From assembly GCA_944323885.1 (NCBI GenBank), contig CALUUD010000001.1, positions 124,001 to 188,000 on the forward strand: 64,000 bases of DNA, given 5' to 3'. The stretch comes from an uncultured Helicobacteraceae bacterium. GTDB taxonomy: Bacteria; Campylobacterota; Campylobacteria; Campylobacterales; Helicobacteraceae. Position numbers and translations under genes: made by a program. Positions 1 through 64,000 of this stretch are shown one piece after another; positions within the stretch are counted from its first letter, which is position 1; every line of letters begins with the position of its first letter. Below the pieces are notes generated by a model. That model saw nothing but the letters and a program-made list of their open reading frames with translations, was not told the origin of the DNA and did not search any database.

Positions 1-890
1 TCTACTTTATTTTCTTTAAATGTCTTAATTGCAACTCTTCTTTCTCTTTGCTCCATATCACCATGCAAAGAAACAGCCTTATATCCTTTAGATATAAGAA
101 AATTGGATAATTTATCAGCTTCTTTTTTCATCCTTGTAAAAATAATACTTTTCTGCGGCGTTGTTGCATCTATTAAACGAGTAATAGCACCATCCCTTTC
201 ACTCTCATTAATAATATAATATTTTTGATCTATATCTGTATTTGTAATATTAGCAGCTGTTATTTTCACACTTTTTGGGTTGTTAAGAATCTTATTTGCA
301 AGATTCTTAATTGGTGTTGGCATAGTAGCTGAGAACAACAATGTCTGCCTATCACGAGGAATAAATCTAAAAATCTCCTCAATACTATCTAAAAACCCCA
401 TATCAAGCATTTCATCACTCTCATCTAAAACAACGATTTTTGGATTAAATTTCTTGATTCTATTGTTCCTTAAATGATCAAGCAATCTTCCTGGTGTTGC
501 AACCATTACCTGTGGCTTTTTTCCAAGCAGTTCAATTTGTCTTTTTATCGATTGACCACCATAAACACATATAGTTTTTGTTCGGATAAATTTACCAAGT
601 TTAAAAATTTCATCACTAATCTGTATAGCAAGCTCCCTTGTTGGCGTAATAATTAGTGCTTCAATTTCACTATTATTTTTTAGCATATTTAAAATAGGGA
701 TTGAAAATGCTGCAGTTTTACCTGTACCTGTTTGTGCTTGTGCTATTAAATCATGTCCCTCTAAAATAAGTGGAATAGAATCTCTTTGAATAGGGCTTGG
801 GGTGTTGAAACCTAACTCAACAATACCTTTTAAAACTTTTTCTTTAAGATTAAAGTCTAAAAAGCCATTATTTTTATCTGAATGTTTCAT
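1..890 (-). CDS. rhpA: DEAD-box RNA helicase, N-terminal part (runs off left edge)
   Basis: ATP-dependent RNA helicase for RNA unwinding and decay. The gene starts at the ATG complement 888-890 and leaves the window at base 1, so only about 296 residues are seen. I read motif I AQTGTGKTAAF, PTRELAIQ, TPGRLLDHL, motif II as DESD rather than DEAD, SATMP, and the start of helicase domain 2 (IFTRMKKEADKL, LHGDMEQRERR). The sequence closely follows what I recall of H. pylori RhpA, which also reads DESD. An AAGG lies upstream of the start. It is divergent from ccdA. The C-terminal motifs cannot be checked. Confidence 0.93.
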   Translation of the reverse strand, partial: MKHSDKNNGFLDFNLKEKVLKGIVELGFNTPSPIQRDSIPLILEGHDLIAQAQTGTGKTAAFSIPILNMLKNNSEIEALIITPTRELAIQISDEIFKLGKFIRTKTICVYGGQSIKRQIELLGKKPQVMVATPGRLLDHLRNNRIKKFNPKIVVLDESDEMLDMGFLDSIEEIFRFIPRDRQTLLFSATMPTPIKNLANKILNNPKSVKITAANITNTDIDQKYYIINESERDGAITRLIDATTPQKSIIFTRMKKEADKLSNFLISKGYKAVSLHGDMEQRERRVAIKTFKENKV

Positions 891-970
891 AAAATTTATC
901 AACCTTAATTGTAAATATTTGATAACCAAAATATTAAATATTTGGCAGCAACTATAAACCGCTGATTATA

Positions 971-999
971 ACTAAATGTTGATTTAGTTTAGATATAAT
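971..999 (+). promoter_or_regulatory. ccdA promoter with inverted repeat
   Basis: A TATAAT -10 box lies at 994-999. Directly upstream, 971-988 is a perfect 7-bp inverted repeat (ACTAAAT, 4-nt spacer, ATTTAGT) covering the -35 region. The -10 match is seen in the sequence; an operator role for the repeat is inference. Confidence 0.5.
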
Positions 1000-1054
1000 T
1001 TAACACTTCTTTAGCAAGGATAACAATAAATATGATAATCAAGGAATAAGTTTT

Positions 1055-1780
1055 ATGGAATTAGCACTATTAAGTCTTTTTGAAAAATTACCATATTCTA
1101 TTTCATTTTTGGCTGGAATCTTAACTTTTTTAAGCCCTTGTGTATTACCCTTGATACCACCATATATGTCATATATCAGCGGGATTTCAATTGAAGAAAT
1201 GCAAACCAAATCTATGAAAAATAAAATAAATATATTCAATAGAGCGTTGTTATTTGTAGCTGGGTTCTCATTAATCTTCATACTAATTGGTATTTCATTT
1301 AATACAATACTTGGAAATATTCTAAGTAATAGCATATTCAATTATATTGCAGGTGGCATTATTATTTTATTTGGAATTCATTTCCTTGGAATTATAAAAT
1401 TTGGTTTTTTATATAAAACAAAAAGAATAAATACTGCAAAATTAGAAAATAATAAGTTTCTAAAATATATATCACCTTTTATACTTGGTATTGGTTTTGC
1501 ATTAGGATGGAGTCCTTGTGTGGGACCTATACTAAGTAGTATTATGGTATTAAGTAGCACAGATAAAGCTAGTGGATTAAGTTTTATGATAGTATATGCA
1601 ACTGGTCTTGCCATTCCATTTTTATTAACTGCACTTGCAATAGAAAAATTCTTTAAAATATTTCACAAAATCAAACAATATGCAAGAGTTATAGAAATCA
1701 TAAGCGGCATACTCCTTATTGCAATAGGTGCAATAATAGCATTTGGGGGATTAGACAAATTAAATGAATTAATAAGCTAG
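1055..1780 (+). CDS. ccdA: CcdA-type thiol-disulfide transporter for cytochrome c biogenesis
   Basis: Integral membrane protein of the CcdA/DsbD-beta family, 241 aa, which passes reducing equivalents from cytoplasmic thioredoxin across the inner membrane for apocytochrome c maturation. The two reactive cysteines are visible: C29 in LSPCVLPLIPPY and C155 in GWSPCVGPIL, each in a Pro-rich membrane segment as in the family. About six hydrophobic helices fill the length. It opens a co-directional run with a dihydroorotase-like gene, mscS and an amidohydrolase; I recall the same ccdA/dihydroorotase/chlorohydrolase order in H. pylori (HP0265-HP0267). Confidence 0.9.
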   Translation: MELALLSLFEKLPYSISFLAGILTFLSPCVLPLIPPYMSYISGISIEEMQTKSMKNKINIFNRALLFVAGFSLIFILIGISFNTILGNILSNSIFNYIAGGIIILFGIHFLGIIKFGFLYKTKRINTAKLENNKFLKYISPFILGIGFALGWSPCVGPILSSIMVLSSTDKASGLSFMIVYATGLAIPFLLTALAIEKFFKIFHKIKQYARVIEIISGILLIAIGAIIAFGGLDKLNELIS

Positions 1781-1792
1781 AAGGTTAGATAA

Positions 1793-2965
1793 ATGATTTT
1801 CAAAAATGCAAAACTATGTGATAAAAGTAAATTTATAGAGTGTGATATACAAATAAGAGATAATATCATTGTAAAAATAGATTCTAAAATAGATGATTAT
1901 GATACAATAATTAATTGTAAAGATAAAATAATAATGCCTAAATTTATTGACTTTAATGTTTATCCAAAAAACAAATCATTATCAAGAAAAAATCTAGAAT
2001 CTCTAGCCACAAAAGCAAAAAATGGCGGAGTAGGAATGATAACTATAAATAGCAATACAAACCCAAAAATAGATAATGAGATGGTGCTAGAATTTATAAA
2101 AAGTATAAATAAAGAACTACAAATCACTATTCATCCACTAATATCATCTATTAGCAATAATAAATTAAATGATATATCTATACTTCATTCATTAGGTGGC
2201 ATTGGTATCAATTTAGATAGTAATTCATCAGCAAACACAATAGATAAAATTGCAAAATATGCAAAGATGTTGGATATACCGATATTTATTAATGCTAATG
2301 ATGATTTAGGTGGTGTTATTAATTATGGAGAAATGAGTGCAAAGCTTGGATTACAAGCTAGAAATCCACTAAGTGAAATAAAAGAAGTAGCAAAAATACT
2401 AGAAGTAGCTATATTTTACAATATCAAAGTAATATTTCAGGCAATCACAGAAATAAGAAGCATACATCTAATCAATGAAGCAAAAAAAATAAATCCAAAA
2501 ATATATTGTGAAGTTTCAATACATCATCTACTTTTAAATGATATGGCATGCGATAATTACAACACATTAGCAAAAATTAACCCTCCACTAAAAGACAAAA
2601 AAACACAAGAAACACTTATAGAAATGGTGCAAGATAATAAGATAGATTTATTAACATCACTACAATGCGCATGTTATAAATCATTAAAAGAACAGGTGTT
2701 TAATGAAGCAGAATTTGGAATTGATGCAATTGAAAACTACTTTTCACTAATATATTCATATTTGGTAAAAACAAATATTTTAGACATTAAAACAATATCT
2801 AGAATCTGTTCTAGCAATCCATCTAAAATATTAAATCTAAATTATGGTGAAATAGAAATTGGGAAAGAGGCTTACTTGATGATTGTTGATATAAATAAAG
2901 ATAGTGTAATAGAAGATACTCCATACAACCACAATTTAAGTGGTAGAGTTGAACAATTTATATAA
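1793..2965 (+). CDS. dihydroorotase-like protein with degenerate metal site (PyrC homologue, probably non-catalytic)
   Basis: Amidohydrolase-superfamily protein of 390 aa with the length and fold layout of class I dihydroorotase (pyrimidine synthesis). The metal-binding His pair after the first strand (normally D-x-H-x-H) reads D53-F-N55-V-Y57, the usual HCED-type histidine region reads INANDD (166-171), and the usual TDHAPH-type segment reads LTSLQCACY (287-295). H244/H245 remain in VSIHHLLL. It therefore looks inactive, like the pseudo-dihydroorotases that support aspartate transcarbamoylase in some bacteria; that role is inference. A genuine pyrC would have to lie elsewhere. It sits 12 bases after ccdA. 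Confidence 0.85.
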   Translation: MIFKNAKLCDKSKFIECDIQIRDNIIVKIDSKIDDYDTIINCKDKIIMPKFIDFNVYPKNKSLSRKNLESLATKAKNGGVGMITINSNTNPKIDNEMVLEFIKSINKELQITIHPLISSISNNKLNDISILHSLGGIGINLDSNSSANTIDKIAKYAKMLDIPIFINANDDLGGVINYGEMSAKLGLQARNPLSEIKEVAKILEVAIFYNIKVIFQAITEIRSIHLINEAKKINPKIYCEVSIHHLLLNDMACDNYNTLAKINPPLKDKKTQETLIEMVQDNKIDLLTSLQCACYKSLKEQVFNEAEFGIDAIENYFSLIYSYLVKTNILDIKTISRICSSNPSKILNLNYGEIEIGKEAYLMIVDINKDSVIEDTPYNHNLSGRVEQFI

Positions 2966-2978
2966 TGGAATTAAAACT

Positions 2979-3857
2979 ATGAAAGAAAAAATATTAGAGA
3001 TTCTAGGATTATTAGCAGATGAATTAATTAAGGGTATAGTAGTTGGTTCAAAGGCAGTTTTTATACTATTTTTTGGAATATGGTTTGCCTATTTCATAAG
3101 CGGTAAACTAAAGGTAGTGCTTTTAAAAGCATTAAAAGATGAGGTGTTATCTAGTTTTCTATCAAAAGTAGCATTTGTAGGAATGATTGTAATTGTTATT
3201 GTTGCAACACTTGGAACAATAGGGGTGCAAACAACATCAATAATTACTGCACTTGGTGCAGCTGGTCTTGCAATAGCTCTTGCTTTAAAAGATTCTTTAT
3301 CAAACTTAGCAAGTGGCATTATGTTAATTGTTTTTAGACCATTTACAAAAAGTGATACTGTAGAAATAGGAGGTAGTGTTGGCATTATAGAGGATATTTC
3401 ATTATTTCATACATACATGAAGACACCAGATGGAAAACTTGTAGTAATACCAAACACAAATGTTGCAAATAGCCAAATCACAAACTACACAGCAAGAAGT
3501 GCTGGATCTAAAAAAATGCAAGATATATTAGATTCAAAGGAAGTTGTAAGAAGAATAGATTGGTTAGTTGGTGTTAGTTACGATAGTGATATTGACCAAG
3601 CAAAAGAAATCATTAGAAATGCAGTAAAATCAACAAACAATATAGATAAAGGAGATGAAGACCCACTTAAAGCTGTTTTTGTTGGAGTAAATGAATTGCA
3701 ATCAAGTGCTGTAGAATTTTCTGTTAGAGCATGGGTTATAAATAATGATACATTTTTTAAAACTAAATGTGATATGATAGAGAATGTAAAAAAAGCTTTG
3801 GATAACGCAAAAATTGAAATTCCTTATAATAAATTAGATGTAAAGATAATGAAATGA
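2979..3857 (+). CDS. mscS: small-conductance mechanosensitive channel (MscS family)
   Basis: MscS-type channel of the inner membrane that opens on hypo-osmotic shock. Hydrophobic N-terminal helices are followed by the pore helix region, rich in Gly and Ala (AALGAAGLAIALALKDSLSN), then the beta domain (GGSVGIIEDISLFHTYMKT, VVIPNTNVANSQITNY) and a C-terminal alpha/beta domain. I chose the ATG at 2979 over an in-frame GTG at 2940 inside the upstream gene, because a GGA lies at the right distance and the protein then starts MKEKILEILG. At 292 aa it is the compact E. coli MscS type. Its stop overlaps the next start (ATGA). Confidence 0.92.
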   Translation: MKEKILEILGLLADELIKGIVVGSKAVFILFFGIWFAYFISGKLKVVLLKALKDEVLSSFLSKVAFVGMIVIVIVATLGTIGVQTTSIITALGAAGLAIALALKDSLSNLASGIMLIVFRPFTKSDTVEIGGSVGIIEDISLFHTYMKTPDGKLVVIPNTNVANSQITNYTARSAGSKKMQDILDSKEVVRRIDWLVGVSYDSDIDQAKEIIRNAVKSTNNIDKGDEDPLKAVFVGVNELQSSAVEFSVRAWVINNDTFFKTKCDMIENVKKALDNAKIEIPYNKLDVKIMK

Positions 3858-5092
3858 AATTAATTGGTGCTAGCATTATAATTACCTGTGATAATAACTT
3901 TACTATTATCAAAAATGGTGGTATTTTATTTGACAACAAAAAGATTATCAAAGTTGGCAAATTTGACGACCTTAAAAAAGACAAATTAGAAGAAGTGCAA
4001 TTTTATAATTCTTGTGTTATTACACCTGCATTAATAAATTCTCATATCCATTTTGAATTTAGTAAAAATAAGTCAACACTAAAATATGGAAGTTTTGGTG
4101 AGTGGCTAAATTCTATTATGGATAATAGAGATAATCTTATGGAAGATTCTCAAACATACATAAAAGAAGCAATAAAAGAAAGTATGCGATCTGGTGTGTC
4201 TTGTGTCGGTGCAATAAGTAGTAGAGCAATCGATTTAGACCTATTAAGTCATTCGGAACTTAAAGTAATGTTTTTTAATGAAATTATGGGAACTAATAAG
4301 GATTATTTTGATTCAATTAAAGATGATTTTAACGAAAGGGTAAAAAAATCTAAGCTTTTAGAAGATATTAATTTTAAAACAGCAATCGCACTTCATTCTC
4401 CATATTCACTTGATATAGAGCTTGCACATTATGCTATAAAAAAAGCCATAGACAATAAAATGCTTGTATCAACTCATTTTTTAGAATCTAAAGAAGAACT
4501 AACTTGGCTAGAATCAAGTAGTGGATATTTTAAAACATTTTTTAAACATTTTTTTAATAAAGATAATGCAAAAGCTAATTACTCTAAAGAAAGTTTTTTA
4601 GAGTTATTTAAAAAATGTGAAACACTATTTGTGCACTGTCTATACCTAAATAACGATGATTGGGATAAAATCTCAAAATTAAAAGCTGATATTGTAAGCT
4701 GTCCAAGATCAAATAGGCTATTAAATAATAGATATTTTAACTTCTTAAAAGCAAAAGATCATAAATTTCCATTTATTATTGCAACAGATGGTAAAAGTTC
4801 TAACAATTCATTAAATATGCTAGATGAAGCAAGATGTGCTTTATTTGCATACGAAAAATATAATATAAATAATTTAGCAAAAGAAATATTATTAGCAATG
4901 ACAAAAAATCCTGCAAAACGATTGAAATTTAATAATGGAATTATAGAAAGAGGCAAAGCTAGTGATTTTGCTATATTTCATATAGAAAATGTAGATTCTA
5001 CAGAACAAATTGTATTAAATTTTATTCTCCAAGCAAGAGAAGTAAAAGATTTATATATCAATGGAAAAAGGATAGATATTGAAAACTATTAA
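3854..5092 (+). CDS. mqnX: aminofutalosine deaminase (amidohydrolase, chlorohydrolase family)
   Basis: Metal-dependent amidohydrolase of 412 aa that most likely deaminates 6-amino-6-deoxyfutalosine in the futalosine route to menaquinone. The first metal ligands are H64 and H66 in NSHIHFEF; further ligands sit in STHFLESKEE, VHCLYL and IATDGKSSNN, as in the cytosine-deaminase/TrzN-like branch. The family assignment is seen; the substrate follows from the H. pylori ortholog HP0267, reported to be an aminofutalosine deaminase (recalled). It overlaps mscS by 4 bases and sppA by 14. Another adenosine-type deaminase is the main alternative. Confidence 0.82.
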   Translation: MKLIGASIIITCDNNFTIIKNGGILFDNKKIIKVGKFDDLKKDKLEEVQFYNSCVITPALINSHIHFEFSKNKSTLKYGSFGEWLNSIMDNRDNLMEDSQTYIKEAIKESMRSGVSCVGAISSRAIDLDLLSHSELKVMFFNEIMGTNKDYFDSIKDDFNERVKKSKLLEDINFKTAIALHSPYSLDIELAHYAIKKAIDNKMLVSTHFLESKEELTWLESSSGYFKTFFKHFFNKDNAKANYSKESFLELFKKCETLFVHCLYLNNDDWDKISKLKADIVSCPRSNRLLNNRYFNFLKAKDHKFPFIIATDGKSSNNSLNMLDEARCALFAYEKYNINNLAKEILLAMTKNPAKRLKFNNGIIERGKASDFAIFHIENVDSTEQIVLNFILQAREVKDLYINGKRIDIENY

Positions 5093-5945
5093 AAAATTGT
5101 TTACTATTTTTATAATAAAGCCATTTGATTTTATACAAAGATATTTTAAGGCATTTATATTTTTACTAATAATAATACTTTTATTTAGCTCTACATCACA
5201 ACACAAAGATGTCAACTCAAACCTCGCAAAAATATATCTAAAAGGTCCAATATTTGAGAGTGAAACTTTTATGTCACAAATTGAAAATCTAAAGAATTAT
5301 AAAAATATAAAAGGTGTATTGCTTATTATAGATTCCCCTGGTGGAACACTTGGAGCTTCTATTGAAATTGCAGATATTATAAAAGAACTAAATCAAAGCA
5401 TCCCAGTAGTAGCATATGTGCAAGGCACAATGGCAAGTGGAAGCTATTATGCTGGTATGTATGCAAATACAATAGTTGCAAATCGTGGTTCTATGATTGG
5501 ATCAATTGGTGTTATCTTCAATGGATATAACATAAAAGACTTAATGGATAAAATTGGAATAAAATCACAAAGTCTAGCAGCTGGAGAATTTAAAGAAGCA
5601 GGGACGTTTACAAGAGAATGGAGTGATAAAGAAAAGGAATATCTAAATAAACTACTAAATGAACAATACAAAATGTTTATACATGATGTAGCAAGTGTAA
5701 GAAACTTAGATTCTAATGATTACAAAAAATTCGCTGAAGGGAAAATATTTAGTGCATATGAAGCATTAAATCTTGGGCTTATTGATATGGTTGGAACACA
5801 AGTAAATGCAATTAATATTTTAAAAGAATTAAGCGGGGTAAATGAAGTGATATGGGTGAAAAATGGCATCTTAGAAACTTATCTAGAAAAAATAACTTCA
5901 AAAGCAATAAGTCAAGTATTTTTCAATTTAACAAAAATTCAATGA
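5079..5945 (+). CDS. sppA: signal peptide peptidase SppA, short form
   Basis: Membrane-bound Ser/Lys peptidase that degrades cleaved signal peptides. One N-terminal transmembrane helix (about 24-37) precedes a single Clp/crotonase-fold domain. The catalytic pair is visible: S120 in GTMASGSYY and K172 in AGEFKEAG; IDSPGGT (84-90) is the family oxyanion segment. At 288 aa it is the single-domain form, not the 67-kDa E. coli type. The start is TTG at 5079, with AAGGA at 5067-5072 inside the upstream gene. It overlaps purU by 4 bases (ATGA), the sppA-purU order I recall from H. pylori (HP1435-HP1434). Confidence 0.93.
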   Translation: MKTIKKLFTIFIIKPFDFIQRYFKAFIFLLIIILLFSSTSQHKDVNSNLAKIYLKGPIFESETFMSQIENLKNYKNIKGVLLIIDSPGGTLGASIEIADIIKELNQSIPVVAYVQGTMASGSYYAGMYANTIVANRGSMIGSIGVIFNGYNIKDLMDKIGIKSQSLAAGEFKEAGTFTREWSDKEKEYLNKLLNEQYKMFIHDVASVRNLDSNDYKKFAEGKIFSAYEALNLGLIDMVGTQVNAINILKELSGVNEVIWVKNGILETYLEKITSKAISQVFFNLTKIQ

Positions 5946-6763
5946 TAATATTAATTGACACACAAGATAAAGAGGGCTTGATACATAAAGTTTCATCTGT
6001 ATTATTGGATATGAATTGCAATATTCAAAAAAATGATGAATTTGTAGATAAAGAAAGTAATCACTTTTTTATGAGAACAGAAATAACAAATGTATATCAA
6101 ATATCAAAGGATAAAATATATAAAAGTCTAAAACAAATATTGCCAAATGAAAGTAATATAAAAATATATGAGAATAACAAAAAATCAATAGTTATTTTAT
6201 GTAGCAAGGAAGCACATTGCCTTGGAGATATATTAATAAAATATGACACAAAAGAGATAGATGTAGAAATAAAAGGGATTATTTCCAATCATAGAAATTT
6301 AGAATATCTTGCAGAAAAATTTAACATACCATATTTTTATATTCCACATACAGAGCAAAATTGGGCAGAAAAAACATTGCAAAAATGCAAGTTATTAAAT
6401 CCATCATTTATTATTCTTGCAAAATATATGCAAATATTGCCACCAAAGTTTGTAAAAGAATTTGACAACCAGATAATAAATATACATCACTCATTTTTAC
6501 CTGCTTTTATTGGTGCAAATCCATACAAACAGGCATATGATAGGGGTGTAAAAATTATTGGTGCAACTGCACATTTTATAAATGATGAACTTGATTGCGG
6601 ACCAATTATATGCCAAGATATAATGCAAGTAAATCATACATACACCTGGAAAGATATGCAAAAAGCTGGAAAGAATATAGAGAGAATTGTGCTTGTAAAA
6701 GCTATAGAGCTTGCAATAGAAAATAAAATATTTATACATAGAAATAAAACAATTATTTTTTAA
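5942..6763 (+). CDS. purU: formyltetrahydrofolate deformylase
   Basis: Hydrolyses 10-formyl-THF to formate and THF, balancing the one-carbon pool. An N-terminal ACT domain (about 1-75, IDTQDKEGLIHKVSSVL) is followed by a formyltransferase-like domain with the NIHHSFLPAF motif and D in DELDCGPII, the conserved Asn/His/Asp active-site set. The frame is open upstream to 5852, but the ATG at 5942 is right because the ACT domain begins there and ATGA overlaps the sppA stop. Length 273 aa is normal. The next gene, hsrA, has its own promoter. Confidence 0.95.
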   Translation: MIILIDTQDKEGLIHKVSSVLLDMNCNIQKNDEFVDKESNHFFMRTEITNVYQISKDKIYKSLKQILPNESNIKIYENNKKSIVILCSKEAHCLGDILIKYDTKEIDVEIKGIISNHRNLEYLAEKFNIPYFYIPHTEQNWAEKTLQKCKLLNPSFIILAKYMQILPPKFVKEFDNQIINIHHSFLPAFIGANPYKQAYDRGVKIIGATAHFINDELDCGPIICQDIMQVNHTYTWKDMQKAGKNIERIVLVKAIELAIENKIFIHRNKTIIF

Positions 6764-6766
6764 AAA

Positions 6767-6817
6767 CTTAAAATAAAATTTAAAAATACTTAAAGTAATA
6801 TAAAATTATGTTATAAT
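6767..6817 (+). promoter_or_regulatory. hsrA promoter with three TTAAA boxes
   Basis: TATAAT at 6812-6817 is a good -10 box. Upstream are three similar boxes, CTTAAA (6767), TTTAAA (6779) and CTTAAA (6789), spaced 12 and 10 bases apart, so all fall on one face of the helix, the arrangement expected for a tandem-binding OmpR-type regulator. The nearest box covers the -35 region. Autoregulation by HsrA is known in H. pylori; that these boxes are its site is inference. Confidence 0.6.
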
Positions 6818-6862
6818 CAAAAAGTTTATTTAAGGTTTAAGCCTCTTTACAAAGGATGTAAA

Positions 6863-7540
6863 ATGCGAGTTTTAATTATTGAAAATGATGAAAGTTTAAA
6901 TAAAAAATTGAGCGATGCATTAAATGCAAAAAAATACCAAACTGATATAGCAGAGAATCTTAAAGATGGAAAGTATTATGTTAGCATTAGAAATTATGAC
7001 CTAGTAGTTGCAAATTGGGAACTTAGTGATACAATAGGAGCTGATATAATAAATGTAATAAAAGAAAAATCTCCAAAAGTTCCAATTATCATTATTTCAA
7101 CTAAAGATTCTATTGATATTGAGATCAAGGCACTAAACAGCGGTGCAGATGACTACATAAAACAGCCGTGTTCAAATGAAGTATTTATTGCTAGAGTTGA
7201 AGCAAGATTAAGATCTTGGGGTTCCAATCTTATAGAAATAGGTGACTTGGCAATCAATCCTGATGAAGAAAAAATTATATATAAAGGGCAAGAAATTGAG
7301 GTTAAAGGTAAACCTTTTGAAGTATTAACCCACTTAGCAAAGCATAGGGATCAAATAGTATCAAAAGAACAACTATTAGATGCTATATGGGAAGAACCCG
7401 AATTGGTTACACCAAATGTAATAGAGGTTGCAATCAATCAAATTAGACAAAAAATGGACAAGCCTCTTGGCATATCAACGATTGAAACAGTAAGAAGAAG
7501 AGGGTATAGATTTTGTTATCCAAAAGAAAGTAATCAATAA
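6863..7540 (+). CDS. hsrA: HsrA/HP1043-type orphan atypical response regulator
   Basis: OmpR-family regulator of 225 aa: receiver domain (1-115) and winged-helix DNA-binding domain (about 125-220, ending TVRRRGYRF). The phosphoacceptor Asp is missing; the position is N51 in YDLVVANWEL, and the acidic pocket is altered (IENDES). No kinase gene lies next to it. This matches HsrA of H. pylori, an essential, phosphorylation-independent homeostatic regulator (recalled). A GGA ribosome site lies at 6853-6855. It is convergent with the flgE-maf operon. Confidence 0.93.
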   Translation: MRVLIIENDESLNKKLSDALNAKKYQTDIAENLKDGKYYVSIRNYDLVVANWELSDTIGADIINVIKEKSPKVPIIIISTKDSIDIEIKALNSGADDYIKQPCSNEVFIARVEARLRSWGSNLIEIGDLAINPDEEKIIYKGQEIEVKGKPFEVLTHLAKHRDQIVSKEQLLDAIWEEPELVTPNVIEVAINQIRQKMDKPLGISTIETVRRRGYRFCYPKESNQ

Positions 7541-7612
7541 ATCTTATTGTGTGACATACTAAAATATAGTATTTATGGTTAAAAACTATTTGAAACATGT
7601 AGTATTAAAAAA

Positions 7613-9508
7613 CTAAACAGATTTATACTCTGAAATAAATGAATTTAAACACCCTATTATCTCATTTGATAAAATAGAGAATAAAGAAGTTATGTTATTT
7701 GTCTTAGCATACAATAAGCAAAAGAGCAGGTTTTGCAACAAATGTAGTATACTGCCTTCAAGCAAGATTCCATACTCTGGATTACTAGCACTATTTTTAG
7801 AAAGTAACTGGCAAATATCATCAATGAAACAAAATAATTCTTGTTTTGTGGATACATTAGAATTAAGTATCCTATGCTTTAATACATCTATATAATTCTC
7901 TAATTTCACACTTAAATCTTCTTTTAATCTAACATTGTAAGAAAAACATTGTTTTATTTGCTGACTTATCATATCTTTATTGATATCTTTTTTTAAATCT
8001 ATATTTTTTATTGGTAATGCCCCTTTAATATAGGCACCATTGCTTATATTATATACTGCATGTGGCTTATATTTAATAATAGCAAGTTCAAAACTCTCCT
8101 TACTTAGAGAAAAAATAGAATCACTATAAACATCATTATCAAAATTACCTCTCACTTTAAAAACATCATGTGGCAATTCAACACTCTCTTCCCCATAAAA
8201 AGAATCACTAGAATGCTTACTTTTTCCTTTTATGAAGCCACAATCAATTCCACAAAGAATAATTTGATCACTAAATTGACAAGCTAAACTAAAACCTGCA
8301 TTACCAACAAATGGAGCACAAAACTCAATAATACTAGCATCTAAAGTCATATAAGAGCTTGCGCTACCGCCACGATTAAAAATATAACCTTCATTAGCAA
8401 TATTTAATACTTCATTATTAACAACACTAGCACATATAATAGGAGTATCTTGCAATTTAGCATCACATAAAACATCTGCCAAATAATCTATGCGCTCTAT
8501 TTCTATTTGAAAATCAACTTTTATTTTATGTTTCCTTAAAATCTTCAATGCAGTGCCACAACTAAAGATTATCATCTTATCTTGATTTTTAGATAAAAAT
8601 GAAATATTTTCATCTAAACTTGGACCACTTCCAACAACACAGATAGTAGCATCAATTTTTTTTGGAGATTTAAGGATTTTACTTGATTTAATATTTTTAA
8701 ACATATTTCTTACACCAATTATCTCATCCTCAAAACTACCCCAACCTCTTGCGTTTGATTTATAAGATTCAAATACCATATTTCTTATTTTTGATATTTT
8801 TGGTGATATAAATGCACTTAATTCAAGTCTCAATAGATTATTTGTTACTCTTTTGCTATAGAAATAATGACTAAGGAAAGATCGCATTTTTATATCTTCA
8901 ATAAAAATATAACAAGATCTATCGCTAACACACTCAAAAAGGGCTTTAAAATCTATAAAATAACACGCTATACTAAATAATTCTACATCCTCTTCAAAAA
9001 TTAACAATGAATGAAATTTATATCCATTATCTATAAGAATTTGTAAAAATATACCTCCACAAAGTCCAAAAATATTACTTTGCGGCAAGAAAAATTGTGG
9101 CAGATGTAGCATAGGATTAGAATCTAAAATATTAGAATATGCATAATCAACCATTCTATTGATATATTTTGCAGTAATTGTTAAATTTTTAACATCAACT
9201 TTTACAAGCTTAGCATTATTTAAATACACTTTCCAAGAAGGATTATTTAGTGGGTTTGAAGCAATATTTTGAGCAATATCTAAGATAGAATTTTTTGGAT
9301 AAAGAAATACATTGTTTCTTAGATCAATAATATTAATATCACTACTATCAAAAAATAATTGATATTTTTTATTTTTACCTTGTATTGTATCATTGATAGC
9401 ATTAGCTATTTTTTTATTATATACTCTAAAGAATTCTAGATTATCTAGCATCCTTTTGAATATAAATTTTTCATCTCTATTTTTTAGAGATACTAAAATA
9501 TCTTGCAA
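7613..9508 (-). CDS. maf: motility accessory factor (Maf/DUF115), flagellin glycosyltransferase family
   Basis: Maf proteins transfer nonulosonic acids (pseudaminic or legionaminic acid) to flagellin. The 631-aa protein has the central MAF core: TICVVGSGPSLDENISFL, a Rossmann-like nucleotide-sugar motif, then KVDFQIEIER and VGNAGFSLACQ plus ILCGIDCGF. It is encoded 2 bases downstream of flgE and so is probably co-transcribed from the sigma-54 promoter. Helicobacter and Campylobacter genomes carry one to several maf paralogs; which sugar or site this one uses cannot be told. Confidence 0.85.
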   Translation of the reverse strand: MQDILVSLKNRDEKFIFKRMLDNLEFFRVYNKKIANAINDTIQGKNKKYQLFFDSSDINIIDLRNNVFLYPKNSILDIAQNIASNPLNNPSWKVYLNNAKLVKVDVKNLTITAKYINRMVDYAYSNILDSNPMLHLPQFFLPQSNIFGLCGGIFLQILIDNGYKFHSLLIFEEDVELFSIACYFIDFKALFECVSDRSCYIFIEDIKMRSFLSHYFYSKRVTNNLLRLELSAFISPKISKIRNMVFESYKSNARGWGSFEDEIIGVRNMFKNIKSSKILKSPKKIDATICVVGSGPSLDENISFLSKNQDKMIIFSCGTALKILRKHKIKVDFQIEIERIDYLADVLCDAKLQDTPIICASVVNNEVLNIANEGYIFNRGGSASSYMTLDASIIEFCAPFVGNAGFSLACQFSDQIILCGIDCGFIKGKSKHSSDSFYGEESVELPHDVFKVRGNFDNDVYSDSIFSLSKESFELAIIKYKPHAVYNISNGAYIKGALPIKNIDLKKDINKDMISQQIKQCFSYNVRLKEDLSVKLENYIDVLKHRILNSNVSTKQELFCFIDDICQLLSKNSASNPEYGILLEGSILHLLQNLLFCLLYAKTNNITSLFSILSNEIIGCLNSFISEYKSV

Positions 9509-9510
9509 AA

Positions 9511-11661
9511 TTACTGCTTTAATCCAAGAAGTGTATTTAAAATTTGATCAGATGTTGTCACAGCCTTTGAGTTAGCTTGAAATCCTCTTTGAACGACTAT
9601 TAATTGAGTTAGTGCTCTACTTAAATCAACATTACTCATCTCTAACTTTGAACCACTTATCCCACCTCTTCTACCTGTATTTGGAGCACCAATTACTGGA
9701 TTTCCAGAATTCCCAGACTGACTATAAATATTCCCACCTTCAGCTTGCAAACCCGCATTGTTAGAAAAACTAGCTAATGCAACTTGAGCAAGAGCTAATG
9801 CTTTACCGTTACTAAATGCACCAAGAAGAGTTCCATTTGAATCAAATCTAATATCCTCCAAATCACCTGCTTGATAGCCATTGCTAGTAATATTATAAGT
9901 TTCAGATATTCTATCAACACTGGTTAAACCACCAAAAGTTCCATTATCTCCAAATGCCAATTCTAATCTCTGTGGAGCTGTAGATCCATTCTTAGGATCA
10001 AATTGTAAAACTGGTGGATTCATACCTGCTAGACTACCATCAGAATTAAATGAAGCTCTACCACCTTCAAAAATATTTGGTCTAATAGGAGAGCCACCTA
10101 AAAATTGTGCTGGTTCTGGTAATATAGCCCTAAAACTCCATTCACTATCACCAATTTTAAAAAACTCAAATCTAATTGTATGCTTAGTTCCAAGACTATC
10201 TACTATATCTGTACTTGTTGCATGAGTTGCCACGCCAAAAACACCAGTACTTGTTGCATTGCCACCTTCAACTAAAGAAGTAGTAGATAATCCAGACATA
10301 GCTTCTGTAAACAATATATTATCAGTGATATTATCTGAATAAAAACTGCTAATATTTACATGGAGATTATTTTGCAAATCATCTCCATCATCTAAATTTT
10401 GCATTTCAAACATACCATATTTATTTACACTAACTTTAATACTTGCTGTGCTATCTGCATACTGAACTTGAGGATTCTTTATCATATTTGCATCCTGCTG
10501 CATTAAAGCTCTTAAATCTTCAGTAGTCCTAAACTGACCTGTAGTAGAATCTGCATCTGCTGTTTTTGTATAACGATAAGCAAATGCTGTAATAACACTA
10601 TCACCTTCCTTAAAATTTGATAAAACACCAGTTCCACCTTCTGTGATAACTATATTCTTATTACTATCATCCCCATTTTTATCATTTTGATTCTCTAATC
10701 TAAGCATACCATTATCAACATAAGCACTAACACCTGTTTTATCACTTACTGCATTTATAGCATTTTGTGCAGCAACAAGAGAATTAATACCTGTGATAGC
10801 AGAATCATTTGTAAATGAAATACTCTCACCATTAATGCCAATTGTACTATTTTGTGCAGTTGGATTAACAGTTTGCCTCATTTGAGCCACTTGATAACTA
10901 ACCCAAATACCTTGATTTTCTTTTAATGCAAGAGCATCTCCATCAGCGTTAAATAAAACACCAAAATCATAAGCTTCTTGCTGAACTTTATTTGCAGAAT
11001 CATACAATCTAACCTGTGGATTGACTTCTGTTTTTACACTAGAATCTAAAGATGAAAGAGCTATCATTTGGTCTGCTTTTTTTCCTGCATTCAAATTGGC
11101 TCTCACTGTGATAGAACTTGTAGCTTTAGCAGGCATAACCATAGCTGGATCTATTCTTATATTTTGTATAGGACCAGTGCTATCTACTTTAAAAAAATCA
11201 TCTTCTGACATATATTCAACATTTTTCAGCTCTCCCCTAGCCCAACCTTGAACAATATAGCCACCAGCATTTACTAAATTTCCATTAGCATCAAATAAAA
11301 ATTCTCCATTTCTAGTGTAATTTCTAGTAATTCCACGATCTGGACTAACTATAAAAAAACCATCACCTTCAATTGCCAAATCTGTTTTGATATCTGTATT
11401 TTGGGTGTTACCTTGAGAAAAAACTTTAGTAGTTGATTCTACACCAACACCAAGCCCTATTGAATAGTCATTTTGACCACCAAGTCCATTTTTATATGGT
11501 GAGGTTGCTATATGTTTTATTTGAGATAACATATCAACAAAAGACGCTCTTGAATATTTGAAACCAATAGTATTTACATTTGAAATATTATTACTTTCAA
11601 CATCTAAAGCAATTTGATGCGCTTGCATTCCACTTACACCTGACCATAAAGACTTTAACAT
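9511..11661 (-). CDS. flgE: flagellar hook protein FlgE
   Basis: Structural protein of the flagellar hook, 716 aa, the long form typical of Helicobacter and Campylobacter (E. coli FlgE is about 400). The N-terminal rod motif (SLWSGVSGMQAHQIALDVE, then NNISNVNTIGFKYSRASF) and the C-terminal coiled segment (QLIVVQRGFQANSKAV, QILNTLLGLKQ) that form the D0 core are both present, with a long variable surface region between. AAGGAT precedes the ATG. Transcription is from a sigma-54 promoter at 11700-11714, as for the class II genes of H. pylori. Confidence 0.97.
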   Translation of the reverse strand: MLKSLWSGVSGMQAHQIALDVESNNISNVNTIGFKYSRASFVDMLSQIKHIATSPYKNGLGGQNDYSIGLGVGVESTTKVFSQGNTQNTDIKTDLAIEGDGFFIVSPDRGITRNYTRNGEFLFDANGNLVNAGGYIVQGWARGELKNVEYMSEDDFFKVDSTGPIQNIRIDPAMVMPAKATSSITVRANLNAGKKADQMIALSSLDSSVKTEVNPQVRLYDSANKVQQEAYDFGVLFNADGDALALKENQGIWVSYQVAQMRQTVNPTAQNSTIGINGESISFTNDSAITGINSLVAAQNAINAVSDKTGVSAYVDNGMLRLENQNDKNGDDSNKNIVITEGGTGVLSNFKEGDSVITAFAYRYTKTADADSTTGQFRTTEDLRALMQQDANMIKNPQVQYADSTASIKVSVNKYGMFEMQNLDDGDDLQNNLHVNISSFYSDNITDNILFTEAMSGLSTTSLVEGGNATSTGVFGVATHATSTDIVDSLGTKHTIRFEFFKIGDSEWSFRAILPEPAQFLGGSPIRPNIFEGGRASFNSDGSLAGMNPPVLQFDPKNGSTAPQRLELAFGDNGTFGGLTSVDRISETYNITSNGYQAGDLEDIRFDSNGTLLGAFSNGKALALAQVALASFSNNAGLQAEGGNIYSQSGNSGNPVIGAPNTGRRGGISGSKLEMSNVDLSRALTQLIVVQRGFQANSKAVTTSDQILNTLLGLKQ

Positions 11662-11699
11662 ATATTATCCTTGTATAAAAATTTATCACAAGGTGTAAA

Positions 11700-11714
11700 G
11701 CAAAAAATATTCCA
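11700..11714 (-). promoter_or_regulatory. sigma-54 (RpoN) promoter of flgE
   Basis: On the minus strand the sequence TGGAATATTTTTTGC has the invariant GG and GC separated by exactly 10 bases (consensus TGGCACG-N4-TTGCA). It lies about 40 bases before the flgE ATG. The GG/GC spacing is seen directly; dependence on RpoN and its activator FlgR is established for H. pylori flgE and inferred here. Confidence 0.8.
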
Positions 11715-11747
11715 AAAACAGAATCAATATGGATGAGTAAAAATACT

Positions 11748-12917
11748 TTAAAGGTTTGCTATATATCTATCTATTCTTTTTATTCCATCTTTAATTTGTT
11801 CTTCAGAGCATGCAAATGATAATCTAACATACCCATCCATACCAAATGCAACACCTGGAACTAATGCAACACCTTCTTTTTCAAGCAAATCTTTACAAAA
11901 AGCCATAGAATCTAAATTAACTTTTTTAATATTTATAAATAAATAAAACGCACCTTGAGGAAGTTTAACATTTAATAATTTTATATCATTGATAAGCTTG
12001 CAAGCTAGATTCCGTCTTGCGCTAAAAGCTGATACAAAATTGTCAATATCCATATTAGCTTCTCCATTTAGTGCAAAAATAGAGGCTCTTTGAGTAATTG
12101 AATTGATGTTTGATGTACTTTGACTTTGTAGGTTATTTAACATCTTAATTAACAATTTATCCTTTGATGCAGCATAACCCATTCGCCACCCTGTCATGGC
12201 AACAGATTTACTTAATCCATTTATAGTAATTGTCCTATTTAACATATCATCATTAATGCTGCCAATAGATGTAAATTTTTCATTATCATATACTAATCGT
12301 TCATAAATTTCATCACTAATAACAATAATATCTGTATCTTTAATCACTTCATACAATGCAAGTAATTCATCTCTTGAATATACCATTCCCGTTGGGTTTG
12401 AAGGTGATGTTAGAATTAATATCTTTGTTTTGTCTGTAATAGCAGATTTTAATTGATGTGGATTTATTTTAAAATCACTATCTTCATCAGTTTGAATAAA
12501 AACACTCTTTCCACCAAAGTATTTAACAAGCTCTGGATAAGTAACCCAATATGGAGATGGAATGATAACTTCATCATCACAATCAATAAGTGCTGAAAAA
12601 ACATTAAATAATGAATGTTTAGCACCATTGCTCACAATTATTTCATTTGGTTCATAATTTAAATTATTTTGTATTTTTAATTTTTCACTAATAGCAACTA
12701 ATAATTCATTAATACCACCAACTTGAGTATATTTTGTAAAACCACTATTGATCGCTCTTATAGCTTCATCTTTAATAATTTTTGGTGTATCAAAATCAGG
12801 TTCTCCTGCAGAAAATGACAATATATCTTTACCTTGAGATTTTAAATCTCTAGCAAGTGAGCTAATAGCTATTGTTACAGATTCTCCTAAAGTTGAAATT
12901 CTTTGTGAATATTTCAT
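11748..12917 (-). CDS. aspC: aspartate aminotransferase (class I)
   Basis: PLP-dependent transaminase of fold type I, interconverting aspartate and oxaloacetate. The 389-aa protein has SAGEPDFDTP, SNPTG (N at 174), D202 and Y205 in SDEIYERL, the PLP lysine K237 in GLSKSVAMTGWRMGY and a C-terminal substrate Arg in YVRLSFA. It belongs to the AspB/AAT-Ib group; such enzymes may also accept aromatic amino acids or prephenate. It lies 15 bases downstream of hemB and is probably read with it. Confidence 0.92.
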   Translation of the reverse strand: MKYSQRISTLGESVTIAISSLARDLKSQGKDILSFSAGEPDFDTPKIIKDEAIRAINSGFTKYTQVGGINELLVAISEKLKIQNNLNYEPNEIIVSNGAKHSLFNVFSALIDCDDEVIIPSPYWVTYPELVKYFGGKSVFIQTDEDSDFKINPHQLKSAITDKTKILILTSPSNPTGMVYSRDELLALYEVIKDTDIIVISDEIYERLVYDNEKFTSIGSINDDMLNRTITINGLSKSVAMTGWRMGYAASKDKLLIKMLNNLQSQSTSNINSITQRASIFALNGEANMDIDNFVSAFSARRNLACKLINDIKLLNVKLPQGAFYLFINIKKVNLDSMAFCKDLLEKEGVALVPGVAFGMDGYVRLSFACSEEQIKDGIKRIDRYIANL

Positions 12918-12932
12918 TGCTTTTCCTTGTTG

Positions 12933-13892
12933 TTAAATTAAATTTGCAACTTCTTTTGAATGATAGCTAATAATAATATTTGCTCCCGCTCTCTTAAAAG
13001 ATATCATTATTTCAAGCAACATTCTCTCATAGTCAATCAACTCTGCATTTTTAGCAGCTCTAAGCATTGCATATTCACCACTTACATTATATACAGCAAG
13101 TGGAAGCAAAGAAGTCTCTCTAATATCACGCACAATATCAAGATAATTAAGAGCAGGTTTTACCATTAATATATCAGCACCCTCAGATTCATCTATCAAA
13201 GATTCTCTTATTGCTTCATTTCTATTTGATGGATTCTGTTGATATGTTTTTCTATCACCAAAACTAGGAGCAGAATTTGCCACATCCCTAAATGGACCAT
13301 AAAATGCACTTGCAAATTTTGTTGAATAGCTCATAATAAGGGTATTTATAAAATTACTAGAATCAAGAGAATCTCTTATAGCTTTTACTTGACCATCCAT
13401 CATAGCACTTGGTGCAATAATATCTGCTCCACTATCTGCTAGAATTACTGCTTGTCTTGCTAATATTTCTAAAGTCTTATCATTATCTACATTACCATTA
13501 GAATCTAAAATACCACAATGCCCATGATCTGTATATTCACAAAAACACAAATCTACGCTAATTATCATATCATCAAATCTCTCTTTAATGGCACGAACTG
13601 CTGTTGCTATAATTGAGTTACTTGATAATGCACTAGATCCTATGCTATCTTTTATTGATGGGATACCAAATAAAATAATGTGAGATATGCCAAGTTTTTT
13701 TAGCACTTCACATTCTCTTAAAACATTATCTATGCTCATTTGATATACATCTGGCATTGATTTAATTTCATTTTTTATATTATTCCCTTCAATTACAAAC
13801 AATGGATAAACAAAATCACTAATTTGGATTCTGCTTTCTTGTAACATATTTCTTATACTGTCATTTTTTCTTAATCTTCTAAGTCTAGTCAC
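12933..13892 (-). CDS. hemB: delta-aminolevulinic acid dehydratase (porphobilinogen synthase)
   Basis: Condenses two 5-aminolevulinate molecules to porphobilinogen in haem synthesis. All key residues are seen in 319 aa: zinc cysteines C116, C118 and C126 ([13 protein letters not shown]), and the Schiff-base lysines K192 ([13 protein letters not shown]) and K245 ([11 protein letters not shown]). So this is the Zn-dependent form. The start is GTG at 13890-13892 with AAGGAA at proper distance; the ATG one base away is out of frame. It overlaps arsS by 8 bases, as in the hemB-arsS-arsR locus I recall from H. pylori. Confidence 0.96.
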
Positions 13893-15171
13893 ATTTATTC
13901 CTTAACTTGTCATTTGCAACATTGCTAATCACACAATCTTTAATATAAAAATAATGATTGCCATCAATATATTTATGATCAAGTATAAAACCTTGCGCAT
14001 CTATAGTATTTTTTATGATATACATTCCAAGTCCAAGACCTTTTTGCTTATTATCGCTGCCATCACTATAAAATGGAGAAAAATATTTATTTATATCATC
14101 TTTAAATGGAAGTCCTTTATTTTGGACTACCAAATCATTGCCATCTACAAATATTACAACACGCTGATCTTCTGAATACTTAATTGCATTATCAAGTAAA
14201 TTTTTTACACTAAGACTCATAACTTCAAAATCTGCAAGAATCTCTGCCTCCCTATCAATAAGAACAACATTCCTTGGCCTTTCTTCTTCAATAAGCAGCA
14301 TTTTATTTATATTATGTATTAAATCTATTAACTTAAATCTTGTTTTTGAAATTTTATAATTATGTGTATTCATTTCTTCGATTTTTGCAAAATCATCAAT
14401 TATTGCATTCAATCTAGTAAATACAGAAGTTAGTCTATCTTTTGCCTTTATATCAGTTAGCATTTCTGTTACAATCCTACCTTTTGTGATAGGGGTTTTT
14501 AATTCATGCATAATAGATCTCAAAAATAAAATTCTGGCTTTATTCATTTCATTAATTGTATTTACAGCCTTTGCAAATTCTCTGCTTAAATCTCCTATCT
14601 CATCTGTATTATTTGAAATCACTTTAATATCTGTATTACCATTAGCAAACTTACATACTTCACGCCTTAACAAACTAAGTGGCAGCAAAGACTTTAATAC
14701 TAAAATATAAAAGAAAATGAGAGTGATAAAAGCTAAAAAGGCTATCAAATAATAAGTTGTATAATCTTCACTATATTTATAATCTGTATAAACATAATAG
14801 TCTTTATTGTTAGAGTCATCAATTATAATATAGTAATGATTATTAATTTTTTCTGCGCTCACTACAATATTGTCATTAGTATCATTTTGTAAATAATTTA
14901 ATAAATACTTCTTGGAAGCATACTCTGTGATATCATTATCCACCTGATAATAACCAATATCAAACAAATAAATTTGAAGTGCTTCAAGGTTATAACCAAA
15001 TTTGATTAAATCATTTAGATTGTCTACTACACTATAATATCGTTGTTCAATTACAAAATTATTCTTATTAACTTCTGAGCTTATAAAATACAATACAAAT
15101 AGAATAAAGCTAATGGAACTAAAAATAAAGAGCAAAGTTATTTTAACAATTAAAGAATCTGTCTTAAACAT
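13885..15171 (-). CDS. arsS: ArsS-type acid-responsive sensor histidine kinase
   Basis: Membrane kinase of 428 aa: TM1 about 10-30, periplasmic sensor about 31-140, TM2 about 141-162, HAMP region ([17 protein letters not shown]), phosphoacceptor H222 in [11 protein letters not shown]-box [12 protein letters not shown] and G-box [12 protein letters not shown]. Gene order with arsR and hemB identifies it with HP0165, the pH sensor of H. pylori. The periplasmic part has a single histidine (H112), whereas several histidines are reported to be involved in pH sensing by the H. pylori protein. It starts 9 bases after arsR and overlaps hemB. Confidence 0.9.
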
Positions 15172-15180
15172 TAAAAATTC

Positions 15181-15864
15181 TTACATATTCAATCTATAAC
15201 CAAGTCCTCTTACAGAGAGGATATATTTTGGATGTTTTGAATCTTCACAAATCTTATTTCTAAGTCTACCAATAATAACATCTACACTTTTAAAATCCCC
15301 TTGTGATTTTATAGAATCACATTTTTCTGCAATAATTGACCTTGAAAAAATATGACCTGGTTGAGACATTAATAAAGTCAAAATCTCATATTCCGCCCTT
15401 GTTAAATCCAACTTATTACCCTTAAAGAATACACTCATACTATCTTTATCTACCGTAAAATCAGAATTATACTGATTTCCCAAAATTGACTGCGTTGGTA
15501 CTATACTATACCTCCTAAGGACGCTATTTATTCTTGCTAATAATTCCTTAGGATCATATGGTTTTGGAAGATAATCATCCGCACCATATTCTAATGCATC
15601 TATTTTATCTTGGGTATCACTTCTTGCAGAAGATATAATAATTGGTATATTTTTATATTTTGTAATCTTTTTGCATACCTCTATGCCATCCATGTTTGGA
15701 AGGGTTAAATCAAGAAGAAGTAAATCATACTTATATTTTTCAATTGCCCTCATTCCAACTATTGGATCTGAATAATTTGTCAAATTTACATTATTTGCTT
15801 TTAAGAATTCGGATAAAATCTCTGCTAATTCTATATCATCTTCTATCATTATTACTTCTATCAT
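15181..15864 (-). CDS. arsR: ArsR-type response regulator (OmpR family)
   Basis: Receiver domain plus winged helix. Starting at the ATG of [10 protein letters not shown] puts the phosphoacceptor at D52 ([13 protein letters not shown]), the same number as in H. pylori ArsR; an upstream GTG adds only three residues (MVI). Further conserved residues are D9/D10 and K in [10 protein letters not shown]; the DNA-binding domain ends [12 protein letters not shown]. In H. pylori the phosphorylated form controls acid-response and adhesin genes, and the unphosphorylated form is essential. The start lies inside the upstream gene (29-base overlap), so translation is likely coupled. Confidence 0.93.
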
Positions 15865-16201
15865 TATCACCACCTACCATTGTTTCTAATGTTATTAACC
15901 TATCCTCTATTACATAGAGTTGATACTCAAGGTAACTTATCACCATATGTAATTTTGTCTCCAAGTTAGAATCTCCTATATTCTTTAACCCTTCAAACAG
16001 CACCAAAGATTTTTCTTTTAAGCGAAGCAAAGTTACAAGTTCATCATCAATAATTTTATTATCAACTTCGCTACTACTCTCTTCTTTTATATCTATAGAA
16101 ATACCATTACCTGCCTCATCTTTGGAATTAATACCAATGTTGCTTAATTCAGAAATGGTAGATAATATAGCTTCTTTAGTCTCCAATAAGCCACCTTTCA
16201 A
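15836..16201 (-). CDS. conserved Campylobacterota protein with CiaD-like C-terminal domain
   Basis: A 121-aa soluble protein with no signal peptide. The N-terminal third is Ser/Glu rich and probably disordered; the C-terminal half ([15 protein letters not shown], then [17 protein letters not shown] and a helix to LETMVG) is helical and resembles the 'CiaD-like domain' family I remember from Campylobacterota genomes (motif LVLFEGxQ...NLEAKLDLTLNFLEYLL). That family name comes from a Campylobacter secreted effector, so function does not follow. It overlaps a small upstream gene by 26 bases and arsR by 29, so it is part of the arsRS operon. Confidence 0.7.
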
Positions 16202-16418
16202 TGTTATTTAAGTCATCTGTAGAATTTGCCTTCACAAAACAATCATACATATATTGGTTTAATCCAACAATATTTAGATTTTTTGTAGCAAGTCTTCTAA
16301 GAGATTCTTCTGCTTCAATGTCATTTGGGTAATCAACAAGTATTTTTCTATAAATCTTTACAACATTATCCTTCATTCCCTTAATATCATATATACTTGC
16401 TAAAATATGCATATCCAT
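16176..16418 (-). CDS. small TPR-like conserved protein
   Basis: An 80-aa protein, first gene of the arsRS-hemB operon. Residues 1-45 (LASIYDIKGMKDNVVKIYRKIL, DYPNDIEAEESLRRLA) fit one to two tetratricopeptide helical hairpins, pointing to a protein-binding role. A very similar small gene lies at the matching place in H. pylori (recalled, HP0168). The start could be the ATG at 16418 or the ATG two codons later; neither has a strong ribosome site. The function is not known. Confidence 0.65.
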   Translation of the reverse strand: MDMHILASIYDIKGMKDNVVKIYRKILVDYPNDIEAEESLRRLATKNLNIVGLNQYMYDCFVKANSTDDLNNIERWLIGD

Positions 16419-16605
16419 TTAGTAAAATCCAAATTTACAAATTATTAAAGTGCTATAATGATGTAAATAAATTAATACATTTTAAAGCTCTATTTTTAGG
16501 TTATAATTTTAACAAAAATGATATAAATTATAACATTTAAATCTAATAAATTATTTTACATTTTAGTGTTTATGTAACCAATAACAAATCACAAGGCAAA
16601 ATAAA

Positions 16606-17211
16606 ATGGATAATGCAAACACAAAAGAAGAACTAGCAGAAATGTTATTTAAACTAATAGAAGATATTGGGCATACAGAAAATTTAATAGAAGAAATTAA
16701 GCAAGAGATGCAACTAATAAAAGAAACTTTTCAAAATAGCATGCCTCATGCAGAAATACTATCATCAATAAGAGAAGAATTAGATAGACAATCAAAAATA
16801 ATCGATGAGTTTAATAGCAATATTAATATTAATAATATAACAACATTAGATGAAAACATAAAAGAAAAAATAATATCTTTGGAAAATGATATAAACAATA
16901 TAAAGAATAAGAATAATAGCATCTTAGATTCTATTAATATTAATGAATTATCAAATATTAGTGATACAATGGCACAAAAGTTAATACTAAAAAAGGAAAT
17001 TAAAACATGGCAAATCATGATTATTGGGATACTTACCACATTTTCCATTTTTAGTATTGGATTTTTTATCTTTATTAGCAAAATATCAATTGGCACAATA
17101 TTAGCATATATTGCATTTTGCATCCCATTTTGTATTGCTATGTATTTTATTAACAATAATTTACACAATCTTATCTCAAATAAAAAAGCATCACAAATAA
17201 AAAAGAATTAG
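16606..17211 (+). CDS. coiled-coil protein with C-terminal membrane hairpin, unknown
   Basis: I do not recognise this 201-aa protein. Residues 1-120 are strongly helical and charged with heptad-like spacing (ELAEMLFKLIEDIGHTENLI, then SLENDINNIKNKNNSIL), a probable coiled coil. Residues about 135-185 hold two hydrophobic helices (MIIGILTTFSIFSIGFFIFI and ILAYIAFCIPFCIAMYFI), so the N-terminus should face the cytoplasm. AAGGC precedes the ATG. It lies 3 bases before the next gene and is divergent from the arsRS operon. Confidence 0.6.
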   Translation: MDNANTKEELAEMLFKLIEDIGHTENLIEEIKQEMQLIKETFQNSMPHAEILSSIREELDRQSKIIDEFNSNININNITTLDENIKEKIISLENDINNIKNKNNSILDSININELSNISDTMAQKLILKKEIKTWQIMIIGILTTFSIFSIGFFIFISKISIGTILAYIAFCIPFCIAMYFINNNLHNLISNKKASQIKKN

Positions 17212-17214
17212 ATT

Positions 17215-17631
17215 ATGAAACATATATCAATTCTAGTATTATTATTGAATTTAATTTATGCAAATAAATTAATACCTCCTACTTACAATAATATAAATAT
17301 AAATAATGATGCCGCATATTATAGAAATGAAGCTTTTAGAGCTGCTGGTTTTGGTTCAAAAATTATTGCTAGAGATTTATTTTATAAATCCTGTGTATTA
17401 GGTGACCAACTTGGTTGTATAGCACTTAGCGAAATCAATGTAAAATTCAATATAGATTCTATAATTACAAATAAAGATAAATGCAATATTGGAGACAAAG
17501 ATGCCTGCTTTGAATTATATAAATATTACCTAAATGAAGGGATTTTAGATCATTTTAAAATATCATGGTATTTATCAAAAGCATGTAGACTAGGTCATAA
17601 AGAGGCATGCATAATCAGTAGTAAAAAATAA
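17215..17631 (+). CDS. secreted Sel1-like repeat protein (Hcp-type, cysteine-rich)
   Basis: A 138-aa exported protein: signal peptide about 1-16 (ISILVLLLNLIYA), then Sel1-like helices with paired cysteines in the pattern seen in Helicobacter cysteine-rich proteins: FYKSCVLGDQLGCIAL, KCNIGDKDACFELY and ACRLGHKEACIIS. Cysteines about eight residues apart are the disulfide pairs of Hcp repeats. At about 120 mature residues it is shorter than HcpA-E. It is probably co-transcribed with the coiled-coil membrane protein 3 bases upstream. A role in the periplasm or outside the cell is inferred. Confidence 0.72.
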   Translation: MKHISILVLLLNLIYANKLIPPTYNNININNDAAYYRNEAFRAAGFGSKIIARDLFYKSCVLGDQLGCIALSEINVKFNIDSIITNKDKCNIGDKDACFELYKYYLNEGILDHFKISWYLSKACRLGHKEACIISSKK

Positions 17632-17667
17632 ATATAAAAATACTTACAAAAAATGTTTAAAATATAA

Positions 17668-17756
17668 TGGCAGAAAGGAAGGGATTCGAACCCTCGAAGG
17701 CTATTAACCTTACACGCGTTCCAGGCGTGCTCCTTCAACCACTCGGACACCTTTCT
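17668..17756 (-). tRNA. tRNA-Ser (anticodon GGA)
   Basis: Read on the minus strand: acceptor stem AGAAAGG/CCTTTCT, discriminator G and encoded CCA; D-arm GTCCGAGTGG; anticodon stem CACGC/GCGTG with loop CTGGAAC (anticodon GGA); a long variable arm typical of class II tRNAs; and T-arm GGGTTCGAATCCC. Length 89 including CCA. It reads UCC/UCU serine codons. It lies downstream of the tat-queA-rsmG operon. Confidence 0.96.
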
Positions 17757-17794
17757 ATAAGCATGTATCATCCAAGCTGGTATTCTGCCTAAGT

Positions 17795-18181
17795 TTAATT
17801 TAATATATGATTAAAAATAACCCCATCAATACCTAACATAGCTAAATTTTCTATGCTACTTTCATCATTTATAATATATAGAATTTTACTATCAAAAAAA
17901 TATTCATTTGCAACTTTTTGCGCATTTTCGACTAGATTTTTTTCTCTTATCATAATAAAGCTTGCTTTTAAATTTGCAAAGATAATTACATCATTTAAAG
18001 AATGGGCTAAAACCGCATAGGATATATCATTTTCAATGCAATGCTTTGCAACATCATAAACATTATCAATATTTGACTGAAACCATACAACCTCACTTGC
18101 CTTTGTATGTTTTATATCATCTATATCTTTTATTTTTACAAAATTATTATAACTAATAGCTATATGCCCTATTATAATCAT
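17795..18181 (-). CDS. conserved hypothetical protein, last gene of the tat-queA operon
   Basis: A 128-aa soluble protein, not recognised with certainty. Alternating beta/alpha stretches (HIAISYNNFVKI, ISYAVLAHSLNDVIIFANLK, SKILYIINDESS, LAMLGIDGVIFNHIL) suggest a small alpha/beta or partial TIM-barrel fold; the end resembles the last strand of phosphodiesterase-like barrels, but this is weak. It follows the PP0621-type gene by 3 bases, so the two are co-transcribed. Codon use and the lack of a good alternative frame support it as a real gene. Confidence 0.6.
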   Translation of the reverse strand: MIIIGHIAISYNNFVKIKDIDDIKHTKASEVVWFQSNIDNVYDVAKHCIENDISYAVLAHSLNDVIIFANLKASFIMIREKNLVENAQKVANEYFFDSKILYIINDESSIENLAMLGIDGVIFNHILN

Positions 18182-18184
18182 ACT

Positions 18185-18397
18185 TCAACCTTTGTTAATT
18201 AAACATTCTTTAGAGCAATACCATCTACCATTTGAAAATATTGCCTCATCTTGTGATACAAAATTTTTACAAATTTGACACTCAATCATATCAAAAGATT
18301 CTATATTCTTATTAATATTATTCTTTACTTTTTTCTTCCTAAAAAACAAAAACCAAATCAATACAACAACTAATAAGACAATTAATAACCTACCCAT
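18185..18397 (-). CDS. PP0621-type small membrane-anchored zinc-ribbon protein
   Basis: A 70-aa protein with one N-terminal membrane helix (LLIVLLVVVLIWFLFF), a Lys-rich cytoplasmic linker and a four-cysteine module (MIECQICKNFVSQDEAIF, then GRWYCSKEC) that should bind one zinc ion. This architecture and the DGRWYC-type motif fit the uncharacterised PP0621 family. It overlaps rsmG by 8 bases, so translation is coupled. Function unknown. Confidence 0.72.
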   Translation of the reverse strand: MGRLLIVLLVVVLIWFLFFRKKKVKNNINKNIESFDMIECQICKNFVSQDEAIFSNGRWYCSKECLINKG

Positions 18398-18905
18398 TTA
18401 TTTCACCTTTTGATTTATAAATATAGCTTCGATTGCCAATCTTTATATAAGCATCACTTTCATTACTTCCTTTATAAAATAGAAAATATCCATCATCACT
18501 TAAAAAATCCTTACTCATTTCTATTAATTTATCGCTTGAGAAAAGAGCTCTTGAAGTTATTAGATCTACTTTAAAATTAGATAAATCTTCAAATCTGTAT
18601 TTTAAAATTTTCACATTTGTCAAATCTAACAATATTGTCACATGATTTAAAAATGACGCTTTTTTATTATTTGGTTCTACTAAATAAAACTTAGATTCTA
18701 TATTTTCTATAGCAAGCAAAATAGCAGGAAATCCATTTCCACTACCAATATCAATTGCACTTTTAAATTTCTTTATAAATTTAAGTGGATATATAGAATC
18801 CTCTATATTTTTATATATTAGATCTTTTGTTTTATATCCTGTTAGATTATGTATTTTATTCCATCTTAGCAATTCATCACAAAAAAGATCAAATTTTTTA
18901 TTCAT
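18390..18905 (-). CDS. rsmG: 16S rRNA (guanine-527-N7)-methyltransferase
   Basis: SAM-dependent methyltransferase (GidB) that modifies G527 in the 530 loop of 16S rRNA; loss gives low-level streptomycin resistance in many bacteria. The SAM loop AIDIGSGNGFPAILLAI, YLVEPNNKKASFL and DLITSRALFSSDKLI are the usual RsmG motifs. At 171 aa it is shorter than E. coli RsmG (207), mainly at the N-terminus, which is usual for Helicobacter. It overlaps queA by 4 bases and the downstream zinc-ribbon gene by 8. Confidence 0.93.
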   Translation of the reverse strand: MNKKFDLFCDELLRWNKIHNLTGYKTKDLIYKNIEDSIYPLKFIKKFKSAIDIGSGNGFPAILLAIENIESKFYLVEPNNKKASFLNHVTILLDLTNVKILKYRFEDLSNFKVDLITSRALFSSDKLIEMSKDFLSDDGYFLFYKGSNESDAYIKIGNRSYIYKSKGEING

Positions 18906-19918
18906 AATATTAACATTCCATCACCATAAGAATAAAATCTATAATTATTGTTTATTGCATTTTGATAAATTTCTAGTGTTTTTTGTGTCCCTATAAATGC
19001 AGATACAAGCATAATAAGAGATGATTTTGGTAAATGAAAATTTGTAAGCAAATATTTTGTTTTTATTGGTTTATTAAATGGATTGATAAATATATCACAA
19101 TTGCCATTTGTTTGCTTATATCTAGCATAATACTCTATACATCTACATGCTGTAGTGCCAATACATAATATATCATCACTATTATCTATCTTATGTCTAG
19201 AATCTTCATTTATAAAAAATATTTCTGAATGCATTTTGTGATCTTTAATGTTATCTGTTTGGATATTAAAGAAAGTTCCAGCACCAACATGCAATGTTAC
19301 AAAACAATGATTTAGAGATTTGATTTTTTTTAAATCTTCATTATCAAAATGAAGAGAAGCAGTAGGAGCTGCAATTGCTCCTATATTTTTTGAAAATACA
19401 CTTTGATACATTTCATCATCATATACACTACTATCTCTTTTTATATAAGGTGGCAATGGCATACATCCAAACTTAGACAATATTTGCAATACTGAATTTT
19501 TATCTAAAATTCTATTACCTTGATAAAATTTAACAATCCTAATGCCATTTTCTAAACATTCTTGAACTATCGCCTTTATATTATTTGAAAATAAAATTTC
19601 ATCACCAACTCTTACTTTTCCTTTGATTTGAACTTTAAAAACATTATCACTTAATTCACTATGATATAACAACTCAATTCTGCCACCACTTATCTTTGTC
19701 CCAAAGATTCTAGCTTTTATAACTCTTGTATCATTTAATACAATTAAGCAATTTTGTGGAATAAGATTAAAAAATTCACCAAAATTACTATGTATAATCG
19801 TATCAGTATGTCTATTATAAACAAGCAATTTAGCACTACTTCTTGGCATAATAGGATTAATTGCTATGAGTTTTTCAGGAAGATAATAATTGTATGTTTC
19901 TAATAATTCATCATTCAT
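18902..19918 (-). CDS. queA: S-adenosylmethionine:tRNA ribosyltransferase-isomerase
   Basis: Transfers the ribosyl part of SAM to preQ1 in tRNA, making epoxyqueuosine. The 338-aa protein has the expected YNYYLPEKLIA start, LIVLNDTRVIKAR, ELLYHSE, APTASLHF, LHVGAGTFFNIQ, and the C-terminal TNFHLPKSSLIMLVSAF and YGDGMLIL blocks. No length anomaly. It overlaps tatC by 8 bases and rsmG by 4, the queA-tatC arrangement shared by Helicobacter and Campylobacter. Confidence 0.96.
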   Translation of the reverse strand: MNDELLETYNYYLPEKLIAINPIMPRSSAKLLVYNRHTDTIIHSNFGEFFNLIPQNCLIVLNDTRVIKARIFGTKISGGRIELLYHSELSDNVFKVQIKGKVRVGDEILFSNNIKAIVQECLENGIRIVKFYQGNRILDKNSVLQILSKFGCMPLPPYIKRDSSVYDDEMYQSVFSKNIGAIAAPTASLHFDNEDLKKIKSLNHCFVTLHVGAGTFFNIQTDNIKDHKMHSEIFFINEDSRHKIDNSDDILCIGTTACRCIEYYARYKQTNGNCDIFINPFNKPIKTKYLLTNFHLPKSSLIMLVSAFIGTQKTLEIYQNAINNNYRFYSYGDGMLIL

Positions 19919-20660
19919 TATTATCTAAATCACTATTCAAAGTATCTTTTTCTGGATTTACAAACTTTACAACAATAATTGAGAAACCATACAACAAAAT
20001 AAGAGGCAAAGCCATAAGAATCTGAGTTGTAACTTCAGGTGGCGTTAAAAATGCTGCAAGAATAAAAATTAACACAATTGCAATCCTAAAAAATCTAATC
20101 AATGTTTGATCTGTAATAAGACCAAGCTTTGCAAGAAAATAACAAATCACAGGCAGTTCAAAAGCAATACCAAATCCAATCATAAATTTTGCAAAAAATG
20201 TAACATAATATCCTATACTTGGCATAGCATTAAACATTGCACTATCGTTACCAAAATTAATAAGATAATTCAATCCATAAGGCATAACTACATAATAAGC
20301 AAATGAAACACCCATTAAAAACATTAATGTTCCAAAAAATACAAATGGAAGAATTAATTTTTTTTCATTGCTATATAACCCAGGAGCTACAAACAGCCAT
20401 AATTGCCAAAATATAATAGGGGTAGAAAAAATAAAACTAGAAAAAAACGACACCTTTACAGCTGTTAAAAACCCTTCACCAACTTGTATGAATACAGGCT
20501 TAGTGTCTTTTGGCAACACATCAGTTAATGGAGCTAAAATAATTTGCAATATATATTCCCAAAAGCCAAAACATACAAAAAACATAACAATAAGAGTTAC
20601 AACAGATATAAGCAACCTTTTTCTTAAATCAACTAGATGTGGTTTTAATTCTTCAAACAT
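19911..20660 (-). CDS. tatC: Sec-independent protein translocase TatC
   Basis: Core membrane component of the twin-arginine translocase, which recognises RR signal peptides with TatB. The 249-aa protein has six hydrophobic helices and the conserved ELKPHLVDLRKRLLIS N-terminus, VGEGFLTAVKVSFFSS, WLFVAPGLYSNEKK and the late FLTPPEVTTQ segment with its helix-flanking Pro residues. It overlaps tatB by 8 bases. Typical cargoes in this group are hydrogenase and other cofactor-bearing subunits, not encoded here. Confidence 0.96.
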   Translation of the reverse strand: MFEELKPHLVDLRKRLLISVVTLIVMFFVCFGFWEYILQIILAPLTDVLPKDTKPVFIQVGEGFLTAVKVSFFSSFIFSTPIIFWQLWLFVAPGLYSNEKKLILPFVFFGTLMFLMGVSFAYYVVMPYGLNYLINFGNDSAMFNAMPSIGYYVTFFAKFMIGFGIAFELPVICYFLAKLGLITDQTLIRFFRIAIVLIFILAAFLTPPEVTTQILMALPLILLYGFSIIVVKFVNPEKDTLNSDLDNNE

Positions 20661-21129
20661 TACCTTGCTCCGTAGTTTTAGGAGAATCTGGAGTATCTTT
20701 AATATCTAAATCTTCTTTTGTCTCTTTTTTCTTTAAATTTACTTTTGATGCGATCTGCTTACCTTGAATTTCAATATCTTGCATAGTGGTTTCACTTGAA
20801 TCTGAATTTTTATTATTTACATATGAAGGCGAATCAAGAGATGAATTTAAAATATCACTTAATTCATTTAAACTTTTATTATTATTTATACTATTTGTAA
20901 GATCATTTGCACTTTGTTCAAATTTCTTTTTATACTCTAGCGCTTCTTGCTTTATCTCGCTTATATGAACCTCTCTATCAATTGCATCTTTTGCATCGTT
21001 GATTGTTTTTTTTACTGCTTTTAAAAACTTTGCTATATCAATAAATGTTTGAGGCAGCTTATCTGGACCCAAAAAAAGCACTGCAATAACTGCAATAATT
21101 AGAATCTCACCAAATGAAAATCCGAACAT
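20653..21129 (-). CDS. tatB: Sec-independent protein translocase TatB
   Basis: The 158-aa protein has the TatA/B-type N-terminal helix MFGFSFGEILIIAVIAVLFL, then GPDKLP and an amphipathic helix (FIDIAKFLKAVKKTINDAKD). The Glu at position 8 and the long, low-complexity charged tail (about residues 75-158) fit TatB more than TatA. It is the first gene of the tatB-tatC-queA-rsmG operon; a minus-strand -10 box lies at 21167-21172. Confidence 0.9.
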   Translation of the reverse strand: MFGFSFGEILIIAVIAVLFLGPDKLPQTFIDIAKFLKAVKKTINDAKDAIDREVHISEIKQEALEYKKKFEQSANDLTNSINNNKSLNELSDILNSSLDSPSYVNNKNSDSSETTMQDIEIQGKQIASKVNLKKKETKEDLDIKDTPDSPKTTEQGNV

Positions 21130-21166
21130 AAAAACCTTTTATAATTTTTGAGAAATAATACTCATT

Positions 21167-21172
21167 ATTGTA
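21167..21172 (-). promoter_or_regulatory. tatB operon -10 box
   Basis: The minus strand reads TACAAT, preceded by a GC-containing upstream element and followed by an A/T-rich leader of about 35 bases to the tatB ATG. There is no clear -35 hexamer, which is usual for Helicobacter vegetative promoters. Confidence 0.4.
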
Positions 21173-21206
21173 TCGCAAAAAGTTTATTTTTTGAGTTTTA
21201 GATTGT

Positions 21207-21230
21207 TATAATTAGAATTTAATAAATTCT
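21207..21230 (+). promoter_or_regulatory. serS promoter with 17-bp palindrome at the start point
   Basis: TATAAT at 21207-21212 is followed at once by a perfect palindrome 21214-21230, AGAATTTA-A-TAAATTCT (8-bp arms, one-base centre). The predicted transcription start falls inside the palindrome, so a bound repressor would block transcription. The sequence is seen; the operator role is inferred. Confidence 0.5.
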
Positions 21231-21257
21231 AACCAAAAGATTATCTAAGGCTTTAAA

Positions 21258-22550
21258 ATGATAGATGTCAAACTTTTGTTAAATAATTTTGATTTTGTAA
21301 AAGAATCTCTTTCTATAAAAAAGGTATCAGATGAAACACTAGAACTAGTTTTTAACTTGGCAAATACATATAAATCGCAACTAAAAAATCTAGAATCTAG
21401 CCAAGCAGAACAAAATACAAAATCAAAATTATTTTTTGAATACAAAAAACAAAATAAAGATATAAAAGAGTTACAAGAAGAATTAATATCATTAAAATCA
21501 AAAATAGCTACACTTCAAAATGATGTAAATAATAGCGAAATAGAGTTAAATAAAATATTGCAAGGAATACCAAATCTGCCAGATTCTAAAACCCCAAAAG
21601 GAAATGATGAAAATGACAATATAGTCTTAGAAACAATTCTAGATAAAAGGGAATTTGATTTTACACCAAAAGAACATCATGAATTACTTGAATTCAATAA
21701 GTGGATTGATTTTAGCCTTGGTGTTAAACTTGCAAAAAGCAGATTTAATGTATTGCAAAATGGTGCAGCAAAGTTAAATAGAGCACTTATAAATTTTATG
21801 CTTGATTTTAACTCTAAAAATGGTTTCAAAGAAGTAAGTACTCCTGTTATAGTCAATAGAGAATCTATGTTTACAACGGGACAATTACCAAAATTTGAAA
21901 ATGATATGTTTAAGATTGAAAATTTTATTGAAGAGGAAGAAGAATACAAAGGACATAAGCCAAAAGGGCATGAATTATATCTCATTTCTACTGCAGAAAT
22001 CACTCTTACAAACTTATATAGAGATACAATTATACCAATTGAAGAATTGCCTATTATGATGTGTGCTTATACACCATGTTTTAGAAAAGAAGCAGGTAGT
22101 GCAGGAAGAGATACAAGAGGGATAATAAGGCAACATCAATTTGACAAAGTAGAGTTAGTTGCAATAACAACACCAAGTAAAAGTGACGAAATGCAAGAAA
22201 AAATGCTGCAAAGTGCAAGTGGAATATTAAAAGAATTAAAATTACCTCATAGATTTGTGCAGCTATGCGGTGGTGATTTAGGATTTAGTGCAAGCAATAC
22301 TATTGATATTGAGGTATGGCTTCCTGGTCAAAACTGCTATAGAGAAATCAGTTCTGTATCAAATGTAAGAGACTTTCAAAGCAGACGGGGTAAAATTAGA
22401 TTCAAGGATGGTAAAAAGAATACATTAGTTCATACACTAAATGGTTCATCTCTTGCTGTTGGAAGAACTATGGTAGCAATCATTGAAAATTACCAAAACA
22501 ATGATGGAAGTATTACTATTCCAGATATTCTAAAAAAATATATGGTTTAA
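21258..22550 (+). CDS. serS: seryl-tRNA synthetase
   Basis: Class II synthetase of 430 aa charging tRNA-Ser (one such tRNA lies at 17668-17756). An N-terminal antiparallel coiled-coil arm (about 30-105), which grips the long variable arm of tRNA-Ser, precedes the catalytic domain with [12 protein letters not shown], motif 2 [20 protein letters not shown] and motif 3 [18 protein letters not shown]. Length and domains are normal. It heads a long co-directional series that ends with ogt. Confidence 0.97.
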
Positions 22551-22552
22551 TT

Positions 22553-24991
22553 ATGGCTGACAATACCAAATCTCCAAATACCAATGATGACAAAACAATT
22601 ATACGACTTGATGAAAATATTGATAACAAAGAATCAAATCTTAAAGGAAAAATACAAAATTTTTTTAATAAACAAAGACAAATATTTACAAGTCTAGCCC
22701 CAAAACTAAATACATTTATCAATAATGTAAAAAATAATAAAACATTACAAAAAAATCTAACCAATAAAAAATTGATTTATACAATTCTTGCAGTCATCAT
22801 AGTTTGTTTTATAATTTTTTCTTTTGCTATTTTAGTGCTAAAAAAAGAGCCACCTTTAAATCAAATATATACTCCAAAACAAACAAGCAACACAAAGAAT
22901 AGCAGAACAAATATAAAAAATATGAAAAGTAAAGAGCTTCAAAATTGGATAGAAAAGGCATCCATACTTTACAATAATGGACAAATAATAGAAGCACTAG
23001 ATACATATAGAAATATTGCAATTTTTTCACAAAGCTTTGCAAGTTTCAATCTAGGTGTAGCAAAGTTGCAAGAAGGCAATTTTAGAGATGCAATAAGCGC
23101 ATTTTCTAATACAATAAATTCTGGAGAAAATATAGCAGCTGCAGCAATAAATGCTGCCATTGGATCATACAGAATTAATGATTTAAAAGCATATGATTAT
23201 TATGTAAATTTAGCAAAGAGTATGATGGGCAAGTGGTACAATAAACCACTATACTCATATCTATATTCACTTGTTAGTTTTTATTCTCAAAACTATTTTA
23301 ATATGCTATCATCACTTAATCACCCTAGCTCTAACTTTTATAAAAATGAAAACCTACTGCTTGCATCAAAAATTTATCTCTACTTTAATGACAATCTAAA
23401 TGCATTAAAAAAATTATTGGAAGTAACAAATACTGACACAAGATTTGAGCTTGGATTGCTCTATGCAAGAATGGGAGAATATAACTTAGCAATAGAACAA
23501 ATTGATTCATATATATCAGATAATGCTATAAATGATCCGAAAGTAAAGATGGCACAAGCTTTAATAGAAATAAAAAGATCAAACTTTAATAGAGTTGCAA
23601 ATATTTATAATGATCTACTCAAAACTAATTCGCAAGAAGATTTACAAACAATATATCCTATAAGAATAAAACTGCAAGATTCATTATTTGATATCAATTT
23701 AGTCCAAAAAAACTTTTGGAATCTAAATTCAAAGCAAAATATCATAGTTGATTATAAGATTTTATTTTATTTTGCTCCATTTAGGGTATTTGATATAGAT
23801 AATGCATTATCATTAATAGAAGAAGGCGGATTAGAGCTAAAGATGGATAATATAGAAAAAGCAACTTCTGTATTGCTTAGAGGAGAAATGTTATCTAGAA
23901 TAAACATTAATATAACACAAAGCCTAAAAGAAATTTTGAAATACAACATAAATAGTGCATTAGAAATTATGAAACAAGCATCTTTGGCATACCCAAATCA
24001 TCAGGTTGTGCAATATAATCTAGGTTTAATATATGCGCAATTAAATGATTTTGAGCATGCAAAAAAACATTTCTTAAAGGCATATCATTTAGATGAAAGC
24101 GATGTATTATCTGGAATTTTTGCACTTATGTGCCATCAATTAACATTTACAAATGGGGAACGCTTATTAAATAGCATTACACAGAATTTTGATAATATAG
24201 ATTCTGATGATATAACAAAATTAATGTTTCTTAAATCATTATTTGGATTTGTAAATGGTAACATATCTGATAATTTTACTTGGTTTGATAAAGCAAAGAA
24301 AACGCCAATAATGTATGCATTAAAAGCATTATACTCTATTAATTCTAGAGATAGAGAAACTATTTCAAATGCATTTAATGATTTAAAAAAAGCTACAAAT
24401 GATGATATGGTAGCAACAATTTTACATCGAATATCAACTCACTACAATCAAGATATAAAAGCATTCTCATTAAATTTATTTAACTTTTTTAAAAATGATC
24501 TAAAAAAACTTGATTTAGTATATACTGGACCATCTTTTGCAAAACAAATTTATATTTATATGGCATTTTTAGTTGGAGCAAATAGTTATGTAGATAGATT
24601 ACTTACTGATAAATTGCTAAATGCACAAGGAGATGTTAGTGGCATTTTACAAGCTTTGGCATTCAATGCAATCTATTTAGGTGATTTTGAAAAATCTTTT
24701 GTATATTACAATAGCCTTATTGATGACTTTAATATTAAAACTTCAGAAAATTATTTTTTAGCTGGAGTTGCAGCAATTGGAGCTGGACACTATGATAATG
24801 CTGCAGCTTTGATTCAATTATCAAGACTAGAATCTAGCTCAAACTTTGAAAGTAGATATGCACTTGGATTGCTTCATCAAGCAATGGGTAATTTCAAATT
24901 AGCAAGTTTGCAATTTATGCAAATTGGCGATGCAAGATTTCAATCAGTTTTTTTTGATTATGAAATTGATACAAACAATCTATTAAAATAA
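22553..24991 (+). CDS. large membrane-anchored tetratricopeptide-repeat protein
   Basis: An 812-aa protein: charged cytoplasmic N-terminus (1-70), one transmembrane helix about 75-98 (ILAVIIVCFIIFSFAILVL), then an all-helical region outside the cytoplasm with many TPR-like units, e.g. AIFSQSFASFNLGVAKLQEG, VVQYNLGLIYAQLNDFEHAK and SRYALGLLHQAMGNFKLASL. A protein of like size lies between serS and uvrD in H. pylori (recalled, HP1479). Probably a periplasmic scaffold; partners are unknown. It starts 2 bases after serS. Confidence 0.8.
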   Translation: MADNTKSPNTNDDKTIIRLDENIDNKESNLKGKIQNFFNKQRQIFTSLAPKLNTFINNVKNNKTLQKNLTNKKLIYTILAVIIVCFIIFSFAILVLKKEPPLNQIYTPKQTSNTKNSRTNIKNMKSKELQNWIEKASILYNNGQIIEALDTYRNIAIFSQSFASFNLGVAKLQEGNFRDAISAFSNTINSGENIAAAAINAAIGSYRINDLKAYDYYVNLAKSMMGKWYNKPLYSYLYSLVSFYSQNYFNMLSSLNHPSSNFYKNENLLLASKIYLYFNDNLNALKKLLEVTNTDTRFELGLLYARMGEYNLAIEQIDSYISDNAINDPKVKMAQALIEIKRSNFNRVANIYNDLLKTNSQEDLQTIYPIRIKLQDSLFDINLVQKNFWNLNSKQNIIVDYKILFYFAPFRVFDIDNALSLIEEGGLELKMDNIEKATSVLLRGEMLSRININITQSLKEILKYNINSALEIMKQASLAYPNHQVVQYNLGLIYAQLNDFEHAKKHFLKAYHLDESDVLSGIFALMCHQLTFTNGERLLNSITQNFDNIDSDDITKLMFLKSLFGFVNGNISDNFTWFDKAKKTPIMYALKALYSINSRDRETISNAFNDLKKATNDDMVATILHRISTHYNQDIKAFSLNLFNFFKNDLKKLDLVYTGPSFAKQIYIYMAFLVGANSYVDRLLTDKLLNAQGDVSGILQALAFNAIYLGDFEKSFVYYNSLIDDFNIKTSENYFLAGVAAIGAGHYDNAAALIQLSRLESSSNFESRYALGLLHQAMGNFKLASLQFMQIGDARFQSVFFDYEIDTNNLLK

Positions 24992-25008
24992 CAAAGAAAG
25001 TAAATATT

Positions 25009-27045
25009 ATGAGCAATATTTTAAAAGGTTTAAATGAAGAACAAAAACTAGCTACTATGCATATAGATGATGCATTGCTTATTCTTGCTGGTGCTGGAAG
25101 CGGAAAAACAAAAACACTTACAACGAGACTTGCATACTTAATTGATGAAATAGGGATACTACCTCAATCTACTCTCACTTTAACATTTACAAATAAAGCT
25201 GCTGCAGAAATGAGATATAGGGCACTAAATCTAATTAAAAATAAAAATTCTGCACCACCACTGCTTTGCACTTTTCATAAGTTTGGATTATTATTTTTAA
25301 AATTTCATATAAATAAAATCAATAGAGATTCAAATTTTATTTTAATTGATACAGATGATAAAAAAAAGATTATAAAAAACATGAATTCAAATCTATCAAC
25401 ACATCTTTTATCATCTGAAATATCAAAATTTAAAAATAATATCATATCTCCAATTCAAGCAAAAGAAGCATCAAAAGATCTAATATATAAAGAAATTATA
25501 AAAATATATGAACAATATAATGCATACCTAATAACCAATAATATGCTTGATTTTGATGATCTATTGCTTATAACATATCAGATATTAGATTCTAATCCGT
25601 TATTATGTAGTGAAATTAGTAAAAAATACAATTATATTATGGTTGATGAATATCAAGATACAAATGAATTGCAGTATAAATTGCTTCAAAAATTATGTAA
25701 AGAACATAATAATATTTGTGTTGTTGGTGATGATGATCAGAGTATATATGGGTGGCGTGGTGCAAATATTAATAATATTCTTGATTTTGCAAAACAATTT
25801 CATAATGCAAAAACTATTAGATTAGAAAAAAATTATAGGTCAACAACACAAATATTAGATGCTGCAAATAGTCTTATAAATTTTAATACAAACAGGCTTG
25901 GTAAAAATCTAATAAGCATGATTGGTGATGGTAAAGACATAGAAATTATAAAATCTATTGATGAAAGAAATGAAGCATTAGCAATTGCAAAAAAAATTAA
26001 AAATTTAATAAACAATGGTGCAAAATTAGAGGATATAGCAATTCTATTTAGACTAAATGCTCTAAGTAGAAGCTTAGAAGATGGTCTTAGAAAAGAAAAT
26101 ATTCCATATAAGATAATTGGAACTGTTAGATTTTATGAAAGAGCTGAAATAAAAGATATCTTAAGCTATTTTAGACTTATAGTAAATATTGAAGATAATT
26201 TTTCATTTATGAGGATAATAAATCGCCCAAAAAGAGGTATAGGAAAAGTTACACAAGACAAATTAGAAAACTTTGTAAATCAAAATAAATTATCAATCTA
26301 TACAGCCATAAAACAGCACAAAGATGAAATTGGAATTAGCAAGAAACATCTAGATACAATAGAAGGCATATTTGACATTATCAATGAATTAAAAGAAATA
26401 TTAGAAGATTCTACTATGGGATTTTTAGAGGCATTTAAAAATAAAATTGATATTTTGGATACATTTAACAATACAGATGAAATTGATAGAAAAGCAAATA
26501 TAGATGAATTTTATGGTTTTTTTAGAGATTATATCTTGCAGCACCCTACAGCATCATTAGAAGACTTTTTAAATGATGTAGCACTTAGTAGTGATGGGGA
26601 TGATGATATAGAAAATGCTGTATCTTGCATGAGTGTGCATTCTTCAAAAGGGCTTGAATTTAAATATCTATTTGTAACTGGACTTGAAGAAGGATTTTTC
26701 CCTATTATAAGCGATACGACAGATATAGAAGAAGAAAGAAGGCTTGGATATGTGGCTTTTACTAGGGCAAAGAGTGAGCTTTATTTATCATTTACAAAAT
26801 CAAGATTCTATAAAGGCAAAAGAACGCAGTTAAGAAAATCACGGTTTTTATCTGAAGCAGGATTATTTAATGAAATACCGCAAGTAGATAATTCATTATT
26901 CAATAGATATGATTTAGTAAGTCATAAAGTTTTTGGTATTGGAAGAATAATAGATATAAATAAAAGTGGGCCAGATATAAAACTAAAAATTAATTTTGGT
27001 GGCATTACTAGAGAAATATTATCATCATTTGTAAGCAAGGTGTAA
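25009..27045 (+). CDS. uvrD: UvrD/Rep/PcrA-type superfamily 1 DNA helicase
   Basis: 3'-5' DNA helicase of 678 aa for excision and mismatch-type repair and replication restart. Motifs: Q-motif LNEEQKLA, Walker A AGAGSGKTKTL, Ia TFTNKAAAEM, II VDEYQDTNELQ, III VVGDDDQSIYGWRGA, IV FRLNALSRSLE, V MSVHSSKGLEF and VI YVAFTRAKSELY. The C-terminus (about 625-678, HKVFGIGRIIDI) is the small Tudor-like RNA-polymerase-binding tail found in PcrA/UvrD. The ATG follows AAGAAAG. Confidence 0.95.
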   Translation: MSNILKGLNEEQKLATMHIDDALLILAGAGSGKTKTLTTRLAYLIDEIGILPQSTLTLTFTNKAAAEMRYRALNLIKNKNSAPPLLCTFHKFGLLFLKFHINKINRDSNFILIDTDDKKKIIKNMNSNLSTHLLSSEISKFKNNIISPIQAKEASKDLIYKEIIKIYEQYNAYLITNNMLDFDDLLLITYQILDSNPLLCSEISKKYNYIMVDEYQDTNELQYKLLQKLCKEHNNICVVGDDDQSIYGWRGANINNILDFAKQFHNAKTIRLEKNYRSTTQILDAANSLINFNTNRLGKNLISMIGDGKDIEIIKSIDERNEALAIAKKIKNLINNGAKLEDIAILFRLNALSRSLEDGLRKENIPYKIIGTVRFYERAEIKDILSYFRLIVNIEDNFSFMRIINRPKRGIGKVTQDKLENFVNQNKLSIYTAIKQHKDEIGISKKHLDTIEGIFDIINELKEILEDSTMGFLEAFKNKIDILDTFNNTDEIDRKANIDEFYGFFRDYILQHPTASLEDFLNDVALSSDGDDDIENAVSCMSVHSSKGLEFKYLFVTGLEEGFFPIISDTTDIEEERRLGYVAFTRAKSELYLSFTKSRFYKGKRTQLRKSRFLSEAGLFNEIPQVDNSLFNRYDLVSHKVFGIGRIIDINKSGPDIKLKINFGGITREILSSFVSKV

Positions 27046-27048
27046 GTA

Positions 27049-27765
27049 ATGAGAATACTATTTATTTTATTGTTTATTAATTTTATATTTGCAGAAACAA
27101 TAACAGATAACAATGCAACAATAAAAGCTAGCCAAAATGAGAAAATATTAATATCACAAATTGAAAATTTTATAAAAGAAAAGTTTATGGATACATACAA
27201 AAACTACAATATAAAAATTAACCACATAGATGTATCACCTGCAATATCAACAAATCTTAATAAGCTCAAACTTGATAAAATTATTTTTGATGATAGATTG
27301 TTAAAACGAGATAGTGGTAATTTTGAAGTTCATCTATATCATAATCAAAAACGACAAAAAGTATTTTTTAATTTCAATATTAATGCAAATATTGATGCAT
27401 TGACTGCAACAAATAATATAAAAACAGGAGAAGTAATCACAGACAATAATTCTCAAATCACACAAATTAATATAGAAAAAAATATGCAATTACCAGCCTT
27501 ATCTAACATTGTAAATGAATATTCTGCAAAAAGTTTTATTCCAAGTGGTGGAATAATTACACAATCAAAAATAACTCCAAAAATAGTAGTGCAAAAAGGG
27601 GATATAGTAGAAGTAACACATAATCAAAGCGGAATAAGCATTATATTTAATGCTGAAGCTCTAGAGAGTGGTGCAAATGGAGAAAATATTAAAGCACAAA
27701 GTTTGCAAGGTGATAAAGTTGTGAATATAAAGATAACAGGTCCAAAAAAGGCGCAGCTACAATGA
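27049..27765 (+). CDS. flgA: flagellar P-ring assembly chaperone FlgA
   Basis: Periplasmic chaperone for P-ring assembly, 238 aa. A signal peptide (FILLFINFIFAE, cleavage near residue 17) is followed by a variable N-terminal domain and a C-terminal SAF/ChapFlgA domain (about 120-238): NNIKTGEVITDNN, SFIPSGGIITQSKI, KGDIVEVTHNQSG and GDKVVNIKITGP. It is embedded among non-flagellar genes, 3 bases after uvrD and overlapping ubiX by 4 bases. Confidence 0.9.
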   Translation: MRILFILLFINFIFAETITDNNATIKASQNEKILISQIENFIKEKFMDTYKNYNIKINHIDVSPAISTNLNKLKLDKIIFDDRLLKRDSGNFEVHLYHNQKRQKVFFNFNINANIDALTATNNIKTGEVITDNNSQITQINIEKNMQLPALSNIVNEYSAKSFIPSGGIITQSKITPKIVVQKGDIVEVTHNQSGISIIFNAEALESGANGENIKAQSLQGDKVVNIKITGPKKAQLQ

Positions 27766-28352
27766 AATTGGCAATAGGAATTTGTGGTGCAAGTGGTGCA
27801 ATACTTGGATTAAAATTTGTATCTAAAATTATAGATAATGATAATTTAGATATATTTTTGGTTATTAGCAATAATGCAAAAAATACCTTAAAACACGAAA
27901 ATAATATAGACTTTGATGATCAAAATACATCAAATCCTATAATTTATAATTTGTATAAAAACAAACAAAAAATTAAGATTCTAGATAATTCAAATCTGGC
28001 AGAATGTATATCATCTGGATCATTTGGGATTGATGCTATGGCTATTATTCCATGCAGTATAAATTCACTAGCAAAAATTACATGCGGTATCAGTGATACA
28101 CTAATTACAAGAAGTGCACATGTTTGCTTAAAAGAGAAAAAGAAATTATTAATTGCCCCAAGAGAAATGCCTCTAGATTCTATATCATTACAAAATATGC
28201 TTACTTTATCAAAAGAAGGAGCGATTATTGCTCCGCCTATCATAGGATATTATTCTAATAGTGATAGTTTAGAATCTATGGAAAATTTCTTAATAGGAAG
28301 ATGGCTTGATGTATTAGGTATAAAAAATTATATATATAAAAGGTGGAGTTAA
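27762..28352 (+). CDS. ubiX: flavin prenyltransferase UbiX
   Basis: Makes prenylated FMN, the cofactor of UbiD-type decarboxylases. The 196-aa flavoprotein has the N-terminal [14 protein letters not shown] loop, [20 protein letters not shown] (the PCS phosphate-binding motif) and [17 protein letters not shown] UbiD-like partner is used in the futalosine menaquinone route, which agrees with the aminofutalosine deaminase at 3854-5092. It overlaps flgA by 4 bases. Confidence 0.93.
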
Positions 28353-28356
28353 TATT

Positions 28357-28845
28357 TTGAGCAAAATTGCTATATATCCTGGGACTTTCGATCCTGTCAC
28401 AAATGGCCATTTAGACATCATTAAAAGAAGTTGTGGAATATTTGATAAGCTTATAATTGCTGTAGCAGAATCAAGAGCAAAAAACCCCATGTTTAGCCTT
28501 GAATGTAGAGTAAAGATGATAAAACTTGCAACAAAAAATATAAAAAATGTGACAATAGAGCCATTTTCATGCCTATTAGCTGATTTTGCAAAAATAAAAG
28601 AATCTAATATTCTAATAAGGGGTCTTAGAGCTGTTAGCGACTTTGAATATGAGCTACAGATGGGATATGCAAATGCTTCATTAAATAATGAATTAGAAAC
28701 CATATATCTTATGCCATCATTAAAAAATGCTTTTATTAGCTCAAGTGTTGTCAGATCTATACTTAGCCATAGTTATAATATCGCCCATTTAGTGCCAATT
28801 GAAGTCTTTGAATATATAAAATTAAACTATTGCAAGGATAAATAA
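28357..28845 (+). CDS. coaD: phosphopantetheine adenylyltransferase
   Basis: Penultimate enzyme of CoA synthesis (CoaE, the last, is at 55012-55599). The 162-aa protein has the nucleotidyltransferase T/HxGH-type motif [31 protein letters not shown] and the ISSSVVR motif. The start is TTG at 28357 with a GGTGGAG ribosome site at 28342-28348; no ATG precedes the conserved first strand. It lies 4 bases after ubiX and directly abuts tmk. Confidence 0.95.
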
Positions 28846-29442
28846 ATGTATATAGTTTTAGAAGGAGTTGATACAACTGGTAAAAGCACTCAAATAGAAC
28901 TTTTAAAATCAAAATATAAAAATGCAATATTTACAAAAGAACCAAGTGGAAGCAAATTTGGAAATAAAATTAGAGAATTAGCTCTATATGAAAATTTAGA
29001 TAATACTGCTCAAGCATTATTATTTATGGCAGATAGAGCTAATCATACGAAGGAATTAATAATACCAAACAAAGATAAACTAATAATAAGTGATAGAAGT
29101 TTTATAAGTGGTATAGCATATTGCAATACTATTGACTTTGAATTATTATGTAGTTTAAATTTATCTATTTCTTATAAACCAGATTTAGTTGTTATATTAG
29201 AAACTAATGAAGAAATATTAAGTAATAGACTAAAATCTAAAACATTAGATAATATAGAAAGCACAGGAGTTATCAATTTATTGAATATACAAGATAAAAT
29301 ATTCAATATTGTTGAAAAATTAAATATAAATTATATATCAATAAAATGTGATATAAACAAAAATGAAATTTCAAAAATCATAGAATCTAAAATTTATAAA
29401 TTAGAAAATGAAATGTCTAATATGTCAGAATCTTGCATTTAA
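28846..29442 (+). CDS. tmk: thymidylate kinase
   Basis: Phosphorylates dTMP to dTDP. The 198-aa P-loop kinase has EGVDTTGKSTQIELL, FTKEPSGSKFGNKIREL, MADRANHTKELI and the SDRSFISGIAYC segment. In place of the common DRY motif it reads DRSF. The LID region is short. The coding sequence starts right after the coaD stop and overlaps the next gene by 35 bases. Confidence 0.93.
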   Translation: MYIVLEGVDTTGKSTQIELLKSKYKNAIFTKEPSGSKFGNKIRELALYENLDNTAQALLFMADRANHTKELIIPNKDKLIISDRSFISGIAYCNTIDFELLCSLNLSISYKPDLVVILETNEEILSNRLKSKTLDNIESTGVINLLNIQDKIFNIVEKLNINYISIKCDINKNEISKIIESKIYKLENEMSNMSESCI

Positions 29443-29983
29443 GCTAATTTGTAATGATTGTGACAAGCAAATAAAAATTACTCCAAAAGCAAGAAAAAGC
29501 TTTGATAATTTTATGGTATATAGTTTTTTTGATTACCAAGATATAGAATATCTATTAAAGAGTAAATATAGCTTGATTGGAAGTAGGATTTATAAGATTC
29601 TAGCTAAAAAAGCATTTTTATATTTTAAAAATGAAATAAGCGATACATTTAAAAATCTTAATATACATAGTATTGGTATTGATGATAAAGTAAAAAAATA
29701 TTATTCCCATTCAGGTGTAATAATAAATGAGTTTAGACATATATTTAAACCATTATTTGGATCACTAATATCAACAAATAATATCCAATATGCAGGAAAA
29801 AATTTGGAATATAGAAAAAATAATAAAAAAGATTTTATCTATAAAGGCATTAATAATATAGATGTTGTATTGTTTGATGATATAATAACTACTGGACTTA
29901 GCATTAAAGAAGCTAGAGATGTTTTGTTACAATATAGAGTAAATGTGTTGTTTGCTATTACATTAACAGATGCAAAAATATAA
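29408..29983 (+). CDS. comF: ComF-like phosphoribosyltransferase-fold protein
   Basis: A 191-aa protein with N-terminal CLIC plus CNDC cysteines (residues 3-18), a likely single zinc ribbon, then a type I PRTase domain ending with the PRPP loop VVLFDDIITTGLSIKEA. ComF homologues are needed for natural transformation in several bacteria, including H. pylori (recalled). The first 11 codons overlap tmk in another frame; the start at 29408 keeps the first cysteines. It overlaps ogt by 14 bases. Confidence 0.8.
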   Translation: MKCLICQNLAFKLICNDCDKQIKITPKARKSFDNFMVYSFFDYQDIEYLLKSKYSLIGSRIYKILAKKAFLYFKNEISDTFKNLNIHSIGIDDKVKKYYSHSGVIINEFRHIFKPLFGSLISTNNIQYAGKNLEYRKNNKKDFIYKGINNIDVVLFDDIITTGLSIKEARDVLLQYRVNVLFAITLTDAKI

Positions 29984-30506
29984 TACAAACTATAAGCCTA
30001 TCTATGTTAGCAGCTATCATTCTCCAATTGGCAAAATAGTAATAATAAGTGATGGAATAAATTTATTAGGGCTATATTTTAAAGATAGACAAATATTTCA
30101 TCATAGTTTGGATCTTAAAATAAAAGATAATATTCAAGTTTTCATTGATACGAAAAAATGGCTAGATAGATATTTTAAAAAAGAACAAACAAATATTTTA
30201 GATTTGCCATTGTTGCCAATTGGGAGTTCATTTAGAAATTTAGTATGGGATTATTTATGCAAGATTCCATATGGTGATTTAAGAACATATGGAGATGTTG
30301 CAAACTATATTGCAAAAAAATTAAATAAACCAAAAATGTCTTCACAAGCAGTTGGAAATGCAATATCGAAAAATCCAATATCTATAATCATACCTTGCCA
30401 TAGAGTAATTGGGGCAAATAATATCCTAAAAGGATACTCTGCTGGCATTGATATAAAACAATACCTATTAAAATTAGAAGGTCATGATATAATAAATTTC
30501 AAATAG
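29970..30506 (+). CDS. ogt: methylated-DNA-protein cysteine methyltransferase
   Basis: Suicide repair protein that moves methyl groups from O6-methylguanine to its own cysteine. The acceptor is C143 in IIIPCHRVIGAN; the helix-turn-helix and Arg finger region (DVANYIAKKL, SSQAVGNAISKNP) and GYSAG are present. Length 178 aa is normal for Ogt. It is the last core gene before the restriction-modification island, which converges on it 104 bases downstream. Confidence 0.94.
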   Translation: MQKYNTNYKPIYVSSYHSPIGKIVIISDGINLLGLYFKDRQIFHHSLDLKIKDNIQVFIDTKKWLDRYFKKEQTNILDLPLLPIGSSFRNLVWDYLCKIPYGDLRTYGDVANYIAKKLNKPKMSSQAVGNAISKNPISIIIPCHRVIGANNILKGYSAGIDIKQYLLKLEGHDIINFK

Positions 30507-30610
30507 CCCTATATCCAAATATATTAACTTGCAATTCAAATGTTAAATCTTTATTTTCTCTTATAAAAAAACTTTAATTATCATAAAATAATATATAAAA
30601 ATAAATTTAC

Positions 30611-33535
30611 TCAAATTTCTGCATCTATATAAATCTTGCTACGCCACTCCTCAAACATAGCTTGCGTGAAGCGATGTTTAAAGTTCTCATCACTGCTGTA
30701 TTTCTCAAATAGTGCAAGGTGTGTATCCACAATCAGTGCCATATTCTTAACCAAAGCTTCTTCAAACTCAATTCGTGTGTTTTGCTCATCAGAGTTTCGT
30801 GCAATTGTGATGAGCTTCTCATCGTGATCCATTCTCTCTTGCACTTCAGCGATTCCACCTCGGATATTATCCTCATCTCTCCACTCTTCCAAGCCATAAC
30901 GCTCATTGAACTCTCGGATGATTTCCATTATCCCCTCAAGCTCTGGCTCTGGTATCCTGCTTGTACCATCTGCTTGTGAGGGCTTAAGCTCTCCATTCCC
31001 CTCAAGTGAAATATCTAGTGTTTTATCCAACTGCACGCGATAGCTCTCAAAATCCACATTATCTAGTATCCCTCTTGTTAAATCCTCAGCTTTTGGAGGG
31101 AGAAGTTTGGCGATGAGCTTCTTTAGCAAAATATAGGTTTTTTCAAGCTCAATATCCTCAAATGGCAAGATTTGAGCTAGGAAAGAATAATCTTTGAGAT
31201 AAGTCTTGGATTTGTTATAAAACTCAAGTCTTACATCATCATTTTCTAGTCCATCATATCGTGCCACCATCACATCAAGCTTTGCGTGGATGACATTTTC
31301 CCTCTCTATTTTTAGAATCAACTCTGCAAACTCATCTATCTCATCTTGATAGAAAACCCCATATTCAAATAGATTGCTTTTGAGCTCAAAGATCTTTTCA
31401 ATGTCTGTGGGCTCTCCTAAGAAAGTTTGCTCATAAAATGTGCTAAAAGACTCTCCAATCTCTTCATGAGTGTTTGCAAAGTCAAGCACACAAGTATCTT
31501 CTTTGTTTTTGCAGACGCGATTGAGTCTTGAGAGGGTTTGCACTGCACTTACTCCGCTTAGTCGTTTATCCACATACATCGTATGAAGCAAGGGTTGATC
31601 AAATCCTGTTTGATATTTCTCTGCTACGATAAGGAAGCGGTATTCATCTTTTTTGAACTCTTCTTTTAGCCTTGCCTCACTTATCCCATTTAGCCCACTC
31701 TCGCTATAACTCTCCCCATCAATCACCACTTCCCCTGAGAATGCTACCAAAGCACGATAAGAGGGGAACTTGCTCTTTAGATATTCTCTGAAAGCAAAGA
31801 AGTATTTCACCGCATTTTCCCTAGAGCTTGTGACGACCATTGCTTTGGCTTTACCACCGATTTTTTTGTGGATATAGGCATAGAAATGATCGATCATAAT
31901 CTCTGCCTTTTTGGCAATAGCATTTGCGTTGCCCTCGACATAGCGTTTGATTTTTACCTTTGCCTTTTTCTTATCAAACTTTGGATTTTCCTGAGTGGTT
32001 GAAACAATTTTGTAGTAGCTATTGTAAGTGGTGTATCCCCTTAGCACATCGTGGATAAACCCCTCTTCTATGGCTTGTTTCATTGAGTAGAGATGAAAGG
32101 GGATAAACTTCTGCACCCCATCAATCTCATAAGGTGTGCCAAACATCTCCAAAGTCTTGGGCTTGGGCGTGGCAGTAAATGCAAAATACGAGGCGTTGGG
32201 TTGAAGCTTTTTGTTTTTAATAATTTCAATGAGCTCATCTTCTACGCTCCCCTCTCTATCCCTGATGACTTCTCCTAGCTTTTGAGCGGATGTGCCACTC
32301 TGACTTGAGTGAGCCTCATCGATGATGATTGCAAATCTTTTGCCCCTCACTTGAGTGATATCATCAAGGATATAGGGGAATTTCTGAATAGTGGAGATGA
32401 TGATTTTCTTGCCCTCTTCTAGGGACTTTCGCAAATGTTTGCTCCCCTCTGTGATTGGCTCTACAATCCCTTTGATATGAGAAAATCTCTTGATGTTCTC
32501 TTGGATTTGAGAATCAAGCACCTTTCTATCTGTAACGACAATCACACTATCAAAGACAAGCTCTAGCTCCCCATCCTCTCTCACTCGATGCAATCCCACA
32601 AGAGCGTGAGAAAGCCAAGAGATTGAGTTGCTTTTGCCACTTCCTGCACTGTGCTGGATGAGATAGCGTCCCCCTACACCTCTTGCTTTGACATCCTCAA
32701 GAAGCTTCTCTACCACATCAAACTGATGATATCTGGGGAAGATGATTTTGCCCTCCACGCATTGCACATACTCTAGCACCAAAGGGATCAAAGTGTCTTT
32801 GGCAAAGATTCTCTCCCATAGATAGGCTGTTTTTACCCCTTCGCTTGGGGGATTTCCTGCTCCGCTTTTGCACCCTATGGCTCCACTGCCATTGTTTAGC
32901 CCACGATTGAAGGGGAAGAAAAAGGTCTTTTCTCTCTCAAGCTTGGTTGTCATATATGCCAAATCACTATCAAGCGCAAAATGCACGATACAGCGAGACA
33001 AAAGAGGCTCGCTTGGGTCTCTGTCTTTTTTGTATTGCTCTATGGCGTGATAGACATTTTGTCCTGTAAATGGGTTTTTGAGCTCCATTGTGATGAGGGG
33101 GATTCCATTGAGGAAAAGCACCATATCCAAAGAGTTGTTGTTCCTTGAGCTGTAATGGAGCTGACGGATGAGAGAGAGGGTGTTGGAAGAGTAGTTTTGC
33201 AGTGCTGTGGGGTTGGCATCTGTGGAGGGCTTGGGATAGAGCAAGGTAAATTTCACTCCACTGATTTCTACATAGCTTTGAAGGGATTTGAGGATGCCTT
33301 TTTCTCTGATAGAAGAAGCAATGCGTTTGAGTAGGGCTTCTTTGGTATCTTTTATCCCACGCCTTGAGAGCTCATCGAGTGCTTTGCTCTGAGTGGAGAT
33401 GATGAAACTATAAAGAAGCTCACTATCAAGGCAGAGGGATTTGTCATAGTCCCTATCCTCTCGCTTGATATAGGAATGAGAGAGCAAATGCTCCTCAATA
33501 AAGGCTTCTAGGTCTTTTTCTTGGTAGTTAGTCAT
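30611..33535 (-). CDS. hsdR: Type I restriction endonuclease subunit R
   Basis: Motor and nuclease subunit of a Type I system: cuts unmethylated DNA far from its recognition site after ATP-driven translocation. In 974 aa: N-terminal nuclease with D137...E151-L-K153 (PD-ExK type), Walker A HSAGSGKS (295-302), DEAH (406-409), TATPK, and helicase motif VI region QTLSRLNRVCKNKE; a helical C-terminal domain binds the methylase. The frame is intact. Base composition is clearly richer in G+C than the core genes (29 of 60 in bases 33121-33180). The start overlaps the upstream small ORF by 4 bases. Confidence 0.96.
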   Translation of the reverse strand: MTNYQEKDLEAFIEEHLLSHSYIKREDRDYDKSLCLDSELLYSFIISTQSKALDELSRRGIKDTKEALLKRIASSIREKGILKSLQSYVEISGVKFTLLYPKPSTDANPTALQNYSSNTLSLIRQLHYSSRNNNSLDMVLFLNGIPLITMELKNPFTGQNVYHAIEQYKKDRDPSEPLLSRCIVHFALDSDLAYMTTKLEREKTFFFPFNRGLNNGSGAIGCKSGAGNPPSEGVKTAYLWERIFAKDTLIPLVLEYVQCVEGKIIFPRYHQFDVVEKLLEDVKARGVGGRYLIQHSAGSGKSNSISWLSHALVGLHRVREDGELELVFDSVIVVTDRKVLDSQIQENIKRFSHIKGIVEPITEGSKHLRKSLEEGKKIIISTIQKFPYILDDITQVRGKRFAIIIDEAHSSQSGTSAQKLGEVIRDREGSVEDELIEIIKNKKLQPNASYFAFTATPKPKTLEMFGTPYEIDGVQKFIPFHLYSMKQAIEEGFIHDVLRGYTTYNSYYKIVSTTQENPKFDKKKAKVKIKRYVEGNANAIAKKAEIMIDHFYAYIHKKIGGKAKAMVVTSSRENAVKYFFAFREYLKSKFPSYRALVAFSGEVVIDGESYSESGLNGISEARLKEEFKKDEYRFLIVAEKYQTGFDQPLLHTMYVDKRLSGVSAVQTLSRLNRVCKNKEDTCVLDFANTHEEIGESFSTFYEQTFLGEPTDIEKIFELKSNLFEYGVFYQDEIDEFAELILKIERENVIHAKLDVMVARYDGLENDDVRLEFYNKSKTYLKDYSFLAQILPFEDIELEKTYILLKKLIAKLLPPKAEDLTRGILDNVDFESYRVQLDKTLDISLEGNGELKPSQADGTSRIPEPELEGIMEIIREFNERYGLEEWRDEDNIRGGIAEVQERMDHDEKLITIARNSDEQNTRIEFEEALVKNMALIVDTHLALFEKYSSDENFKHRFTQAMFEEWRSKIYIDAEI

Positions 33536-33747
33536 TTTTCTTCCTCTGTTTGTTCTTGCATATTTCTAATTTTTTTATTGAAATGGGTATAAAGCCATAT
33601 CAAGAATCCACCAGTTCCCAAAGTGCCAAAACCAAAGATAAATGCAAAGTCCTTAACACGATCTAACCACTTTTGAGGGAGAAAAATATAAATAGAACTC
33701 ACACAGCTAGTACCAAAATCATGCTTCCAAATTGTTTGAATCTGCAA
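33532..33747 (-). CDS. small membrane ORF, probably the detached C-terminal end of the gene upstream
   Basis: A 71-aa frame with one strong membrane helix (FAFIFGFGTLGTGGFLIWLY), beginning at a TTG at 33747 that has no good ribosome site and lies inside the 578-aa ORF. Removing one TG from the (TG)3 run at 33700-33705 would join the two frames in LVLAV-SSIYIFLPQKW and give one protein with two adjacent membrane helices. So this is more likely the 3' part of a broken or slippage-controlled gene than an independent gene. Its end overlaps the hsdR start (ATGA). Confidence 0.5.
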   Translation of the reverse strand: MQIQTIWKHDFGTSCVSSIYIFLPQKWLDRVKDFAFIFGFGTLGTGGFLIWLYTHFNKKIRNMQEQTEEEK

Positions 33748-35435
33748 AATAGAATTTGGCGTCTTGTATCTTTATCTCTCTCTTCTTTTTCTCTTTGTTT
33801 TCTCCTTGCTTTTTCTTCATTTAGTTGCTGTTGCAGTTTCTCTTTTTCTAAATTTACATCATTCAACTCTTGCGACAATGTTTGATTTTCTGTTTTCAAA
33901 TTTTTATTTTCATTCTCTAAATCTTTTTTTTCTTTCTTATCCTTTTCTTGCTTTTTGATAAAGTAATTCAAATCTGAATTGGATAGCTCTAAAATATCCT
34001 CCATATTGTCGCTGTCTATATCTTCGGGTTTCATTGGCATCGAACGAATAAGATACAAAATTTCTTTAGCTCGTGTTTCGTCTAATTCTTCTTTTCTTCT
34101 TTCTATTTCATCAAACAAAAATTCACTATGTTTATTCATATCAAGAGCCAAGGAAATTTTAGCTCTTGTATCTGCTCTAAACAGCAAAGGCATCTCTTTT
34201 TCATTAGAAAAATTACTTCCAAGCTTATACCACAATATACTTGTTAAGTATTGCAAGTTAAGTGCTAGTGGGATTCTTTGCTCTGCACTATCTCTCTTAA
34301 TATCATTAGCAATACTAATATAATCTTTTTCTTCAGTCAAAAATATGTATTTAGCAGTTTCTATGGTGCATTGATGATTTGCTCTTAAAATACTCAGTTT
34401 ATTTAAAAATTCCAATATCTCGCTAATGTCTTCAACCTCTTTATTGTCTTCTAGCAATTTATTTGAATTAATATTAAAAGGCTTATTTGTATCTAAATTA
34501 AAATCGATATTTGGTAAATCTTTTTCCAAAATAGAATTGCATTCTAATTTTTTGAATAGCTCCAATCTTTCATCTTGAATCTTTATTGTATCCTTGCCAC
34601 ATTTCTCTATAATTTTTTTAGAAGCTGTATTTTTTTGAGTATTTGTATTTTTTGCTATGGCATTAAAAAAATCATCTATGCGTTTTTTCTCTTTTGAGGT
34701 ATAACACAAGAATATAATTTTCTTTTTTTGATTTATTTTTATGATAATTTCAAATAGCTCATCTACAATCTGCTTAAATAGATCTCCATTGTATCCCATA
34801 TAATGAAAAATAATTTCCATGTTGATATAAACATTCAATCTATCAAATTTTCGATTTTCAAAAGTATTTTGATACACCAATCCATTATAAGAAACGATAC
34901 CATTCACTATATTTTTAAGAATAGTATCGTCTTGATTCTCTAGAATAAATGCATTAATAAATATCCCATATTTATCATCTTTCCCAATTCCCAAGAAGTG
35001 GCTAATAAAATTATTTTTTATAATTTCTTTTTCAGCTTCTAGAAGCTTGTTTTTTGTCTTTATTTCTATGAAACTAAACAGTTTGCTAAATAATTGTTTC
35101 TCATCTCTAATAGCATTATCAATTTCAGACTTCATATCTATATTGTCTTGTAAGCCTATTTGCAATGCCTCAAATTTTCTATCTTTATTCTGCAAAAATT
35201 GAGGGGAATCTTTTGCAATATTAACAAGCCTTTTTCTCACTACAATTTGGGGAATTCTTAGTCCAAATTCATTTTTTAGATATTCGCAGATTTCCAAATA
35301 TCCAAAAAACTTAAGTTGTTTATCTTTTATTGTATAAACAATAATCGAGTCTAGAATACTGTTTGCATCTTTCTTTTTTTCCGAGAGATGGTTAAACAAA
35401 ACCAAAGAAGATATTAATTGATATTTTTCGTTCAT
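33699..35435 (-). CDS. unknown accessory protein inside the Type I R-M locus; possible PIN-like domain, coiled coil, truncated membrane tail
   Basis: Not recognised with certainty; 578 aa. Residues 1-95 look like a small helical or winged-helix domain. Residues 200-260 (LNVYINMEIIFHYMGYNG, KKKIIFLCYTSKEKKRIDDF) and 355-410 (AKYIFLTEEKDYISIANDI, IPLALNLQYLTSILWYKLG) together resemble the split halves of a PIN-like RNase fold, but the usual Asp positions read N205 and N393, so activity is doubtful. Residues about 440-560 form a long coiled coil. The tail FGSMILVLAV is a broken membrane helix (see 33532-33747). AT-rich, unlike hsdM and hsdR. Placed 13 bases after hsdS. Confidence 0.7.
   Translation of the reverse strand: MNEKYQLISSLVLFNHLSEKKKDANSILDSIIVYTIKDKQLKFFGYLEICEYLKNEFGLRIPQIVVRKRLVNIAKDSPQFLQNKDRKFEALQIGLQDNIDMKSEIDNAIRDEKQLFSKLFSFIEIKTKNKLLEAEKEIIKNNFISHFLGIGKDDKYGIFINAFILENQDDTILKNIVNGIVSYNGLVYQNTFENRKFDRLNVYINMEIIFHYMGYNGDLFKQIVDELFEIIIKINQKKKIIFLCYTSKEKKRIDDFFNAIAKNTNTQKNTASKKIIEKCGKDTIKIQDERLELFKKLECNSILEKDLPNIDFNLDTNKPFNINSNKLLEDNKEVEDISEILEFLNKLSILRANHQCTIETAKYIFLTEEKDYISIANDIKRDSAEQRIPLALNLQYLTSILWYKLGSNFSNEKEMPLLFRADTRAKISLALDMNKHSEFLFDEIERRKEELDETRAKEILYLIRSMPMKPEDIDSDNMEDILELSNSDLNYFIKKQEKDKKEKKDLENENKNLKTENQTLSQELNDVNLEKEKLQQQLNEEKARRKQREKEERDKDTRRQILFCRFKQFGSMILVLAV
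33700..33705 (-). repeat. (TG)3 run at a probable frameshift
   Basis: On the coding (minus) strand the run TGTGTG sits at codons GCT-GTG-TGA, where it makes the stop of the 578-aa frame. With two repeats instead of three the frame reads GCT-GTG-AGT-TCT and continues through the 71-aa membrane ORF to the hsdR start. It is short for a phase-variable tract, so a fixed mutation or a sequencing error is equally possible. Confidence 0.5.
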
Positions 35436-35448
35436 TTTTTTGTCCTTT

Positions 35449-36684
35449 TTATTGTTTTATTCCCGTCCTTCCACATACTGCTTCGGAGATAAGGGTGGAT
35501 TTGTATTCTTTGATGAGATTGATTTGAGATTTGATTTTGAAGATTACACAATCAATCTTTTCTATTTGTGTGTCTAGGTATTCTGCGATTGCTTTTTGTT
35601 CCTCTAGGGGTGGGAGAGGGATTTTGAGATTCCCAATAAATTCCCAATTTGCTCTTGGCATTTTTGTTCCATAGGTTGAGCCATTGACAACATCTATAAA
35701 CGCCCCTGAGAGCATTAAAAATTTTAAAAATCTATTGAATATTTTTTCACTTTTGAGAACCAAAAACTCACTAACACAAATTCCATTTCTATCGGCAAGA
35801 AAAACTTTTGCAAGATAAGGACGAAGTTTCCCAAACAAAACATCTCCCTCAAAAAATCCAATTCCCTCATCATCAAAGGCTGATTCATCTGCTTGGATAA
35901 ATCTACCTGTTTTACTCTCTATGTTTTCAAGCCCAATCCTAAAATCACTTTCTCCCTCTTTTTGATTCCTTAAAGAAACAACATATTTTAGCTTTTTCAC
36001 TTCCCAATGTGTGGGGATTTTTCCAAGCCACTCTACTCCACTGTCTTTGAGGGGTGTGGAGGAATCAAGCCCTTGGGTTACGCACTGATTGATGAGGGCT
36101 TGCTTTTTCTCCTCCAAGAGGGTGATGAGCTTTTGCTTTTTATCGATGAATTCCTCTATTTGGCAAGTCTTTTTGTCTAGGAAATCTGCGATAGCTTGTT
36201 GTTCTTTTAGGGGTGGCAGTATGAAAAATAGATTCTCAAAAAGACTGCCACTAACGTGTGGGATTCCCATTCCATTTGTCTGACTTCTAAGTTCTTTTTC
36301 AATCAGAACCAAAAAATGCTTGGCATAATTTTTTTCTACGCCACTAAACTTGATAACAGCCATAGTTGAAGCAAGATAGCCATCTTGAGCTGAAATAAAT
36401 TCCCCTGCATTTGCCCCATCCCAAAGCAATAAAATATCACCCTCAGATACCCTAATTAAATCCGAGGTATCCTCAATATAGAAAATCTTCTTGTATTTTT
36501 TTCTTAAAAATTCCATTGTCAAATAAATATTCTCATTTGGGGTATCACTAAAACTTTTTGGATTTTTTCCTTTTTTGTAGCTAAGAATATACTTAACTCT
36601 CCTCATCTCCCAATGCTCAGGAATCTTCCCTACCCAAGGGATTCCACTCTCTTTATAGGCAACGCTCTGTGGATTCCCACTCAT
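35449..36684 (-). CDS. hsdS: Type I restriction-modification specificity subunit S
   Basis: Sets the bipartite DNA target of the enzyme. The 411-aa protein shows the expected internal duplication: KESGIPWVGKIPEHWEMRRV and KDSGVEWLGKIPTHWEVKKL open two target-recognition domains, each followed by a conserved helical spacer (LPPLKEQQAIADFLDKKTCQ and LPPLEEQKAIAEYLDTQIEK). Both half-subunits are full length. The spacer DNA is G+C richer and the recognition domains are AT-richer, the mosaic expected from domain shuffling. Overlaps hsdM by 4 bases. Confidence 0.95.
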   Translation of the reverse strand: MSGNPQSVAYKESGIPWVGKIPEHWEMRRVKYILSYKKGKNPKSFSDTPNENIYLTMEFLRKKYKKIFYIEDTSDLIRVSEGDILLLWDGANAGEFISAQDGYLASTMAVIKFSGVEKNYAKHFLVLIEKELRSQTNGMGIPHVSGSLFENLFFILPPLKEQQAIADFLDKKTCQIEEFIDKKQKLITLLEEKKQALINQCVTQGLDSSTPLKDSGVEWLGKIPTHWEVKKLKYVVSLRNQKEGESDFRIGLENIESKTGRFIQADESAFDDEGIGFFEGDVLFGKLRPYLAKVFLADRNGICVSEFLVLKSEKIFNRFLKFLMLSGAFIDVVNGSTYGTKMPRANWEFIGNLKIPLPPLEEQKAIAEYLDTQIEKIDCVIFKIKSQINLIKEYKSTLISEAVCGRTGIKQ

Positions 36685-38591
36685 TGCACAATCTCACTCA
36701 GCAAGCTCTGCACTTCACTCTCCAAGCTCTCTAGCTCGGCTTTGATTTCTCCCATACTTCGTGGGGGTGTGTAGGTGTAGAAATATTTGTTAAACAAGAT
36801 TTCATAGCCCACACTCGCACTCTCATAATCTATCCAAGAGTTTGGCACATAGGGTTTGACTTCGCTTTCATAGTAGGCTTGGATAGGGGTTTTGAGGGGG
36901 ATTTTCTCGGTGTTGGCTGTTTTGTCGCTATCGATGAGGAGATTGGCTTCGCTCTTGCTGAGTTTCACTCCAAGATAGGAGAGGAAATCTGCCCTATCTT
37001 TGAAATCTTGGGGGTGGGATTCTAAGTGGGTGAGCTTCTCTAGGAGGGCTTCTTTTTGAGCGAGGGAGTTAAATCTCTCATCTTCTAGGAGGTCTTTTAC
37101 CTGTCTGGGTCGCTCTATGGTGATTTTGGTATAGCCAAAGTCCTCATTGTCTAGCACGAGGGCATCTCCCTCTTTGGCATAGTCTAGGAATAGCTTTGTG
37201 ATTGCTTCGATGTGGGAGGGTTGCATTTGGTGCTGTTTGTCGCCAAGGGATTTTTTCATCTTGGAGTAGTATTTCTCGCTTGTGGCGTTGATGAGCTGGA
37301 CTTTGCCTTTTCTCTCCTCTTTTTTTCTGTTGGTAATGATCCAAATAAATGTCGGAATCCCTGTGTTGTAAAACATATTTGTAGGCAAGGCGATGATAGC
37401 TTCAAGATAGTCGTTTTCTATGATGTGTTTGCGGATAGCCACTTGTCCGCTGTCTGAGTTGAAAAGGGAGCTTCCATTATGCACGGAGGCGATGCGTGAG
37501 CCTTGAGTGGTTTGCTTCATCTTTGAAATCATATTGAGAAGAAACATCATCTGTCCATCACTCTTGCTTGTGATCCCCACTTGGAATCTCTCATCAGAGC
37601 AAGAGGTTTTTGAGCCCTTTTTCTTCACATCTAGGGCTTTTTGATCTTTCTCCCACGACTTGCCATAGGGTGGGTTTGTGAGCATAAAGTCAAATTTCAA
37701 ATCCCCTAGTTTGTCTTCACTAAGAGTTGAGCCGTATTTGATATTGTCAGGGTCTTCGCCTTTGATAAGCATATCAGCCTTGCAGATTGCATAAGTTTCA
37801 GGGTTGATTTCTTGTCCGTAGAGGCGGATAGTGGCATTTGAGCGGATGAGCCCATTGGGGTCGGTGATAAACTCTTTGGATTCTGTAAGCATCCCTCCAC
37901 TTCCACAAGCATTGTCATAGATGAGGAATGAGCCTTCTTTGATTTGCTCTTTGACAGGGAGGAAAGTGAGATGAGTCATCAGCTGGATGATTTCTCTAGG
38001 GGTGAAGTGCTCTCCTGCTTCTTCGTTGTTTTCTTCGTTGAATTTTCTTATCAGCTCTTCAAAAACATAGCCCATTCCAAGATTGCTTAGCCCTTGGTGG
38101 AGGATGTTGCCTTGAGAGTCTAGGATAGGGTTTATGGAGAGGTTGATTTTGGGAGAGCAAAAACGCTCAATGACTACAAAGAGGATACCTGCCTCCTCAA
38201 GGGTGTCAAGCTGGTTTTTGAACTTGAATTTTGCGATGATGTCTTGGATATTGGGGCTGAAGCCATCAAGGTAGTTTTCTAGGTTGGATCGGATATGTTT
38301 GGGGTCTTTACAGAGGGTTTGGAGCGTGAATTTGGAGTAGTTATAGAAGCTCATCCCACTGCCTTGCTCTCCTGTGAGAAAGGTATCAAGAAACCCTGCA
38401 ATCCCCTTACGAGCTTCATAGGTTGCTAAAACTCTTTCTTTGGTAGGCTCAAGCACCGCATCAAGTCGCCTAATCACCGTCATTGGCAAAATCACATCGC
38501 GATATTTGCCTTTGACATAGACATCACGCAAGAGGTCATCTGCCACACCCCAAATAAAATTGATAATAGGTTGGAATTGTGCGGTATCCAT
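36681..38591 (-). CDS. hsdM: Type I restriction-modification methyltransferase subunit M
   Basis: Adenine-N6 methyltransferase subunit. In about 636 aa: N-terminal helical domain, GEHFTPREIIQLM, SAM motif I YDNACGSGGMLTES, catalytic motif IV NPPYGKSW and a C-terminal helical tail. The start is ambiguous between GTG at 38594 and ATG at 38591, both served by AGGAG; I chose the ATG. First gene of the operon hsdM-hsdS-unknown-hsdR. Composition is about 45% G+C in a sampled line (37081-37140), against about 28% in core lines, which suggests lateral transfer. Confidence 0.95.
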   Translation of the reverse strand: MDTAQFQPIINFIWGVADDLLRDVYVKGKYRDVILPMTVIRRLDAVLEPTKERVLATYEARKGIAGFLDTFLTGEQGSGMSFYNYSKFTLQTLCKDPKHIRSNLENYLDGFSPNIQDIIAKFKFKNQLDTLEEAGILFVVIERFCSPKINLSINPILDSQGNILHQGLSNLGMGYVFEELIRKFNEENNEEAGEHFTPREIIQLMTHLTFLPVKEQIKEGSFLIYDNACGSGGMLTESKEFITDPNGLIRSNATIRLYGQEINPETYAICKADMLIKGEDPDNIKYGSTLSEDKLGDLKFDFMLTNPPYGKSWEKDQKALDVKKKGSKTSCSDERFQVGITSKSDGQMMFLLNMISKMKQTTQGSRIASVHNGSSLFNSDSGQVAIRKHIIENDYLEAIIALPTNMFYNTGIPTFIWIITNRKKEERKGKVQLINATSEKYYSKMKKSLGDKQHQMQPSHIEAITKLFLDYAKEGDALVLDNEDFGYTKITIERPRQVKDLLEDERFNSLAQKEALLEKLTHLESHPQDFKDRADFLSYLGVKLSKSEANLLIDSDKTANTEKIPLKTPIQAYYESEVKPYVPNSWIDYESASVGYEILFNKYFYTYTPPRSMGEIKAELESLESEVQSLLSEIVQ

Positions 38592-38828
38592 CACAAATAC
38601 TCCTAGAAAAAATAAAAGAAAAATTCTATAAAATTCTCAAGAATTCCTCAATAAAAAAACTAGTGATTAAAGATATTTTAAACTATCATTTTTGATTAAA
38701 TTATGTTTTATTAAAATTATTAATATATTTAAGTATTTTGATATATTTTTTAAACTTATTACCATTTTCTATCAATATTTTTAGAATAGAATCCAAAAAA
38801 ATAATATTTCATTATATCAAGGAAAAAT

Positions 38829-39614
38829 ATGATTTGTGTTTTTGATTGTGAAAGTATCCCAGATGTAGAATTGCTAAAAGAAATCTATGATTACAATGGC
38901 AGCGATATAGAAATATGCAATAATGCATTTCAAGAGCAAGAACAAAAAACAGGTAGCCCTTTTTTACCACTTCCATTTCATAAGATCATATCTATATCTG
39001 CTGTTATATGTGATGATAATTGTAATTTTATAAAAGTAGGAAATTATGCAAGTGGAGAAAGTGAGAGAGAAATTATTGGTGATTTCTTGTCTCATTTTAA
39101 TAAAAGCAATCCAAAGCTAGTAAGTTTTAATGGGAGAAATTTTGATATTCCACTTATTATGCTTAGGGCAATGAAATACAATCTTAATGCAAATGCATAC
39201 TTTGAAACAGAAAATATAAAACAAAACAAAACAAAATGGGAAAATTATCGTAGCAGATACAGTGAAAACTTTCATATAGATTTGCTTGATTGCCTTAGTT
39301 CTTTTGGTGCAGCAAGAGGGATAAGGCTTGATGTAATATGTAAGATGGCAAATATACCAGGAAAGTTTGATACAAGTGGAGATGATGTGTTTAGATTATA
39401 TTATGAAGGGAGTATGCAAAAAATTGATGAATATTGTCAAAGCGATGTATTGAATACATATTGGTTATTTCTAAAATATTTATTATTGCAAGATAAGATT
39501 GGATTAGAAGAATACAAGGCACTTCTAGATGTTTTTTTTGATAAGATTCCAAAGGATAAAAATTATACAGATATATTTAAGAAGTATATTAAAAAAGAGT
39601 TAGATAGATTGTAG
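38829..39614 (+). CDS. predicted 3'-5' exonuclease (PolB-type exonuclease domain family)
   Basis: A 261-aa DnaQ-like protein of the stand-alone PolB exonuclease group (COG3298-like). Exo I reads VFDCESIPD (Asp and Glu for the two metals), Exo II is VSFNGRNFDIPLI, and Exo III is EYCQSDVLNTYWLF. The segment between (HIDLLDCLSSFGAARG) also fits. Probably processes DNA ends; the substrate is unknown. An AAGGAAA site precedes the ATG. It marks the return to core composition after the R-M island. Confidence 0.85.
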   Translation: MICVFDCESIPDVELLKEIYDYNGSDIEICNNAFQEQEQKTGSPFLPLPFHKIISISAVICDDNCNFIKVGNYASGESEREIIGDFLSHFNKSNPKLVSFNGRNFDIPLIMLRAMKYNLNANAYFETENIKQNKTKWENYRSRYSENFHIDLLDCLSSFGAARGIRLDVICKMANIPGKFDTSGDDVFRLYYEGSMQKIDEYCQSDVLNTYWLFLKYLLLQDKIGLEEYKALLDVFFDKIPKDKNYTDIFKKYIKKELDRL

Positions 39615-39623
39615 GAGTTTTCA

Positions 39624-40547
39624 TTGCTTTCAAAAGATATTACCACATATTCTAAATTAAGGTATGAGATAAGAGCTTATATGAGCTTTATTTTTGAACA
39701 AAATATAAAAAATTATATGCCAAATACTAATATTGAGCAAGTAAAAAATGGTATAGATAGAATCCATAACGAAATAAAAATGTTTAATACACTATATATA
39801 CTAGATTCAAATGGAAAACTTATAGGTGACATTTGGCCAAAAAAACAGATAGAAGGATTTTTAGATTCTGATTTTTCTAATAGATCATACTATTATGAAA
39901 GCATAAAAGAAAGAAGAATAATACTAACAGATCCATATCCATCAAAAATAGGTGGCAAGCTAGTAGTTACAGCATCATACCCAATCTATGATAATAAAAA
40001 TAAATTGATATGTATAGCTTGTGTTGATATATTACTAGAAGATGCTATTAGACTTGCTTCACCATCTGAACTATATGGATATTTTTCAAAATTTAGTATC
40101 TTTATGTATACAACTCTATCTATATTATTATCACTTGTTGCCCTTTTATTGCTTTCAAAAGGATTGTGGAGTTTGATTGTTGCAATGGAGCACTTTAAGA
40201 GTCTGGATATAAAAGAAGTCTTTGAATCGACTATTTTACTCACTCTTTCACTTGCAATATTTGATCTTGTCAAAGCTATATTTGAAGAAGAAGTATTAGG
40301 TAGAGGTGCAAACGAAAATCACAGAGCTGTTCATAAAACTATGACTAGATTCCTTGGATCAATAATTATAGCAATTGCCATTGAAGCATTGATGCTTGTA
40401 TTTAAATTCACAATAACACAACCAGATAAATTATTATATGCTGTTTACTTAACAGGAGGAGTGGCTATGCTGCTTATTGGGCTTTCTGTTTATGTGAAGT
40501 TTGCATATGGCGCAAGTGATAATAGTAAAAGAAAAAATAAATACTAA
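39624..40547 (+). CDS. PDC/Cache-sensor membrane protein
   Basis: A 307-aa protein whose residues 1-145 form a PDC/Cache-like sensor (FNTLYILDSNGKLIGDIWPK, SNRSYYYESIKERRIILTDP, VVTASYPIYDNKNKLICIAC) followed by four membrane helices (about 155-180, 200-220, 245-265 and 272-295). No signalling output domain is present and there is no leading membrane helix. The start is TTG at 39624 with AGGAG at 39613-39617; an in-frame stop at 39612-39614 rules out an earlier start. I recall similar proteins across Campylobacterota. Ligand and role unknown. Confidence 0.7.
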   Translation: MLSKDITTYSKLRYEIRAYMSFIFEQNIKNYMPNTNIEQVKNGIDRIHNEIKMFNTLYILDSNGKLIGDIWPKKQIEGFLDSDFSNRSYYYESIKERRIILTDPYPSKIGGKLVVTASYPIYDNKNKLICIACVDILLEDAIRLASPSELYGYFSKFSIFMYTTLSILLSLVALLLLSKGLWSLIVAMEHFKSLDIKEVFESTILLTLSLAIFDLVKAIFEEEVLGRGANENHRAVHKTMTRFLGSIIIAIAIEALMLVFKFTITQPDKLLYAVYLTGGVAMLLIGLSVYVKFAYGASDNSKRKNKY

Positions 40548-40559
40548 GGTAGATTGTAT

Positions 40560-41174
40560 ATGGTTAGTATTGCAATTTTGAATTATAATATTGGTAATTT
40601 ATCTAGTGTAAGAAATGCTATACAAAATTTAGGAAACACAAAAGTAGATATTATAAATAATGCAGATTCTATAGCAAAATACGACAAAATAATACTTCCT
40701 GGTGTTGGTGCATTTGAAAATGCAATGCAGTATTTAAAATTAAATAATATGGATGAGGCAATTAAATTATTTATTAAAAGTGGCAAACCTTTGCTTGGAA
40801 TATGCCTTGGAATGCAACTTTTATTTGACAAAAGCTATGAATTTGGAGAGCATCTAGGACTTGGTGTGATTAGTGGAGAAGTTGTAAAATTTCAAGATAA
40901 AAATCTAAAGATTCCACATATGGGTTGGAATACTATAAATATCAAGCAAAATTCAAAACTGCTAAAAAATATTAAAAATAATGAATATTTTTACTTTGTG
41001 CATAGTTACTATGTAAGAGCAAAATATGAAGACAATATTCTTGCTACTTGCTACTATGATCAAGAATTCAGTGCTGTTGTGCAAAAAGATAATATTTTTG
41101 GAATTCAACCACATCCAGAAAAAAGCTCATCTGCAGGTTTAGAGATATTAAATAATTTCATATTGGAGATATAA
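40560..41174 (+). CDS. hisH: imidazole glycerol phosphate synthase glutaminase subunit
   Basis: Class I glutamine amidotransferase giving ammonia to HisF in histidine synthesis. The catalytic Cys is in LLGICLGMQLLF, and His/Glu are in GIQPHPEKSS. About 204 aa. I chose the ATG at 40560 (protein begins MVSIAILNYNIGN) over a TTG at 40554; AAGGT lies at 40546-40550. It directly abuts hisA; hisF and the other his genes are not in this window. Its presence argues against H. pylori, which needs histidine from outside. Confidence 0.94.
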   Translation: MVSIAILNYNIGNLSSVRNAIQNLGNTKVDIINNADSIAKYDKIILPGVGAFENAMQYLKLNNMDEAIKLFIKSGKPLLGICLGMQLLFDKSYEFGEHLGLGVISGEVVKFQDKNLKIPHMGWNTINIKQNSKLLKNIKNNEYFYFVHSYYVRAKYEDNILATCYYDQEFSAVVQKDNIFGIQPHPEKSSSAGLEILNNFILEI

Positions 41175-41885
41175 ATGTTGATCATTCCAGCAATTGATTT
41201 AAAAAATGGAAAAGCAGTTAGACTATATCAAGGCGAAATGAATAGTGCAAAGATATATGGTGAACCATTTGAGTTTGCCAAAGAATTTGAAAGTTATGGT
41301 GCAAAGTGGCTTCATGTAGTAGATTTGGATGGAGCATTTGATGGTGTACCAAAAAATATACAGCAAATCAAAAAAATTAGAGAATCTTGTAATTTAAAAA
41401 TTCAACTTGGTGGTGGCATTAGAGATGAAAAAACAATAAAACAATATATATCAATAGGTATAGATAGAATAATACTTGGTTCTATAGCATCAAAAGATCC
41501 TTCTTTTGCAAAAGAAATGGCAGATAAATATCCAATTGCAATTGGTATTGATGCAAAAAATGGAAATGTATCAATAGATGGATGGGCAAATACTGACAAT
41601 AAAAGCGCTATAGATTTAGCTAGTGAATTTAAAAATAGTAATATTAAAGCCATTATATGCACAGATATAAATAAAGATGGCACAGGAAAAGGAATTAATC
41701 TTGATTTTACAAAGAAGATAGCAGAAGCCAGTCAAATACCAACTATTGCAAGTGGCGGTTTTTCAAGTGAATACGAATTGGAAATGATTTTGCAAAGCAA
41801 TTGCATCAATGGAGTAATTGTTGGCAAAGCATTTTATGAAGGCTGGATAAATCTAAAGGATATTTTTGTAAAATACCCAACTTAA
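41175..41885 (+). CDS. hisA: phosphoribosylformimino-5-aminoimidazole carboxamide ribotide isomerase
   Basis: TIM-barrel isomerase of histidine synthesis, 236 aa. The first catalytic Asp is in [18 protein letters not shown] and the second in [13 protein letters not shown]; the phosphate-binding loops are [10 protein letters not shown] and [12 protein letters not shown]. It follows hisH with no gap. HisA and HisF are paralogs; the N-terminus [17 protein letters not shown] is diagnostic for HisA. Confidence 0.95.
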
Positions 41886-41886
41886 A

Positions 41887-41908
41887 ATATTATTATGATA
41901 TTATTATG
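41887..41908 (+). repeat. tandem 11-bp direct repeat upstream of cheY
   Basis: ATATTATTATG occurs twice with no spacer, just after the hisA stop and about 44 bases before the cheY start. One copy contains a plausible -10 (TATTAT). The 11-base period equals about one helical turn. It may be a regulator site or chance in AT-rich DNA. Confidence 0.4.
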
Positions 41909-41951
41909 CTAATTTTTTAATGAATTGCTTGTTTTAAAAAAGGAGAAACAA

Positions 41952-42329
41952 TTGAAATTACTTATTGTTGATGACAGCTCCACAATGAGAAGAATTATTA
42001 AAAACACACTCCAAAGACTTGGATATGATGATATTCTAGAGGCAGAACATGGATTACAAGCATGGGAGCTACTAGATACTATAGATGATATTAATATTCT
42101 TATTACAGATTGGAATATGCCTGAAATGAATGGGTTAGACTTGGTAAAAAAAGTTAGAGGCGACCAAAGATTTATTGATATTCCAATTATTATGGTTACA
42201 ACAGAAGGTGGTAAAGCAGAAGTAATTACTGCACTAAAAGCTGGTGTAAACAACTACATTGTAAAGCCATTTACTCCTCAAGTATTGAAAGAGAAACTAG
42301 AAGTAGTTCTAGGAGTTAATGAAAACTAA
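41952..42329 (+). CDS. cheY: chemotaxis response regulator CheY
   Basis: Single receiver domain of 125 aa that binds the flagellar switch when phosphorylated. Acid pocket D7/D8, phosphoacceptor D53 (TDWNMPEMNG), T in VTTEGGKAE and K in IVKPFTPQ are all in place. The frame is open upstream to 41925, but the TTG at 41952 with AGGAGA at 41941-41946 gives the length and D53 numbering of H. pylori CheY1. cheY-prmA-ftsH is the same order as HP1067-HP1069 (recalled). Confidence 0.96.
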   Translation: MKLLIVDDSSTMRRIIKNTLQRLGYDDILEAEHGLQAWELLDTIDDINILITDWNMPEMNGLDLVKKVRGDQRFIDIPIIMVTTEGGKAEVITALKAGVNNYIVKPFTPQVLKEKLEVVLGVNEN

Positions 42330-42338
42330 TAAAGCGAT

Positions 42339-43211
42339 ATGGATAAATTTTATTTTGAAATACGCATTTCACCAAATGCTTTCTTTGATATTTTTGTGAG
42401 CGAGATAGCCGAGTTTACATCACAGGCGGTAGAAGAAAGCGAAGAAAATGGTAAAATGGAGATCGTTGTTAGAACAGATGTTAATCTAGAATCTAAACTT
42501 ATATCTTTCTTAAATATGCTATGTCAAAACTTAAGTGATATTAATGATACTAATGTGACTTTTGAGTATAAAAGCATTAAACATCAAACCAAGGATTATA
42601 TAGAAACATATAAAAAATCTATCACAGGCATAGAGTGTTGTGATTTTTACATACATCCAAGTTGGCTTAAATCAAAAGGTTCTAAAATAAACATAATTTT
42701 AGAACCATCGTTAGCTTTTGGCACAGGACATCATGCAACCACATTTATGAGCATAGAAGCCATCTCAGAATGTATAAAGCATAAACCAAATCCTGATATG
42801 CTTGATGTTGGTTGTGGAAGTGGAATCTTATCTATTTGTGCATACAAGCTTGGTGCAAATGTAAGTTTATGTGATATTGATGAATTGGCTATAGATGAAT
42901 CAAAGAAAAACTTTAAAATAAACAATGCTAAAATTAATGATATTTGGCTTGGGTCTTTAGAGGCTACAAAGAAAAATTACGATATCGTAGTAGCAAATAT
43001 TGTTGCATCGGTTATTATAGAGCAAGCTAACAATTTACTAAATTGCTTAAGAAAAGATTCTTATTTAATATTATCTGGAATTTTAGATGAATATAAAAAT
43101 ATTGTAAAAGATAGATTTAAACCATTGCAATTAATCCAAGAAAAATCAAAAGACGAGTGGGTCACTTTAGTATTTTTAACACCTAATATAAAGGAGTGTA
43201 ATGAAGAATAA
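42339..43211 (+). CDS. prmA: ribosomal protein L11 methyltransferase
   Basis: Methylates L11 on Lys/N-terminal amines using SAM. In 290 aa: an N-terminal substrate-binding domain, LEPSLAFGTGHHATTFMSIE and the SAM loop DVGCGSGILSICAYKLGA, then VVANIVASVI, all typical of PrmA. It starts 9 bases after cheY and overlaps ftsH by 11 bases, so the three genes are co-transcribed. Confidence 0.95.
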   Translation: MDKFYFEIRISPNAFFDIFVSEIAEFTSQAVEESEENGKMEIVVRTDVNLESKLISFLNMLCQNLSDINDTNVTFEYKSIKHQTKDYIETYKKSITGIECCDFYIHPSWLKSKGSKINIILEPSLAFGTGHHATTFMSIEAISECIKHKPNPDMLDVGCGSGILSICAYKLGANVSLCDIDELAIDESKKNFKINNAKINDIWLGSLEATKKNYDIVVANIVASVIIEQANNLLNCLRKDSYLILSGILDEYKNIVKDRFKPLQLIQEKSKDEWVTLVFLTPNIKECNEE

Positions 43212-45102
43212 TAATCCAAACAATAAGCCAAATAATCCAATTGGTGGAAATCCATTATTAATCTTTGCTATTTTTACTGTTGTTGCTATCTTAATTTTTA
43301 AAGTATTTTCACCAGGTGGCTCTATATTAAGTGGTGGAGTTGCACAAACTATAAGCTACTATGAACTAAAACAATTAATAGAAAATAAAGATGTAGATCA
43401 AGTTAGCATAGGACAAACAATAATAAGAGCACAAAGCAATAAGGATGGACAAAAAATACTATATACTGCTAGAAAAGTAAATGATAGCTCACTTGTTCCG
43501 CTTTTAGATTCTAAACAAATACCATATAGCGGCTTTAGTGAAACAAACTGGTTTACAGATATGCTTGGTTGGCTTTTACCTGTATTCATCATCCTTGCTT
43601 TATGGATGTTTATGGCAAATAGAATGCAAAAAAATATGGGTAATGGTATCTTTGGTATGGGCAATGCAAAGAAACTTGTAAATGCAGAAAAGCCAAAAGT
43701 AAGATTTGATGATATGGCAGGAAATAAAGAAGCAAAAGAAGAAGTTGTAGAGATTGTTGATTTTTTAAAATACCCAGATAGATATGCAAGTATTGGTGCA
43801 AAGATTCCAAAAGGAGTGTTACTTGTTGGACCTCCAGGTACTGGTAAAACTCTACTTGCAAAAGCTGTTGCAGGTGAAGCAAATGTCCCATTTTTCTCGA
43901 TGAGTGGAAGTAGTTTTATTGAAATGTTTGTTGGACTTGGGGCAAGCAGAGTAAGAGATTTATTTGATATGGCAAAAAAAGAAGCACCAAGTATTATATT
44001 TATTGATGAAATTGATGCAATAGGTAAATCTAGAGCTGCAGGTGGCATGATAAGTGGCAATGATGAAAGAGAACAAACATTAAATCAGCTTTTAGCTGAA
44101 ATGGATGGTTTCAACTCAGATAGCTCACCAGTTATTGTCCTTGCTGCTACCAATAGGCCAGAAGTACTTGATCCTGCACTTCTTAGACCGGGCAGATTTG
44201 ATAGACAAGTTTTAGTTGATAAACCAGATTTTAACGGAAGAGTGGATATTTTAAAAGTCCATATAAAATCTGTAAAATTAAGTAGAGATGTTGATTTGCA
44301 AGAAATAGCAAGACTTACTGCAGGATTAGCAGGGGCAGATCTAGCAAATATTATAAATGAAGCGGCATTACTTGCAGGAAGAGCTAATAAACAAGAGGTA
44401 TCACAACAAGATTTTAGAGAAGCGGTAGAAAGAAGCATTGCAGGTTTAGAGAAAAAATCTCGTAGAATATCTCCTAAAGAAAAGAAAATTGTAGCTTATC
44501 ATGAGAGTGGACATGCAGTTATTGCAGAAATGACTAAAGGAGCAAGCAAAGTTAATAAAGTATCTATAATACCTCGTGGAATGGCAGCCCTTGGATACAC
44601 ATTGCATACTCCTGAAGAAAATAGATATTTAATGCAAAAACATGAATTAATAGCAGAAGTAGATGTACTTCTTAGTGGAAGAGCTGCTGAAGATGTATTT
44701 CTAGGTGAAATTTCAACAGGGGCTAGCAATGATCTAGAAAGGGCCACAGATATAATAAAGTCAATGATTAGCTATTATGGAATGACTGATGTAAGTGGAT
44801 TAATGGTATTAGAAAAGCCAAGAAATAACTTTTTGGGTGGTGGCTTAGGTAATCAAAGAGAATTTAGTGAAAAAACTGCTGAAGGAATTGATACATTTAT
44901 TAAAACAACACTAAATGATAGATACAACTTTGTAAAGCAAACATTAAGTGATTATAGGGAAGCTATAGAATTAATGGTAAAAGAGTTATTTGAGAAAGAA
45001 GTAATAGATGGAAGCAGAGTTAGAGAGATTATTTCTGAATTTGAAGAAAAGAATAATCTACCAACTAGACTTGTGGCGCGTGAACAAATAGATGATGAAT
45101 AA
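43201..45102 (+). CDS. ftsH: ATP-dependent zinc metalloprotease FtsH
   Basis: Membrane AAA+ protease, 633 aa. Two N-terminal membrane helices (about 17-37 and 120-140) flank a small periplasmic domain; then Walker [14 protein letters not shown], Walker [34 protein letters not shown] and the zinc site HESGHA with a distal Asp in SNDLERATD. The pore motif reads FVGLGASR. Essential for membrane protein quality control in most bacteria; the H. pylori gene is reported essential. Overlaps the next gene by 11 bases. Confidence 0.97.
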
Positions 45103-45721
45103 TATAGAACAAACAACAAACCAAATCATAGCAAAAGAAGGAATGAAGCCCGTTTTACTTAGTGGAGTGCTAATTCTATTATGTATTTTTATACATTTAA
45201 ATATTTTAGCATTAGTTTTTTTTATTATTTGCTTATTTTTTATTCTAATTTTTAGAAATCCTGAAAGGATAGCAGAATATCGCAAAGAAAATATGATTAT
45301 TGCTCCATGTGATGGAATTGTAAGAGATGTTTATATATCAAATAATAAAACTACAATAAAAGTAGAAATTGGAATCTTTGATGTTGGTGTTTTAAGAACA
45401 CCAATGTTTATAGATTCTATAAACACTATATATAAGCATGGATTATTTATAAAAAATGATGAAAAATTAAAAGAAATATTAAATACTAGACATTGTATCA
45501 ATGGCATTAAAAATAACAACACTATATATTCTATAAAACTGCTCCCAGAAATATGGAATAAGGTGAATATATATAACACAAATTTAGCCTTTGCAGGTGA
45601 TAGAATAGGATTTATGAAATATGGATTTTTATTTCTAACAATTAATGTATCGTGTAATATTAAAATTCAAAAAGGTGATAATATTATTGCGGGACAAACT
45701 TTGCTTGGAAAACTTGATTAA
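45092..45721 (+). CDS. phosphatidylserine decarboxylase-like protein without catalytic serine
   Basis: A 209-aa protein aligned by eye with short archaeal-type Psd proteins: two N-terminal membrane helices (about 20-54), IFRNPERI, MIIAPCDGIVRDV, IGIFDVGVLRTP and AGDRIGFMKYG. In active enzymes the last block continues GS, where the Ser becomes the pyruvoyl group; here it is G178-F179. The His in the FDVHV block reads FDVGV. It thus probably has no decarboxylase activity. It sits between ftsH and pssA, where H. pylori has an unnamed gene (HP1070, recalled). A link to phospholipid synthesis control is inferred. Confidence 0.75.
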   Translation: MMNNIEQTTNQIIAKEGMKPVLLSGVLILLCIFIHLNILALVFFIICLFFILIFRNPERIAEYRKENMIIAPCDGIVRDVYISNNKTTIKVEIGIFDVGVLRTPMFIDSINTIYKHGLFIKNDEKLKEILNTRHCINGIKNNNTIYSIKLLPEIWNKVNIYNTNLAFAGDRIGFMKYGFLFLTINVSCNIKIQKGDNIIAGQTLLGKLD

Positions 45722-45738
45722 AATTAAGAGAGGAAAAT

Positions 45739-46455
45739 GTGAAGATTAATCCACTATTTATAATTCCAAATTTATTTACAGCAACAAGTGCATTTTTGGG
45801 TGTGTTAAGTATTATATATGCCTCAAAAGATAGAATAGAACTTGCTTGCTGGCTTATAATAATCTCAATGATTCTAGATGGTCTTGATGGAAGAGTAGCA
45901 CGAATGACAAATACATCTAGCAAATTTGGTGTTGAATTTGACTCTCTTTGTGATGTCATAGCATTTGGCTGCGCACCTGCCATTTTATTATATTTCTCTA
46001 TTGGTCAATATTATGGTCGTTTTGGTGCTATGGTAAGCTGCCTATTTGTAGTATTTGGAGCAATTAGACTTGCTAGATTCAATGTAACAGTAAGTGGAGA
46101 AACTAGCAAATACTTTATTGGGCTTCCAATACCTTCTGCTGCAATTTTTGTAGCTACAATCATTGTATTAAATATCAAGTATGATTTTTTTTCAAATTAT
46201 CTAATATATATACTGCTTGCATCATTCATAGTTGGAATCCTTATGGTAAGCAATGTGCGCTACCCTAACTTTAAACACATTAAATGGAGACTGTCTAATT
46301 TTGTATTGCTTGTTATTATACTTGCAATATCATTTGTATACCCAATGGAGAGTATATTTACACTAATTGGAGCATATATCTTATTTGGAGTTACAAGGTA
46401 TTTTTACATCATCATATCAAAAGTGCTTCTAAAGAAAACAAAAACAAATAATTAA
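45739..46455 (+). CDS. pssA: CDP-diacylglycerol-serine O-phosphatidyltransferase
   Basis: Makes phosphatidylserine, the precursor of phosphatidylethanolamine. The 238-aa membrane protein contains the CDP-alcohol phosphotransferase signature DGLDGRVAR followed by GVEFDSLCD (residues 50-75) and about six to seven helices. The start is GTG at 45739 with AGAGAGGA just upstream; the overlapping ATG hits a stop at once. It closes the cheY-ftsH operon; its stop codon lies in the loop of the hairpin at 46437-46473. Confidence 0.94.
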   Translation: MKINPLFIIPNLFTATSAFLGVLSIIYASKDRIELACWLIIISMILDGLDGRVARMTNTSSKFGVEFDSLCDVIAFGCAPAILLYFSIGQYYGRFGAMVSCLFVVFGAIRLARFNVTVSGETSKYFIGLPIPSAAIFVATIIVLNIKYDFFSNYLIYILLASFIVGILMVSNVRYPNFKHIKWRLSNFVLLVIILAISFVYPMESIFTLIGAYILFGVTRYFYIIISKVLLKKTKTNN

Positions 46456-46473
46456 TTATTATTTGTTTTTGTT
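46437..46473. terminator. bidirectional terminator between pssA and gnnA (perfect 16-bp stem)
   Basis: Left arm 46437-46452 and right arm 46458-46473 are perfectly complementary (16 bp) with a 5-base loop. The arms are runs of A on one side and T on the other, so each strand gives a hairpin ending in a U-rich tract. The pssA stop (46453-46455) lies in the loop and the gnnA stop (complement 46459-46461) in the right arm. It should end transcription from both sides. Confidence 0.75.
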
Positions 46474-47418
46474 ATGTATTTGCTCTTGTATTTTATATGC
46501 AACTTTCATTGCCATCATGCCATCATATTGATTTGGTATATGGCCTTTTATGGCCTCCCCTTTACATAATGATATAAAATCAATCAGTTCTAAAAGTAAA
46601 GATTCTTGCGCTCTAACCTCTATTGTTTCTGTATTTGAGCTAATTGAAACATTTCCAAATCTTTGCTCCACGCTTTGTTTATTTACAAAGACTTCTTTAC
46701 TTAGTAAATTACAGTCGATATACTCGCTATCTGTTGTAATACTAATTTGTCTAATTCTTTTTTCTGTAATTCTACTTGCGACAATATTAGAAAAAGCGCC
46801 ATTTTTATGAGTAAGCACAGCACGAGCATATTCAATCATACCATTTATTACAACACCTTGAGCATATATATCATCAATCTCACCATTTAAATTTAATGCA
46901 AGATCTATATCATGTATCATAAGATCAATGATTACATCTACATCTGTTATTCTATTACTCATCTTATTTGTTCTAATTAAATCAACATTGATAACTTTAT
47001 GGGTATTATGTAATATATTCTTTAGAGTTATTATTGCAGGATTGTATCTTTCAATAAATCCAACTTGAATATTAAGTTCTTTCTGTTTAGCTAAATCTAA
47101 AATAATTTGTGAAGACTCTAAAGTATTTGTTAAAGGTTTTTCTACAAATATATTTTTCACATAATCACTAACCTTATTTATATAATCAAAATGGGTGAAT
47201 GTTGGTGTTACAATTATTACACCATCACACTTCGGCAGATCAACATCTAAATTAGTTGATATTTTTACATTAAATTTTTTTGATATTTCTCTACAAGCAT
47301 CTTCGTTTATATCATATATAAAGGTAACTTCTACATCTTTTAACATGCTTAATATTCTAAGATGATTTTGCCCCATTTTACCAATTCCAAGTAATGCAAT
47401 TTTTACTATTCTATCCAT
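46459..47418 (-). CDS. gnnA: GnnA-like nucleotide-sugar 3-dehydrogenase (Gfo/Idh/MocA family)
   Basis: NAD-dependent oxidoreductase of 319 aa: N-terminal Rossmann domain (LLGIGKMGQNHLRIL, VTPTFTHFDY, FVEKPLTN with the catalytic-region Lys) and a C-terminal domain starting VGFIERYNPA and MIHDIDLALNL. It overlaps the DegT-type aminotransferase by 8 bases. This pair is the arrangement of gnnA-gnnB in Campylobacter jejuni (Cj0504c-Cj0505c, recalled), which makes UDP-GlcNAc3N for lipid A with amide-linked chains. The alternative is a WbpB-type enzyme for O-antigen sugars, but its usual neighbours are absent. Confidence 0.75.
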   Translation of the reverse strand: MDRIVKIALLGIGKMGQNHLRILSMLKDVEVTFIYDINEDACREISKKFNVKISTNLDVDLPKCDGVIIVTPTFTHFDYINKVSDYVKNIFVEKPLTNTLESSQIILDLAKQKELNIQVGFIERYNPAIITLKNILHNTHKVINVDLIRTNKMSNRITDVDVIIDLMIHDIDLALNLNGEIDDIYAQGVVINGMIEYARAVLTHKNGAFSNIVASRITEKRIRQISITTDSEYIDCNLLSKEVFVNKQSVEQRFGNVSISSNTETIEVRAQESLLLELIDFISLCKGEAIKGHIPNQYDGMMAMKVAYKIQEQIHNKNK

Positions 47419-48496
47419 TAATACACTCTATTACTTTATCTTGCTCTTGCTTTGTTATAAATGGACTAAATGGAAGTGAAATAATTTTATTACAAACCAT
47501 TTCACTGATCTCAAAATCACCTCTTTTATATATTCCAAGATTCTGCACTACATCTTGCAAATGAAGTGGTATTGGATAATGTATAGCATAAGGTATATTT
47601 AAATTGTTCATTTTATCAATCATTTGAATTCTATTACTACAACATATAGAGTATTGAGCATATACACTCCTATAGCCATCCTGTATAAAAGGAATAGTAA
47701 CACCCTTTAAATTTTTATTATAGTATTGAGCTTTTTCTTCTCTTAATAAAAGCTCTTTATCTAAATATTTCAGCTTTATATCTAAAATACCTGCCTGTAT
47801 AGCATCAAGTCTAGCATTTAATCCAACATAACTATGATTATAGCGCTTAGTTTGTCCATGATTTAAAAGCCATCTTATTTTCTCTGCCAATTCATCATCA
47901 TTGCAAAAGACTGCTCCACCATCACCATATGCACCAAGAGGCTTACTTGGAAAAAAACTTGTGGTTGCTATTAATGTTGAGTTACAAGATTTATATTCTT
48001 TGTCAATCATAATACTCGCACCAAAACTTTGTGCTGCATCTTCTATTACAGGAATAGAGCCTGCAATTTTATTTATCTTGATTAAATCTGCCATTTGACC
48101 AAACATAGAAACAGGAACAATTGCTTTTGTTTTCTCTGTAATTGCATCTTTTAAAAGGTTGGGATCAAGATTGTATGTTTTGTCATCGATATCAACAAAA
48201 ACAGGTTTTGCACCAAGCAGTAATATAGCCTCAACACTTGCAATAAAACTAAAAGGTGATGTTATTATTTCATCATCTTTTTTTACATCAAGTGCCATTA
48301 AAGCTAACAATAATGCATCAGTCCCGCTACTGCACCCAATAGCATTTTTACTACCAACATAATCAGCTAAATTTTTTTCAAAATTATTAACATAATCACC
48401 CATTATAAATTTTGAGGATTCTAATATTTCTAATATTTTTTTATTTATTTCAATTTTATATTCATTATATTGTGCTTTTAAATTTATAAATTCCAT
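47411..48496 (-). CDS. gnnB: GnnB-like nucleotide-sugar aminotransferase (DegT/DnrJ/EryC1 family)
   Basis: PLP enzyme of about 361 aa that should transaminate the 3-keto sugar made by the paired dehydrogenase. PLP lysine in TTSFFPSKPLGAYGDGGAVF; cofactor-binding IGCSSGTDALLLALMAL, PVIEDAAQSFGA and NARLDAIQAGIL are all typical. The ATG at 48496 (MEFINLKAQYNEYK) is preferred over a GTG three codons earlier because the family begins at this motif. It heads a two-gene operon with gnnA. Confidence 0.8.
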   Translation of the reverse strand: MEFINLKAQYNEYKIEINKKILEILESSKFIMGDYVNNFEKNLADYVGSKNAIGCSSGTDALLLALMALDVKKDDEIITSPFSFIASVEAILLLGAKPVFVDIDDKTYNLDPNLLKDAITEKTKAIVPVSMFGQMADLIKINKIAGSIPVIEDAAQSFGASIMIDKEYKSCNSTLIATTSFFPSKPLGAYGDGGAVFCNDDELAEKIRWLLNHGQTKRYNHSYVGLNARLDAIQAGILDIKLKYLDKELLLREEKAQYYNKNLKGVTIPFIQDGYRSVYAQYSICCSNRIQMIDKMNNLNIPYAIHYPIPLHLQDVVQNLGIYKRGDFEISEMVCNKIISLPFSPFITKQEQDKVIECING

Positions 48497-48549
48497 TTTC
48501 ACCACTTAATATTTTAAAAAACTAATAATACCTAAAATCATATAGACTT

Positions 48550-50037
48550 TTACTCTAAATAAATACTTCTTATCTTAAAAATAAATGCATATGATTGATT
48601 GACATCATTATTTATATCATTACTTAATCGCCACCATTGGCTAAAACCTCTATAATTAAAGCTATATTCATCTTTTGGAATAGCTAAATCAATGCCATAT
48701 CCCATATATTCCACATCATAAACATTCATAATTTTGCCATTAATTAATTCTTGATCACCTTTATAGCTATCTTTTGCATTACTTACTATATTGACTAAAT
48801 TATTCCATTTTATATACAAATCATAATAAGAGTAATAAACATATGAAAAATAACAAATAGAAATAGTAAAAATTAAATATTGAATCTTTTTATTCATCAA
48901 ATAGTGTTTACTCAATATTAAAATAATTGCAACAAGAAGCAAAACACCCAATGATCTAGATCTAAATGGTAAATTTAAAAGCTGGAATGTACTCAAAATA
49001 CTTAAAAAATAAAAAAATAATAAGATGGAACAAACTAGAAATTTCTTATCTTTACTCATAAAATAAATATAAACAAACACAGAAAAAAGAATAATATATG
49101 CAATAGCAGGAGATTCTAGTAGTATAAACAAAAATAACACAAAAGATACTAATAAAATTAATAAGCTAAATACTATATTGCTTGTTTTATTTAAAAAATA
49201 ATAAATAAAAGAAATAATAAATGTAAAGATAGGAAAAAATATAGGATTTTGATTTAGAGCGTTTTTAAAAACAATATTTAATCGTAAAATAATATCAAAT
49301 ACACCTAATGACAAAAAATTAGAAATACTTATATAATCATACTTAGATGCTTCACTTAGAATCCTATTGTTTTGACCAGGTGAGAAAAATAAAATACAAA
49401 ACCCAATAAAAAGACCAACAATTCCAATATAAAACCATAAAGGGATAAACTTTTTATATATAAATTTTAGTATTAAAAAATAAAATATTAAAGAAGCTAA
49501 TAAAAGCGAGGAAGTACTTTCATGCCACATACCTATGATAAAACCAAGTAAAAATATCAATATAGTTTTACTAAAACTCATTTTAATATTTAGTTTTCTA
49601 TATGGTATAAGAAATAACAAACTTAAAGAAAAACCCCATAAATAATTAAGACTTCCACTACCCCACAAAAATACTTCTTCAAAGGACATTAAAAGCAATA
49701 ACAATAATAAAAATAATACTATGATGCTAAAATCAAACAAGCTATTTGGAAATTTTAAAAATAAAATATAAAAAAACAATAATACAAAACTACAGGCAAC
49801 AATGGCATTCAAAAAATCAAATGCAATATCTGGAATCTGAGATAAAAATGATGAAAATAATAATTCCCCAAGTCTTGAATTCCAATTAAAAAATACATCT
49901 ATACTATTTAATACAGAATCTCTGTTTGACAAAATATAATTCCAGTCATCTCCTTGTGGTGGAGTTAAAATATTTAGTATAAAAAAACCAAAAAATAATA
50001 GTAGAAAAATAATTCTCTTATAATATAAAACAATCAT
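48550..50037 (-). CDS. polytopic membrane protein, DUF6056-like (possible GT-C glycosyltransferase)
   Basis: A membrane protein of about 495 aa with some twelve hydrophobic helices and a small soluble C-terminal domain (about 415-495). The first loop has LTPPQGDDWNY, an acidic DD motif of the type used by GT-C glycosyltransferases, plus WNSRLGELLF; a second loop has HESTSS. These match my memory of DUF6056 proteins linked to surface polysaccharide modification. The ATG at 50037 follows TTAAGG; a TTG two codons earlier is less likely. Together with gnnAB this is a small envelope-sugar cluster. Donor and acceptor unknown. Confidence 0.65.
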   Translation of the reverse strand: MIVLYYKRIIFLLLFFGFFILNILTPPQGDDWNYILSNRDSVLNSIDVFFNWNSRLGELLFSSFLSQIPDIAFDFLNAIVACSFVLLFFYILFLKFPNSLFDFSIIVLFLLLLLLLMSFEEVFLWGSGSLNYLWGFSLSLLFLIPYRKLNIKMSFSKTILIFLLGFIIGMWHESTSSLLLASLIFYFLILKFIYKKFIPLWFYIGIVGLFIGFCILFFSPGQNNRILSEASKYDYISISNFLSLGVFDIILRLNIVFKNALNQNPIFFPIFTFIISFIYYFLNKTSNIVFSLLILLVSFVLFLFILLESPAIAYIILFSVFVYIYFMSKDKKFLVCSILLFFYFLSILSTFQLLNLPFRSRSLGVLLLVAIILILSKHYLMNKKIQYLIFTISICYFSYVYYSYYDLYIKWNNLVNIVSNAKDSYKGDQELINGKIMNVYDVEYMGYGIDLAIPKDEYSFNYRGFSQWWRLSNDINNDVNQSYAFIFKIRSIYLE

Positions 50038-50143
50038 AAACAAACCTTAAAGGATAAACATTCTTAAGTGCATTGTAACAAAATTAAATGTTGTAAAATA
50101 CATACTACTAATAAAATTTTATTCTCTTATAATAAGGTGGTTA

Positions 50144-52348
50144 ATGATAAAACAATTAGTAATAATAAAATGCTTAATACTTGTTCTATATGGAAATAAT
50201 ACAAATGATATAGATATAGGAGAAATTAATACCACTGCAAATAGAGCATCGTCTCTAATCTTGGAATCTCCAGGCAATGTAAGCATAATAACAAAAAAAG
50301 ATATTACAAATAAACCAAATGCAAAATTTAGTGATACTCTAAGAGGCACAGAGGGGGTATTAACCCCAAAAGGTAGGGGATTAGAAACATTTGATAATGT
50401 GACCATACGAGGAATTAGTGGTGGAACAAATATTTTAATAGATGGTATCAGCATAAATGATATGAATAATGATTCTAAAATGCTAACAGCAATGAGTGCG
50501 CTTGATTTAGATAGAGTTGAAATCGTGCGTGGTCCATTTTCAAATATTTATGGAAGCGGTGCTCTTGGTGGTGTTGCAAATTTTATAACACAAATGTATG
50601 ATGAATTAACAATAAAAGCAAGCATTGGATATGGTAATCCTATGCAAAATAGAAATGCGCCACAAAATCTAATTAGGGGATTTTTTTCAATTGGAGATTC
50701 ATATTTTAATAATAATTTTAAAATTAAAGCTAGTTATGGATTTAGCTCTTCAAAAGGATATGCAGCAGATGATGCATGGACTAATACAATACAAAATGGA
50801 GTAATTGGATACGCACCAAGCACATCTAACACAGGGGAGAGAAGATATATAGTTGGAGATATGGGGAGACAGGCATTTGGGACACATGATTTTAGACTAA
50901 AGAGCCAGTTAAATATTGCAGATAATAGTCAATTAGATGTTTTATTTAACTATTCAAATTACAACTACAACCACATAAATCAACAAACATTTCTTAGCAA
51001 AGATGGAAATCCATACTATGGGGATACGATAGGTGCTCCAAATACAAGCGGGATGGCAGGAAATATACCATATACATATGTAGGTGGAATGGGAACTGAA
51101 AATTACGATCAATTTATAGAAGCAATAAAATATAAACATTATTTTTCTAGCTCAACATTAGAATTTAATATATCTAGACTTGATGGATTTGATAAATATA
51201 ATGGGCCAAATGCAGATGCAACACCAAGTGGTGGGACTGCAAAGCAAATATATACAAGACATCAAAAAAACTCTATTGATTTGTTTTATTCTATGTATAT
51301 AGATAATACATTTAATATGTTATTTGGGATAGATTATAAAATGCTATCCATGGATATAAATAATACAAATGTTGCAAATTGGCAGGACTTAAATAGCCAA
51401 AAGCTTTCATTTGCAGGTAAAAGTGGTGGCAAATCTAGTTTCATTGGTGCATTTGGTAATCTATCAATGAATTTTTTAAATAATTCATTGATAACCTCTA
51501 TTGGTGGAAGAATTGATTATTGGATTGGAAATGATTATTACAATATAGATTCTAATGGATTGAATTTACCAACAAAAGGTAATAAAAAGGCTGCCTTTTC
51601 TCCAAAATTGGCCATAAACTACATACCATTTGATGGGACATTAATAAAAACATCAGCTGGACAAGCCTTTAGAGTGCCAACACTAAGACAAATGTTTTCT
51701 ACGCATATATTAAATGATGGAACAGCAATTCTTGGAAATCCATATCTAAAGCCAGAAAATGCAACAAGCTTTGATATAGGAATAGAACAAATAATTATAA
51801 ACAATCCATTAAAAATATTTTATTTTTACACATATTTAAGTGATATGATATATCAAGATAATGCAACAAATAGCTATCAAAATGCTGGTAGCGCTAGAAT
51901 TCAAGGCATTGAATTATCATATAAAGAAAAACTAATCTATGATATAGTATTTAATATCACATATACTTGGAGTGATTCAAAAATGTTAAAAAATGATGTA
52001 AATACAAGTAGTGTAGGGAAAAAACTACCATCAATCCCAGAACACAAAGCCTATATAGAATTGTATTACATATATGAACATCTATTTTCACAAGATTCTA
52101 GTGTATATGCTAATTTAGGATATGAGTTTGCAAGTAAAGCATATAGAAATGCTGACAATTCAGATACTATAAAAAATGTATATGGTGCTATTGATTCTTA
52201 TTCATTAGTTGATTTGAGAGTTGGAATGCATATCAACAAAGATTTTAGCTTAAATTTTGATATAACAAATCTATTTAATAAACAATATTACTCATATTAC
52301 AGAGCACCAGGTAGAGCATTCTTTCTTAGTTTTAATTACAATATATAA
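50144..52348 (+). CDS. TonB-dependent outer-membrane receptor
   Basis: A 734-aa outer-membrane protein: signal peptide about 1-18, an N-terminal plug (about 35-150: SLILESPGNVSIITKKDI, LDRVEIVRGPFSNIYGSGAL, GGVANFIT) and a beta-barrel ending in the insertion signal FFLSFNYNI. The late block DFSLNFDITNLFNKQYYSYY is the usual TonB_dep_Rec end. It is followed by a binding protein, a FecCD-type permease and an ATPase, forming a full uptake route. The ligand cannot be read from sequence: ferric siderophore, cobalamin or nickel chelate are all possible. Confidence 0.92.
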   Translation: MIKQLVIIKCLILVLYGNNTNDIDIGEINTTANRASSLILESPGNVSIITKKDITNKPNAKFSDTLRGTEGVLTPKGRGLETFDNVTIRGISGGTNILIDGISINDMNNDSKMLTAMSALDLDRVEIVRGPFSNIYGSGALGGVANFITQMYDELTIKASIGYGNPMQNRNAPQNLIRGFFSIGDSYFNNNFKIKASYGFSSSKGYAADDAWTNTIQNGVIGYAPSTSNTGERRYIVGDMGRQAFGTHDFRLKSQLNIADNSQLDVLFNYSNYNYNHINQQTFLSKDGNPYYGDTIGAPNTSGMAGNIPYTYVGGMGTENYDQFIEAIKYKHYFSSSTLEFNISRLDGFDKYNGPNADATPSGGTAKQIYTRHQKNSIDLFYSMYIDNTFNMLFGIDYKMLSMDINNTNVANWQDLNSQKLSFAGKSGGKSSFIGAFGNLSMNFLNNSLITSIGGRIDYWIGNDYYNIDSNGLNLPTKGNKKAAFSPKLAINYIPFDGTLIKTSAGQAFRVPTLRQMFSTHILNDGTAILGNPYLKPENATSFDIGIEQIIINNPLKIFYFYTYLSDMIYQDNATNSYQNAGSARIQGIELSYKEKLIYDIVFNITYTWSDSKMLKNDVNTSSVGKKLPSIPEHKAYIELYYIYEHLFSQDSSVYANLGYEFASKAYRNADNSDTIKNVYGAIDSYSLVDLRVGMHINKDFSLNFDITNLFNKQYYSYYRAPGRAFFLSFNYNI

Positions 52349-52367
52349 GATTCTATGAGGGCAAATA

Positions 52368-53303
52368 ATGAAAAAATTTTTTTTAATATTAATTCCACTA
52401 TTTTTATTTGGAGATTCTAAAGTTACAATAAATGATTATTTAAATAATCAAACAATACTTAATCAACCTGCAAAAAAACATATATTTTTAAGCTTCTGTG
52501 AAATGGTAGCTATGCTTGATATATGGGATGATGCTGTTGGTTTGAGCCAACATGTATATAATACTCCTATTCTTAGAAAGTCAAATCCAAACATAGATAA
52601 CATACCAAAAGTTGGCGGTGGCAATGGTTCAAATCTAAATATTGAAGTATTAAAAAAATTAAATCCAGATATAGTCATAGTATGGGCAGGCAAAAAAGAT
52701 GAAATTAACTTTGTAAAAAATAATGGAATTAACATTATTGCATTTTATCCACATAATATATCATCTCTTATAGCAGATATGCAAACCATATCAAAAGCAC
52801 TTGGAAAAGAAGAAGTATTTAATAAAAAGATGCAAAAAGGATATGAAATAATAAAATTATTGCAATCTAAAACACAACAAATAAAACAGAAAAAGACTGC
52901 CATATACATGTGGAGCAAGCCAAATGATATATCAGGTGGCATAGGAATGGTAGCTGATATGCTTAATTTAATAGGAGTAGAAAATCTAGGAAAAAACATC
53001 AATACAGATTCTGCACAAGTTAGCATTGAACATATTATCACTCTTAATCCAGATATTATATTCATATGGGGTGCTGCAAAATTTAATGTCCAAGATATAT
53101 TAAATAATAAAAAATTCAAATCAATTAAAGCAATACAGAACAAAGCTGTATATAAGATGCCTTTATGGGATAATTGGGGTCCTAGAATCTTAGAGACAGC
53201 ATTACTTGGCGCAAGCCTTGCATATAGTAATTTATATAGTGATATTAATGTAGATAATATAATAAAAGATTTTAATAAAGAGTTGTTTGGCATTGATGAA
53301 TAA
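52368..53303 (+). CDS. periplasmic substrate-binding protein of metal-chelate ABC transporter
   Basis: Cluster A-2 binding protein of the FecB/BtuF/CeuE type, 311 aa. Signal peptide about 1-16 (FFLILIPLFLFGDS) without a lipobox Cys, so it should be free in the periplasm. Two alpha/beta lobes joined by a long helix: LKKLNPDIVIVW in the first, MVADMLNLIGVENLG and IEHIITLNPDIIFIWG in the second. It lies 19 bases after the receptor and overlaps the permease gene by 8 bases. Confidence 0.9.
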   Translation: MKKFFLILIPLFLFGDSKVTINDYLNNQTILNQPAKKHIFLSFCEMVAMLDIWDDAVGLSQHVYNTPILRKSNPNIDNIPKVGGGNGSNLNIEVLKKLNPDIVIVWAGKKDEINFVKNNGINIIAFYPHNISSLIADMQTISKALGKEEVFNKKMQKGYEIIKLLQSKTQQIKQKKTAIYMWSKPNDISGGIGMVADMLNLIGVENLGKNINTDSAQVSIEHIITLNPDIIFIWGAAKFNVQDILNNKKFKSIKAIQNKAVYKMPLWDNWGPRILETALLGASLAYSNLYSDINVDNIIKDFNKELFGIDE

Positions 53304-54291
53304 AAAGTTAATTACTAATATAAAAATTAGCTTAATTTTTATATCTCCAATAATATGCAGCATATTAATGCTTGATGTTGGTGCAATAGAAGTAGATTTA
53401 CAAAAAATAATGCATGAATTTTATCTGCATATTTTTTATGGAAACAATCTAAGCACCCAAGGGCATATTATATTTGATACAAGGCTGCCTAGAATCCTTG
53501 CTGCAATACTCATTGGAGCGAGTTTATCTGGTTGTGGTGCAGTAATGCAAAGTATCTTTAAAAATCCACTAATTGATCCATTTTTACTTGGTATATCAAG
53601 TGGAGCTGCACTTGGATGTGCTATGTCAATAGGAATTTTTCCATCAATCAATTTATCTTTACTTGCATTTTGTGGTGCATTTTTTAGTGCTATGCTGATA
53701 TTAATGATTGGAAAGGTATCTAACAACATATCTCTTATACTAGTAGGTGTAGTCATTAGTGCATTTTTCAGTGCTATTACAAATCTTATTCAATTCTTTG
53801 TACCAGCTGAAGAATCTCAAAGCATAACAATATGGTTATTTGGCAGTTTAGGCTTGATTGAGTATGATGATGTTTTTATGATTTCTATTGGATTTGTATT
53901 TACATTTGGAATATTGTTTATATTACACTCAAAAATAAACATATTAAGTTTGCAAGATAGTGAAGCTATATCACTTGGAATTAATATATCATTATTAAAG
54001 TCAATATGTATGTTATTAATTAGTTTTATTTGTGCATTATGTGTAAGCGTAAGTGGAACTATAGGATGGATTGGACTTATTGTTCCACATATCGCAAGAT
54101 TCTTAGTTGGAAGCAATATGAAGATTCTACTACCTTGCTCACTTGCAATTGGTGCTAGCATTTTATTACTAAGCGATGGCATTGCAAGAGGCATAAGCAC
54201 ATTTGATTTACCAATTGGAGCAATAAATGCTATTATATTTGCACCATTTTTTATAATACTTCTTTATAGGCATATAAATGCTAAGCATTAG
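53296..54291 (+). CDS. FecCD-type ABC transporter permease
   Basis: Inner-membrane permease of about 331 aa with the FecCD/BtuC signatures: DTRLPRILAAILIGASLSGC (start of the core), MQSIFKNPLIDPFLLGISSG, the coupling helix region and GTIGWIGLIVPHIARFLVG, the last being the ATPase contact. About nine to ten helices. I chose the ATG at 53296 over a TTG at 53287; both overlap the binding-protein stop. It overlaps the ATPase gene by 14 bases. Confidence 0.93.
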   Translation: MNKKLITNIKISLIFISPIICSILMLDVGAIEVDLQKIMHEFYLHIFYGNNLSTQGHIIFDTRLPRILAAILIGASLSGCGAVMQSIFKNPLIDPFLLGISSGAALGCAMSIGIFPSINLSLLAFCGAFFSAMLILMIGKVSNNISLILVGVVISAFFSAITNLIQFFVPAEESQSITIWLFGSLGLIEYDDVFMISIGFVFTFGILFILHSKINILSLQDSEAISLGINISLLKSICMLLISFICALCVSVSGTIGWIGLIVPHIARFLVGSNMKILLPCSLAIGASILLLSDGIARGISTFDLPIGAINAIIFAPFFIILLYRHINAKH

Positions 54292-55015
54292 AAATCTAAA
54301 TATAAATTATGGAAAAAAAAATATACTCCAAAACATCAATATTGATTTTAAAGATTCTAGCATTAATGCAATTCTAGGCTCAAATGGTGCCGGGAAAACT
54401 ACATTATTTCAAGCCATACTTGGATTAATAAAGCCATCTAGTGGAGAAATATTTATAAATAACAAAAATATAAAAAGTATAACACTTAAACAAAAAGCAC
54501 AACTAATATCATATATGCCTCAAATATTTGACAATCCATTTGACTACTGTGTATTTGATATAGTTGCAATGGGGCTAGAACCTCATAGAAAAATATTTGC
54601 CAAGACAAATAAGACAATTATACATAACACACTTGAGATGTTAAACATCCATCATCTTTCAAATCAAAATATACAATCACTTAGTGGTGGACAAAAAGCT
54701 TTAGTATTACTAGCAAGATGTATAGTGCAAAATAGCAAAATTATGCTACTTGATGAACCTATTGCATATCTTGATATAAAGAATCAAAAGATGCTACTTG
54801 ATATAGTTGTATCACTAAATAAGATTATTGTTATCAATATTCATGATCCAGGTTTAGCACTTGATTATGCAACAAATATAATAGCATTAAAAGATAGACA
54901 AATACTATTTAATAAAAATAAAGCTAATATAAAATTAGATGACTTAGAAAAACTATATGATACAAACTTAAACTATCATAGACTAGAAAATCTACATTTT
55001 ATAAAAGCAATTTAA
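54278..55015 (+). CDS. ABC transporter ATPase of metal-chelate uptake system
   Basis: Nucleotide-binding subunit, 245 aa: Walker A LGSNGAGKTTLF, Q-loop YMPQIFDN, signature LSGGQKALVLLARCI, Walker B IMLLDEPIAYLD and H-loop NIHDPGLAL. BtuD/FecE type. It completes the receptor-binding protein-permease-ATPase operon. Its stop overlaps the stop of the convergent coaE gene (TTAA shared), so there is no room for a terminator between them. Confidence 0.94.
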   Translation: MLSIRNLNINYGKKNILQNINIDFKDSSINAILGSNGAGKTTLFQAILGLIKPSSGEIFINNKNIKSITLKQKAQLISYMPQIFDNPFDYCVFDIVAMGLEPHRKIFAKTNKTIIHNTLEMLNIHHLSNQNIQSLSGGQKALVLLARCIVQNSKIMLLDEPIAYLDIKNQKMLLDIVVSLNKIIVINIHDPGLALDYATNIIALKDRQILFNKNKANIKLDDLEKLYDTNLNYHRLENLHFIKAI

Positions 55016-55599
55016 ATAATCTTTAAAAATGCTTCTATTTGTGATTGCAAATAGGTAAGGTCCTTACTATTATCTATAATGTAAGTAGATGCTTGTTTTT
55101 TAGATTCTATATCTAATTGAGATTCTATTTTCTTGTATGCTAAATTTTTATCAATATTATCTCTTTTTATTAATCTATGTAATTGTATTTCTTTTGGAGC
55201 ATAAACAAGTAATACTCTATTAATTGGATACTTTTCCTTTACCTCGAAAAAAAGTGGGATATCAACAAAATATATCTTTGAATTTTGTTCTAATTGTTCT
55301 GCTTGTTTTAGTATTTCATTTCTTATAAATGGATGTAATATAGATTCTAATTTTGTCTTTCTATCATTATTATTAAATATAATTTCACCTAATTTCTTTC
55401 TATCTATGTTGTTATTAGAATCTAAAATATCGCTGCCAAATTCTAAAAGCACTTTACCTTTTAAAGATTCTAAAGCATTATGAGCTATCATATCTGCATC
55501 AATGATACTATAACCATATAATTTTAATAAGCTGCAAACACTACTCTTTCCTGTTGCAATACCACCTGTAATAGCGATAGCATGATTTAATTCTATCAA
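55012..55599 (-). CDS. coaE: dephospho-CoA kinase
   Basis: Last step of CoA synthesis. The 195-aa P-loop kinase has AITGGIATGKSSVCSLL, SIIDADMIAHNAL, LESILHPFIRNEILKQ and VDIPLFFE. Length is normal. It overlaps the upstream SpeE-like gene by 4 bases; I recall the same coaE-speE neighbourhood in H. pylori (HP0831-HP0832). Confidence 0.95.
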   Translation of the reverse strand: MIELNHAIAITGGIATGKSSVCSLLKLYGYSIIDADMIAHNALESLKGKVLLEFGSDILDSNNNIDRKKLGEIIFNNNDRKTKLESILHPFIRNEILKQAEQLEQNSKIYFVDIPLFFEVKEKYPINRVLLVYAPKEIQLHRLIKRDNIDKNLAYKKIESQLDIESKKQASTYIIDNSKDLTYLQSQIEAFLKII

Positions 55600-56162
55600 T
55601 TTCTAGCTATACCTTTTAGAGACTCTTTTAAATAATTAGGCATAGCAAATGCTGCTTCATGCATCTTTGCATTATAATATTGTAAGTTATCTAGCATGTC
55701 AATTTTTTGTAAGCAAATATCAGCAAGAGGATGTATTTTATTTGATAAAAATAAATAGTAAGTATCTATAACCTTAAATGGCATCCTAATAGCAAAATTT
55801 GAATTTTTGATAAAATCTAAAGCTATATTAAGAGAAGTTTCTAAGCTTGCTAAATTAGTAATCAACAAAGTATTATCCTTAAATAGTGGCAAATAATGTT
55901 CATTTGATTTATTATCAAGATCAATTATCAAATCAAATTTATTATGTTTAATATCTATTGCCTTATTAAATACTTTTACTTTTTCTAGTTTTACATCTAA
56001 ATCTCCAACATAATAAATAGTACAATCTAAATTATTTAAAAATTCTAATAATTTTATGTTCTTAGTATTTAGAACTAAAATATCTTTATGTCCATAATAA
56101 AAATCATTGATGCACAAACCAGCACAAGCCAAAAATTCTGCCTCTATAATATCTTTATCCAT
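55596..56162 (-). CDS. speE: spermidine synthase homologue, N-terminally truncated (probably inactive)
   Basis: A 188-aa protein matching only the C-terminal two thirds of Helicobacter SpeE (about 262 aa, recalled): IEAEFLACAGLCI, KFDLIIDLDN, FAIRMPFKVIDTYYLFLSNK and YYNAKMHEAAFAMPNYL. The N-terminal beta domain (about 75 residues) is absent and the SAM-loop region reads ILVLNTKNIKL instead of a Gly/Asp motif. Only 42 bases separate its start from the ndh stop, so no lost N-terminal part hides upstream. Overlaps coaE by 4 bases. Confidence 0.7.
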   Translation of the reverse strand: MDKDIIEAEFLACAGLCINDFYYGHKDILVLNTKNIKLLEFLNNLDCTIYYVGDLDVKLEKVKVFNKAIDIKHNKFDLIIDLDNKSNEHYLPLFKDNTLLITNLASLETSLNIALDFIKNSNFAIRMPFKVIDTYYLFLSNKIHPLADICLQKIDMLDNLQYYNAKMHEAAFAMPNYLKESLKGIARN

Positions 56163-56204
56163 ATGATAGCCTTAAAATAATTTATATTTTTAGGAATTAT
56201 AACA

Positions 56205-57416
56205 CTAATTGCTACTTCTAAATCTAAATTGACCTTTTTTTAGAACATTAATAATTCCACCTATGCTAAATATCCATTTATTTTCTATAAAATTTTTCAA
56301 AAATGCTGCTATTTCGCCACTAATACTTATATTAAATACCACACCTACTCCATCTGTATGGCCAATTGAGCATACGGTGCCTTTATGTTGAAAAGTAAAT
56401 GGTTTACTAAAAGGTTTATTATTTAATATATTTATCAAATTCTTTCCAACATATCCACCCATTTGATTTGCAAGCTGTGCTGTTGGAGCATTTAGGATGT
56501 TTCTTTTCATATAAATTGCGCTATCACCAACAACAAAAATATTAGGGTATTTTGGAATCCTTAAAAACTCATCTACTAAGATTCTAGAATCTTTATGCTC
56601 AAAATGATGAGAATTAGATATCACGCCACTACCTTTTACACCTGCACACCATATAATGTTATTTGCTTTTATATCCTCTATAATGCCTGATTTGTTCCTA
56701 ATAACAACTCCATCACTTTTGCACTCAATAACATCACCTTGGACAAAATCTATCCCTAACTTTAACATTTTATTTTTTGCCAATTTAGAATCTTTAATGC
56801 TAAACATTGGTAAAATCTGCTCTCCCCTGCTTACACAAGTAATTTTAACTAAGCTTTTATCAATGCCACAAATTTCACACAATTCATCAATTTGAGTCCC
56901 AAGTTCAGCTGCAAATTCAATACCTGTAAATCCACTACCACATACTACAAATCGTAAATCAAATGGATTTGAATTAAAATCTTTAAATTTTAATTCGATA
57001 TTATTTCTAAGACGAATAGCAGAGTTTAGTGTTTCTAGCTTATAACAGAACTCATCTACACCTTTGATACCAAATGTATTTGGCACAAATCCAAGTGCAA
57101 CAACTAAATAATCATAGCTGTAACATCCTCTCTCGCCAAATACCTTTTTAGATTCTGGATCAATCCTAAGAATAGTATCCTTAATAAAACCCACTTTATT
57201 AGGATCTAATATTTTTCTAAAAAAGATTCTAGCCTTTCTTGCACTATAAGTTCCAACTGCAACTTTATGAAGCAATGTTGTTTGATAATGATAATCATGC
57301 TTACTAATTAATGTAATATTTGCCTTATCTACTTGCAAATGTTTTTGTAAATAAGTAGCAACTTTAAAACCGCCATATCCACCGCCAAGAATTAAAACAT
57401 TTGGTTTTTTTTCCAT
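56205..57416 (-). CDS. ndh: type II NADH:quinone oxidoreductase (Ndh)
   Basis: Single-subunit, non-proton-pumping FAD enzyme that passes electrons from NAD(P)H to menaquinone. About 403 aa with FAD loop LILGGGYGGFKVATYLQKHL, a second dinucleotide loop VVCGSGFTGIEFAAELG and FVVGDSAIY; the C-terminus has an amphipathic segment (AAFLKNFIENKWIFSIGG) for membrane binding. I chose the ATG at 57416 (MEKKPNVLI) because TTAGGAAA stands just before it; an in-frame start at 57437 adds seven residues. Confidence 0.9.
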   Translation of the reverse strand: MEKKPNVLILGGGYGGFKVATYLQKHLQVDKANITLISKHDYHYQTTLLHKVAVGTYSARKARIFFRKILDPNKVGFIKDTILRIDPESKKVFGERGCYSYDYLVVALGFVPNTFGIKGVDEFCYKLETLNSAIRLRNNIELKFKDFNSNPFDLRFVVCGSGFTGIEFAAELGTQIDELCEICGIDKSLVKITCVSRGEQILPMFSIKDSKLAKNKMLKLGIDFVQGDVIECKSDGVVIRNKSGIIEDIKANNIIWCAGVKGSGVISNSHHFEHKDSRILVDEFLRIPKYPNIFVVGDSAIYMKRNILNAPTAQLANQMGGYVGKNLINILNNKPFSKPFTFQHKGTVCSIGHTDGVGVVFNISISGEIAAFLKNFIENKWIFSIGGIINVLKKGQFRFRSSN

Positions 57417-57576
57417 TTTAAAATTTCCTAATATCAAACTAAAAATAAATATAAATTTAAAGTATGTTTTTAGATATTTGATTCTAATAAATTGTAATTA
57501 TTGATTTATTAAATTAATAAAGTTATGTAAATTATGATTAATTTTTGTAACAAGAAATTCCGTATTTTAAGAAGAA

Positions 57577-57680
57577 CCCCTTTCCAGATTACTATGGCAC
57601 ACAAATACCATAAGTGCTCTGCTGTGTTCCCACCCTGAAGCATTGCCTATAATATCTATTGCATAGGTCTAAAAAGGAGC
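57577..57680 (-). ncRNA. ffs: small signal recognition particle RNA (4.5S type)
   Basis: On the minus strand the universal SRP core is seen: CAGG, a GUG/CAC stem closed by a GGAA tetraloop, then AGCAG (the symmetric Ffh-binding loop). Outward pairing continues: TGCT/AGCA, CTATG/CATAG, AGA/TCT, and the end helix CTCCTTTTT with GGAAAGGGG (with G-U pairs). This gives a single hairpin of about 104 nt. The ends are estimated from the pairing. A -10-like TATCAT on the minus strand (57688-57693) would start transcription near 57681. Confidence 0.82.
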
Positions 57681-57687
57681 AGGTGCA

Positions 57688-57693
57688 ATGATA
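57688..57693 (-). promoter_or_regulatory. -10 box of the SRP RNA gene
   Basis: The minus strand reads TATCAT seven bases before the estimated 5' end of the RNA at 57680. No clear -35 box. Confidence 0.4.
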
Positions 57694-57767
57694 ATTATTT
57701 TTTGCTTAAATGAAAATTTAAGGCAAATAAAATATATAAAATTTTAGGGCTATTTTTTAAGTACTTT

Positions 57768-57773
57768 TATAAT
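57768..57773 (+). promoter_or_regulatory. carB -10 box
   Basis: TATAAT lies about 40 bases before the carB ATG, in the AT-rich end of the 57438-57814 gap. The leader carries a GAGGG ribosome site. The rest of that gap (57438-57576) shows no gene; it is AT-rich leader of ndh. Confidence 0.5.
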
Positions 57774-57814
57774 AAAATACAACAAATTTCCACACAAAAC
57801 CACAAAGAGGGATT

Positions 57815-60800
57815 ATGCCAAAACGCACAGATATACAAACTATTTTACTAATAGGGTCTGGTCCTATTGTTATAGGTCAAGCTTGCGAATTTGACTATTC
57901 TGGGACACAAGCTGCAAAAACTCTAAGAAATCTAGGATATAGAGTAATACTTATCAATTCAAATCCAGCCACTATAATGACAGATCCAGATTTTGCAAAT
58001 CGCACTTATATAGAACCAATTAATGAAGAGATAATTGCAGATATCATAAAGCAAGAAAAAGTTGATGCGATACTTCCTACCATGGGTGGACAAACAGCCC
58101 TAAATGTAGCAATGAGTATGTATGAAAAAGGTATGCTTAAAGATATAAAATTTTTAGGCGCAAACCCAGAAGCAATAAAAAAAGGTGAAGATAGGCAAGC
58201 ATTTAAAGAAGCAATGATAAAAATTGGTATGGATTTACCAAAATCAAGATATGCATATAGCATAGAAGAAGCCATAGAAGCAGCCAAAGAAATAGGATTC
58301 CCTCTTATTATTCGTGCAAGTTATACTCTTGCAGGTGGAGGAAGTGGTGTAGCATACAATATTGATGAATTCAAGGCAATAGCTCAAAATGGCCTTGATG
58401 TAAGTCCAATAAATGAAATCCTTATTGAAGAATCTCTGCTAGGCTGGAAAGAATTTGAGATGGAGGTAATACGGGATAAAAATGATAATTGCATTATAGT
58501 ATGCAGTATTGAAAATCTCGATCCTATGGGTATTCATACAGGAGATTCAATTACTATTGCTCCAGCACTTACGCTCACTGATAAAGAATATCAAAGAATG
58601 CGTGATGCTAGTTTTAAAATACTGCGTGAGATTGGTGTAGATACAGGTGGAAGCAATGTGCAGTTTGCTATAAATCCACAAAATGGAAGAATGACAGTTA
58701 TTGAGATGAATCCTAGAGTATCTCGCAGCTCTGCTCTAGCTTCTAAAGCTACAGGGTATCCAATTGCAAAAGTTGCCACTATGCTTGCAGTTGGATTCAG
58801 CCTTGATGAAATCAAAAATGATATTACAGGAACTCCTGCAAGCTTTGAGCCTAGTATTGATTATATAGTTACGAAGATTCCAAGATTTACATTTGAGAAA
58901 TTCCCACAAGCAGATTCCACCCTTACAACTTCAATGAAAAGCATTGGTGAAGTTATGGCAATAGGTGCCACATTTAAAGAATCTCTACAAAAAGCATTAA
59001 ATAGTTTAGAGACTGGTATTTTTGGTTTCAACCCACAAAGTGTAGATATAAATGAGATACAAAGAAATATAAGGATTCCAAATGCAAACAGAATCTTGTA
59101 TGTAGCTGATGCTTTTAGACTTGGGGTGAGTCTAAAAGAGATACATGAATGGTGTAGAATAGATCCTTATTTTCTAAATCAAATAGAAGAGATAGTAAAG
59201 TTTGAAAATAAAATATCTTTTGAAGCTTTAAAAGATTCTGCTTTCTTAAGAGATGCTAAACTCTTTGGATTTAGTGATAAAATGATTAGTTTTTTAATAA
59301 ATTCCAAAGAATCATTAGATCTTAGAGAAGAAGATGTCTTTGAGTTAAGAAAAAAGCAGAATATAATACATACTTATAACGAGGTTGATACTTGTGCAGC
59401 AGAATTTGCTACACAAACTGCTTATTTATATTCTACAATCCCATTTAATAATCAAAATAAAATAGACAATAAGAATACTGATAAAAAAATATTAATACTA
59501 GGTGGTGGACCAAATCGTATAGGACAAGGAATAGAGTTTGATTATTGCTGTGTACATGCAAGTTTTGCATTAAAAGATATCGGTATAAAAAGCATTATGT
59601 ACAATTGTAATCCTGAAACCGTAAGCACAGATTATGATACAAGTGATACGCTATATTTTGAACCAATAACATTAGAATATGTCCAATCAGTTATAGATAA
59701 AGAAAAGCCAGATGGAATAATAGTCCATTTTGGAGGACAAACACCACTTAAACTTGCAAAAACATTATCTCTACTTAATGTGAATATTATAGGAAGTAGT
59801 GCAAAAGTAATTGATATAGCTGAAGATAGAGAAAAATTTGCAAAATTTGTAGAAGAGAACAATCTCTTGCAGCCACAAAATGGTATTGCCTTTAGCAAAG
59901 AGGATGCTTACAAAATTGCATTTAAAATTGGTTTTCCTGTGCTTGTTAGACCTAGCTATGTATTGGGTGGCAGAGCTATGAAAACTGTCTATAATGAAGA
60001 TGAGCTAAAAGTATATATGGACGAAGCATTAAATATTAGCCAAAATAACCCTATTTTAATAGATAAGTTCTTAGAAGGTGCAGTGGAGCTAGATGTAGAT
60101 GCTTTAAGCGATGGTAATGATATATATATAGCTGGTATTATGCAACATATAGAAGAAGCAGGTATTCATAGTGGAGATTCTACTTGTGTGATACCAACAA
60201 TTAGTATAAATGAAAAAAATTTAAAAGAAATAGAACAAATCACACAGATTGTTGCATTAAAGCTTGGGGTAATAGGACTTATGAATATACAATATGCAAT
60301 ATATAACAATAATGTATATATCATTGAAGTAAATCCAAGAGCATCAAGAACAACTCCTTTTGTAAGTAAAGCTACTGGTATACCGCTTGCAAAGGTAGCA
60401 ACACATATCATGTGTGGTAAAAGCCTAAAGGAAGCTTTAAACTTCTATGATAAATACAATATAGTAATAAATGAAAATGGAATCTATAAACCAAAAACAC
60501 CAAATCATGTATCAGTAAAAGAATCTGTATTTCCATTTAATAAACTACCAGGTGCAGATGTACTACTTGGTCCAGAAATGAAGAGTACAGGTGAAGTTAT
60601 GGGGATTAGCAGCTCATTTGGAATTAGCTTTGCAAAAGGTCAAATTGCATGCAATAATGCACTTCCTGTAAGTGGTAATGTATTTTTATCATTTATGGAT
60701 AATGACAAAAAATATTTACCAACCATAGCAAAGAGTTTTATAGAGCTTGGATTCAATATATATGCAACAGAAGGGACGCATAATTATTTAATAAACAATA

Positions 60801-61075
60801 ATATAGAATCTAAAAGAGTGTTAAAAATAAGCGAGGGTCGCCCAAATATAGATGATTTACTAGCAAATAAAGAAATACACATAGTAATTAACACAAGTGA
60901 TAATAAATCAAGCAAGGATGATGCAAAAAGAATAAGAGAGAAAGTAGTAAGGTTGTCACTTCCGTATTTTACAACTATATCTGGCACAAAAGGTGCACTT
61001 AAAGCCATAAAAGAATTAAAAAAATCATCACCTTATAAAGCTAAAGCTTTGCAAGATTACCTAGATACAAAATAA
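57815..61075 (+). CDS. carB: carbamoyl-phosphate synthase large subunit
   Basis: Makes carbamoyl phosphate from bicarbonate, ATP and ammonia for pyrimidine and arginine synthesis. The 1086-aa protein has the two homologous ATP-grasp halves, each opened by [17 protein letters not shown] (about 13) and [17 protein letters not shown] (about 560), with [20 protein letters not shown] and [20 protein letters not shown], and a C-terminal allosteric domain (about 950-1086). Intact and normal in length. The small subunit carA is not in the window. The stop overlaps the next start (TAATG). Confidence 0.97.
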
Positions 61076-61503
61076 TGTTATTTTTGGCACAAAGTGATAC
61101 AACAGCTGGATTTTTAAGTAAATCAAAAAGTGGTATTATAAATATAAAGCAAAGCAAAAAGGATAAACCTATACTCATAGAAACAAGCTCACTTTACACA
61201 ATAAAAATACAATCTAGAATCCCAAAAATAATAAATAAATCAATAAGAAGAAGAAAAAAAACAACTTTTATTTTTCAAAATAAAAAATCATTCAGACTTA
61301 TTAATCATGGGCTACATTCTATTTTTTTACATAATTTGCAACATCTTTATTCATCATCTGCAAACCTACATAAATGCAAATTTGATTTAAAATTCGCTAC
61401 AAATAGTGCAGATGTATTAGTGGTTGATAAAAGGGGAATTTTTGAAAATACTCCATCTACAATTTTTAAAATACATAAAAATAAAATAAAAAAGATAAGA
61501 TAA
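61075..61503 (+). CDS. short Sua5/YrdC/TsaC-family protein
   Basis: A 142-aa protein with the order of YrdC-domain motifs: AQSDTTAGFLS (like PTDTVYGLG), SKKDKPILI (like KxRPxxKPL), TTFIFQN, SSSANLHK (the SAN motif) and ENTPSTIFKI (the ST motif). The family makes threonylcarbamoyl-AMP for the t6A base of tRNA. It is about 50 residues shorter than usual and the Lys/Arg motif is altered, so activity is open. TAATG overlaps couple it to carB and to the next gene. I recall similar short versions in Helicobacter. Confidence 0.72.
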   Translation: MLFLAQSDTTAGFLSKSKSGIINIKQSKKDKPILIETSSLYTIKIQSRIPKIINKSIRRRKKTTFIFQNKKSFRLINHGLHSIFLHNLQHLYSSSANLHKCKFDLKFATNSADVLVVDKRGIFENTPSTIFKIHKNKIKKIR

Positions 61504-61925
61504 TGGATAAGATTTTAGCAGTAATATTCTTTGGTGCGGCATTTGGATTATTTCCAATAATTATATTTTATGGAGGTATCTTTGTTAATTATCTTTCATA
61601 CTATGAGATAAAAGAATATTTTAATAGTTTTTTTATGCAGAATCTAAATATATATCTATATTGTGGATTTGGAATATTTAGCGGCGTAGCATTTATTGTT
61701 AATACAAATTTTTTACGATTTATATATTTATTTTGTAGCATTATATTTTGTTTAACACTTATACCAGATATAGGGATGAATGTTGGTGAAAAAATGTTTG
61801 CAAAAAATGCAAGAATTAATGTAGATGGACAAGCTAAACCCGTAAAATTGATATATAAAGATAATAAAAAAATATACTACAAATTCAATAATAATCCAAA
61901 AATTCAAAGATTAGATATAAAATAA
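61503..61925 (+). CDS. small integral membrane protein, unknown
   Basis: I do not recognise this 140-aa protein. Three hydrophobic stretches (about 5-30, 50-65 and 70-95: VIFFGAAFGLFPIIIFYGGI, IYLYCGFGIFSGVAFIV, FIYLFCSIIFCLTLIP) are followed by a polar tail with VDGQAKPVKLIYKDNKKIYYKF, perhaps a small beta domain. The start overlaps the upstream stop by one base (TAATG), so it is translated in the carB operon. Confidence 0.6.
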   Translation: MDKILAVIFFGAAFGLFPIIIFYGGIFVNYLSYYEIKEYFNSFFMQNLNIYLYCGFGIFSGVAFIVNTNFLRFIYLFCSIIFCLTLIPDIGMNVGEKMFAKNARINVDGQAKPVKLIYKDNKKIYYKFNNNPKIQRLDIK

Positions 61926-61935
61926 AAGGGTATTT

Positions 61936-62184
61936 ATGAGAATTGATAAATTTTTAAATACTACAAATATTTTAAAACGAAGAACGATAGCCCAAGATAT
62001 GTTAAACAATCAACTAATAAGTATAAATGGTGTTGAAGTAAAACCAAGTAGAATAGTAAGAATAGGAGATATTATTGAAATAAGATTTTTAGAATACTCT
62101 AAAAAATATGAAGTATTAATGATACCTGAAACAAAAACAATACCAAAAAATAAAAAACAAGAATATGTAAGAGAAATTTTTTAA
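61936..62184 (+). CDS. S4-domain RNA-binding protein (RqcP/Hsp15-like)
   Basis: An 82-aa protein made of one S4 domain: MRIDKFLNTTNILKRRTIAQ, MLNNQLISINGVEVKPSRIV and RIGDIIEIRFLEYSKKYEVL. Stand-alone S4 proteins of this size bind stalled 50S/tRNA complexes (Hsp15 and RqcP). An ortholog of this length exists in H. pylori (HP1423, recalled). AAGGG precedes the ATG. No rqcH-type gene is nearby to decide the role. Confidence 0.82.
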   Translation: MRIDKFLNTTNILKRRTIAQDMLNNQLISINGVEVKPSRIVRIGDIIEIRFLEYSKKYEVLMIPETKTIPKNKKQEYVREIF

Positions 62185-62195
62185 GGAATTTTAAA

Positions 62196-62693
62196 ATGAA
62201 ATTTTTATTTTCAAAAACATTTATAAATATAGCTAGCGCATTATATATTTGGCTCATTGGTCTTACTATTGGGGCTTTAGTTGCATGTGGAGCATTTAGT
62301 GCGAGTGTAATATTTAATGCTAATAATTTTGGCATAGAACTAAGTAAATTTCAAAGTGGAATCTTAATGACACAGATATTTTTAAAGCTAAATATATTGC
62401 TAATTGCAGTATCTTTTATTATTACTATATTTGAAATTATTGCATTGCGTTTATCAAATCAAACAAAAATAATAAAAATAATATTATTCTTAAGTGGAGC
62501 AATTAGTGTGATTTGTATCTTATTATTTAGCCTTTATTACACGCCATTTATTGTAGAACAACAAACTATAGGTCATATAGCAACACAATCTAGTAAATTT
62601 GATGCAATGCATAAACAAAGTGAGATGGTTGCAAATATTATATTTTTCTCACTTAGCATTAATCTATTATTTAGATTAATCTATAGGAAATAA
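62196..62693 (+). CDS. DUF4149-type integral membrane protein
   Basis: A 165-aa protein with four predicted membrane helices: YIWLIGLTIGALVACGAFSA, ILMTQIFLKLNILLIAVSFI, IIKIILFLSGAISVICILLF and IIFFSLSINLLFRLIY. GAFSASVIFNA in the first helix and the FDAMHKQSE loop before the last fit the TMEM205-like DUF4149 family. Function unknown. AAGGAA ribosome site; 3 bases before dapF. Confidence 0.72.
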   Translation: MKFLFSKTFINIASALYIWLIGLTIGALVACGAFSASVIFNANNFGIELSKFQSGILMTQIFLKLNILLIAVSFIITIFEIIALRLSNQTKIIKIILFLSGAISVICILLFSLYYTPFIVEQQTIGHIATQSSKFDAMHKQSEMVANIIFFSLSINLLFRLIYRK

Positions 62694-62696
62694 TCA

Positions 62697-63464
62697 ATGT
62701 GGCTTACAAAATATAATGCAAGTGGAAATGATTTTTTAATATTCCACACATTTGGCAATATATTAGATTCTAATAAACGCTCTAATCTTGCAAAAAAAGT
62801 ATGTAATAGGCATAGTGGGATTGGTGCTGATGGACTTGCAATCATATCTCCACATCATAAATATGCATACCAATGGGATTTTTATAATTCTGATGGAAGT
62901 AAAGCAAATATGTGTGGTAATGCTAGTAGATGTGTAGCGCATTATGCATATAGCAACAAACTAGCACAAAAAAAACATTCTTTTCTAAGTGGTGCTGGAG
63001 AAATAAAAGTTTCAATTGATGAAACAAATAATGATATAGTAGAAGTAAACTTTGGACATATCAATATTGTAAAAAGCAATATAAAAGAATATGAATTAGA
63101 ATTTACACTTTTAGATTCTGGTGTGCCACATTTAGTAAACTTTACAAACAATCAATTACCAAAGCATAAAAGTGATATGATGAGACATTTAAGAGAAAAA
63201 TATAATGCAAATATAAATTTTGCAAAAATAAAAAATAAAAATACTATATATATCTCTACTTATGAAAGAGGAGTAGAAGATATCACACTTGCATGTGGCA
63301 CAGGAATGGCAGCTGTATATTATCTAGCATTAACACAAAATAAAATAACCAATAAAGCTACTCTTATACCACCAAGCATGGAAAATTTATATTTTAATAT
63401 GATTGATAATGAGGTCTATTACAAAGGAAAAGTAGAAAAAATATGTGATATTAAGCTCTCATAG
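62697..63464 (+). CDS. dapF: diaminopimelate epimerase
   Basis: Converts LL- to meso-diaminopimelate for lysine and peptidoglycan. The 255-aa protein has both catalytic cysteines, in NMCGNASRCVAHY and LACGTGMAAVYY, plus the N-terminal YNASGNDFLIF and HSGIGADGL blocks. About 20 residues shorter than E. coli DapF, as in other Helicobacter. Its 3' end overlaps the convergent membrane-protein gene by 14 bases. Confidence 0.96.
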   Translation: MWLTKYNASGNDFLIFHTFGNILDSNKRSNLAKKVCNRHSGIGADGLAIISPHHKYAYQWDFYNSDGSKANMCGNASRCVAHYAYSNKLAQKKHSFLSGAGEIKVSIDETNNDIVEVNFGHINIVKSNIKEYELEFTLLDSGVPHLVNFTNNQLPKHKSDMMRHLREKYNANINFAKIKNKNTIYISTYERGVEDITLACGTGMAAVYYLALTQNKITNKATLIPPSMENLYFNMIDNEVYYKGKVEKICDIKLS

Positions 63465-63933
63465 ATTCTGCAACAATATTAAAAAACCAATATAGTAATC
63501 CAATTGCATAAAAAAGCAAACTTGCATAGTACAGATTACATGTTTGTAGCAACTCCCAGCATAATACTATAACAATAAAACCTATAACTAAAATAGATAG
63601 ATTTATAATACTATAGAATGTTATAGATTTTCTAAGATTGAATGAAGTTTTTATAAATACTAATATACTAAAAGCAGATAAAGCAAAATCAATCATAGAT
63701 GATACGCTATAAAAATCATACACTCTAATGCTATATCCAAATAAAAATATAATACTTATATTAAGAGATGGTGCAATTTCTTTTATGTATGTTTTATAAA
63801 AATAATTATCAAACAATTTTCGTTTATAAAAAAAGCCAAGCATAGGAATAGTGATAAAATATATAAATACAAAACTATCAATTACTAGCTCTTTTGCACT
63901 GCTAGTAATAATATTACTATCTATGTAATACAT
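63451..63933 (-). CDS. conserved integral membrane protein downstream of dapF (start uncertain)
   Basis: A membrane protein of about 160 aa with some five helices (FVFIYFITIPMLGFFY, APSLNISIIFLFGYSI, MIDFALSAFSILVFI, IINLSILVIGFIVIVLCW, YYASLLFYAIGLLYWFF). I take the ATG at 63933, preceded by GGA, but the frame is open to the window end (a TTG at 63993 is also possible), so the gene may extend beyond base 64000. I recall a membrane protein at this place in H. pylori (HP0567). Function unknown. Confidence 0.6.
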   Translation of the reverse strand: MYYIDSNIITSSAKELVIDSFVFIYFITIPMLGFFYKRKLFDNYFYKTYIKEIAPSLNISIIFLFGYSIRVYDFYSVSSMIDFALSAFSILVFIKTSFNLRKSITFYSIINLSILVIGFIVIVLCWELLQTCNLYYASLLFYAIGLLYWFFNIVAESMRA

Positions 63934-64000
63934 ATTTAATATTCCATCAACACTATTATGATTAGGTGATGACAAAATATTAATTAATAACAATGAAGAA

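Follow-up and report, generated by a model that had tools for sequence, protein, structure and literature searches.

A membrane-anchored protein family with a split PIN-like domain in Type I restriction–modification operons and mobile elements: a putative defence factor

The window analyzed here, a 64,000-nt stretch of a contig from an uncultured Helicobacteraceae bacterium, contains a Type I restriction–modification (R-M) operon on its minus strand. The operon includes hsdM, which encodes the methyltransferase (36681..38594; PF02384, E 2e-61), hsdS, which encodes the specificity subunit (35449..36684; PF01420, E 1.4e-30), and hsdR, which encodes the restriction subunit (30611..33535). The hsdR product scored over the cut-off for HSDR_N and SWI2_SNF2, and reached 206 bits against TIGR00348, under the cut-off of 284.55. 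Between hsdS and hsdR, downstream of hsdM and hsdS and separated from the latter by 13 nt, lies a minus-strand open reading frame (ORF) of 578 amino acids (33699..35435), in agreement with the initial annotation, which had placed this gene inside a Type I R-M operon. Its product had no gathering-level match in Pfam, NCBIfam, PADLOC (2023) or PHROGs. The ORF encodes a winged helix, a split PIN-like domain and a coiled coil, and is truncated inside a first membrane helix.

The winged helix spans residues ~5–95 (35151..35423, minus strand) and was identified in an AF2 model with pLDDT values mostly of 64–72. The top PDB matches to this part of the model were MarR, PadR and STIV F93, all of them winged-helix proteins, with Z of 7–7.8; a role in DNA or partner binding is probable. 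Two PIN-like segments had been proposed at residues 200–260 and 355–410; both were recovered, at about residues 197–262 (34650..34847, minus strand; motif YINMEIIFHYMGYNG, with N205 and R252) and 335–408 (34212..34433, minus strand; I340 and E369, with R351, T367, P389 and W402 conserved). An insertion of ~70–90 residues splits the domain. The proposed coiled coil is present, but it is nearer 80–90 than 120 residues long (about residues 486–565; 33741..33980, minus strand). Pfam matches to coiled-coil proteins (dynein light chain, CENP-F) were rejected as compositional. Hydropathy analysis of full-length homologs predicted a C-terminal membrane helix in each one tested, with a second such helix in most of them. 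We are highly confident of the overall architecture and homology of the family: winged helix, split PIN domain, coiled-coil stalk, and C-terminal membrane hairpin.

The C-terminus of the window protein was compared with that of a relative, G343, whose intact copy encodes 643 amino acids and has an open frame through two membrane helices. The 3' ends of the two genes share 89% DNA identity over ~396 aligned nt, and in this alignment their frames diverge at about 33704..33710, within the first membrane helix. Only a remnant of that helix, residues 566–578 (33702..33740, minus strand), is left in the 578-residue product. The second membrane helix (about 33592–33648) and the original stop codon are found in another frame, in a tail ORF (33532..33747, minus strand) whose stop overlaps the start codon of hsdR by 4 nt (ATGA). 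As G343 stays in frame through both helices, the frameshift reading of the window gene is right, and undoing the shift yields the two C-terminal membrane helices that had been anticipated. Since the break falls inside the first helix, the window copy is left without the membrane hairpin.

The frame break in the window may be a genuine mutation or an artefact of assembly. The window copy, having lost its hairpin, is probably non-functional or switched off. Broken frames were found in five of the 11 Campylobacterota copies (L033, L034, L005/L035, L030, and the window). Besides the window, G043, G422, G428, and G430 have broken frames. The break lies at a T8 tract in H. bilis and near an A7 tract in G043 and G430, and there is no long tract at the site in the window. 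Phase variation, a cost of carrying the gene, or decay could each account for the broken Campylobacterota copies, and the gene could be dispensable.

The assignment of the split domain to the PIN fold was assessed via structure models and profile comparisons. Models were of low confidence (mean pLDDT 50–60), and in the full-length AF2 model of the window protein the PIN region, mostly <50, was too poor to search, leaving only the winged helix usefully searchable. The fold was modelled on the domain of a homolog from clade B of the family, L052 (AF2; mean pLDDT 50, core 60–81). Foldseek alone gave a best E of 0.025 for this model and no match at E <0.001, with PIN/FEN-type nucleases dominating the top ranks. 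A second look at Foldseek's list with VIA-align showed that nearly all among the 50 matches listed were PIN domains, the best being VapC 3zvk_B (Z 7.9, rmsd 3.3, 111 residues, model positions 53–250). In two distant homologs, PF13470 (PIN_3) matched exactly at the DTP/DTS motif (E 3e-4 and 6e-4), at 21–22 bits, under the Pfam cut-off of 27; the Pfam search found no PF13470 match in the window protein. A profile–profile comparison (hhalign) of clade B with 24 PIN_3 proteins gave a probability of 29.7% (E 5.6e-4 for a single comparison), and ten shuffled and one reversed control gave at most 0.3%. Profiles of the window clade and of clade A had no direct PIN_3 match, so that the link to PIN runs via clade B, and a PDB sequence search with the family profiles returned coiled-coil and chance matches and no PIN match. 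Taken together, the homolog model, the sub-threshold PIN_3 matches and the profile–profile comparison support the initial idea of a PIN-type fold split by an insertion, and the window protein, linked through profile homology to the modelled homolog, is predicted to belong to the PIN-fold superfamily.

The catalytic residues of the PIN domain showed a graded loss towards the Type I operon branch. The acids and the TxN motif (D, E, D, T-x-N) are invariant in clade B (eight of eight members), and the first position is Asp in clade B and in most clade-A homologs. Gammaproteobacterial members of clade A keep the first Asp and the Glu, and have lost the third acid. The window clade (window, G139, G427, and G343), which sits on a long branch of the tree with 100/100 support, reads N, R, I or K, T, E. 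In the window protein the first position is N205, confirming the earlier remark that a key Asp reads Asn, and the loss extends beyond that remark: R252 replaces the catalytic Glu, I340 the third acid, and E369 the Asn of TxN. With these replacements at the D-E-D-TxN positions, catalysis is unlikely in the window clade. Outside this clade, the copy in the Type I operon of G089 has Asn at the first position and keeps the Glu, and the H. bilis copy, whose neighbour is a type II R-M system, likewise has the sequence NME there. The copies of G422 and G430, near R-M genes, still read DTE; loss of the first Asp thus tracks some host R-M loci, not all.

The motif NMEIIFHxxGYNG is conserved. Between G139 and G427, dN/dS was 0.28 for the PIN-like region, 0.24 for the N-terminal part, and 0.22 for the coil, and the value for the PIN-like region indicates that the pseudo-PIN domain is under constraint. 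The membrane part evolves fast between these close relatives (dN/dS 0.76).

The distribution of the family in Campylobacterota is sporadic, with homologs in 10 of 397 sampled genomes, plus H. bilis. Other homologs were found on Citrobacter, Pantoea, and Duffyella plasmids, in E. coli prophages, in four distinct viral contigs, and in a Helicobacter pullorum prophage. More distant homologs are carried on plasmids of Arthrobacter, Enterococcus, Hymenobacter, Sporosarcina, Listeria, Klebsiella, and Pantoea piersonii. Among 5,426 E. coli genomes, the probes used here detected clade A in four and clade B in two. A profile built from clade B only recovered known Campylobacterota members (E 2e-16 to 2e-6), and the window clade matched clade B over 455 columns (hhalign, E 2.7e-12), so the homology spans most of the protein. 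The family, which has no name, is widespread in several bacterial phyla and moves horizontally. Matches in G207 and G287 (E 4e-4 and 1e-3) lie inside an ORF of substrate-binding type and were discarded as chance, as were PADLOC matches to LeoA, Cas8b, and oMTase (one member each, E 0.003–0.012).

We then examined the genes surrounding the family members. The order hsdM-hsdS-gene-hsdR is shared by the window and G139 (44% identity). Between hsdS and hsdR, operons of this type have a slot whose content varies: in G343, a KAP NTPase gene (L029 3925–6894) lies between hsdS and the family gene, and in G427 a gene judged by eye to be DUF3800-like (L027 6148–6846) lies between the family gene and hsdR. 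In G089 the order, read by eye, is hsdS, a protease-like gene, the family gene, an AlbA-like gene, a Fic-like gene, and a large ORF at the position of hsdR. The gene of G055 is split over two contig ends (L037 1–2010; L036) and, like that of G089, has a Fic-like gene after it, suggesting that this is the same Type I operon and that the assembly has interrupted it. The G430 copy is 1.5 kb from an hsdS. In total, six of the 11 Campylobacterota copies are within 3.2 kb of an hsdS (0.17 expected, P 4e-9), or three of seven lineages after collapsing related copies (P 2e-4), both P values being somewhat generous because the 3.2 kb distance was picked after the loci had been viewed. Two further Campylobacterota copies adjoin other R-M genes, namely Tsp45I endonuclease and methylase genes in H. 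bilis and a DNA methylase gene in G422. The G464 copy (L028 13465–15548), which adjoins a gene for a DUF4365 protein, lies ~4–5 kb from TniQ/TniB genes and is probably cargo of a Tn7-like element.

In E. coli, the gene was seen in a lambdoid prophage at its ssrA end, in a P2-like prophage close to ogr and gene D, and in a second P2-like prophage, where genes for the tail sheath and the tail fibre flank it. Variable P2 loci carry anti-phage genes (PMC9122126); the hotspot analyzed in that study is cos-proximal and is not one of the E. coli sites of this family. On plasmids, the Hymenobacter copy is near genes annotated as methyltransferase, DEAD/DEAH helicase, and CHAT, and the Sporosarcina copy is near annotated nucleotidyltransferase, ThiF, Mov34, and SAVED genes, a CBASS-like set; several other plasmid copies have no recognisable defence neighbour. 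The expected placement in Type I operons was thus observed, and the gene is enriched next to R-M genes and among the cargo of mobile elements, the statistic covering Campylobacterota and the evidence elsewhere consisting of the sites listed here. Overall, a role of the family in defence is likely.

PrrC and RloC are anticodon nucleases that combine an ABC ATPase domain with an ACNase triad. The window gene resembles prrC of EcoprrI in lying within a Type I hsd operon as an accessory to restriction, but its product has winged-helix, PIN-like, and membrane parts instead; searches of Pfam, NCBIfam, and PADLOC found no RloC/PrrC ATPase domain in it, and membership of the PrrC/RloC family was ruled out by the lack of ATPase motifs. 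SNIPE (PD-lambda-1) likewise unites a DNA-binding module, a nuclease fold and a membrane anchor in one defence protein. It differs in having a single N-terminal membrane helix, DUF4041 and GIY-YIG, where the window family has a winged helix, a PIN domain, and a C-terminal membrane hairpin, and Pfam gave no match to DUF4041 or GIY-YIG in the family. With VapC and PIN_3 (PF13470) the family shares the PIN fold and, in clade B, the D-E-D-TxN residues. Unlike those proteins, it is split by an insertion and membrane anchored, its window clade has lost the tetrad, and no antitoxin partner was seen.

A further parallel is DS-3, a one-protein anti-phage system of E. coli reported with DefensePredictor, whose PIN domain is described as split between the N- and C-terminus (PMC13092281). 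Mutating its catalytic residues abolishes defence, and its authors suggest auto-inhibition (PMC13092281). The split PIN domain is a common trait, and the dependence on catalytic residues sets DS-3 apart from the window clade, which lacks them. DS-3 may belong to the same family; as the family is rare in E. coli, its identity with DS-3, a system drawn from 69 strains, is uncertain.

The nuclease being probably dead, the useful parts in the Type I branch would be those for binding and for membrane attachment. Clade-B proteins could be nucleases that are tethered to the membrane and attack nucleic acid of the phage or the host, and the proteins of the Type I branch pseudo-nucleases that keep the sensing or binding and membrane parts and serve as accessories of the R-M enzyme. 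We give about even chances to the reading of the window gene as one for a membrane-anchored pseudo-PIN defence protein, with a guard in the style of PrrC as its likeliest role. The guard role is favored on the precedent of prrC. That gene, embedded in a Type IC operon, specifies a latent nuclease that the R-M complex sequesters (PMC3874165) and that T4 infection sets free (PMC3874165; PMC2610378). By analogy, an intact Type I enzyme would keep the guard inactive, and the guard would act at the membrane once a phage blocks that enzyme, a mechanism that we put forward tentatively.

Rather unlikely, in our estimate, is a role as a tether, in which the pseudo-PIN domain and winged helix would attach to the Type I complex or to DNA entering the cell, and so place restriction at the inner membrane. 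The siting would be SNIPE-like, where phage DNA enters, with the nuclease supplied by HsdR. SNIPE is a membrane-anchored DNA-binding nuclease that protects at the injection site (PMC13190303), and a tether would fit both the loss of catalytic residues with retention of coil and hairpin in intact relatives and the operon placement with its 4-nt overlap with hsdR; the occurrence of the family in prophages and plasmids without R-M genes argues against it. The frame break in the window, the further broken frames in G043, G422, G428, and G430, and the unrelated genes sharing the slot (in G343 and G427) would instead suit passenger cargo, i.e., a mobile defence gene in a variable hsd position, functionally untied to the Type I enzyme and decaying here. 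This is unlikely given that dN/dS is well below 1 in close hsd-linked relatives, the same operon type recurs in four species, and the NMEIIFHxxGYNG motif is conserved. An active RNase effector, as initially envisaged, could draw on the PIN fold and on rearranged acids such as E207 and E359, as every clade-A member has a Glu two residues past the first Asp position and many have E359. It is highly improbable: all four residues (D1, E2, D3, N4) are replaced in the window clade, Arg at the E2 position is hard to square with metal binding, and the window copy is also without its membrane hairpin.

Returning to the guard, a rather unlikely scenario is that Type I operons acquired a mobile PIN nuclease tethered to the membrane, dropped catalysis, and kept a membrane-anchored sensor or guard by which the state of the enzyme, or DNA entering the cell, is coupled to a response at the membrane. 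If true, this would make the pseudo-nuclease a second layer of Type I immunity. The family is a defence-associated one new to PADLOC (2023), Pfam, NCBIfam, and PHROGs, and its members are placed, across several phyla, in prophages, plasmids, R-M operons, and a probable Tn7-like element. With intact relatives and E. coli prophage homologs at hand, the idea that genes within Type I hsd operons report on the enzyme, as PrrC does, becomes testable.

Two minor observations concern the hairpin and a genomic site. The membrane hairpin of one distant homolog matched the SLATT 2TM effector domain (NF033632; E 8e-5, far under cut-off), a hint of a relation; one of 17 members matched, and control genomes likewise yielded weak matches. 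In three genomes (L031, L034, and L035), R-M genes and the family gene lie directly beside a guaA-like gene, a position at which defence genes may preferentially integrate in Helicobacteraceae. GMP synthase (GuaA) is usually about 510 amino acids long. The GuaA-like ORFs, identified by eye, have 1653 amino acids in H. bilis (L035 1203–6164) and 2072 in G422 (L034 7783–14001), with long inserted stretches that, by eye, resemble GNAT acetyltransferases.
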